From a virus: a DNA stretch of 30,730 bases. The notes beneath the pieces are model-generated. The model saw only the letters and a list, made by a program, of their open reading frames with translations, was not told the DNA's origin and made no database searches. The position numbers and the translations under genes are program-made. Location: positions 1 to 30,730 of IMG/VR virus record IMGVR_UViG_3300027770_000190. One strand, 5' to 3'. The stretch's first letter is position 1, and each line of letters starts with the position of its first letter. Of the stretch, positions 1 to 30,730 are shown piece by piece.

Positions 1-90
1 CCCCCGCCGTTATGGACGGAATGGAGGTAGTAACACCAGCAGTCCTATCAAAGAAATGGGCGGTTGATATTCTATTTTATGCAGAAGTAC
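1..90. repeat. Terminal direct repeat, left copy
   Basis: Bases 1-90 match 30641-30730. Bases 1-10 and 21-90 are identical; within 11-20 seven of ten bases differ. This is the signature of a circular or permuted molecule opened at a polymorphic site, and the reading frame is kept across both versions. A true physical terminal repeat is less likely because it would usually be exact. Confidence 0.85.
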
Positions 91-239
91 CGAAAGAGTT
101 TGAGCCGTATGCGGTTTATCCAAATCCTTGCGGGGTGCATACTTTCAGTGGGAATGAGAGTTTGTATCTCAAGACCTTTTGTGCCAAGTTCCCCGATTCA
201 CCTTATTGCATAATCCCAACGAATGAAACACCTTCATAA
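1..239 (+). CDS. Small tail/fibre-operon protein, 3' part of a gene spanning the circular junction
   Basis: This is the C-terminal part of a protein that begins at 30493 and runs off the right end. The same frame is open back to base 3, and the last 70 bases of the window equal bases 21-90. Joined at the repeat, the gene is 387 nt (128 aa). The first in-frame ATG here is at 12, but that codon lies in the block that differs between the two ends, so it is not a trustworthy start. The sequence has a proline-rich motif PNPCGVHTF near the C-terminus that I have seen in small proteins of Bacteroidota phage fibre operons; its function is unknown to me. It overlaps the next gene by 17 nt. Confidence 0.75.
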   Translation, partial: PAVMDGMEVVTPAVLSKKWAVDILFYAEVPKEFEPYAVYPNPCGVHTFSGNESLYLKTFCAKFPDSPYCIIPTNETPS

Positions 240-417
240 TGACACCACCGCTGCGATTGCAACGGCTATCTCAGGCAGTTCGGCAGTTCTGCATTTTGCG
301 AATACTTGGCAACCTTTGTTTGCACTTGTGTTGGCTATTGTTGGTATTGTTTCGGGTTTGTTTGCGATTCGTTACTACGCAAAGAAAATTGATGCGATAG
401 ATGGCAAAGGCAAATAA
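223..417 (+). CDS. Small membrane protein, probable holin
   Basis: A 64-residue protein with a hydrophobic stretch at about residues 24-50 (LFALVLAIVGIVSGLFAI near its end) followed by a charged tail rich in lysine and aspartate. Size, membrane topology and position just before the amidase at 680 fit a holin that would make the inner-membrane lesion for lysis. The start at 223 overlaps the upstream gene by 17 nt. No family can be named from sequence alone. An alternative is an accessory membrane protein, with the product at 490-693 acting as the holin. Confidence 0.6.
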   Translation: MKHLHNDTTAAIATAISGSSAVLHFANTWQPLFALVLAIVGIVSGLFAIRYYAKKIDAIDGKGK

Positions 418-517
418 CATCAGCACCTTCAGAGCAAAGCCAAAGAATAAGCTCGGCAGACATACCAAACACCAAAACAAACATAAGTCGTGCAAACCAA
501 AAAGAGGACAAGGTTAA
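401..517 (+). CDS. Tiny basic protein (38 aa)
   Basis: An ATG at 401 opens a 38-residue, strongly basic protein (about a third Lys, Arg or His), beginning MAKANNISTF and ending KRGQG. I recognise the pattern, N-terminal 'TFRxKPK', then 'H-K', ending in 'RGQG', from short genes beside the lysis and structural region of other Bacteroidota phages; the role is unknown. It overlaps its upstream neighbour by 17 nt and its downstream neighbour by 28 nt, in different frames, which makes it easy to miss. It fills what would otherwise be a 72-nt gap. The high positive charge suggests nucleic-acid or membrane contact, but that is inference. Confidence 0.6.
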   Translation: MAKANNISTFRAKPKNKLGRHTKHQNKHKSCKPKRGQG

Positions 518-693
518 AAGGTTATTTTGAACCTACACCGAAACGATTCAGAGTGCTTGGTGATTCCATTGCCGGTGCATCGTTGTTTGTTGCCAGTTTG
601 AACCTTGACCATCCCAAGTTGATGTTGATTATCGGCATTGCGGGTGGAGTTGGAAAGTTCATCACAAACTTCTTCACCGATGAAACAAGTTAA
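490..693 (+). CDS. Small membrane protein of the lysis block
   Basis: A 67-residue protein starting at a GTG (490) with a basic N-terminus (MQTKKRTRLKGYF) and two hydrophobic stretches, about 25-37 (IAGASLFVASL) and 43-58 (KLMLIIGIAGGVGKF). It lies between the holin-like gene and the amidase and overlaps the amidase start by 14 nt. It may be a second holin, an antiholin or a pinholin. The choice of GTG is driven by the lack of an ATG before the first hydrophobic stretch in this frame. Confidence 0.55.
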   Translation: MQTKKRTRLKGYFEPTPKRFRVLGDSIAGASLFVASLNLDHPKLMLIIGIAGGVGKFITNFFTDETS

Positions 694-1288
694 GTTCAAC
701 GGATTCTACAAAGAGGAATCTCCAAAGTCACAAATCTACTTGCATCATACTGCTGGTAGTGGTGATGGAGTTGCAACCTTTCAATTTTGGGATGCTGATC
801 CAGTAAATATCGCAACGTGCATTGCGATAAGTCGCACGGGTGAAATCGTGCAAGGTTATGATTCCAAATTTTGGGCGTATCACTTAGGACTGAAGACATC
901 ACACTTCAAAGGAGTGCCATTCCAAAAACTTGACAAAACATCCATCGGGATTGAGATTTGTAATTGGGGATACTTGGTTGAGAAGAACGGCAAGTTCATC
1001 AATTATGTAGGCAAAGAAATCAAAGATGTGTGCAAACTTGATAAGCCATACAAGGGATTCACCTATTTTGAGAACTACACAAAGGAACAAATCGCATCAG
1101 TCAAAGAATTGTTGTTGTTGTGGCGTGAGAAATACGCTATTGACCTAACTTATCACGAGGATATTTGGTCGGTGACAAAAAGAGCTTTGTCAGGCAAGAA
1201 CGGAGTGTTCACACACAACTCAGTTCGTGCAGATAAAATTGATGTTTATCCCCACCCCGATTTGATTAGTATGTTGCAATCGTTGTAA
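680..1288 (+). CDS. N-acetylmuramoyl-L-alanine amidase (endolysin, Amidase_2 fold)
   Basis: A 202-residue enzyme that should cut the bond between muramic acid and the stem peptide and so release progeny. Visible marks of the PGRP/Amidase_2 family are LHHTAG at 21-26 (first zinc histidine), AYHLG at 66-70, SIGIEICNWG at 88-97, and YPHPDL at 190-195 (second zinc histidine and acid). The frame is open to 638, but the ATG at 680 is preferred: it gives a normal N-terminus, with the first domain strand beginning at once, and reduces the overlap with the upstream gene to 14 nt. No signal peptide is visible, so export would depend on the holin-like proteins just upstream. Confidence 0.88.
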   Translation: MKQVKFNGFYKEESPKSQIYLHHTAGSGDGVATFQFWDADPVNIATCIAISRTGEIVQGYDSKFWAYHLGLKTSHFKGVPFQKLDKTSIGIEICNWGYLVEKNGKFINYVGKEIKDVCKLDKPYKGFTYFENYTKEQIASVKELLLLWREKYAIDLTYHEDIWSVTKRALSGKNGVFTHNSVRADKIDVYPHPDLISMLQSL

Positions 1289-1305
1289 GTTGCTATTTAC
1301 TTTCA

Positions 1306-3042
1306 ATGATCTTCCAAAGAATCAACTTTCACGACAATGTCCTTCCCGTTTTCAAAGAAAACAAGGCGAAGGGTTATGTGACTTTTGGTGCTGACAACTT
1401 GTATCCCGATTTTTTAATTGAGTTATTCAACAAGTCACCCAAGCACAATGCCATCGTTTCAAGCAAAGCATCGTATGTTGCTGGAGTTGGGACAAAGGTA
1501 ATCGGACAAAACACCGTTGACATCGCAAAAGCCGAAGCAAAGATTCAAGCGATTAATGCCTACGAAACACTTGCACAAGTTAAAAACAAGATTGCTTATG
1601 ACCTTGAGTTGTTCAATGGTTATTGCTTGGAGATAATTTGGAACAAAGCGAAGACGGCAATTGCTGAAATCTACCACATCCCTTTTAAGAATATCCGCAA
1701 AGGACTTGAGGGAGATTATGTATACTGCGAGGATTGGACTGACCGCAAAGCGGAACAAATCCACTATGTCCCATTCAACACAACAACAAGGGAATCAAAG
1801 TCACTTTATTATTGCCAATTCTATCGCCCCGGTCAAGGCGAATATCCTTTGCCTGATTACATCGGTGCATTAAAATATATTGAGGTTGACACCGAGATTT
1901 CAAATTACTATTTGAACTCTATCAAAAATGGATTCACCGCACAAACTCATATCCAGTTATTCAAGGGAATCCCAACACCTGAAGAAGCTCGTGCAACTGC
2001 AAGAAGATTCAAAGAGAATTATCAAGGCACGGACAATGCCGGTGGACTTATCATTCAATACAACGATCCACAAGAGAAAGAATCAGTCATAAGCAACTTG
2101 CAACCGTCTGATTTTGACAAGCAATTTGATTTACTAAATAAGACCGTACAACAAGAGATATTTGTTGCACACAAGGTAAACTCACCGATGTTGTTTGGAG
2201 TGCGTGTAGAGGGTCAATTGGGTGGTCGTAGCGAGATGATTGAAGCGTATGAGATGTTCCAACAATCATACATCGAACCAAGACAACAAAAGATTGATGA
2301 TACTTTGACTTACTTGTTTGAGTTCATCTCTCCAGTTCGTTTAGAAACAATTAACAAACCACCAATTGGAGTTGATTATGTTGCCTTGTTTACTGCTGGA
2401 CTTTTAACGCAGAACGAAGCACGGAAGGAATTGGGATTTGAAGAGATTGAGAAAACGCCCGTTGCGATGTCATCACAAAATCCTTTTGGATGGGATGATG
2501 AGCGTGACTTAGCGGTCTTTATGAAGTATGGTGAACCAGCGGAGAACTTTGAAGCGATGAAATTTGACTTCGCATCTGCGATTGAATCAGCCATCTTGAA
2601 TGTGTTGAAAGAGAACAAAGGTTTGCAAGTGGGCGATATCGTCAACATCACCAAACTTGATCCACAAGTCGTGGTTGACACCATTGCAAAATTGAACGAT
2701 GCCAAGTTAATCAAAGGATACAATCAAGGTCTTGAAGTAACACCAAAAGGATTGGATGAAATCAGTCAGTTACAAACCGAAATCGTGGTTCGTTACAAAT
2801 ACTCAATTGCACCAGGAATCAGCGGTGGAATCTTGATCCCAACATCTCGTGATTTCTGCCGTCAAATTGTTCAAAGTAATCGTGTTTATTCTCGTGCGGA
2901 TATTGATGCGATGTCGGCACAAACAGGAATTGATGTTTGGTCAAGACGAGGCGGATGGTATCACGACCCCGTGAGAGATGTGAATGTTCCACAATGCAGA
3001 CACATTTGGCAACAACAATTATTAAGGAGAATCAAGAAATGA
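1306..3042 (+). CDS. Portal protein with winged-helix and C-terminal extension
   Basis: A 578-residue protein. Residues about 1-390 have the look of Bacteroidota phage portal proteins (dodecameric ring at the capsid vertex through which DNA passes): 'FGADNLYPDFLIELFNKSP' near the start, then 'ELFNGYCLEIIWN' and 'HKVNSPMLFGVR'. After this, residues about 427-488 look like a winged-helix domain, and residues about 494-578 form a segment with 'RDFCRQIV', 'VYSRADID', 'RRGGWYHDP' and 'CRHIWQQQ' that resembles the end of Mu gpF-like minor head proteins. The two cysteines and the histidine could bind metal. Gene order (connector next, overlapping by ATGA) supports the portal role. It sits about 15 kb from the terminase, which is unusual. 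Confidence 0.8.
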   Translation: MIFQRINFHDNVLPVFKENKAKGYVTFGADNLYPDFLIELFNKSPKHNAIVSSKASYVAGVGTKVIGQNTVDIAKAEAKIQAINAYETLAQVKNKIAYDLELFNGYCLEIIWNKAKTAIAEIYHIPFKNIRKGLEGDYVYCEDWTDRKAEQIHYVPFNTTTRESKSLYYCQFYRPGQGEYPLPDYIGALKYIEVDTEISNYYLNSIKNGFTAQTHIQLFKGIPTPEEARATARRFKENYQGTDNAGGLIIQYNDPQEKESVISNLQPSDFDKQFDLLNKTVQQEIFVAHKVNSPMLFGVRVEGQLGGRSEMIEAYEMFQQSYIEPRQQKIDDTLTYLFEFISPVRLETINKPPIGVDYVALFTAGLLTQNEARKELGFEEIEKTPVAMSSQNPFGWDDERDLAVFMKYGEPAENFEAMKFDFASAIESAILNVLKENKGLQVGDIVNITKLDPQVVVDTIAKLNDAKLIKGYNQGLEVTPKGLDEISQLQTEIVVRYKYSIAPGISGGILIPTSRDFCRQIVQSNRVYSRADIDAMSAQTGIDVWSRRGGWYHDPVRDVNVPQCRHIWQQQLLRRIKK

Positions 3043-3602
3043 CAAACTTTGTATATTTCATATCAACAACCTATTTGAAGGACAACACACCTTTGAATGA
3101 GAATGTTGATGACAAGTTGCTGAAGTCAGCAATCAAAGAAGCTCAGGAAATCTACATCCGTGATGTGATTGGTTCGGGTATTTACAACCAGTTGCAGACA
3201 CAAGCGTTTGCATCTACATTGAGTGCTTTGAATGTTACTCTTTTGGATTCATACATTGCACCTTGTTTGAAGTATTATACTTTGACCGAAGCGATGTTGC
3301 CAATGACATTCAAGTTGATGAACAAATCGGTTGCATCTCGTGAATCCGACAATGCTCGTGCAGTATCCGTTGAGGAGATGACATTGATTGAAGGCAGATA
3401 CCGTGACAAAGCGGAATACTATGCAAATAGGTTGCGTGATTATCTCCGTACCAATACAAATGATTATCCATTGTTCTTGAATCCCGGCAACACAATTGAC
3501 ACCATCAGACCGAAATCAACTGCATTCAGCGGAGGAATTTATTTACCACTACGATATGACGATTGTTTCTTCAACTATGACTTCCCCCACGAGGACAAAT
3601 AA
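3039..3602 (+). CDS. Probable head-tail connector / adaptor protein
   Basis: A 187-residue protein that starts at the ATG overlapping the portal stop codon (ATGA). The frame is open to 2937, but an earlier start would lie inside the portal gene. Mainly helical sequence with 'DDKLLKSAIKEAQEIYIRDVIG' early on (the pattern of adaptor proteins binding under the portal) and 'RYRDKAEYYANRLRDYL' in the second half. The position straight after the portal is that of a gp6-type adaptor in HK97-like phages. The assignment rests on size, helicity and position. Confidence 0.65.
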   Translation: MTNFVYFISTTYLKDNTPLNENVDDKLLKSAIKEAQEIYIRDVIGSGIYNQLQTQAFASTLSALNVTLLDSYIAPCLKYYTLTEAMLPMTFKLMNKSVASRESDNARAVSVEEMTLIEGRYRDKAEYYANRLRDYLRTNTNDYPLFLNPGNTIDTIRPKSTAFSGGIYLPLRYDDCFFNYDFPHEDK

Positions 3603-3646
3603 GTGGCAAAAAAACAACGAAGCCAAACTTCTCAAATTCCTAAAAA

Positions 3647-4087
3647 ATGACATTAAACCAAATAATCAAAAAGATTCAGACCGCAGCCGAAAGCCATAAA
3701 ATGGTCGGTCACTTTGGCGTTGGTCAGCAATCTAATTTGACGGTGGAGAATGTTGAGTATTATCCATTGGTTTGGTTGTATCCAGATGGCTTCAATTTGC
3801 AGTCAACTGGAAAGTTGATGACATACAACTTTGCATTGATTGTAATGGATCGTGTGTTTGAATCTGAGAGCAACACAATTGAAGTTCTTTCGGACACGGC
3901 ACAAATTATGTCTGACATTTTTGCGTTGGTACAAACCAACACGGAATCCGATGGTGACTTTGAATTAAGCATCAACGGTAACGCATCACCATTCTATGAT
4001 TCAAAAACTGATATATTGGCTGGATATGCAATCAACTTCCAAGTTCTCACTCCTTATCTCAGCAATAGTTGCGTTGTACCTATTTAG
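3647..4087 (+). CDS. Probable tail-terminator or head-closure protein
   Basis: A 146-residue protein starting at an ATG within an A-rich stretch. The first 20 residues are a helix (LNQIIKKIQTAAESH), followed by alternating strand-like segments ('YYPLVWLYPDGF', 'MTYNFALIVMDRVFES') and a helix ('EVLSDTAQIMSDIFALV'). This alpha/beta layout and the location between the portal/adaptor genes and the gp10-like gene are typical of tail-terminator or neck proteins. I cannot name a family. A 45-nt gap precedes it. Its 3' end overlaps the next gene by 59 nt. Confidence 0.5.
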   Translation: MTLNQIIKKIQTAAESHKMVGHFGVGQQSNLTVENVEYYPLVWLYPDGFNLQSTGKLMTYNFALIVMDRVFESESNTIEVLSDTAQIMSDIFALVQTNTESDGDFELSINGNASPFYDSKTDILAGYAINFQVLTPYLSNSCVVPI

Positions 4088-4310
4088 TGTTGTGTGGGCG
4101 ATGTTCAATTTTGAAGAACATCCAAAGCCAAAAACACTATTGAAGGTAGAATTGCACGAAAGAATTGTGGAAAGGGAAAAAATCAAACGAAGCGTTCTAA
4201 TCAAATATCTTAATCACTTGGATACAATCTACCTTGACACCTTCCAAAGTTCGTCACAAGGTCTGAAACAAGCAATTGAGATACATCGTACACTTGACAC
4301 AACTCTATGA
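4029..4310 (+). CDS. Single-span membrane protein, spanin-like
   Basis: The frame is open from 3996; I choose the ATG at 4029 because it places a short polar start before one membrane helix (residues about 6-25, 'LLISAIVALYLFSVVWAMF'). The rest is a charged, helical segment ('VELHERIVEREKIKRSVLIKYL'), giving 93 residues. One N-terminal membrane anchor followed by a long helix is the plan of an inner-membrane spanin, but no partner lipoprotein is evident nearby. It overlaps the upstream gene by 59 nt and the downstream gene by 4 nt. Could also be a membrane anchor of unknown role. Confidence 0.45.
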   Translation, partial: QSTSKFSLLISAIVALYLFSVVWAMFNFEEHPKPKTLLKVELHERIVEREKIKRSVLIKYLNHLDTIYLDTFQSSSQGLKQAIEIHRTLDTTL

Positions 4311-5143
4311 AGAAAAACAATGTTCTCAAAATTGACAAGCCGTTTGAAGAAACAAAAGTTCTATTGATTAGTGATTTGCATTGGGACAATCCGAAGTGTG
4401 ACCGGGTAACTCTGAAACGACATCTTGATTTGGCACTCGCTGGAAACAATGACATCCTAATCAACGGTGATTTGTTTTGTTTGATGCAAGGTGCGTATGA
4501 TCCACGAAAGAGCAAGTCAGACATCCGACCTGAACATAATGTTGCAAACTACTTTGATGCCATTATTGAAACTGCCGTTGAATGGTTCACGCCCTATGCT
4601 CACAACATTAAGCTCATCGGATATGGAAACCACGAAACAAACATTCTCAAACGCCAAGAAACCGACATCATTGAACGCTTTGTCACTTTGTTGAACTACA
4701 AAACGGGAAGCGATATTCAGGTTGGTGGATACGGTGGATGGATTCGGTATACCTTTGAGCAATACGGCAAAAGTTGTATGTACACAATGAAGTATATGCA
4801 CGGATTCGGTGGTGGTGGTGCGGTCACTCGTGGAACAATACAACACAATCGAATGAGTGTGAATGTAGAGAATGCAGATGCAATTTGGATGGGTCACGTT
4901 CACGAGGACTATGAGCTTACTTACACGGTTGAAACCTTGTCCGTGAAGGGAACTGTTTATCTGCGTGACATCTTGATGATTCGTACTTCAGCATACAAAG
5001 AAGAATACGGAGATGGTTCAAAGGGATGGCACATTGAACGAGGTGCATCACCAAAGCCAATCGGAGGTCGTTGGTTAGTGATGAATCCAGTTCGTGAAGG
5101 TGATCATCGCAAGGTTATTGCTTACACCCACAAAACAATCTAA
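4307..5143 (+). CDS. Calcineurin-like metallophosphoesterase
   Basis: A 278-residue protein with the full set of metal-binding motifs of this superfamily: D-x-H (SDLHWD, residues 22-27), GD (NGDLF, 53-57), GNHE (107-110), a histidine at 165 (YMHGFG) and GHVH (196-199). The fold uses two metal ions to hydrolyse phosphodiesters or phosphomonoesters; the substrate cannot be read from sequence. It lies within the head-tail connector genes and shares an ATGA-type overlap with the gene before it, so it would be made late. It could act on DNA ends, a host nucleotide signal, or phosphoprotein; none of these can be told apart here. Confidence 0.85.
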   Translation: MKKNNVLKIDKPFEETKVLLISDLHWDNPKCDRVTLKRHLDLALAGNNDILINGDLFCLMQGAYDPRKSKSDIRPEHNVANYFDAIIETAVEWFTPYAHNIKLIGYGNHETNILKRQETDIIERFVTLLNYKTGSDIQVGGYGGWIRYTFEQYGKSCMYTMKYMHGFGGGGAVTRGTIQHNRMSVNVENADAIWMGHVHEDYELTYTVETLSVKGTVYLRDILMIRTSAYKEEYGDGSKGWHIERGASPKPIGGRWLVMNPVREGDHRKVIAYTHKTI

Positions 5144-5166
5144 GAGTTAAAAAAACGCAAACGGAT

Positions 5167-5421
5167 ATGATCTTAAAGGTTCAAATTGTACACGAGCAAA
5201 AGAACGACAATTGGATGGGTTTGGTTGAAGGAGAATCAGACATCGTTGAAATCGTTGAAGATGGTGCGATTGATTCTGCACAAATTGTCGGAGTGAGTGC
5301 TTATCACGAGTATTGCATTGTTTATATGCTCGGTGGTCATTCGTTTATACTGGAAGAAGAATATGATATATTTGTAAAGAGATGGATGCAGTCAACCCGA
5401 AACACTATAAACAAGGATTAA
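5167..5421 (+). CDS. Hypothetical acidic protein (84 aa)
   Basis: A small acidic protein made mainly of strands ('MILKVQIVHEQKNDNW', 'EIVEDGAIDSAQIVGVSAYHEYCIVYML'). No family recognised. It follows the phosphoesterase after a 23-nt gap, and its last 40 nt overlap the start of the DUF3310 gene in another frame. The overlapped part also carries a promoter-like -7 element at 5367-5374. Confidence 0.55.
   Translation: MILKVQIVHEQKNDNWMGLVEGESDIVEIVEDGAIDSAQIVGVSAYHEYCIVYMLGGHSFILEEEYDIFVKRWMQSTRNTINKD
5343..5374 (+). promoter_or_regulatory. Possible Bacteroidota promoter before the DUF3310 gene
   Basis: A perfect -7 element TATATTTG lies at 5367-5374, seven bases before the ATG at 5382. The upstream -33 region (GTTTA at about 5343-5347) matches only in part. 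It is inside the preceding coding sequence. Confidence 0.35.
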
Positions 5422-5618
5422 TTGAGTGCATTGATGCGATTGAATCAGCAACCACCAATAAAAAAGGAATCATCGCAGTTTGCACCGGGAACATAATCAA
5501 ATACATTTGGAGGTGCGAGGATAAAAATGGGTTGGAAGATTTATACAAAGCGAAATGGTATCTTGACAAGCTCATTGAAACCAAAGAAAAACAATCGCCC
5601 AAAAGTGCTACTTTGTAG
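5382..5618 (+). CDS. DUF3310 protein
   Basis: A 78-residue protein with the conserved pattern of DUF3310, common in phages: 'NPKHYKQG' at 5-12, 'ECIDAIES' at 15-22, 'GNIIKYIWRCEDKNG' at 36-50 and 'DLYKAKWYLDKLIE' at 53-66. The family is often labelled as nucleotide-kinase related, but its biochemical role is not established. The start at 5382 is fixed by the conserved N-terminal motif. A -7-like element ends seven bases upstream, so this gene may have its own transcript as well as read-through from the late genes. Confidence 0.85.
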   Translation: MDAVNPKHYKQGLIECIDAIESATTNKKGIIAVCTGNIIKYIWRCEDKNGLEDLYKAKWYLDKLIETKEKQSPKSATL

Positions 5619-5619
5619 A

Positions 5620-5949
5620 ATGTGGTTCTTGTTGTTTCTCATCCCGTTGACCAGCAATGGACAAGTGTTGGTGGATACTTGTGTAATCCAAGAAGCAAAC
5701 CATTATTTGGTCAAGGGTGCAATTGCGAGAAGGCAAGTCACAATTCTTCGCAAAATTGTGACATCGGATTCCGTCATCATTGACCAACAAGATTCCATCA
5801 TTGGTAAGCAAAAGACAAACATCGGATACCTGAAGGATGACAACAATGCCCTTGTGAAGCGAAATAAAGCCATCTCACGCACTTTAATCAGTTACAAGAT
5901 GCTGAGTGTAGTCCTAACCATTTTAAGCGTTGTGATGTGGCTCAAATAG
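5620..5949 (+). CDS. Secreted or envelope protein with two hydrophobic ends, spanin-like
   Basis: The frame is open from 5527, but the ATG at 5620 starts directly at a signal-like hydrophobic segment (MWFLLFLIPLTSNGQ). That gives a 109-residue protein: a leader (1-15), a polar helical middle ('VTSDSVIIDQQDSIIGKQ', 'LKDDNNALVKRNKAIS') with coiled-coil character, and a C-terminal hydrophobic helix (about 93-109). A periplasmic coiled coil anchored at its end fits a spanin-like or envelope role. It lies 1 nt after the DUF3310 stop and overlaps the next gene by 13 nt. Function unproven. Confidence 0.5.
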   Translation: MWFLLFLIPLTSNGQVLVDTCVIQEANHYLVKGAIARRQVTILRKIVTSDSVIIDQQDSIIGKQKTNIGYLKDDNNALVKRNKAISRTLISYKMLSVVLTILSVVMWLK

Positions 5950-6473
5950 ATTTATCAAAATTACCTGATGCCCTTGATACTTATTTAGGTGATGCATCTC
6001 AAGGTTCACTCCTTCAGCAGATCATCGTTGAATGGTGGAACAAGAAGGTGATTCCACCGATTTGGGCGAATCTTGATGCCAATGGAACAAATGCGTCATC
6101 CAAACTCCGACAATCTTTCATTCCTGGTACTATCACCAAGTCACCGACATCAATCAACACCATTCTTTTGGCTGAGGATTATTGGGAGTTCATTGAATAC
6201 GGAAGGAAGCCAACACGAGGAGGACATATTGAAGGCACTCCGTACTTGTGGCAATCATTAAAAACTTGGATCAGTCAAAAAGGTATCAAAACGGCTGAAG
6301 GTCAAACTTACGATTCACTTGCCAAAGCCATTGCAAAAAAGATTCACCGAAGCGGAACAAAGGCACAACCATTCTTAGAAAAGGCATTCACCGAATCCAT
6401 TCAGATGGAATTGGTCAACGAGTTGAACGCTCGTTTTGGGGATTTGATATTCTCCGAAGACATAAAAATATAA
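5937..6473 (+). CDS. HK97 gp10-like head-tail joining protein
   Basis: A 178-residue protein starting at GTG (5937). The features of the HK97 gp10 family are a strand-rich centre with 'EDYWEFIEYGRKPTRGG' (about 82-98) and a C-terminal 'AIAKKIHRSGTKAQPFLEKAF' segment (about 130-150). Proteins of this kind sit at the neck and help complete or attach the tail. It is the last gene of the late block before the early promoter at 6490, and only 13 nt overlap the gene upstream. The GTG is used because no ATG lies near the start of the conserved region. Confidence 0.75.
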   Translation: MAQIDLSKLPDALDTYLGDASQGSLLQQIIVEWWNKKVIPPIWANLDANGTNASSKLRQSFIPGTITKSPTSINTILLAEDYWEFIEYGRKPTRGGHIEGTPYLWQSLKTWISQKGIKTAEGQTYDSLAKAIAKKIHRSGTKAQPFLEKAFTESIQMELVNELNARFGDLIFSEDIKI

Positions 6474-6489
6474 TTAAAAGTAAATTTTA

Positions 6490-6521
6490 TTTGCATTATT
6501 GATTTGTTTATTTTACTTTTG
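6490..6521 (+). promoter_or_regulatory. Early promoter, Bacteroidota type
   Basis: TTTG at 6490-6493 and TACTTTTG at 6514-6521 are separated by exactly 20 nt, a perfect match to the -33/-7 pattern TTTG-N(17-23)-TAnnTTTG. The region is very AT-rich and intergenic (6474-6528). The -7 element ends seven bases before the ATG at 6529, so the transcript would have almost no 5' leader. It should drive the recombination genes. Confidence 0.8.
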
Positions 6522-6528
6522 TGTCGTT

Positions 6529-6714
6529 ATGGATTACGCAAAAGCAATTGAAACAATCAAGCTGAAACGAAGACAAGGTCTTTTTCAGATTGTCGCACGG
6601 AAGACCGGAGTATCACTTCCAACCGTTCGCAAGTATTTAGTCGATGGGAACATCGTTTCTCCAAAAGCAAAAGCCGTCGTTGAGATTGCATTGAGGGAGG
6701 TGAACAATGATTGA
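6529..6714 (+). CDS. Small helix-turn-helix DNA-binding protein
   Basis: A 61-residue protein, MDYAKAIETIKL at its start. The stretch 'GLFQIVARKTGVSLPTVRKYLVDG' (about 16-39) is a clear helix-turn-helix: a first helix ending in ARKTG, a turn, and a recognition helix SLPTVRKYL. This resembles short Cro/MarR-independent phage regulators. The frame is open to 6499, but the ATG at 6529 is chosen because 6499 lies inside the promoter. As the first gene behind the early promoter it may control early transcription. Confidence 0.7.
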   Translation: MDYAKAIETIKLKRRQGLFQIVARKTGVSLPTVRKYLVDGNIVSPKAKAVVEIALREVNND

Positions 6715-6976
6715 GTTGGCAATCAACGGATGGATACTGACTGTGCAAGGTCGTATCTGCGAAGAGAAGTATGTCTACACAATTGAGGCGGTTGACAATT
6801 GGCTTATCGCAAACCACATTGAAGAACTTCACGATTATCTCAATTCAACAACCAGCGGATTTGGTGATTGTTGTATCAAAGAATTTGACGGCATCAACTC
6901 GGAAGCATTCTTCAATGCTGAACCAACTAAATTTCAGGTTCTATTTATGATAGGACAAAGAACTAACTTTTTATAA
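6707..6976 (+). CDS. Hypothetical protein (89 aa)
   Basis: An 89-residue protein that overlaps the HTH gene by 8 nt. No family recognised. The N-terminal half is strand-rich ('LAINGWILTVQGR', 'YVYTIEA'), followed by a helix 'NWLIANHIEELHDYL' and a Cys-Cys pair (GFGDCCIKEFDG). Operon position, between a DNA-binding regulator and the ERF gene, suggests an early function. Nothing more can be said. Confidence 0.55.
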   Translation: MIELAINGWILTVQGRICEEKYVYTIEAVDNWLIANHIEELHDYLNSTTSGFGDCCIKEFDGINSEAFFNAEPTKFQVLFMIGQRTNFL

Positions 6977-6989
6977 AAACAAAAACTCT

Positions 6990-7529
6990 ATGAATAAAAG
7001 CGAATCAATCAAGAACATTGCTGGTGCATTGGTAAAATTCCAAGCATCGGTGAGCAAGGTCGGAAAGGAATCAAGCAATCCTTTCTTCAAGTCAAAGTAT
7101 GCAAGTTTATCAAACATACTGGACACCATTCAAAAGCCATTAAGCGAATGCGGATTGGCAATCACACAATTCCCTGATGATAATGCTCTGACGACATTAA
7201 TCGTTCACGCTGAATCAGGAGAATGGATGGAATCATCCTATGTGATGCCGGTTGCAAAACAAAACGATCCACAAGCAATGGGAAGTGCAATGACCTATGC
7301 TCGGAGATATGCACTCGGTTCAATCCTAAATCTAAACATTGACGATGACGATGACGGAGAGAAAGCAATGGGACGGCAGTCAGCACCCAAGCGTGATGAA
7401 CTCACACCAAAGCATCCAAGTTGGGCAAAAGCCGTTGAGCATTTGAAGACGGGTGGATTGATGACCGACATCACCACGAAGTTTGAAGTATCTCCAGTAA
7501 ATCAGAAACTTTTAATTGGCGAGAAATGA
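6990..7529 (+). CDS. erf: ERF-family single-strand annealing protein
   Basis: A 179-residue member of the ERF superfamily, which binds single-stranded DNA and promotes annealing in phage recombination and genome circularisation. Marks: 'SSNPFFKSKYASLSNILD' at 28-45, 'PLSECGLAITQF' at 50-61, and the strongest signature 'MGSAMTYARRYALGSIL' at 97-113, followed by an acidic run NIDDDDDG. The C-terminus is short and variable. The stop codon overlaps the start of the exonuclease gene (ATGA), so the two are translationally coupled. Together they form a two-part recombination system. Confidence 0.9.
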   Translation: MNKSESIKNIAGALVKFQASVSKVGKESSNPFFKSKYASLSNILDTIQKPLSECGLAITQFPDDNALTTLIVHAESGEWMESSYVMPVAKQNDPQAMGSAMTYARRYALGSILNLNIDDDDDGEKAMGRQSAPKRDELTPKHPSWAKAVEHLKTGGLMTDITTKFEVSPVNQKLLIGEK

Positions 7530-8173
7530 AACTTCAACTTCCAACTATTCACACTAATTTGACCGAAGACGATTGGCATCAATTGAGAAGCTCTCGTTTC
7601 ACGGCATCTGAAATTCACAAACTGATGGGTACTCCGAAAAATAAATCGGAGTACCTGTCAGAAACTGCGAAGACATTTATCTTTGAGAAGGCAGCGGAAT
7701 ACCTAACCGGTCAAAAAGCGGAGATGTATGGTCGTGCTTTGGATTGGGGCAAGGAACACGAGAAAGAAGCATTCCACTACTTCTCTCAGCAGACCGATGA
7801 CTTTTACACATACTATGGTGCGGAAACATACACCTTCATCACCTATGGCGAATGGGGTGGATATTCACCTGATGCACTTGGCACACACCTGGTTGAAATT
7901 AAATGTCCGTTCAATAGCGGAAACCACCTTCAGAACTTTTTCATCACCAACAACGAGCAGTTCAAATCAAAACGCCCGGAATACTATTGGCAAGTTCAAA
8001 TGGGTATGGTTGCAACCGAGATGACTGAGGCGTTGTTCTTGAGTTATGATCCACGAATGCCCATCGGCAAGAAGCTCACGCAAACCTTGATCACTTTGGA
8101 GGAGGACATCCAAGAAATCATTGACGAGAAGTTGGCATCGGCTGGAGAACTATTTTTGTCAATTACTAAATAA
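7526..8173 (+). CDS. YqaJ-like 5'-3' exonuclease
   Basis: A 215-residue nuclease of the YqaJ/lambda Exo fold. Visible active-site parts: 'RSSRFTASEIHKLMG' at 21-35, 'GRALDWGKEHEKEAF' at 69-83, 'GGYSPDAL' at 111-118 (metal-binding Asp116), 'VEIKCPF' at 123-129 (Glu124, Lys126) and 'YYWQVQMGM' at 153-161 (Gln156/Gln158). It should resect double-stranded ends to give the substrate for the ERF protein. The start overlaps the ERF stop. The ERF-YqaJ pair is a common phage arrangement. Confidence 0.88.
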   Translation: MKLQLPTIHTNLTEDDWHQLRSSRFTASEIHKLMGTPKNKSEYLSETAKTFIFEKAAEYLTGQKAEMYGRALDWGKEHEKEAFHYFSQQTDDFYTYYGAETYTFITYGEWGGYSPDALGTHLVEIKCPFNSGNHLQNFFITNNEQFKSKRPEYYWQVQMGMVATEMTEALFLSYDPRMPIGKKLTQTLITLEEDIQEIIDEKLASAGELFLSITK

Positions 8174-8205
8174 ATCGTTCATTCACCAAGTCAAAGAAAA
8201 ATATA

Positions 8206-8237
8206 TTTTCATTTGTGAAAGTTATTGTGTTGTTTTG
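8206..8237 (+). promoter_or_regulatory. Weak promoter-like sequence in the 8174-8244 gap
   Basis: TTGTTTTG at 8230-8237 differs from TAnnTTTG at one defined position and ends seven bases before the ATG at 8245, the same distance as at 5382 and 6529. The -33 counterpart is only TTTTC (8206-8210). A short hairpin (TTTCA, loop TTTG, TGAAA at 8207-8219) overlaps. Low confidence. Confidence 0.3.
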
Positions 8238-8244
8238 AATCACT

Positions 8245-8406
8245 ATGAAACGCTATAAAGTTATTTACCAAGACAATGAAGACAATGATTTGTACTTCTG
8301 CCAGTTCTACGCTGCATCACTTAAACAAGCAAACGCATTCGCTTACGAAAAGATGGCGAGTAAGAGTGATGATTCAGTAACTTTCACCATTGAAGAAATT
8401 GCATAA
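8245..8406 (+). CDS. Hypothetical protein (53 aa)
   Basis: An ATG at 8245 gives a 53-residue protein, MKRYKVIYQD at its start, with a strand-helix-strand layout: 'FCQFYAASLKQANAFAYEKMA' then 'SVTFTIEEIA'. This plan (an input strand, a helix that begins 'AASLKQA', a closing strand) is common in small phage proteins of unknown function. It is followed after 2 nt by the next gene and is probably the first gene of a run of five small genes. Confidence 0.55.
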   Translation: MKRYKVIYQDNEDNDLYFCQFYAASLKQANAFAYEKMASKSDDSVTFTIEEIA

Positions 8407-8408
8407 CT

Positions 8409-8615
8409 ATGGACATAATCTACTTAATCGTAATCACACCCATCACCATTGCGGTGATGTTCGTGTACTGGAAACTGAAGCAGTACTTCAATGACTTTGA
8501 CAACTTGCCTGAGGCATCACCGTATGAATTTGAACGGGACAACTACATCCCCGAATTTGATACCTACACGAAGGCAATCTACAAACACAAATTTTACAAA
8601 GGAAAAAGCAAATGA
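8409..8615 (+). CDS. Small membrane protein (68 aa)
   Basis: A 68-residue protein with one N-terminal membrane helix ('IIYLIVITPITIAVMFVYW', residues about 3-21) and a polar tail rich in Tyr, Asp and Lys. No family recognised. Its stop overlaps the following start (ATGA). It may sit in the host inner membrane as an early protein; its role cannot be inferred. Confidence 0.5.
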   Translation: MDIIYLIVITPITIAVMFVYWKLKQYFNDFDNLPEASPYEFERDNYIPEFDTYTKAIYKHKFYKGKSK

Positions 8616-8638
8616 CAAACAATAAACAACAAACGGCA
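8611..8638 (+). repeat. Leader repeat, copy 1
   Basis: A 28-base A-rich sequence (AATGACAAACAATAAACAAC followed by AAACGGCA) that also occurs identically at 13414-13441, and in a shorter 22-base form at 8850-8871. In copies 1 and 3 it encodes MTNNKQQTA at the start of a gene; in copy 2 it lies just before an ATG in another frame. It probably helps translation start, or is a recombination remnant. Confidence 0.8.
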
Positions 8639-8863
8639 ATGACAAACAGAGAAGAAAAATTGCAAAACCCATTTTTTGCACCAAAGGAAAAATATGATGA
8701 TACTTTTATTAGTGGGTATAGTAACGCAATTAGACACATAAGAGAAGCAATTGGACACATACAATCTCAAAACGACACTGAGGAATTGAGTGAGTTATTT
8801 ATGTATTCCAAATTATTAATTGAAAAGTTAAAAGAAAAATTTTCCAATGATGACAAACAATAA
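8612..8863 (+). CDS. Hypothetical helical protein (83 aa, start uncertain)
   Basis: An 83-residue protein if it starts at 8612 (MTNNKQQTAMTNREEK), or 74 residues from the ATG at 8639. The second choice is attractive because the preceding 28 bases are the leader repeat, which in its 8850 copy lies just upstream of a start codon. The body is helical and polar: 'SGYSNAIRHIREAIGHIQS', 'LSELFMYSKLLIEKLKEKF'. No family recognised. The 3' end, including the stop, lies in the second copy of the repeat. Confidence 0.5.
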   Translation: MTNNKQQTAMTNREEKLQNPFFAPKEKYDDTFISGYSNAIRHIREAIGHIQSQNDTEELSELFMYSKLLIEKLKEKFSNDDKQ

Positions 8864-8871
8864 ACAACAAA
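8850..8871 (+). repeat. Leader repeat, copy 2 (short form)
   Basis: 22 bases identical to the first part of copy 1. Here it is read in a different frame: it contains the last codons and TAA stop of the gene at 8612-8863 and is followed four bases later by the ATG at 8876. The fact that the sequence is kept although the reading frame is not argues for a DNA or RNA role. Confidence 0.8.
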
Positions 8872-8875
8872 GCAA

Positions 8876-9130
8876 ATGATACAAAACTACTTAATTATCG
8901 GAATGGCAATCTTGTTTGTCATAACCCTTCTCCAGTTGCACAAAACAACTGAACGAGAAGATGAGCTACTTGAAACCATCTCAAACAAGAATCGTTTGAT
9001 TTGGGATTATGAAACCGAACTGCTGGAGATCAGGTCAAAGATTCAAGAAGCAAATGACCGTGCAAAAACTTGGGAACTACAAGCCACATTTCTTAAAAAT
9101 AAATACGATGATAAAAGCATTGGTAGTTAG
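8876..9130 (+). CDS. Membrane-anchored coiled-coil protein (84 aa)
   Basis: An 84-residue protein with an N-terminal membrane helix (about 3-21, 'NYLIIGMAILFVITLLQL') and a long heptad-like helix with many charged residues ('TEREDELLETISNKNRLIW', 'ELLEIRSKIQEANDRAKT'). The plan resembles inner-membrane spanins, but position in the early block argues against lysis. No family recognised. The last 23 nt overlap the next gene. Confidence 0.5.
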   Translation: MIQNYLIIGMAILFVITLLQLHKTTEREDELLETISNKNRLIWDYETELLEIRSKIQEANDRAKTWELQATFLKNKYDDKSIGS

Positions 9131-9242
9131 GGCAACAATTAACAACATCGTTAAGTGGCGTGTGTATTTCGCTGGAGAGTTACTAGCAACCTTTGAAAAT
9201 GAAGGGGATGCAAGAGATTACGCAGAATTTATCGACCAATAA
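9108..9242 (+). CDS. Hypothetical protein (44 aa)
   Basis: A 44-residue protein starting at the ATG at 9108 (MIKALVVRAT). The frame is open further upstream to 9009, but that part lies within the preceding gene. The pattern, strands 'WRVYFAGELLATF' then a helix 'EGDARDYAEFIDQ', is that of small phage proteins with one beta-hairpin and a helix. Stop TAA overlaps the next ATG by one base (TAATG). Confidence 0.5.
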   Translation: MIKALVVRATINNIVKWRVYFAGELLATFENEGDARDYAEFIDQ

Positions 9243-9403
9243 TGAGCGAACGATATGCATTGATTTGGGCGATTGCCATCCTTCGTGATGACTACCAATA
9301 TACTTGGTTGACAATATCCAGGAAGATGGGATATTCAATGACTAAGGTGATCCATTTGTACAACCAAGCGAAGCCACACTATAATTTGGAACAAATAAAG
9401 TAA
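9242..9403 (+). CDS. Small HTH-like protein (53 aa)
   Basis: A 53-residue protein starting at the ATG that shares one base with the upstream stop codon. The middle 'YTWLTISRKMGYSMTKVIHLYNQAKP' looks like a helix-turn-helix (first helix ending in SRKMG, recognition helix SMTKVIHLYNQA). It may be a DNA-binding regulator; the promoter at 9385-9416 overlaps its 3' end. No family recognised. Confidence 0.5.
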   Translation: MSERYALIWAIAILRDDYQYTWLTISRKMGYSMTKVIHLYNQAKPHYNLEQIK

Positions 9404-9416
9404 TTCGCTATATTTG
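9385..9416 (+). promoter_or_regulatory. Promoter, Bacteroidota type, before the 9.4-kb RNA cassette
   Basis: TTTG at 9385-9388 and TATATTTG at 9409-9416 with exactly 20 nt between, a perfect match. The expected transcript start is around 9421-9424. The first gene downstream (9525) is about 100 bases away, unlike the other promoters here, leaving room for a structured leader or a short RNA. Confidence 0.8.
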
Positions 9417-9427
9417 TAAGAGTGATT

Positions 9428-9445
9428 GACAAATGCGGGTTTGTC
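9428..9445 (+). repeat. Hairpin at the expected 5' end of the RNA
   Basis: GACAAA (9428-9433), loop TGCGGG, TTTGTC (9440-9445): a perfect six-base-pair stem with a G-rich loop, placed a few bases after the expected transcript start. It could protect the RNA end, or be an operator as DNA. Confidence 0.6.
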
Positions 9446-9462
9446 TATAATCAAAACTTTTT

Positions 9463-9514
9463 GCCTTCCTGATAGATGTGTTCCCGTAAACCTTCTATCT
9501 TGAAGGCTTTTTTT
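9463..9514 (+). terminator. Rho-independent terminator or attenuator
   Basis: GCCTTC at 9463-9468 pairs with GAAGGC at 9502-9507, and after a 2x2 mismatch GATAGA (9471-9476) pairs with TCTATC (9494-9499). Seven T follow at 9508-9514. A short competing hairpin (CCTTC 9491-9495 with GAAGG 9502-9506) can form in the 3' arm. Two exclusive structures before a T-run is the layout of an attenuator. Confidence 0.6.
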
Positions 9515-9524
9515 ATGCAAAAAA

Positions 9525-10037
9525 ATGGGAACACAACAAATAAAATGGACGGCAATTGCGGAATGCAACGGCATCTACTACATCTCGAATCACGGGCAAG
9601 TCAAGAGCTACAAGTATGGGAAAGAACGAATTTTGAAACGAGTAATAACTCCTAAAGGTTATTGGAAAATTGATATTTGGCTCAATGGCAAGTCAAGATC
9701 AATAACAATTCACAAATTGGTGGCATTAGCATTTGTATCAAATCCTGACAATAAACCACAAGTAAACCACAAAGATGGAGACAAATTAAATAATGACTTT
9801 ACAAACCTTGAATGGGTGACTCCTCAGGAAAATATACAACACGCTTGGCAAAATGGTTTATGCGAGTCGTCAAGATTGGCAATAATTCAATACCAATCAA
9901 AACCCGTAATTGACTGTACAACTGGGAAAAAATATAATTCATTAAAATTGGCTTGTATTGATATTGGTGAACCATATAGTCGGCATCAAAAAAGACATTT
10001 CATAAAATCAAAACTTCAAAGATTTTTTTACTTATGA
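9525..10037 (+). CDS. HNH homing endonuclease (NUMOD4-HNH type)
   Basis: A 170-residue nuclease. An N-terminal NUMOD4-like part ('WTAIAECNGIYYISNHGQVKS', 8-28) is followed by the HNH core: 'IHKLVALAFVSNPDN' (62-76), 'VNHKDGDKLNND' (80-91) and 'NLEWVTPQENIQHA' (94-107). The last 45 residues (from 'KPVIDCTTGKKYNSL') resemble a NUMOD1-type DNA-binding tail. Such enzymes cut a target site and promote copying of their own gene. It sits between two small genes and the replication operon, behind the hairpin/T-tract leader, and overlaps the next gene by 4 nt. A paralogue of similar plan is at 29442. Confidence 0.88.
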   Translation: MGTQQIKWTAIAECNGIYYISNHGQVKSYKYGKERILKRVITPKGYWKIDIWLNGKSRSITIHKLVALAFVSNPDNKPQVNHKDGDKLNNDFTNLEWVTPQENIQHAWQNGLCESSRLAIIQYQSKPVIDCTTGKKYNSLKLACIDIGEPYSRHQKRHFIKSKLQRFFYL

Positions 10038-10657
10038 GCAAAGATCCGGCATTCTTATTTTATTCATCCGATTTCTTGACGGGTACTTTGCTGATGTCAA
10101 TGGAACAAAAAGGAAAGTTCATCACCTTGCTTTGTATCCAGCATCAAAAAGGTCATATGTCAGAACGAGATATGTTGCAGATATGCGGAATATATGATGA
10201 AGATATCTTTGATAAATTCCAAAAGGATTCAGATGGCAAGTTCTTCAATGAGAGATTAAAGGAAGAAATTGACAAACGAAAATCCTATTCAGAGTCAAGA
10301 CGAAATAATCGTAAAAAGAAAGATGATATGATTATCATATCTGATACATATGTTCAACATATGGAAAATGAAAATGAAAATGAAAATCAAATTATAGAAA
10401 AGAAGGTATCAAGATTTGAAAAACCATCCATCCTTGAACTTAAAACCTATATGACGGAAATCGGAATGGCTGATGTATCCGAGAAGTGGTTTGACTACTA
10501 CGAATCCAACGGATGGCTTGTAGGTAAAAACAAAATGAAGAACTGGAAAGCAGCGGTTCGGACTTGGAAAAATAATAATCTTTCAAATAATGTGACATCT
10601 CCACAAATAATCAACAGAAAAGTATTTAATTTGCAGGACTATGACTCAAGAACTTGA
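10034..10657 (+). CDS. Replication initiator-like protein
   Basis: A 207-residue protein. The N-terminal part ('DPAFLFYSSDFLTGTLLMSMEQKGKFITLLC' region, 4-34) resembles the DUF1376/winged-helix N-terminus of phage replication proteins. Then comes a low-complexity linker with four Glu-Asn pairs coded by a tandem repeat at 10364-10387. The C-terminal part ('WFDYYESNGWLVGKNKMKNWKAAVRTW', about 152-178) matches the end of DnaD/initiator-like proteins seen just before the helicase gene in other Bacteroidota phages. It overlaps the helicase gene by 17 nt. It likely binds the origin and loads the DnaB-like helicase. Confidence 0.75.
   Translation: MSKDPAFLFYSSDFLTGTLLMSMEQKGKFITLLCIQHQKGHMSERDMLQICGIYDEDIFDKFQKDSDGKFFNERLKEEIDKRKSYSESRRNNRKKKDDMIIISDTYVQHMENENENENQIIEKKVSRFEKPSILELKTYMTEIGMADVSEKWFDYYESNGWLVGKNKMKNWKAAVRTWKNNNLSNNVTSPQIINRKVFNLQDYDSRT
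10364..10387 (+). repeat. Tandem hexamer GAAAAT x4
   Basis: Four exact copies of GAAAAT, in frame, coding for alternating Glu and Asn in the linker of the replication protein. The copy number could change by slippage without breaking the frame, altering linker length. Confidence 0.85.
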
Positions 10658-11879
10658 AGATTACATAATCGGTCAACTACTATTCTACGACCAAACTCGT
10701 GCAATGTTGCCACGAATCAAATCGCAATGGTTTGAAGACAACCTGAACAAACGCATTGTCGAATCAATGTTGGAGATGTACATCAATAACGATGAGATTG
10801 ATGTGCTGACTTTGGGAAAGAAGTTCAGCCGTGCTGAGATGGTGACAATCGTCAAGCTCACGCAGAATGTTTACGGGATGCCAAACATCAGCAGTCACCT
10901 TCCAGCACTTGAACACAAGTACCTGAAGAAACAATTCATTGAGAACATCACCAACTTGGATTTGACTTCGGACTTAAAAGAGATTCTCACCAATGTTCAG
11001 ACAATGGTCGACAACACCAAGTTCACAACCATCAACGATCCGGTTACGATTACCCAAGTTACCAACAAGACCGTTGATGCTATTATCGAGGCGGTGCAAA
11101 GAGGTGACAAGCTCACGGGAAGACCAACGGGATGGGCAGGACTTGACCGACTATTGGGCGGATGGAACAACGGTGATTTGATTGTTATGGCTGCACGACC
11201 TGGTCAGGGTAAAACGGCACTCGCATTGTCGCTGATGTATGAGTTCGCAAAGATTGGTGGAAAGGGATTGTTCTTGTCACTGGAGATGAGCAACGAGCAA
11301 CTTGTCAAAAGATACTTGTCCCTGATCACCGACCTTGCCAATTGGAAGATTCGCAATGCCAACCTTCGAGAGTTTGAAGTTCAGCAACTTATTAATTCAG
11401 CCAACAATCAGACGGTGCAATTCTATATTGATGACGATCCGAATTGCAGTATCCAACAAATCAAATCCAAAGCCAAGATTCACAAAGCGAAACACGGACT
11501 TGAGTTGTTGGTGATTGATTACATCCAGTTAATCAAAGGAACAAAAACAAACCGAGAACAAGAGATTGCAGAAATTTCCCGAAACTTAAAATTGCTTTCT
11601 AAGGAACTAAATATCACCGTAATAGTGTTGGCACAGTTGTCACGAAAATGTGAGGAGAGAGCGGACAAGAGACCTATGCTGAGCGATATCCGTGAGAGTG
11701 GAAGTATTGAGCAAGATGCTGATGTTGTGATGTTCCCATTCCGCCCGGCATACTATTCAGGTGAGAAGCTCCAAGAAGAAGAAGCCGAACTAATTATCGC
11801 AAAGAATCGTCACGGTGAATGCTACACAATCAAAACGACATTCATCGGTGAACGCACAATGTACGAAGAACGACTATGA
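10641..11879 (+). CDS. dnaB: DnaB-like replicative helicase
   Basis: A 412-residue RecA-fold helicase of the DnaB family; shorter than bacterial DnaB (about 450-470). The N-terminal domain is reduced (1-130). The C-terminal domain has Walker A 'ARPGQGKTAL' (185-194), 'LSLEMSNEQL' (212-221, catalytic Glu215), Walker B 'LLVIDYIQL' (289-297), 'VLAQLSRKCEERADKRP' and 'LSDIRESGSIEQDADVV', which are all standard for the family. It unwinds DNA at the phage fork. The start overlaps the initiator-like gene by 17 nt, and the stop overlaps the next gene (ATGA). Confidence 0.92.
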   Translation: MTQELEDYIIGQLLFYDQTRAMLPRIKSQWFEDNLNKRIVESMLEMYINNDEIDVLTLGKKFSRAEMVTIVKLTQNVYGMPNISSHLPALEHKYLKKQFIENITNLDLTSDLKEILTNVQTMVDNTKFTTINDPVTITQVTNKTVDAIIEAVQRGDKLTGRPTGWAGLDRLLGGWNNGDLIVMAARPGQGKTALALSLMYEFAKIGGKGLFLSLEMSNEQLVKRYLSLITDLANWKIRNANLREFEVQQLINSANNQTVQFYIDDDPNCSIQQIKSKAKIHKAKHGLELLVIDYIQLIKGTKTNREQEIAEISRNLKLLSKELNITVIVLAQLSRKCEERADKRPMLSDIRESGSIEQDADVVMFPFRPAYYSGEKLQEEEAELIIAKNRHGECYTIKTTFIGERTMYEERL

Positions 11880-12352
11880 ACCACTACCAGGAAACCCACA
11901 TACTAAAACAAGAAGTTAAACGCCTTCGGGGTGTTATTGCCGAACTGAATCAAAAACGAATTGACGAGGTCAAGAAACTCAAAGATGAAATCATCAATCC
12001 AAGATGCAAGATCAACGAGATAGATGCGGAATGGACTGAAGCGATGCGAGTGGTTGCAATCGTCTATGATGTCACACCCGATGCAATCTTGGAGAAGGTT
12101 CGCACTCAAAACATTATGGATGCTCGGCACTTGTTTTGCTATTTATGTAGAAAGCATTTGAAGATGACCTATCTTTCCATCGGCAAGATTCTTCACCGTG
12201 ATCACTCAACCATTATCAACTCCGTGCAAGTTTACGAATCTCTTGTGGAATATGACCGAACAACCAACAAACTATATGTCGAATCTTTATCCTTACTGGG
12301 TTTGCATTTGCACGAAAGGTCTAAGCTCGTCAATACATATTCTCCGGTCTGA
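11876..12352 (+). CDS. Protein with a DnaA domain IV (DNA-binding) and a coiled-coil N-terminus
   Basis: A 158-residue protein. Residues 1-45 form a charged helix with coiled-coil character ('LKQEVKRLRGVIAELNQKR'). Residues about 55-125 match the C-terminal domain of DnaA: 'VVAIVYDVTPDAILEKVR' (59-76), 'MDARHLFCYLCRKH' (81-94), 'YLSIGKILHRDHSTIINSV' (99-117) with the RDHST signature at 108-112. There is no ATPase domain. It should bind DnaA-box-like DNA, possibly the phage origin, or compete with host DnaA. The tight link to the helicase gene supports a role in replication. Confidence 0.85.
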   Translation: MNHYQETHILKQEVKRLRGVIAELNQKRIDEVKKLKDEIINPRCKINEIDAEWTEAMRVVAIVYDVTPDAILEKVRTQNIMDARHLFCYLCRKHLKMTYLSIGKILHRDHSTIINSVQVYESLVEYDRTTNKLYVESLSLLGLHLHERSKLVNTYSPV

Positions 12353-12395
12353 AGATGAGATGTTGCGTGTAAAGAAAAAATACGAAAACAATGGT

Positions 12396-12403
12396 TATAT
12401 TTG
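12396..12403 (+). promoter_or_regulatory. Possible -7 element before the sigma-like gene
   Basis: TATATTTG is a perfect -7 match 18 bases before the GTG at 12422. No TTTG lies at the matching upstream distance, so it may be incomplete or chance. The 12353-12421 gap is otherwise empty. Confidence 0.3.
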
Positions 12404-12421
12404 TAGTATTGAAAAGAAAAT

Positions 12422-12931
12422 GTGAATAAAGCGGAAATAATAGAGGAACTCTCAAGAGCTGACTGGCTTACCAAAGCCACGAGGAACATCGCCAAGAACA
12501 ATGAGTTGGCAAGGGAACTCTATCAATTTTACTTTCTGACCATATTGCAAAAACCTGATGAACAAATTGAAAAAATATACAACGACGGATACATCCAGTT
12601 TTGGACAATCCGTCTTTTGTACCTTTGTATCAACGGCAACCGGCATCCCTTTGGTGAATCTCGGATATATGATCAATACGATGTCTATGACTTGCACTTG
12701 TCTGAAGAACCCGACCTTCTTTTGGAACGGGAGGAAGATGAACGAATCGAACAAAAGCGAATCAACAAAATAAATCAAGTAACTGAAGAAGCGTATTTCT
12801 ATGAAAGGGAGTTATTCAAGTTATGGTGTTCGGGAATGTCAGCACGAGCAATCCACCGCCAAACGGATATTTCAGTCAGGGAGATATTGCGAGTAGTTAA
12901 ATTAATGAAAGAAAGATGTACAACGAAATAA
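12422..12931 (+). CDS. Sigma-70-like / HTH regulator
   Basis: A 169-residue protein starting at GTG (12422; ATG at 12420 is followed by a stop). The N-terminal half has a helical pattern ('ELARELYQFYFLTILQK', 'YIQFWTIRLLYLC') similar to the region 2 segment of small sigma-like proteins in Bacteroidota phages. The C-terminal end has a clear helix-turn-helix 'LFKLWCSGMSARAIHRQTDISVREILRVVKLMK' spanning about 132-164 (region 4-like). The acidic middle (LLLEREEDERIEQ) is a linker. It may direct transcription of late genes. The family match is from pattern only. Confidence 0.6.
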   Translation: MNKAEIIEELSRADWLTKATRNIAKNNELARELYQFYFLTILQKPDEQIEKIYNDGYIQFWTIRLLYLCINGNRHPFGESRIYDQYDVYDLHLSEEPDLLLEREEDERIEQKRINKINQVTEEAYFYERELFKLWCSGMSARAIHRQTDISVREILRVVKLMKERCTTK

Positions 12932-13170
12932 TTGGAATTGCTTGTCTAAGCATCATCATCGTCAACTTCGGCAAACCAGCCGACCTACTCAAACGCTATC
13001 TCTACGGAAGCGACTATTCCAAATGGAAACGAATGAAACCACTTGACTGTGCTTTTTGCTTGTCGTGGTGGCTTGGCTTGTCGTTTTTTATATACACCTA
13101 CGGATTTGTGGGTATCTTGTACGCATCCATAGCAACGGTAATTGTTGCACTACTTGAAACAAAACTATGA
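12916..13170 (+). CDS. Membrane protein with a Cys-x-x-Cys motif (84 aa)
   Basis: An 84-residue protein with three hydrophobic segments (about 4-16 'EIIGIACLSIIIVNF', 46-62, 65-80). A motif 'LDCAFCLSWWLGL' (43-55) has CxxC followed by a tryptophan-rich helix, a pattern seen in small membrane proteins of phages. It could be an envelope-located early protein, such as an exclusion factor, but this is speculation. It overlaps its neighbours by 16 and 4 nt. Confidence 0.55.
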   Translation: MYNEIIGIACLSIIIVNFGKPADLLKRYLYGSDYSKWKRMKPLDCAFCLSWWLGLSFFIYTYGFVGILYASIATVIVALLETKL

Positions 13171-13418
13171 TAGAATTCATCCAGTCACTTCGCCCGGCAT
13201 ACGAGATCTACAAAAAGACACTCGTGTTCCAATTAACGCCTGAGCAATCCGCACAACTGCAAAATGTACATCGTGAGATATTTGGTCGCAATGTTCCAAA
13301 CTGCTCAACTTGTGTGATTGAATCCGTGTTCTCACTTTTAATTTGGGCAGACCAAAAAGCAATTGAGTTGGCACAACTTGCCGATGATGAGCAGAAACCA
13401 AAACGCAAACGGAAATGA
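13167..13418 (+). CDS. Hypothetical protein (83 aa)
   Basis: An 83-residue protein, start overlapping the upstream stop (ATGA). A central 'VPNCSTCVIESVFSLLIWADQ' segment (about 43-63) has a CxxC and a short hydrophobic helix; the C-terminus is highly basic (KPKRKRK). No family recognised. Its stop overlaps the leader repeat copy 3 that starts the next gene. Confidence 0.5.
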   Translation: MIEFIQSLRPAYEIYKKTLVFQLTPEQSAQLQNVHREIFGRNVPNCSTCVIESVFSLLIWADQKAIELAQLADDEQKPKRKRK

Positions 13419-13441
13419 CAAACAATAAACAACAAACGGCA
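13414..13441 (+). repeat. Leader repeat, copy 3
   Basis: Identical to 8611-8638 over 28 bases, 4.8 kb away. As in copy 1 it begins with the ATG that overlaps the upstream stop (AATGA) and codes for MTNNKQQTA. A GTG follows directly at 13442, where copy 1 has an ATG, so an alternative start lies at the same place. Confidence 0.8.
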
Positions 13442-13690
13442 GTGGAGTGGTTAATTGAAGAACTTGAATACAAGGGAGATTTGCGAGAAACTCCATCAAT
13501 TAGAAAAATTCAATTAAACATTGATACATCTGATTATATGGAATTGAAAATACAAGCCAAAGAAATGGAAATTGCGGGAAAGGAAATGAGTTACGCCGAT
13601 GGTTATGCGGAAGGTTATAAACGAGCAATGGAATTAACGCAATGGGCAATATCAAACTTAATACCACCACACAATGAAAGCAATCCTTGA
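13415..13690 (+). CDS. Hypothetical protein with MTNNKQQTA start (91 aa)
   Basis: A 91-residue protein, MTNNKQQTAVEWLIEELE at its start. 'KQQTAVEWL' is a common opening in small phage proteins from this host group. The second half has 'YADGYAEGYKRAMELTQWAISNL' (about 61-83), a helix with repeated Gly-Tyr. No function known to me. It overlaps the downstream gene by 17 nt. The start is shared with the leader repeat. Confidence 0.55.
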   Translation: MTNNKQQTAVEWLIEELEYKGDLRETPSIRKIQLNIDTSDYMELKIQAKEMEIAGKEMSYADGYAEGYKRAMELTQWAISNLIPPHNESNP

Positions 13691-13895
13691 ATTCAACCTT
13701 GACGAAGAACGCCATCAATTTGAAGATGCAGTTGACGGATGGAAGTGGAAATGCATCGTATCTGAACTTGATAACGAGTTGAGAACACGGACAAAGTACG
13801 CATCCGATGATACACCTGACGAAGTTGTGGATGCACTCATCAAAATGCGTGACTTCTTGCGTGAATCATTAAACGAGGAGGGATTGATACTTTGA
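13674..13895 (+). CDS. Hypothetical protein (73 aa)
   Basis: A 73-residue acidic protein, MKAILEFNLDEERHQFEDAV at its start. The opening 'MKAxLEFNLDEE' and the helix ending in 'RDFLRESLNEEGL' match small, conserved unknown proteins placed near HNH and terminase genes in other phages. A four-base overlap with the HNH gene (stop TGA inside TTTGA). Confidence 0.55.
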   Translation: MKAILEFNLDEERHQFEDAVDGWKWKCIVSELDNELRTRTKYASDDTPDEVVDALIKMRDFLRESLNEEGLIL

Positions 13896-14155
13896 AGAAA
13901 CACACCTTGACATACTTGAACCATTTCGGATATGACATTAGTGACTTCATCCCTTGTGAGGTGTGTGGCAAAACTGCCGTTGACATCCATCACCTTGAAG
14001 CTCGTGGAATGGGTGGAACAACAATGCCGGATGTGATTGAAAACCTTCAGGCATTGTGCAGAGAATGTCACACAAAGTTTGGTGATCAAAAGCAATACAA
14101 GGAGTGGTTAAAATCACTTCACTTGCAAAAATTAAGTTCGGAAAAAAATTCGTAA
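13892..14155 (+). CDS. HNH endonuclease (packaging-associated type)
   Basis: An 87-residue HNH nuclease with two zinc-binding pairs, 'CEVCG' (22-26) and 'CRECH' (56-60), and the catalytic 'DIHHLEARGMGG' (31-42) and 'NLQALC' (51-56). It starts at TTG (13892). Small HNH enzymes just upstream of the terminase genes are known to help terminase cut DNA in several siphoviruses; the order HNH-TerS-(TerL) here matches that. It is not of the homing type seen at 9525. Confidence 0.85.
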   Translation: MKKHTLTYLNHFGYDISDFIPCEVCGKTAVDIHHLEARGMGGTTMPDVIENLQALCRECHTKFGDQKQYKEWLKSLHLQKLSSEKNS

Positions 14156-14167
14156 TTAATTCGTAAA

Positions 14168-14557
14168 ATGGCAACACAAGTACCAGGAAGAAACGGAGGA
14201 ACTTTGACACGACCTGACAAAGGAGAAGTGATGAATCCAAACGGCAGACCAAAGAAGCTCATCACATTGATGAAGGAAATCGGATACACCAAAACTCAGG
14301 TGGAGGAAACGATGTTGTCTATGTTGTCACTTGGTCGAAAGGAACTGGAGAAGATAGACCGAGGGGATGAGTACACAATAATGGAACGCACAATTGCCGG
14401 TGCATTGCTCAAAGGTCACGACAAAAACTCGTTGTTCAACTTGGAGATGTTGCTCACACGATCACAAGGCAAACCGAAAGAAACCATTGACCAAACAATC
14501 CAATCTAAAAACTTTACAATAACTTTGAATCTTGATGAAAAAAACTTGGAGAGGTGA
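14168..14557 (+). CDS. Probable terminase small subunit
   Basis: A 129-residue protein. After a disordered start it has 'MNPNGRPKKLITLMKEIGYTKTQVEETMLSML' (22-53), a helix-turn-helix-like region of the type seen in proteins directly before terminase genes, then 'NSLFNLEMLLTRSQGKPKE' (about 85-103), which is also typical. TerS recognises phage DNA and starts packaging. The upstream spacer has a direct repeat (AATTCGTA, twice, 14147-14163). Confidence 0.65.
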   Translation: MATQVPGRNGGTLTRPDKGEVMNPNGRPKKLITLMKEIGYTKTQVEETMLSMLSLGRKELEKIDRGDEYTIMERTIAGALLKGHDKNSLFNLEMLLTRSQGKPKETIDQTIQSKNFTITLNLDEKNLER

Positions 14558-14720
14558 GGACACATTCCCACCGTACGATGGAGAACTTAAAATCGTTGCA
14601 ACCTTTGATGGCGAAATCAAACTTGCACGGTTTATTGACGATATGTGGATTGACGAAAACACAATGGCTTGGATCAATGTGATGTACTGGATGCCCATCC
14701 CAATTCTGCCCAACGAATGA
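14535..14720 (+). CDS. Small hypothetical protein, DUF551-like (61 aa)
   Basis: A 61-residue protein from the ATG at 14535 (the codon before it, TTG, is also in frame). It ends 'AWINVMYWMPIPILPNE', similar to the C-terminus 'W.P.P..P' of DUF551-type proteins. It has strand-rich 'LKIVATFDGEIKLARFIDDMWI'. No role known. It overlaps the TerS gene by 23 nt and the next gene by 4 nt. Confidence 0.55.
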   Translation: MKKTWRGEDTFPPYDGELKIVATFDGEIKLARFIDDMWIDENTMAWINVMYWMPIPILPNE

Positions 14721-14896
14721 CATCACAAGACAAAGCACAAGAAATCAAAGAATCGTTCAACAACTCGTTGACGGTCAAGGATTGCTCATTGGTTGCAGTT
14801 GACCAAATTATTGAGGCGTTGTCTCATAACTCGTGGCAGAATCGCAATGAGTTGATGTTCTATTTGGAGGTCAAACAAATACTGCAAGAATTATGA
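14717..14896 (+). CDS. Small hypothetical helical protein (59 aa)
   Basis: A 59-residue protein from the ATG at 14717 (overlapping the upstream stop, ATGA). Helical and polar: 'DKAQEIKESFNNSL', 'VAVDQIIEALSHNSW', 'ELMFYLEVKQILQEL'. No family recognised. An earlier start (14669) would lie wholly inside the previous gene. It ends with an ATGA overlap. Confidence 0.5.
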   Translation: MTSQDKAQEIKESFNNSLTVKDCSLVAVDQIIEALSHNSWQNRNELMFYLEVKQILQEL

Positions 14897-15636
14897 GGGT
14901 TATACAATCCGGACATCTTGGTGATTTGATCTATTCACTTACGGCAACCAAGCGAGTTGCGGAGTTGCACGGTGCGGTAGATTTCCACATCGGATTCCGT
15001 GAGCAGAATACTGTTTTAGGTCATCCAAGCGGAGGGTACTGTATGAACTTAAAATCGTACGAATACATTAAACCCTTGCTTGAGCATCAATTGTACATTA
15101 AAAGCGTTGAGATGAACTCACACCCCGACATTGGATATAACTTCGACAAGTTCAGGAATCACGGATTGAATCTATCTGCTGGTGATTTAAGGCGGAATCA
15201 CTTTCTTGTGTACCCCGAATTAATGTCTGACCTTCACGAACCTTGCATTGAAGCGACTGAACCTATCCCGTACTTTGCGGACAAGATACTTTTGAACTTC
15301 ACATCTCGTTATCGCAATTATGATATCAACTATTTCCCACTCAAGGAACACAAGTGCGTTTTCTTTGGATACGAAGATGAGTACATTGCATTCACCGATA
15401 GATGGCAGTTGGATTGTGAACTTCTCAAATGCCAAGATGCTTTGATGTTGGCAACTATTATTGGCAGTTCAAAGGCATTCATCGGAAATCAGTCAAGCAC
15501 CTACGCCATTGCAGAACAAATGAAGGTAAAACGATTGCTTGAGATATGCGTTCACTCACCGAATGTCATCCCCATCAACAATGGCTTTGACTATGTCACG
15601 AATCAAGCGTTCAATCACCTACTTAAAACTCTATGA
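14893..15636 (+). CDS. GT-B fold glycosyltransferase, heptosyltransferase-like
   Basis: A 247-residue protein. 'MRVIQSGHLGDLIYSLTATKRVAEL' (1-25) resembles the N-terminal nucleotide-sugar fold of ADP-heptose transferases (GT9), and 'IIGSSKAFIGNQSSTYAIAEQMKVKRLLE' (about 193-221) resembles their C-terminal donor-binding end. The family normally has about 320-350 residues, so this is shortened, and the donor is not known. With the next gene it could modify host surface glycan, capsid or DNA bases. Overlaps neighbours by 4 nt. Confidence 0.7.
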   Translation: MRVIQSGHLGDLIYSLTATKRVAELHGAVDFHIGFREQNTVLGHPSGGYCMNLKSYEYIKPLLEHQLYIKSVEMNSHPDIGYNFDKFRNHGLNLSAGDLRRNHFLVYPELMSDLHEPCIEATEPIPYFADKILLNFTSRYRNYDINYFPLKEHKCVFFGYEDEYIAFTDRWQLDCELLKCQDALMLATIIGSSKAFIGNQSSTYAIAEQMKVKRLLEICVHSPNVIPINNGFDYVTNQAFNHLLKTL

Positions 15637-16622
15637 AATTACTGATATTAACTGACGGAATGAATGGTGTAGTTTACCACCGATTATTCACGCCACATCT
15701 TCGGATGCAAATTGACGGACAAGCGGATGTCAGCGTTTGCCAATCACAAGAAGAATGGCTCACCCTTGACTATCGTGCATTTGATGTGATCATATTCTCA
15801 CGATGGCTTGGTTCAAAGCATTATGATGTGTTGAAGAAGATTGCAGATTCAGGCACTCCCTATGTTGTGGACATTGATGACTATTGGGTTCTCCCAAAAT
15901 ACAACCCGGCATATTGGGCATATCGCAAAGGAATCAAGCAATGCGTGAAGGATGCTATCAATTACGCTGATGCGGTGACAACCACAACTCTGCACCTTGC
16001 AAGTGAGATTCGCTTGATCAATGAGAATGTTGTCATAGCATCCAACTGTCTTGACTACACACACAAGCAATGGGAAGCCGAACCTATGGAACGAACCGAC
16101 AAAGTAAAGGTCGGATGGGTTGGTGGAGTAACTCACGAAGAGGATTTGAAGTTGATTGCTGACCAAATCAAAGGACTTGACATTGAGTTCTACATTTGCG
16201 GTTATACACCAGGAGAGATTTGGAATCGGATTGCCAAGAGTATGCCTGATGCAAAGATAGTTGAAGGTACATCGGTGTTTGAATATGGTGAGGTGTATCG
16301 TCACTTTGACATCGTGGTTGCACCGTTGCAAGACAACAAGTTCAACAACTGCAAATCTGAGCTGAAGATAGTTGAGGCGAGTGCGTATAAGAAGCCAATC
16401 ATTTGTTCTGATGTCTATCCGTATATGTACCACTTAGGAAACGATGGGGTGTTGTTTGCAGAACGCAACGATTGGAAACTTGCCATCCAAAAACTGATTG
16501 ATGTTGGTCATTCGGTTCGTCAGTCAATGGGATTGAGCAACTACGACTACTGCCAAAAGCATCACAACCTTGAACTACACAATTTGACAAGATTGCAGTT
16601 ATACAAATCGTTGTGCAAATAA
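15633..16622 (+). CDS. GT4-like glycosyltransferase
   Basis: A 329-residue GT-B fold enzyme. The N-terminal domain begins 'MKLLILTDGMNGVVYHRLF' and has 'VDIDDYWVLP' (about 89-98). The C-terminal domain shows 'VGWVGGVTHEEDL' (about 160-172), and the donor-binding motif with 'CKSELKIVEASAYKKPIICSD' (about 241-261), whose E-x7-E-type acidic residues are typical of family 4. It lies between the small and large terminase genes. Acceptor and donor cannot be read. It overlaps the terminase gene by 10 nt. Confidence 0.8.
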   Translation: MKLLILTDGMNGVVYHRLFTPHLRMQIDGQADVSVCQSQEEWLTLDYRAFDVIIFSRWLGSKHYDVLKKIADSGTPYVVDIDDYWVLPKYNPAYWAYRKGIKQCVKDAINYADAVTTTTLHLASEIRLINENVVIASNCLDYTHKQWEAEPMERTDKVKVGWVGGVTHEEDLKLIADQIKGLDIEFYICGYTPGEIWNRIAKSMPDAKIVEGTSVFEYGEVYRHFDIVVAPLQDNKFNNCKSELKIVEASAYKKPIICSDVYPYMYHLGNDGVLFAERNDWKLAIQKLIDVGHSVRQSMGLSNYDYCQKHHNLELHNLTRLQLYKSLCK

Positions 16623-17800
16623 ATTACACACGACCATATCTAACCAACTACCAAAAAGACATCCTTGATTGCGATGCCCGTTTCACTATTACGGCTGCGA
16701 GTACCAAGACAGGCAAGACCGCATCACATATTATTTGGCTCTTTGAACAAGCACTCCAATGCAAGGATGGTCAGTCCGTGTGGTGGGTTGCCCCAGTATA
16801 CCAACAAGCAGAGATTGCATTCCGAAGGATGAAGAACCAAGTCACGGACAAAAACTTCTTTATCAGCAACGAAACAAAACTATTGTTGACCTTGCCAACG
16901 GGTGCAAGGATTGAATTCAAGTCAGGTGAGAAACCGGACAACCTTTATGGTGATGATGTGTACGCTGCCGTGATTGATGAGGCATCAAGGATGCGTGAGG
17001 AATCGTGGTACGCACTCCGTTCAACTCTGACTGCTACACAAGGCAAATGCAAACTGATTGGGAATGTCAAAGGCAAGAAGAATTGGTTCTATAAATTAGG
17101 TGAACGAGCAAGGCAAGGAGAAGCAGAATACAAGTATTTCAAAATAACGGCATACGATGCTGCAAGGGAAGGCATCATCTCGGAGAAAGAGATTGAACAA
17201 GCGAGGCGTGATCTACCTGATTATGTATTCCGTGAACTCTACCTTGCAGAACCAGCCGATGACAAATCAAATCCGTTTGGCTTGGATGCAATCCGCAAAT
17301 GTTACCGACCAATATCATCAATGCCCGTTGTTGCGTGGGGTGTGGATTTGGCAAAGTATTCGGATTACACGGTAATCATCGGACTGGATGCAAACAACTG
17401 CGTGAGTTTCTGCGAACGATTCCAAGCGGATTGGTCAGTCACTCAAGCGAGGATTGTCAAACTGATTGGCAACACACCATCGTTCATTGATAGTACTGGT
17501 GTTGGAGATCCTATCGTTGAACAACTACAAAGGATTTGTCAAAGAGTGAAGGGATTCAAGTTCACAAGCCAAAGCAAACAACAACTGATTGAAGGGTTGG
17601 TGATGTCGGTGCAACAAACCGATGTCTTTTTCCCTGAAGAACCGATTGGAAGTGAGATGGAGAACTTTGAATTTGAATATACAAGAACGGGTGTGCGATA
17701 TACTGCACCGCCCGGACTACACGATGACTGTGTGATGGCTCTTGCACTTGCCGTTGATTGCAAAGCTCACAATAGACCAGGAACATTTTATTTTGCATAG
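16613..17800 (+). CDS. terL: Terminase large subunit
   Basis: A 395-residue packaging motor and nuclease, starting at GTG. ATPase: Walker A-like 'AASTKTGKT' (28-36), Walker B 'YAAVIDEAS' (117-125) with Asp122 and Glu123, and a coupling motif near 'LIGNVKG' (148-154). RNase H-like nuclease: Asp245 in 'WGVDLAKYSDYT', Asp293 in 'FIDSTGVGDPI' and Asp371/372 in 'PGLHDDCVMALALA'. All parts needed are present. It cuts concatemeric DNA and pumps it through the portal. Two glycosyltransferases and two tiny genes separate it from TerS, which is unusual. Confidence 0.93.
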   Translation: MQINYTRPYLTNYQKDILDCDARFTITAASTKTGKTASHIIWLFEQALQCKDGQSVWWVAPVYQQAEIAFRRMKNQVTDKNFFISNETKLLLTLPTGARIEFKSGEKPDNLYGDDVYAAVIDEASRMREESWYALRSTLTATQGKCKLIGNVKGKKNWFYKLGERARQGEAEYKYFKITAYDAAREGIISEKEIEQARRDLPDYVFRELYLAEPADDKSNPFGLDAIRKCYRPISSMPVVAWGVDLAKYSDYTVIIGLDANNCVSFCERFQADWSVTQARIVKLIGNTPSFIDSTGVGDPIVEQLQRICQRVKGFKFTSQSKQQLIEGLVMSVQQTDVFFPEEPIGSEMENFEFEYTRTGVRYTAPPGLHDDCVMALALAVDCKAHNRPGTFYFA

Positions 17801-17844
17801 TGTAAAAAATGCACATTGCTCAAACCGTTACAAATTGAAACGAT

Positions 17845-18405
17845 ATGAATTGGAAAAACATAACCATTCACCAACTACAAGAGATTCACTCTTGTCGTGA
17901 TATGTCTGACCTTGAGAGGCAGATGAACATCCTTGCCATTGCTTTGAATCTTTCAATGGATGAGGTCGAGTCAATGACATTGGACAAGCTCACAACCGAG
18001 TTTGCAAAGTTGTCGTTCTTGAATGACCTACCAAAAGCACCCATTCAGTTTATGTTCAAACTGCGTGGTCGTTATTTCAAGTTAGCCAAAACGCCAAACG
18101 AGATGTGCGGTCACCACTTCATCGAACTCCAGCAAGTATTCAACGGAGATGTGATTGAATCGCTAAACAAGATTGTTGCGTTGCTATCGATTGAGGTGGA
18201 TTTCTTTGGAAGGAACAAGAAGGTCGTTGATGCTCAGGCACACTATGAGGACAAATGTGCGTTGATGATGCACTTGCCCGTTCCCCTTCCGTACACCTAT
18301 GCTCTTTTTTTTTTGGAAGTTTATCCCGAGTTATTGAAAAATATCCTTTGCTCTTTGAAGGAGGAGATGAAGGATATGACGGAGCAGTTGACCAATCCCC
18401 AATAG
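17845..18405 (+). CDS. Tail assembly chaperone, upstream part (G-like)
   Basis: A 186-residue protein. The layout, a short N-terminal helix ('TIHQLQEIHS'), 'MNILAIALNLSMDEVESM', 'LSFLNDLPKAPIQFMFKLRGRYFKL' and 'GHHFIELQQVF', is typical of chaperones just before the tail genes in Bacteroidota phages. These bind the tape measure during tail assembly. At residue 154 the frame enters a run of ten T (18305-18314). Reading on in frame gives 33 further residues to a TAG at 18405, while slipping by -1 gives the second gene. The lack of a tape measure immediately downstream is unusual. Confidence 0.65.
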   Translation: MNWKNITIHQLQEIHSCRDMSDLERQMNILAIALNLSMDEVESMTLDKLTTEFAKLSFLNDLPKAPIQFMFKLRGRYFKLAKTPNEMCGHHFIELQQVFNGDVIESLNKIVALLSIEVDFFGRNKKVVDAQAHYEDKCALMMHLPVPLPYTYALFFLEVYPELLKNILCSLKEEMKDMTEQLTNPQ

Positions 18406-18605
18406 TTTGGCTGGAGATAGTTGACAAGATTGTCAAAGGTGATCGCACCAAATGGGACTTCATTCTTGATATGCCATTGATTGAGTTCTTGAATGCGATG
18501 GCGTTCTACAAAGCCAAGACCAAAGAACGGCAGAAACGATTGGAGGATGCAGCCGGGAAAGGATTCAATCCGTACATCGTGGCTTGTCTGAACGAGATGT
18601 TGTGA
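18255..18605 (+). CDS. Tail assembly chaperone, downstream part (T-like), made by -1 frameshift
   Basis: The frame is open from an ATG at 18255, but the natural product is probably a fusion: the upstream protein up to the T-run, then this frame from about 18315. The fused protein would be about 253 residues. The downstream part contains 'WLEIVDKIVKGDRTKWDFILDMPLIEFLNAM' (about residues 52-82 of this frame), the pattern of the C-terminal part of these chaperones. A separate start inside the first gene is possible but would give an N-terminus (MCVDDALARSPSV) without similarity to anything I know. Confidence 0.6.
   Translation: MCVDDALARSPSVHLCSFFFGSLSRVIEKYPLLFEGGDEGYDGAVDQSPIVWLEIVDKIVKGDRTKWDFILDMPLIEFLNAMAFYKAKTKERQKRLEDAAGKGFNPYIVACLNEML
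18305..18315 (+). promoter_or_regulatory. Candidate -1 ribosomal frameshift site
   Basis: Ten T followed by G. In the upstream frame the codons are CTT TTT TTT TTG, so heptamers T TTT TTT and T TTT TTG fit the X-XXY-YYZ slip pattern. A -1 slip leads into the frame of 18255-18605. The position at the end of the first gene and just before the second is that of lambda G/GT. A sequencing error in the homopolymer is the other explanation. Confidence 0.6.
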
Positions 18606-18624
18606 TACCGAACGGTATAATACC
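18605..18624. repeat. Overlapping ATACC/GGTAT palindromes
   Basis: ATACCG (18605-18610), AA, CGGTAT (18613-18618) is a perfect inverted repeat. It overlaps GGTAT-A-ATACC (18614-18624). A GTAT follows at 18630. These sit right at the stop codon of the chaperone and suggest multiple binding sites for one protein. Confidence 0.75.
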
Positions 18625-18663
18625 AAGCAGTATCAATTGTAATGCCCTAAATTATCCCAATCG

Positions 18664-18691
18664 GTAACAAATAGTGGTGGTTATTTGTTAC
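18664..18691. repeat. Perfect 10-bp inverted repeat
   Basis: GTAACAAATA (18664-18673), loop GTGGTGGT, TATTTGTTAC (18682-18691). No T-tract follows, so it is not an ordinary terminator in this direction. It could be an operator or a structure in an RNA. Confidence 0.85.
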
Positions 18692-18897
18692 AAAGAAATG
18701 GCAGTATTTCAAATTATTGCCAATTTATAGGATTAGTGGCAAATGTTACCCGAATAACTGAATGAAATTTTCCAGTATATTCATTCCTAAAAGTCATTTG
18801 TTGCGATAAGTATTGGGAATCACTACTGATTGCAAAGTATTTATGTCTGATTTGTCCATCATAAGTATACGCATTCGGGTATAATGTGGTATAAAAC

Positions 18898-18951
18898 GCA
18901 CAAATTATATGCTTTCGGGTACTATAAGACACATTATTGTGCAATTTGTGC
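18898..18951. repeat. 9-bp inverted repeat with long spacer
   Basis: GCACAAATT (18898-18906) and AATTTGTGC (18943-18951), 36 bases apart. The right arm is itself part of a tandem TTGTGCAA TTTGTGCAA. A smaller hairpin CACA-TTAT-TGTG lies just inside it. Confidence 0.8.
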
Positions 18952-18983
18952 AAAATAGGCGCAATCAAATAAAAGTGGGCGCA

Positions 18984-19015
18984 TTTGGAACGCAACTACC
19001 TATCCGCTATTTTTT
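18984..19015 (+). promoter_or_regulatory. Promoter of the tail/head operon
   Basis: TTTG at 18984-18987 and TATTTTTT at 19008-19015, with 20 nt between; only the last base of the -7 element differs from consensus. It ends three bases before the GTG start at 19019, so the mRNA would be essentially leaderless. Confidence 0.7.
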
Positions 19016-19018
19016 ATC

Positions 19019-20152
19019 GTGGCTCTATCAATCACCCAAAAACCCGATTCGTATCATCCCGGTTTCAATGACACAAACTTTGTCATTACGGAATCATCAG
19101 GTGGTATTTACACAAAGGACAATTTCAAGTTCATTGCCGATGTCAAAGTAGCAACAACATCAATTGCCAAACTCAAAGCACCAATCTATTTTGGAAGTAC
19201 AAACAAGGGGGTGTTCAACATTGGTCGCATAATGGAAAGTTATGTCAGCAATAATTGGAACTTTGCAGATACATCACCAAGCGGTTGTGTGGATTCCTTC
19301 AGCGATTATTCGGTTGAATTTGGGTATGAGTACTCACCATCTGCAACGGGAACAATCACGGAGTATTTGAACTTGACTTCCGCAACTGGAACGATTTGGA
19401 ATGCTGCCTTGAATCCGTTTGATTTGGTCACTTACGCACAAGCTCAATATCTTGCCACATCATCAAGTGCGAAGTTCTTGACAAATGTCAGAACGAGATA
19501 CATCCATCGCACACAAAAGGATTGGTTGTATGCTTTGAAAGGTGATGCCACAAGCGTTGTAATTACATACTCCGATGCAAGTACCCAAACATTTACATTG
19601 CCTTCGTCTAAGGTCGTGAGAATACCCGTGGGAAGCCAATTGACAATACCCGGTGGAGCAACCTTCTTTGATGTCGTGTTGAAACTTGGTGGAACTGCCA
19701 AATCAGAAACCTATCGCATCAACATAAAAGACGAGTGTAGTAAATACGAAACAACGGATATTTTCTTTATGAACCGATTGGGAGGATTTGATTCCTTCCG
19801 TTTCAATATGGTTCGCAGAGATACATTTGAGGTGGAGAGAAAGCAATTCCAATCCAATCCGTACACACTCGGTGCAACATACGGTTATGCCACAAGCGTT
19901 CGCACTCGTTCAAACTACCATACAAAAGCAAGTCAGAAAATCAAGTTAAATTCCAATTGGATTGATGACACGGAATCCGCTTGGTTGAAAGATCTGATTG
20001 AATCACCAGTTGTTTATATGTATGACGGCACTTTGTATGCAGTCAACATTGACAATGCAACCTACGAGCAAAAGAAGGGTGTGCAAGACAAGATGTTCAA
20101 CCTTGAGCTTGACATCACCTTGTCGTTTGCTGACAAATCTCAACGCTTATGA
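19019..20152 (+). CDS. Distal tail / baseplate-like protein
   Basis: A 377-residue, strand-rich protein starting at GTG. The pattern 'ITQKPDSYHPGFNDTNFVI' at the start and 'CSKYETTDIFFMNRLGGFDSFRFNMVRRDTFEVERKQF' around 239-275 are familiar from a tail protein conserved in Bacteroidota phages, where it is the first of the tail-tip group. It is likely part of the distal tail or adhesion device. It is the first gene behind the promoter at 18984 and overlaps the next gene by 4 nt. Confidence 0.7.
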   Translation: MALSITQKPDSYHPGFNDTNFVITESSGGIYTKDNFKFIADVKVATTSIAKLKAPIYFGSTNKGVFNIGRIMESYVSNNWNFADTSPSGCVDSFSDYSVEFGYEYSPSATGTITEYLNLTSATGTIWNAALNPFDLVTYAQAQYLATSSSAKFLTNVRTRYIHRTQKDWLYALKGDATSVVITYSDASTQTFTLPSSKVVRIPVGSQLTIPGGATFFDVVLKLGGTAKSETYRINIKDECSKYETTDIFFMNRLGGFDSFRFNMVRRDTFEVERKQFQSNPYTLGATYGYATSVRTRSNYHTKASQKIKLNSNWIDDTESAWLKDLIESPVVYMYDGTLYAVNIDNATYEQKKGVQDKMFNLELDITLSFADKSQRL

Positions 20153-22995
20153 TCCAGTTATATGTTGGGATTCCTTCTTCGTATTTAGAGCAAATCGAAG
20201 CAGCGTTTGTTGGTCGTACCAATGATGCGTTTGTGGAAGGAGGCGATTGTCGGATTGATAAACTTGAGGCACTTGGTGGAACTTTTGTCAATCGCAGATT
20301 GGATTTGTATGACAACTTTGATCTTCTTATCACCAAGTCAATCGCAGACATCAAGTCACCCGAATCAAGGTCAAGCGAATACACAAAGACAGTTCTTATT
20401 CCTGGTACTGCTGCCAACAACAAATTGTTTGGTCACATCTTTGAGATTGAGCAAAACATTCAAGGATCAACGCAGTTTGCACCCGACTTCAATCCGAATA
20501 AGAAAGCGGATGTGGTGGTCTTGCTTGACGAGGTTGAGCAGTTGCGTGGATTCATCAGGTTGATTCAAATCAATGTGCTGGATTCAACTCAGATTGAATA
20601 CGAGTGTTCACTACACGGCAAGACGGCTGACTTATTTACCAACATTGCAGACCTAAAATTAAACCAATTAGATTTCACCGAGTACAATCATACATTGTCA
20701 AGTGGCAACATCATTGATTCTTGGGCAACATCCATCTACAAAAACGGAAACACTCAAGCGTTCTCACTTGGAGAAGGTTATGTGTATGCGATGATTGACA
20801 AAGGTCATCCCACAAACATTGCAGTTTGGGAAACCAAACAGTTCACTCCTTGTCTTTATGCTAAAACGGTTATTGACAAGATATTCACAAACTCGGGATT
20901 TAGTTATACCAATGATTCGTACTTCAATAGCACGGATTTCAAGAGGTTAGTAATGCCGAACCCGTCGCCATTGAGTGCAGATGCTTCCGTTTTGGAAGGT
21001 CGAAGGTTCAAAGCTTCACGCATAACCACAAGTCAATCTCTTGATTTGAACTCCGTTTTGATATTTCAGAACGATTCAACGAGTGGCAATTATGACAATG
21101 GCAATAACTACAACAACACAACTGGACAATACACACTTCCCGTTGGTGGTGACTATGCGTTTGATTTGGACTTGTTGATGTTGTATCAATCAACCGGATA
21201 TGTTCCAGTTGTACCCGCAGAAATATGGTTAGTGTTTGGCTTGTATGTCAATGGTGTTTTGAAAGACACATTGACTGTCACACCAAACATCGGATCAAAT
21301 ACCAATAGACAATTAACTTTATTTCCATTCACCTTGCTACAAGGTTCGGTTGTCGACATTCGCTTGGTTCAGGTGTATGACGATGCAAACAAATACAACT
21401 TGACCAACGCACAATTCTCATTGGACTTGTTGGCAACTTCTAACATTGAAAGCAATCAAAGTGCCTACACATTTGGCGTGGGGGAAACGGTTAATTTCAG
21501 TATGTTCTTAAACTCGGAGGTCAAGCAAAGCGAAATCTTTATGAGCTTTGTGAAGATGTTCAACTTGTACATTGAACCAACCAAAGACCAACCAAAAGTT
21601 CTGCGGATTGTTCCCCGTGATGACTTCTACAATGGCAGTCAAGTTGATTGGACTAAAAAATTAGATTATTCTCAAGCATTGGATATTATTCCGATGGGTG
21701 ATCTTGATGCAAACCCTTATGTATTTGCTTATAAGGAAGGCAAGGATGAAACCAATGTCATCTATCAACAAAACTATCAAACAACATACGGCTCACGCAC
21801 CTACAAAATTGACAATGATTTTGTAAAAAACGAAAAGAAGATTGACATTGCTTTCTCGCCAACACAAATCAAATCATACAATTCTCAAAAGAATTTTGTC
21901 TTGTCCCAAATGCCAAATAGTCAAGATGGCGATTTGAGAATAATGTATTATAGTGGTCTTGTGGATGGCGTGAATTGGCGGTTGTGGAATCAATACGCTG
22001 GTGTTGGGTTAGATTATTCATATCGCAACCAATTGCCTTTGACATTGCATTATAATTCAATAACCAATCCAACCTTTGACATACTGTTTGGTATGCCGAG
22101 AGAAATCGGTATTGGTGCTGGTTACAAATACGCCAATGTGAATCTTGTCAATAAATTTTACTATAAGTTTTTGACGGAAATCACAAGTAAAAACTCTAAG
22201 TTGGTCAGGGCATATTTTAGAATTACTCCAAACGATTGGTTGAACTTGTCTTTTGCTGATGCGTATTTCTTTGAAGGACAGTATTGGAGATTGAACAAGG
22301 TTGAAGATTACAACCCAATAACCGATGGCGTGTATTTGTGTGAGTTCTTATTGGCTCAGTTTGTCGAACCAGCAACCATCACAACAAAGACAATTGGTGC
22401 GGGAACTGCTCAAGGTCAACAAGGTGAAACGCTTGGAGATATTTATCCCGGGGGGAATAATCCAATTAAACCAGGAATCAAAGGTGTAAACATTGGACTT
22501 GGACAAGGTGGTGCTGGTGTTATTCAAGGTGACAACATCGTGCAGAACCAAAACACAGTAGATGCGTTTTCAGTCATTTCTTCAAACACAACATTCCAAG
22601 CGGGAACGGATGGAAGTGGTGCGATATTGTGCGATGACTTCACAGTCACCAAACCTGATACACTCTACATCGGCAATTACGAGATGTATCCAAACTATTT
22701 GAGTGGTGGTGCAGTTACAACCGTATCAGCAAACTACTCGGCAACGAAAGACGATTGGTTGATAATAGCAAGTACAACTGCCGGGAATTTTACAATTACT
22801 CTACCTGATCCAACTGGACTAAGTGGTAAAACTTGGATTATCAAAAAGCCATTAGCCGGACATCAAGTGACCATTGACACGGCAACTGCTGCACAAATAG
22901 ACGGCAGCGACACGCACACACAAACAGCACATCATTCATACGATGTCATCACTACTGATGGCGTTCAATTTTACATAATAGCAGAAGGACACTAA
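20149..22995 (+). CDS. Large tail-tip / hub protein with fibre-like C-terminus
   Basis: A 948-residue protein. The first 500 residues ('MIQLYVGIPSSYLEQIEAAF', 'DFDLLITKSIADIKSPESRSSEYTKT' region) fit the long tail proteins found beside the distal tail gene in Bacteroidota phages. Around 744-800 there is a glycine- and glutamine-rich linker ('GAGTAQGQQGETLGDIYPGG', 'GLGQGGAGVIQGDN'). The last 90 residues ('ATKDDWLIIASTTAGNFTITLPDP', 'GKTWIIKKPLAGHQVTIDT') form a repeat-like beta domain that I have seen at the end of phage fibre proteins and which may trimerise or bind receptor. One-base overlap (TAATG) with the tape measure gene. Confidence 0.65.
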   Translation: MIQLYVGIPSSYLEQIEAAFVGRTNDAFVEGGDCRIDKLEALGGTFVNRRLDLYDNFDLLITKSIADIKSPESRSSEYTKTVLIPGTAANNKLFGHIFEIEQNIQGSTQFAPDFNPNKKADVVVLLDEVEQLRGFIRLIQINVLDSTQIEYECSLHGKTADLFTNIADLKLNQLDFTEYNHTLSSGNIIDSWATSIYKNGNTQAFSLGEGYVYAMIDKGHPTNIAVWETKQFTPCLYAKTVIDKIFTNSGFSYTNDSYFNSTDFKRLVMPNPSPLSADASVLEGRRFKASRITTSQSLDLNSVLIFQNDSTSGNYDNGNNYNNTTGQYTLPVGGDYAFDLDLLMLYQSTGYVPVVPAEIWLVFGLYVNGVLKDTLTVTPNIGSNTNRQLTLFPFTLLQGSVVDIRLVQVYDDANKYNLTNAQFSLDLLATSNIESNQSAYTFGVGETVNFSMFLNSEVKQSEIFMSFVKMFNLYIEPTKDQPKVLRIVPRDDFYNGSQVDWTKKLDYSQALDIIPMGDLDANPYVFAYKEGKDETNVIYQQNYQTTYGSRTYKIDNDFVKNEKKIDIAFSPTQIKSYNSQKNFVLSQMPNSQDGDLRIMYYSGLVDGVNWRLWNQYAGVGLDYSYRNQLPLTLHYNSITNPTFDILFGMPREIGIGAGYKYANVNLVNKFYYKFLTEITSKNSKLVRAYFRITPNDWLNLSFADAYFFEGQYWRLNKVEDYNPITDGVYLCEFLLAQFVEPATITTKTIGAGTAQGQQGETLGDIYPGGNNPIKPGIKGVNIGLGQGGAGVIQGDNIVQNQNTVDAFSVISSNTTFQAGTDGSGAILCDDFTVTKPDTLYIGNYEMYPNYLSGGAVTTVSANYSATKDDWLIIASTTAGNFTITLPDPTGLSGKTWIIKKPLAGHQVTIDTATAAQIDGSDTHTQTAHHSYDVITTDGVQFYIIAEGH

Positions 22996-24761
22996 TGGCA
23001 CTAAACGCAACGATTGACTTAACCGTCAAAAAACCTGACTTCAAATCAATGAAGTCCGAAATAAAGGAACTGACCATCCAAGCTCAACAAGCGGTGATGC
23101 AGTTCGGTGAGTTCTCACCTGAAGCACTCAAGGCAGAAAAAGCACTTGCCGGTGCAAGAGATAGGATGGAGGATTTCAATGATCGTGTGAAAGCGGTCAA
23201 TCCTGATAAGTTTGCCAAATTAAATACAGTTGTTTCGGGTGTTGCCAATGGATTTGCAGCAGCACAAGGGGCAATGGCATTGTTCGGAAACGAATCGAAG
23301 GACTTCGAGAAGACGATGATCAAGTTGCAAGGTGCAATGGCGTTGTCACAAGGTCTTGAAGGACTTGGAAAGATTCAACAACAATTCGGTGCAATCTTCA
23401 AAGATGTTGTCAGCGGTGCAAAGAAAGCATTTGCAGCAATCAAAGCGGGTATTGGTTCAACGGGTATCGGATTGATTCTTGTTGCTCTTGGGGCAATTGT
23501 TGCATATTGGGATGACATCAAAGAGGCGGTGAGTGGTGTGAGTGAGGAGCAAAAGAAACTTTTGGCAGATGCACAAAAAGCGGAGAAATTAGAAAGAGAC
23601 AAACTGGATACGCTGAATGCTCAAGACAACATCTTGAAACTTCAAGGATTGACCGAAGAAGAAATTCTTCAATTAAAAATAAAACAAACCAATGCGGTAA
23701 TCACACAACTTGAGGCACAATTGATGGCTCAAGAAACAATGAAACAAGCTCAGATTGATGCTGCTCAAAGAAACAAAGATATCCTTCAAGGAGTTATTCG
23801 CTTTTTGACTTATCCTTTGACTTTGTTGTTGATGACCATTGACAAAGTTGGAAAGGCATTGGGGCAAGATTTCGGATTAGAGGAAGCATTTAGCGGTGGA
23901 CTTGCGAACTTGGTGTTTGATCCAAAGGCGGTTGAGAAGGAAGCGGATGCAGCCATCGCTGAAACCAAGAAACAACTCAACACGCTGAGGAACACGGTTG
24001 CTGGATACACGCTTTCAATTACTGATATCCACAAAAAGGCAGCAGACGATAGAAAAAAAGCACGAGAAGATGCGGACAAAGAAGAACTTGAACAATTAAA
24101 AAAGCACCAAGAAAGATTGATGGATGCCATTGATTTGGCATATAGCATCAGGCGGAAGAAAATTTATGATAGTGCGGAATTTGAAAAGAAACTCACCGGT
24201 CAGCAAGTTGTATTGCAAGAAGGACAATACAAAAAAGAGTATTCAGATAGAGAAAAGTTTGGGTTATTTATCAAAACGCAACATTCGGAATTGATTGAAT
24301 CTACACTTGGCTATTTCAATACAATTAGTGAATTGGCTGATGCGTTTGCAACTAATGACGAAGCATCTCAAAAGAGAGCATTCCAAGTCAACAAAGCGAT
24401 GAGGTATGCTTCAACCGTGTTGAGTACAATTGAAGGAACACAAAACGCATTCACAACGGCAGCGGATTCACCAATCACCAAAGTGTTTCCTGGATATCCA
24501 TTTGTACAAGCAACGGCAGCAGCATTGTTTGGTGTTGCTCAATTGGCTAAAATCAGAAAGACACAATTCCAAAGTACATCAGCACCATCAGGTGGCGGAC
24601 AAATGAATGGCGGTGGAATGCCACAAATGTCAGCACCAAACATCAGCTCATCACTTCCAAAAGTAAGCGGATTTGACACCAAAGTATTTGTGACTGAAGG
24701 TGACATCCGCAGAACAACCGATCGTGTGGATACTACGAGAAAAGTGTCCGTTGTCAAATAG
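22995..24761 (+). CDS. Tape measure protein
   Basis: A 588-residue protein, helical almost throughout: 'MKSEIKELTIQAQQAVMQFGEF' near the start, long coiled-coil stretches, two hydrophobic helices (about 150-173 'IGSTGIGLILVALGAIVAYW' and 259-282), then coils ('KEELEQLKKHQERLM'). The C-terminus is Gly/Ser/Met-rich. This is the classic tape-measure design, in which length sets tail length; with about 0.15 nm per residue the tail would be near 90 nm. It is short for the family. It is placed after, not before, the distal tail genes. Confidence 0.8.
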   Translation: MALNATIDLTVKKPDFKSMKSEIKELTIQAQQAVMQFGEFSPEALKAEKALAGARDRMEDFNDRVKAVNPDKFAKLNTVVSGVANGFAAAQGAMALFGNESKDFEKTMIKLQGAMALSQGLEGLGKIQQQFGAIFKDVVSGAKKAFAAIKAGIGSTGIGLILVALGAIVAYWDDIKEAVSGVSEEQKKLLADAQKAEKLERDKLDTLNAQDNILKLQGLTEEEILQLKIKQTNAVITQLEAQLMAQETMKQAQIDAAQRNKDILQGVIRFLTYPLTLLLMTIDKVGKALGQDFGLEEAFSGGLANLVFDPKAVEKEADAAIAETKKQLNTLRNTVAGYTLSITDIHKKAADDRKKAREDADKEELEQLKKHQERLMDAIDLAYSIRRKKIYDSAEFEKKLTGQQVVLQEGQYKKEYSDREKFGLFIKTQHSELIESTLGYFNTISELADAFATNDEASQKRAFQVNKAMRYASTVLSTIEGTQNAFTTAADSPITKVFPGYPFVQATAAALFGVAQLAKIRKTQFQSTSAPSGGGQMNGGGMPQMSAPNISSSLPKVSGFDTKVFVTEGDIRRTTDRVDTTRKVSVVK

Positions 24762-24776
24762 TGCTATTTAAGAAAG

Positions 24777-25358
24777 ATGAAGTTACCAGTTTACAAATTA
24801 GACATCAACGAGTTTGACGAGGAAACGGGCATTGAGTTCGTTTCTTTGGTAGAAACTCCAGCCATACAAAAGGACTTTCTTGCATTTGAAGAAATCACCC
24901 AAAGGTTTGAAATCAAAGACGAAGAGAAACGCATCGTGACGGGTGCAGCAATGATTGCCGACCTACCCATATACCGAAGGGATGATGTTCGTGGTGAATA
25001 CTATGTGGTATTTGACAAGGAGAGCATCTTCAAGATTGCAAAAAAGTGGGCAAGGGGCAACAAGTACGATGCCGTGAACACTCACCACAAAACACCAATT
25101 GCAGATGGCGTGAGCTTGTTTGAATCATACATCATTGATCGTGAACGAGGCGTGATGCCACCAAAGGGATTTGAAGAGGTTGCCGATGGTTCTTGGTTTG
25201 TTTCATACTTGATTGACAACGAAGAAGTGTGGTCAAAGGTCAAGTCAGGCGAGTTCAAAGGATTCTCAGTTGAGGGGGTTTTTGACTTTCCCGTTGATGC
25301 TGATGAACAACTCCTTGAGCAAATGAAATCAATCCTTAGCCAATGGAATGGCAAGTAA
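24777..25358 (+). CDS. Prohead serine protease, XkdF-like
   Basis: A 193-residue protein with the pattern of the XkdF-type phage serine protease family: 'MKLPVYKLDINEFDEETGIEFVSLVETPAIQ' at the start, 'TGAAMIADLPIYRRDD' (about 55-70), 'NTHHKTPI' (about 101-108) with a candidate catalytic histidine, and 'GFSVEGVFD' (about 162-170) with the candidate serine. It should trim scaffold and capsid proteins during head maturation. It lies just before a scaffold-like gene and the capsid gene, as expected. Confidence 0.8.
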   Translation: MKLPVYKLDINEFDEETGIEFVSLVETPAIQKDFLAFEEITQRFEIKDEEKRIVTGAAMIADLPIYRRDDVRGEYYVVFDKESIFKIAKKWARGNKYDAVNTHHKTPIADGVSLFESYIIDRERGVMPPKGFEEVADGSWFVSYLIDNEEVWSKVKSGEFKGFSVEGVFDFPVDADEQLLEQMKSILSQWNGK

Positions 25359-25397
25359 AATTGCAACACTTAAACAAAAAACCTAATTAATATACAA

Positions 25398-25943
25398 ATG
25401 AACGCAAAAGAAACATTGAAGGAAATCCGCACAATGCTCGGATTCTCTGACGAAGAAATCAAAGTCGAGATGGCAACCGCCACATTGACTGATGGCACGG
25501 TAATCTCTTACGAAGGTGAATTGGCAATCGGAACTGCCATCTTCGTTCAAACTGCCGAAGGAAACATTCCTGCACCTGATGCAACTCACGAAGTTGAAGG
25601 TGGAACATTGGTGACTACTGTTGGCGGTCTTGTGACTGAAATCGTAGAACCAGCAGAAACCGAAAACATTGCAAATCCAGTTGCCGCCGAAGAGTTTGCA
25701 ACTATGTCTGCATTCAACGAAGTAGTTGCAAAGATGGAAACTGCCATTGCTGAATTGACTGCCAAAGTTGCAACATTGACTGCATCAAACAACACACACA
25801 AAGAAGCAATGAGCAAAGCAATCGACTTGATCGAGAAAGTTGCTGACTTGCCTTCAGAAGAACCAACCAAAACTCCCGTTTCAAGCAAGAAAAACGACAA
25901 GTTTGAAGCACTCACAAAATTCAAAAACTCACTAAACAAATAA
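25398..25943 (+). CDS. Scaffold-like protein of the capsid
   Basis: A 181-residue protein placed between protease and capsid, the usual place for a scaffold. The first third is mixed ('MNAKETLKEIRTMLGFSDEE', 'GTVISYEGELAIGTAIF'). Residues about 95-155 form a helix-coil region with many alanines ('MSAFNEVVAKMETAIAELTAKVATLTA'), and the C-terminus is lysine-rich. The coiled coil fits a scaffold that forms a core and is then degraded. No family is named; identification is by place and composition. Confidence 0.6.
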   Translation: MNAKETLKEIRTMLGFSDEEIKVEMATATLTDGTVISYEGELAIGTAIFVQTAEGNIPAPDATHEVEGGTLVTTVGGLVTEIVEPAETENIANPVAAEEFATMSAFNEVVAKMETAIAELTAKVATLTASNNTHKEAMSKAIDLIEKVADLPSEEPTKTPVSSKKNDKFEALTKFKNSLNK

Positions 25944-25947
25944 AAAA

Positions 25948-26877
25948 ATGTCATTTACCGTATCTTCCTTAGCCGCCTACACCAACGAACAGTCAACTGA
26001 CCTGTTGGTAAAAGCATTGTTCAGCAACAAAACTGCTGCAACTTTGTACGCTTCAAATCAAGTGCAAGTAGGAGTAAAATCCGCTGCATCTTTGAACATC
26101 CTTGCTTCAACCGTTTACTTCCAAGCCGATGGTTGTGGTTACAATCCAAGTGGTGTGACTACATTCACTCAGCGTAACATCACCGTTGGTGCTGTGAAAG
26201 TTGAAGAAACTTTGTGTCCTAAAACTTTGGAAGCAAAGTGGATGCAAACACAAATTATGCCCGGTTCACCAACAATGATTCCTTTTGAGGAGCAGATTGG
26301 TAGTGAGAAGGCAGCCGTTATTGCACAAACTTTGGAAACTGCAATGTGGCAAGGTGACACCGCAAGTGGCAATCCTAACTTGAACCGCTTTGATGGTTTG
26401 ATGAAGATCATCGCTGCTGCATCTCCAACATTGGCAAACGCTGCCCCAACAACTTTCACAACCGTAACTGCTGCAAACATTGATGACATCTTGGATCAAA
26501 TCTATGCAAATATTCCAGCTGCCGTTGCAACGAAAACTGACTTAGTTTGTTTCTTGGGTGTCGACGCTTACAAGTTGATGTTGGTAAACTTGAAGAACGC
26601 CAATTTGTTTCACTATGTAGCCGATGCTGCAACTGAAATGGAAATGGTTTATCCTGGAACTAATATGAAGTTGATCGCCGTTGGTGGTTTGAACGGAACA
26701 AACAAATTGTTTGCTGGTTCATTGAGCAATTTCTACTTGGGTACTGATTTGGCTCACGAAGAAGAAGATGTGAAAATGTGGTATTCTCAAGATGCTGACG
26801 AAGTTCGTGTTCGTTTCACTTTCAAGTATGGTGTGCAGGTTGCTTTCCCTTCAGAAATCGTTTATTTCACCCTTTAA
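25948..26877 (+). CDS. Major capsid protein (HK97-fold type)
   Basis: A 309-residue protein. The N-terminus is 'MSFTVSSLAAYTNEQSTDLL', then 'VEETLCPKTLEAKWMQTQIMPGSP' (about 91-114), a P-domain-like part with 'LETAMWQGD' (about 129-137) and 'NRFDGLMKIIA' (about 146-156), then 'FLGVDAYKLMLVNLKNANLF' (about 202-221) and 'DEVRVRFTFKYGVQV' near the end. This is the layout of a small HK97-fold capsid protein of this host group. Good codons and a start directly after the scaffold gene (4-nt gap) fit high expression. Confidence 0.8.
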   Translation: MSFTVSSLAAYTNEQSTDLLVKALFSNKTAATLYASNQVQVGVKSAASLNILASTVYFQADGCGYNPSGVTTFTQRNITVGAVKVEETLCPKTLEAKWMQTQIMPGSPTMIPFEEQIGSEKAAVIAQTLETAMWQGDTASGNPNLNRFDGLMKIIAAASPTLANAAPTTFTTVTAANIDDILDQIYANIPAAVATKTDLVCFLGVDAYKLMLVNLKNANLFHYVADAATEMEMVYPGTNMKLIAVGGLNGTNKLFAGSLSNFYLGTDLAHEEEDVKMWYSQDADEVRVRFTFKYGVQVAFPSEIVYFTL

Positions 26878-26888
26878 TCTAAGGTAGG

Positions 26889-27395
26889 ATGCCTTGTTTA
26901 TTAACATCAGGATTTACCCTTGATTGCAAAGAAGCAATCGGGGGTATCAAAAGCATCCACCTAATCAGTTGGACTGCATCAAAGTTTACCGTTGTTAGTG
27001 GTGTAGTTACTGCAACAACTGTTGTAAGCGGTGATGTGTACACTTACGAGCTACCGAAAGCAACCGGATCATTGACAAACACTACAAATGTTTCGATTGA
27101 AAACGGCACAACTTTCAACCAAGCAGACATTGCGTTCAAACTTCGCAGATTGTCAACAACCAAACGCAACGAGATGAAACTCCTTGCACAAGGTCGTTGC
27201 TATGCAATCGTGAAAACGAACAACGATGAGTATTGGTTGGCTGGTAAGGACTTGGGTTGTGATGTGACTGCAATGGTCAGCAACACGGGTACTGCAATGG
27301 GTGATTCTACTGGATACGAAGTAACTCTATCTGCAATCGAAGCCGAAGCACCGTTCATCTTACAAGCATCGGTTGTAACTACATTAGGAATTTAA
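26889..27395 (+). CDS. Head or tail structural protein (possible tail tube)
   Basis: A 168-residue strand-rich protein right behind the capsid gene and just before a strong terminator. The pattern 'IGGIKSIHLISWTASKF' near the start, 'GDVYTYELPKATGSLTNTTNVS', 'ADIAFKLRRLSTTKRNEMKLL' and 'GRCYAIVKTNNDEYWLAGKDLG' is known to me from a protein following the capsid in Bacteroidota phages. It could be the tail tube, since none of the tail genes upstream looks like one, but a head decoration or neck protein is also possible. Confidence 0.6.
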   Translation: MPCLLTSGFTLDCKEAIGGIKSIHLISWTASKFTVVSGVVTATTVVSGDVYTYELPKATGSLTNTTNVSIENGTTFNQADIAFKLRRLSTTKRNEMKLLAQGRCYAIVKTNNDEYWLAGKDLGCDVTAMVSNTGTAMGDSTGYEVTLSAIEAEAPFILQASVVTTLGI

Positions 27396-27419
27396 GTACG
27401 CTTGATTCATAGAGAAAGG

Positions 27420-27445
27420 GGGTGGGCATTTGCTCACCCTTTTTT
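27420..27445 (+). terminator. Rho-independent terminator after the capsid operon
   Basis: GGGTGGGC (27420-27427), loop ATTT, GCTCACCC (27432-27439): an eight-base-pair stem (one G-T pair), then six T (27440-27445). A classic strong terminator that ends the tail/head transcript. Confidence 0.9.
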
Positions 27446-27473
27446 GTTACATAAAACTTAACTCGCTATTTTG
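27443..27473 (+). promoter_or_regulatory. Promoter of the fibre/lysis operon
   Basis: TTTG at 27443-27446 (inside the terminator's T-tract) and TATTTTG at 27467-27473, 20 nt apart. The -7 element is near consensus. It ends five bases before the ATG at 27479. It restarts transcription directly after the terminator. Confidence 0.6.
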
Positions 27474-27478
27474 TATTG

Positions 27479-27808
27479 ATGTTGGTAATTAATAAACTGC
27501 AAACCAAATTTTGGTACTTGACTTTGACGGAGAAGGCAAGTGCAGCATCGTATGTGTTTACCTTCACTCATCGACAAACGGAAACCGTATTGACAAGAAC
27601 CTTGACCGATGTCAGCACACAAACGGAGAGATACAACAAATTCCAATTCATTGAAGGCACAACGGGAACACTCTTGGAAGGCGAACACGAATATAGTGTA
27701 AGCACCAGCGGTGGAACACTTTGTGAAATCGGAATCCTAAAAGTAGAAACAACATCAAGCGTGACACAATACACTCCAACTTTAATAGAAAAAATACACA
27801 CAATATGA
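27479..27808 (+). CDS. Structural protein, immunoglobulin-like (109 aa)
   Basis: A 109-residue, strand-rich protein from the ATG at 27479 (a TTG at 27476 is also in frame). It opens 'MLVINKLQTKFWYLTLTEK' and has 'YVFTFTHRQTETVL', 'TERYNKFQFIEGTTG', 'GEHEYSVSTSGG', 'CEIGILKVE', a pattern I know as a small beta-sandwich protein coded next to fibre genes in Bacteroidota phages. It is likely a virion or fibre-associated protein. The 3' end overlaps the next gene by 4 nt. Confidence 0.6.
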   Translation: MLVINKLQTKFWYLTLTEKASAASYVFTFTHRQTETVLTRTLTDVSTQTERYNKFQFIEGTTGTLLEGEHEYSVSTSGGTLCEIGILKVETTSSVTQYTPTLIEKIHTI

Positions 27809-28065
27809 GCAACTCAACAAGCATTTTGGCTGGTGGCGATGGATTCAAATATCACGGCACGGGTACAGTCACATCAGTAGGTTATGCAGCACTTGTAGTC
27901 CAAGAAGACACGGTGTTCACTTCATTCTCAGTAGACGGAACAAATGTTCTTTCAGCTCGTGGATTGAGTGCAATCACACTTCAACAAGGAGCATATCTAC
28001 CATCAGGTGGAGCATCAAAAATCACCGGATTCGTAATCTCTTCAGGATCAGTAATCGGCTATTAA
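27805..28065 (+). CDS. Small structural protein (86 aa)
   Basis: An 86-residue protein of strands and turns, rich in Ser, Gly and Thr ('GGDGFKYHGTGTVTSVGYAALVVQEDTVF', 'LPSGGASKITGFVISSGSVIGY'). The pattern suits a trimeric fibre or a decoration protein. No family recognised. It starts at an ATGA overlap. Confidence 0.55.
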   Translation: MSNSTSILAGGDGFKYHGTGTVTSVGYAALVVQEDTVFTSFSVDGTNVLSARGLSAITLQQGAYLPSGGASKITGFVISSGSVIGY

Positions 28066-28066
28066 A

Positions 28067-28213
28067 ATGATAGGCATCGGAATTGGCACTCGAAATCGTC
28101 TATACAAAGGTCAAGCGTGGGATATCGTACAAGGTTACAAATCACGCATTACAACTGACGGAGGATACTATGAAGGTATCTCTTGCTTACTTAATAAATT
28201 AAACAACTTATGA
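28067..28213 (+). CDS. Small hypothetical protein (48 aa)
   Basis: An ATG at 28067 opens a 48-residue frame (MIGIGIGTRN at its start, ending LLNKLNNL), with 1 nt between it and the upstream stop and an ATGA overlap with the fibre gene, as expected for a real gene in a tight operon. Gly/Ile-rich start, then 'GQAWDIVQGYKSRIT'. No function known. Confidence 0.55.
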   Translation: MIGIGIGTRNRLYKGQAWDIVQGYKSRITTDGGYYEGISCLLNKLNNL

Positions 28214-29400
28214 GCAATCTACTAAGTCAAGCGTCACTCGTGATGATTCCGAGTGGCTACAAAGAAGATGTTGTTTACTCACCTATTCCCACAACGGGTG
28301 CGGGTGATTTATCATTCACACGAGCATCCAACGGAACCCGAATAAATAGTGCGGGGTTGGTGGAGGTTACGCCGTGGAATATGTTAGAGTATTCTGAGCA
28401 GTTTAGTAATGCGTATTGGTATGCGGAAGCGGGGAATACGGTTACAAGCAATTCAACAACCGCACCAAACGGAACTTTGACCGCAGACACAATAACGGCA
28501 ACAAGTGGCAATGAAATTAATTTACACAATTTTGCATCGTTTACAATTACTGCAAATACTTACACTTTATCACATTACTTAAAAAGTAACGGAACAAATT
28601 TAATTCAAACATATATTTATAATATATCAACGGGATTTGCCGCGTTGGGTGAAATTAATTTTGCGAATGGGACTTATACGGCTTCGATTGGCACGGGTTC
28701 AATAGAAAATGTGGGCAATGGTTGGTATCGTGTTAGTTTAACTGCAAGTTTGGCAAGTGGTAGCATCACGACGGGAGTTTTTACAACATCAACTACGGGA
28801 ACGCGTAGTGCATTTGTATGGGGCGCACAATTAAACATCGGCTCAACCGCCAAACCCTATTTCCCCACTACCGACCGCTTAAATGTACCACGCTTAACTT
28901 ATCAAAATGGCGGGGGCGGGTGTCCGAGTTTGTTGTTGGAGAAGCAGTCGACGAATTTGTGTTTGTGGAGTGAGCAGTTTGATAATGCGGCTTGGAGTAC
29001 TGCGGGGTCAACAGTTACTGCAAATAATACTACAAGCCCAGACGGAACTCAAAATGCCGATTTGTTAACTTTCAATGTAACTTCTTACCCGTCAATTTAT
29101 CAAGCCGTAACAACAACAAACGGCGCAACATATACTGCAAGTATTTACGCAAAAAAAGGTAATCAAAACTTTTTGGGGTTGGAAATCCGTGGCTCAAGTT
29201 CTACAACAGACACAGTTTTTAACCTTAATACGGGAGTAGTTGTAAGCGGAACGGGGACAATTGAAAATGTTGGAAACGGATGGTATAGGTGTTCAATCAC
29301 AAAGGCAGCCAATAGCACATCAACTCTTTTAATTATTGGCCGTGGAGATACCGCTGCGATTGGAGATACTGTATATTTATGGGGCGCACAATTTGAATAA
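28210..29400 (+). CDS. Tail fibre, N-terminal part with two related domains (gene split)
   Basis: A 396-residue protein that begins 'MSNLLSQASLVMIPSGYKED' and 'YSPIPTTGAGDLSFTRASNGTRINSAGLVE', a known start of Bacteroidota phage fibres. Two related sandwich domains follow: 59-208 ('YSEQFSNAYW' to 'FVWGAQL') and 252-396 ('WSEQFDNAAW' to 'LWGAQFE'), each with 'IENVGNGWYR'. These look like carbohydrate-binding modules. The first domain is followed by 'GSTAKPYFPTTDR'; the second stops at GAQFE, and its expected continuation 'GSYATSYISTTSA' is found at 29971, after a homing endonuclease. So this gene was probably longer before the insertion. Confidence 0.8.
   Translation: MSNLLSQASLVMIPSGYKEDVVYSPIPTTGAGDLSFTRASNGTRINSAGLVEVTPWNMLEYSEQFSNAYWYAEAGNTVTSNSTTAPNGTLTADTITATSGNEINLHNFASFTITANTYTLSHYLKSNGTNLIQTYIYNISTGFAALGEINFANGTYTASIGTGSIENVGNGWYRVSLTASLASGSITTGVFTTSTTGTRSAFVWGAQLNIGSTAKPYFPTTDRLNVPRLTYQNGGGGCPSLLLEKQSTNLCLWSEQFDNAAWSTAGSTVTANNTTSPDGTQNADLLTFNVTSYPSIYQAVTTTNGATYTASIYAKKGNQNFLGLEIRGSSSTTDTVFNLNTGVVVSGTGTIENVGNGWYRCSITKAANSTSTLLIIGRGDTAAIGDTVYLWGAQFE
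28384..28833 (+). repeat. Fibre domain copy 1
   Basis: Protein-level repeat with 28963-29397: both start (Y/W)SEQFxNAxW, carry IENVGNGWYR near the end and finish WGAQ. DNA identity is low, so the duplication is old. Confidence 0.75.
28963..29397 (+). repeat. Fibre domain copy 2
   Basis: Second copy of the sandwich domain; ends exactly where the insertion lies. Confidence 0.75.
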
Positions 29401-29429
29401 TGTAGTATAATTATACCAACGAAATAGCG

Positions 29430-29437
29430 TATATTTG
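29430..29437 (+). promoter_or_regulatory. -7 element before the inserted endonuclease
   Basis: TATATTTG, perfect -7 match, ends four bases before the ATG at 29442. No TTTG at the matching upstream spacing. It may let the endonuclease be made apart from the fibre operon. Confidence 0.45.
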
Positions 29438-29441
29438 TACT

Positions 29442-29966
29442 ATGGAAATATGGAAATTTGTAAACGAAAAATACGAAATAAGTAACACGGGAAAATTGAG
29501 ACACGGTGAATATATATTGAAAGGCAAAGTCGGTGCAAACGGATATGTTGAGTATTCAATGAGTATGGGCAATTATCAGCGCAAATATGAAATGGCGCAT
29601 AGATTAGTTGCAAAAGCGTTTATTGAGAACCCAGAGAACAAAGCGGAAGTAAACCACAAAGATTGCAACCGATTGAATAATGAAGTTGCAAATTTAGAAT
29701 GGTGTACCCATAGCGAGAATATACGGCATTCAAGGGCATTGAACCGATACCCAAAGGAAATCAAAAAGCGTACTATTGAAACACTACAAAAAGACCGTGA
29801 GGCAAAACAACACAAAATGAAACCAGTAATTGACGAAATTGGGAATGTATACGAAACTGCAAAATCGGCAGCGTACGCCCACGGATTAAGTTCACACGCC
29901 GTGCGTCTTGCAATCAAGAACGGCAACAAGTCAGCAAACAAAAAATGGTCATACTTAAACAATTAA
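29442..29966 (+). CDS. HNH homing endonuclease with NUMOD4 and NUMOD1 parts
   Basis: A 174-residue nuclease. 'EIWKFVNEKYEISNTGKLR' (2-20) is NUMOD4-like; 'AHRLVAKAFIENPENK' (52-67), 'VNHKDCNRLNNE' (70-81) and 'NLEWCTHSENIRHS' (84-97) make the HNH core. 'KPVIDEIGNVYETAKSAA' to 'VRLAIKNG' (127-161) is a NUMOD1 DNA-binding helix region. It has the same plan as the protein at 9525, but is distinct in sequence. Such genes invade conserved sites by cutting the empty allele; here the invaded site is inside the fibre gene. Confidence 0.9.
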   Translation: MEIWKFVNEKYEISNTGKLRHGEYILKGKVGANGYVEYSMSMGNYQRKYEMAHRLVAKAFIENPENKAEVNHKDCNRLNNEVANLEWCTHSENIRHSRALNRYPKEIKKRTIETLQKDREAKQHKMKPVIDEIGNVYETAKSAAYAHGLSSHAVRLAIKNGNKSANKKWSYLNN

Positions 29967-29970
29967 GGAA

Positions 29971-30492
29971 ATGGGAAGTTATGCAACGAGTTATATAAGT
30001 ACCACATCAGCAAGTGCCACAAGGGTGGCGGATGCTTGTAGCAAGACGGGGATAAGTAGTTTGATTGGGCAGACGGAGGGGGTGGTATTTGTTGATTTTG
30101 ATTTTAATGGAAATTATTCAGGTGGTGGGATTATACCAATTTCTTTAAATGGTGCTGGGGGAAATGAGGTATATATTTGGATTCAAACAAGTGGTTTGCT
30201 TTTATGCGAACTGGCTAATATAGGAGTTGTCCAAGCATCAATCACGGGAGCAATTGGGGCAGTTGGTCGCAAAAAAATTGCATTTGCATACAAACAAAAT
30301 GATTTTGCAGTTTATATGAATGGAACATTAATTGGAACGGACTCAAGCGGAACAATTCCCACTTTATCTGTATTGACAGTTGGTAAGTATTTTGCAAATA
30401 ATACCTATGATTTAAACGCGGGAATCAACCAAGCTATTTTATTCCCAACCCGACTAACAAACGCAGAACTTGCATCCTTAACAACTATCTAA
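29971..30492 (+). CDS. Tail fibre, C-terminal part (LamG-like), separated by the insertion
   Basis: A 173-residue protein. It begins 'MGSYATSYISTTSASATRVADACSKTGISSLIGQTEG', which in uninterrupted fibres of this group follows 'GAQLE'. The rest is a jelly-roll, LamG/concanavalin-like domain ('GVVFVDFDFNG', 'NDFAVYMNGTLIGTD', 'INQAILFPTRLTNAELASL'). It should bind receptor sugars. It starts at an ATG with AAGGA four bases upstream, one of the few Shine-Dalgarno-like sites here, so it may be made as a separate chain. The join with the first part would be non-covalent. Confidence 0.75.
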   Translation: MGSYATSYISTTSASATRVADACSKTGISSLIGQTEGVVFVDFDFNGNYSGGGIIPISLNGAGGNEVYIWIQTSGLLLCELANIGVVQASITGAIGAVGRKKIAFAYKQNDFAVYMNGTLIGTDSSGTIPTLSVLTVGKYFANNTYDLNAGINQAILFPTRLTNAELASLTTI

Positions 30493-30730
30493 ATGAAGAC
30501 CTTCGCTAAATTTGAGTTCACCCCTACACAATGGGCAACCCTTCGCAAGTTAATAGAGCAAACCACAACCACACCAGACGGGGCGAAAGTCCAAAGTTGG
30601 AAAGATTGTGCAGTTGTTGAGTTGGGATTTATTGTAATTACCCCCGCCGTCCTAAAAGATATGGAGGTAGTAACACCAGCAGTCCTATCAAAGAAATGGG
30701 CGGTTGATATTCTATTTTATGCAGAAGTAC
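30493..30730 (+). CDS. Small tail/fibre-operon protein, 5' part of a gene spanning the junction
   Basis: Starts ATG at 30493, directly after the stop of the fibre part. It opens 'MKTFAKFEFTPTQWATLRKLIEQ' and runs to the window end without a stop. Joined to bases 91-239 it makes a 128-residue protein ending 'CIIPTNETPS'. In this copy the polymorphic block reads VLKDMEVV; in the left copy VMDGMEVV. 'TPAVL' occurs twice, 12 residues apart, within it. Unknown function. Confidence 0.75.
   Translation, partial: MKTFAKFEFTPTQWATLRKLIEQTTTTPDGAKVQSWKDCAVVELGFIVITPAVLKDMEVVTPAVLSKKWAVDILFYAEV
30641..30730. repeat. Terminal direct repeat, right copy
   Basis: Matches bases 1-90 except for seven differences within 30651-30660. 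Circularisation point of the genome. Confidence 0.85.

Follow-up and report, generated by a model that had tools for sequence, protein, structure and literature searches.

In Aeromonas phage Aeh1 the homing endonuclease gene (HEG) mobE is inserted in nrdA, giving a ribonucleotide reductase of the 'genes-in-pieces' kind (Friedrich et al. 2007, cited after PMC2988022 and PMC10448857), and the two products of the split gene form an active enzyme (PMC2988022). In T4, mobA is found in the topoisomerase genes 39/60 (PMC2988022), and HEGs have also been placed at boundaries of genetic exchange between phages, the so-called 'HEG islands' (PMC10448857). Fibres made of more than one chain are on record as well, in that T5-like lateral fibres occur as one or several chains, which are not described as HEG-split. 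Here we find that a 573-nt element with an HNH gene of the homing type interrupts one continuous tail-fibre reading frame in a viral genome (Table 1), and our reading of the whole locus, to which we assign a probability of roughly 0.8, is that of a free-standing HNH homing element specialised on the fibre linker, with the fibre made as two proteins. The window, by which we mean the whole stretch of DNA analysed (the complete virus record of 30,730 bases), has identical 70-base stretches at 21-90 and 30661-30730, and contig L003, which is 99.9-100% identical to it, runs across the joined ends, so that we are dealing with a closed circular genome of about 30.6 kb. Its -7-like promoter word and the relation of its fibre to that of a flavobacterial phage suggest a Bacteroidota host. 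Elsewhere in the window a glycosyltransferase-like gene (phrog_7162, 15633-16622) adjoins the large terminase, and a 948-aa protein at 20149-22995 with a weak C1q-like stretch (E 0.0025) is a possible second receptor-binding or tail protein.

Table 1. Features of the interrupted tail-fibre locus (positions in the window).
Feature	Position	Strand	Remarks
Tail-fibre N-part, 396 aa	28210-29400	+	ends WGAQFE-stop; phrog_5939 positions 394-583, E 3e-44
Inserted element, 573 nt	29398-29970	+	same length and same codon in all occupied loci; edges uncertain by up to 3 nt
TAA stop directly after the fibre GAA codon, supplied by the element	29398-29400	+	
TATATTTG, Bacteroidota-type -7 promoter-like word, 4 bases upstream of the HNH start	29430-29437	+	in all occupied loci; putative promoter function
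HNH homing endonuclease gene, 174 aa	29442-29966	+	PF13392 E 2e-9; phrog_59 E 9e-36
ATG opening the C-part, 4 nt past the HNH stop	29971-29973	+	other codons in empty alleles
Tail-fibre C-part, 173 aa	29971-30492	+	starts MGSYATSYIS; phrog_5939 positions 584-762, E 1e-16

The two fibre parts lie in the same frame on the same (+) strand, and the 573 nt measured between the GAA codon (ending at 29397) and the ATG (starting at 29971) agree with the about 573 bases first estimated for the insert. The N-part is laid out as a conserved start, a variable domain 1, a conserved linker 1 and a variable beta-sandwich domain 2, and the C-part holds a linker and a concanavalin-A-like / CBM40-like lectin domain. 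Over 28210-29060 and in related loci, near-identical start and linker DNA surrounds strongly different domains in unlike phages, a three-module mosaic. The profile of the tail protein phrog_5939 runs gap-free over both parts with the junction at 583|584, and since it spans them from end to end, they are one protein elsewhere. The sequence-only reading, that the insertion of an HNH gene had split a tail fibre, is largely borne out, as continuous homologues form the majority and 15 other contigs have the element at the same codon; relatives are thus neither always split nor lacking in continuous homologues, which are the commonest form. In our domain-2 search 5 of 80 kept loci were occupied, continuous fibres being the rule, and the cultured Nonlabens phage P12024S has a continuous 1,668-bp gene annotated as similar to tail-fibre protein.

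A comparison with relatives lacking the insert had been proposed, and it returned continuous fibres in L037, L082 and L182. The first two have backbones about 91-94% identical to the window (DNA), and the empty second linker of L037 reads WGCQFE-A-GSYATSYISTTSASATRVAD. In L182, whose C-part is 92% identical (aa) to that of the occupied L013, the linker is intact and reads WGAQLE-A-SSYATSLIETTSS. An exact empty-site pattern with the same flanks matched three contigs, L157, L158 and L159, among which L157 (the same contig as L083) is an independent empty fibre and L159 a continuous one. The suggestion that only some genomes carry the insert holds to the extent that the close relatives L037 and L082 are empty; their fibre modules, however, differ too, and in a search for a near-identical genome with an empty allele the sole near-identical contig found, L003, was also occupied. 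An uninterrupted control had also been recognised within the first domain of the same gene, where GAQLNIGSTAKPYFPTTDR is indeed unbroken, but this linker, although similar in kind, is not the one interrupted, and the empty second linkers of relatives are much better controls.

Occupied loci share a fixed order: the GAR codon of the fibre and a TAA are followed by a leader of 41 nt that ends in TATATTTGTA(C/G)T, and then come the HNH gene with its stop, a four-base spacer, the ATG and the C-part. GAR and ATG are 573 nt apart in 16/16 loci, including the most diverged, L017. Since empty alleles have GCG, GAA, GTT or other codons at the position of the ATG, this start codon came with the element; the two fibre halves do have their own start and stop codons, as had been stated, but the C-part has not inherited its ATG from the uninterrupted gene. 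The claim that the insert brings its own -7 element also stands, as TATATTTG fits the TAnnTTTG consensus, and no good -33 element was recognisable upstream of the HNH gene. Four copies of the 10-base form TATATTTGTA are present on the + strand of the window (5367, 9409, 12396 and 29430) and none on the - strand, and these are likely -7 promoter words. The HNH protein consists of a NUMOD4-like N-end (a weak match, E 0.019, below the Pfam cut-off), an HNH_3 core at residues 51-93 (PF13392, 37.3 bits vs a cut-off of 24.8) and a C-terminal putative DNA-binding region; its catalytic-type residues H53, N71-H72 and N79-N80 are invariant, and between the window and L004 the gene has a dS of 0.154 and a dN of 0.005, pointing to strong constraint on the protein. 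By its sequence features taken together the gene is to be classed as a free-standing homing endonuclease gene, and its precise insertion at one site, which is empty in relatives, is typical of such genes. A second free-standing HNH gene (9525-10037), 46% identical to that of the fibre over residues 8-98, adjoins a primosomal-like gene and a DnaB-like helicase and has its own TATATTTGTA upstream at 9409.

Where the break falls in the protein was read from the model of an uninterrupted fragment from L080 (mean pLDDT 80, pTM only 0.49, making the relative placement of domains uncertain). Its final domain-2 strand spans residues 151-160 and the insertion site coincides with the end of that strand, residue 160; a linker modelled at low confidence (167-185) leads on to the following domain. 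In fold comparisons the uninterrupted two-domain fragment was closest to the tail fibres of Pseudomonas phages Pa193 and E217 (PDB 9b45 and 8env). The window C-part is modelled with pLDDT >90 for 100 of 173 residues, and well beyond the first ~30, and matches concanavalin-A-like sugar-binding folds, the first being the CBM40 of a Ruminococcus gnavus sialidase. The models thus place the break after the last beta-sandwich strand, ahead of a predicted flexible linker and lectin-like domain, and since each part keeps whole domains, what is lost would be the covalent attachment of a probable sugar-binding tip.

It might be argued that the gene is broken, in other words that the C-part is untranslated or unused, that the phage makes do with the truncated N-part or with a different receptor-binding protein, and that occupied genomes are transient. 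We regard this as unlikely, even though the 948-aa protein mentioned above could be such a receptor-binding protein and occupied alleles are in the minority (the 5/80 kept loci of the domain-2 search), because the C-parts that are not cut by a contig end are all open, with an ATG, conserved ends and a length of 168-174 codons, and because L017, with the most diverged element (HNH 76-80% identical), retains the layout of stop, 4 nt and ATG despite differing in the four bases. No other early stops were seen at the site in the loci examined. Moreover, L005 and L009 have C-parts with 95% identity and elements that agree fully over the last ~96 nt, so that the C-parts probably diverged after the split, and their 19 substitutions include no stop or frameshift. 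The corresponding values (dS 0.07, dN 0.028, dN/dS 0.4) come from a single dN/dS comparison, the only one for C-parts that have diverged since the split; it is weak and lends mild support to the C-part being in use.

The 15 other occupied contigs, all of them metagenomic, encode HNH proteins 80-100% identical to that of the window, with 76-100% identity among all pairs of occupied loci. They represent about 10 further distinct fibres (~11 with the window) in a sample biased by most having been found with the HNH gene, and the fibre domains beside their elements are mostly only 31-57% identical, as measured in pairwise alignments of short domains. Pairs with HNH proteins 97-100% identical have domains 2 and C-parts that are mostly 33-57% identical; for the window and L004 the figures are 99% (HNH), 42% (domain 2) and 50% (C-part), and L004 and L005 both show 99% HNH identity to the window next to flanking fibre domains of only 39-50%. 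DNA similarity of the window to L004, L005 and L006 is likewise high only over about 29375-30100, which comprises the element and the DNA close to it on either side, with the high-similarity stretch at roughly 29378-30035 in L004 (97%) and L005 (96%), and most occupied phages have structural genes or a backbone unlike the window's. Between L182 and the occupied L014 similarity starts about 30 nt into the C-part and the bases beside the element differ, as expected if the element came with a short donor flank. Over the first ~12 nt of the right flank occupied sites are more uniform (0.91/0.85) than empty ones (0.45/0.64), which fits co-conversion, although a target preference could give the same pattern. 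The distant HNH relatives L018-L031 (31-48% identical) had no fibre linker motif within 1.2 kb on either side, and in the bacterial genomes searched the HNH genes were all distant ones from Bacteroidota MAGs (31-38% identical). On these comparisons of sequence, the element evidently moves relative to both fibre and phage backbone. That it has instead been stationary in its lineage while the fibre domains around it were swapped, with no recent homing, seems to us quite improbable: fibre domains do get exchanged (L012/L013; L005/L009), but HNH genes 98-99% identical are found in phages that have no recognisable relationship in their structural genes (window/L005), backbones about 91-94% identical lack the element (L037, L082), and HNH relationships do not track the backbone.

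A group I or similar intron that contains the HNH gene and is spliced out, leaving the fibre as one chain, would agree with the frequent presence of HNH genes in phage group I introns and with an insert length that is a multiple of three and leaves both parts in one frame; yet the HNH gene takes up 525 of the 573 nt, leaving only 48 nt where a ribozyme core would usually take up about 200 nt or more, and an own stop together with a new ATG, at a 4-nt spacing kept in all 15 other occupied loci, would be pointless if spliced. Since there is no intron core, the insert is very unlikely to be excised from the RNA, and a group I or other RNA element was rejected on the grounds of too little non-coding DNA and of an Rfam search of the insert with no match up to E 5. 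An intein was rejected as well, there being a stop codon at the left edge and an HNH gene in another frame. The locus has the makings of a gene in pieces, with an insertion in a coding region, no intron and two parts that keep open frames.

For the homing element specialised on the fibre linker we propose the following course of events. The HNH endonuclease would target conserved DNA of the linker between the last two fibre domains (WGAQxE / GSYATSYI), as the position of the element suggests, and would nick or cut the empty linker of a co-infecting phage, whereupon donor-templated repair may copy the 573-nt element in together with some tens of flanking bases. The element's stop would end the upstream chain and its ATG after the HNH stop would restart the downstream one, presumably by coupled translation of the C-part, such that the fibre is made as two proteins, split at the flexible linker, which would then reassemble. 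The insertion would be tolerated owing to the location of this split between two independently folding domains. A switch in receptor use, as had been suggested, would be a hypothetical consequence of the insertion.

The element sits where fibre modules are exchanged. L012 and L013 have domain 2 and the HNH element in common and not domain 1 or the C-part, L009 and L015 have domain 2 in common and not the C-part, and L005 and L009 have the C-part in common and not domain 2. The element is itself recombinant (PHI 0.279 vs 0.364, 5,000 permutations, 98 informative sites, p=0.0002), and that of L009 is a mosaic of L006-like, L015-like and L005-like pieces, the partners changing in step with the flanks. 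Considering that it is located at the module-exchange joint and adds 573 bp of shared DNA, the element may act as a crossover point between fibres. One can hypothesise that it causes the exchange, but it need not, since fibre modules recombine in phages without the element too. A further step, speculative and in our opinion doubtful, would be to see in it a dedicated fibre parasite and mobile joint at once, where linker cutting and 573 bp of shared DNA drive the exchange of receptor-binding tips between unrelated phages and a two-chain fibre mixes tips without a covalent junction.

Fast-changing fibres set phage host range and would be expected to make poor homing targets because their sequence is not conserved. 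By using the interdomain linker, the one unchanging stretch, the element can invade many different fibres. The natural pairs of split and unsplit fibres allow a test of whether the tip needs covalent attachment, and the locus is a natural setting for asking if homing endonucleases accelerate the exchange of host-recognition domains.

In the papers searched we came across no tail-fibre gene described as split by an HNH gene, and whereas HEG-made genes in pieces are known for viral enzymes, their repeated use on a receptor-binding fibre appears to be new. The fibres of phrog_5939 and of Pa193 and E217, the continuous homologue and the best fold matches, are uninterrupted, unlike the window fibre. 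As in HEG islands, the element marks a recombination boundary; there, however, HEGs flank exchanged regions of >10 kb, and here a single element lies inside one gene, at the joint of exchangeable fibre domains. T4 mobA resembles it in that an HNH insertion goes along with the division of a gene into two coding regions, and differs in concerning an enzyme core gene in a single lineage. With mobE in nrdA of Aeh1 the fibre locus shares a free-standing HNH gene that breaks a coding region with no splicing intron involved, so that there are two reading frames and their products would have to act jointly. The Aeh1 case, however, is an enzyme in one phage with its function tested, whereas the present one, known from sequence, is a receptor-binding fibre broken in the linker between two domains, and the codon is the same in ~11 different fibres of unlike phages.
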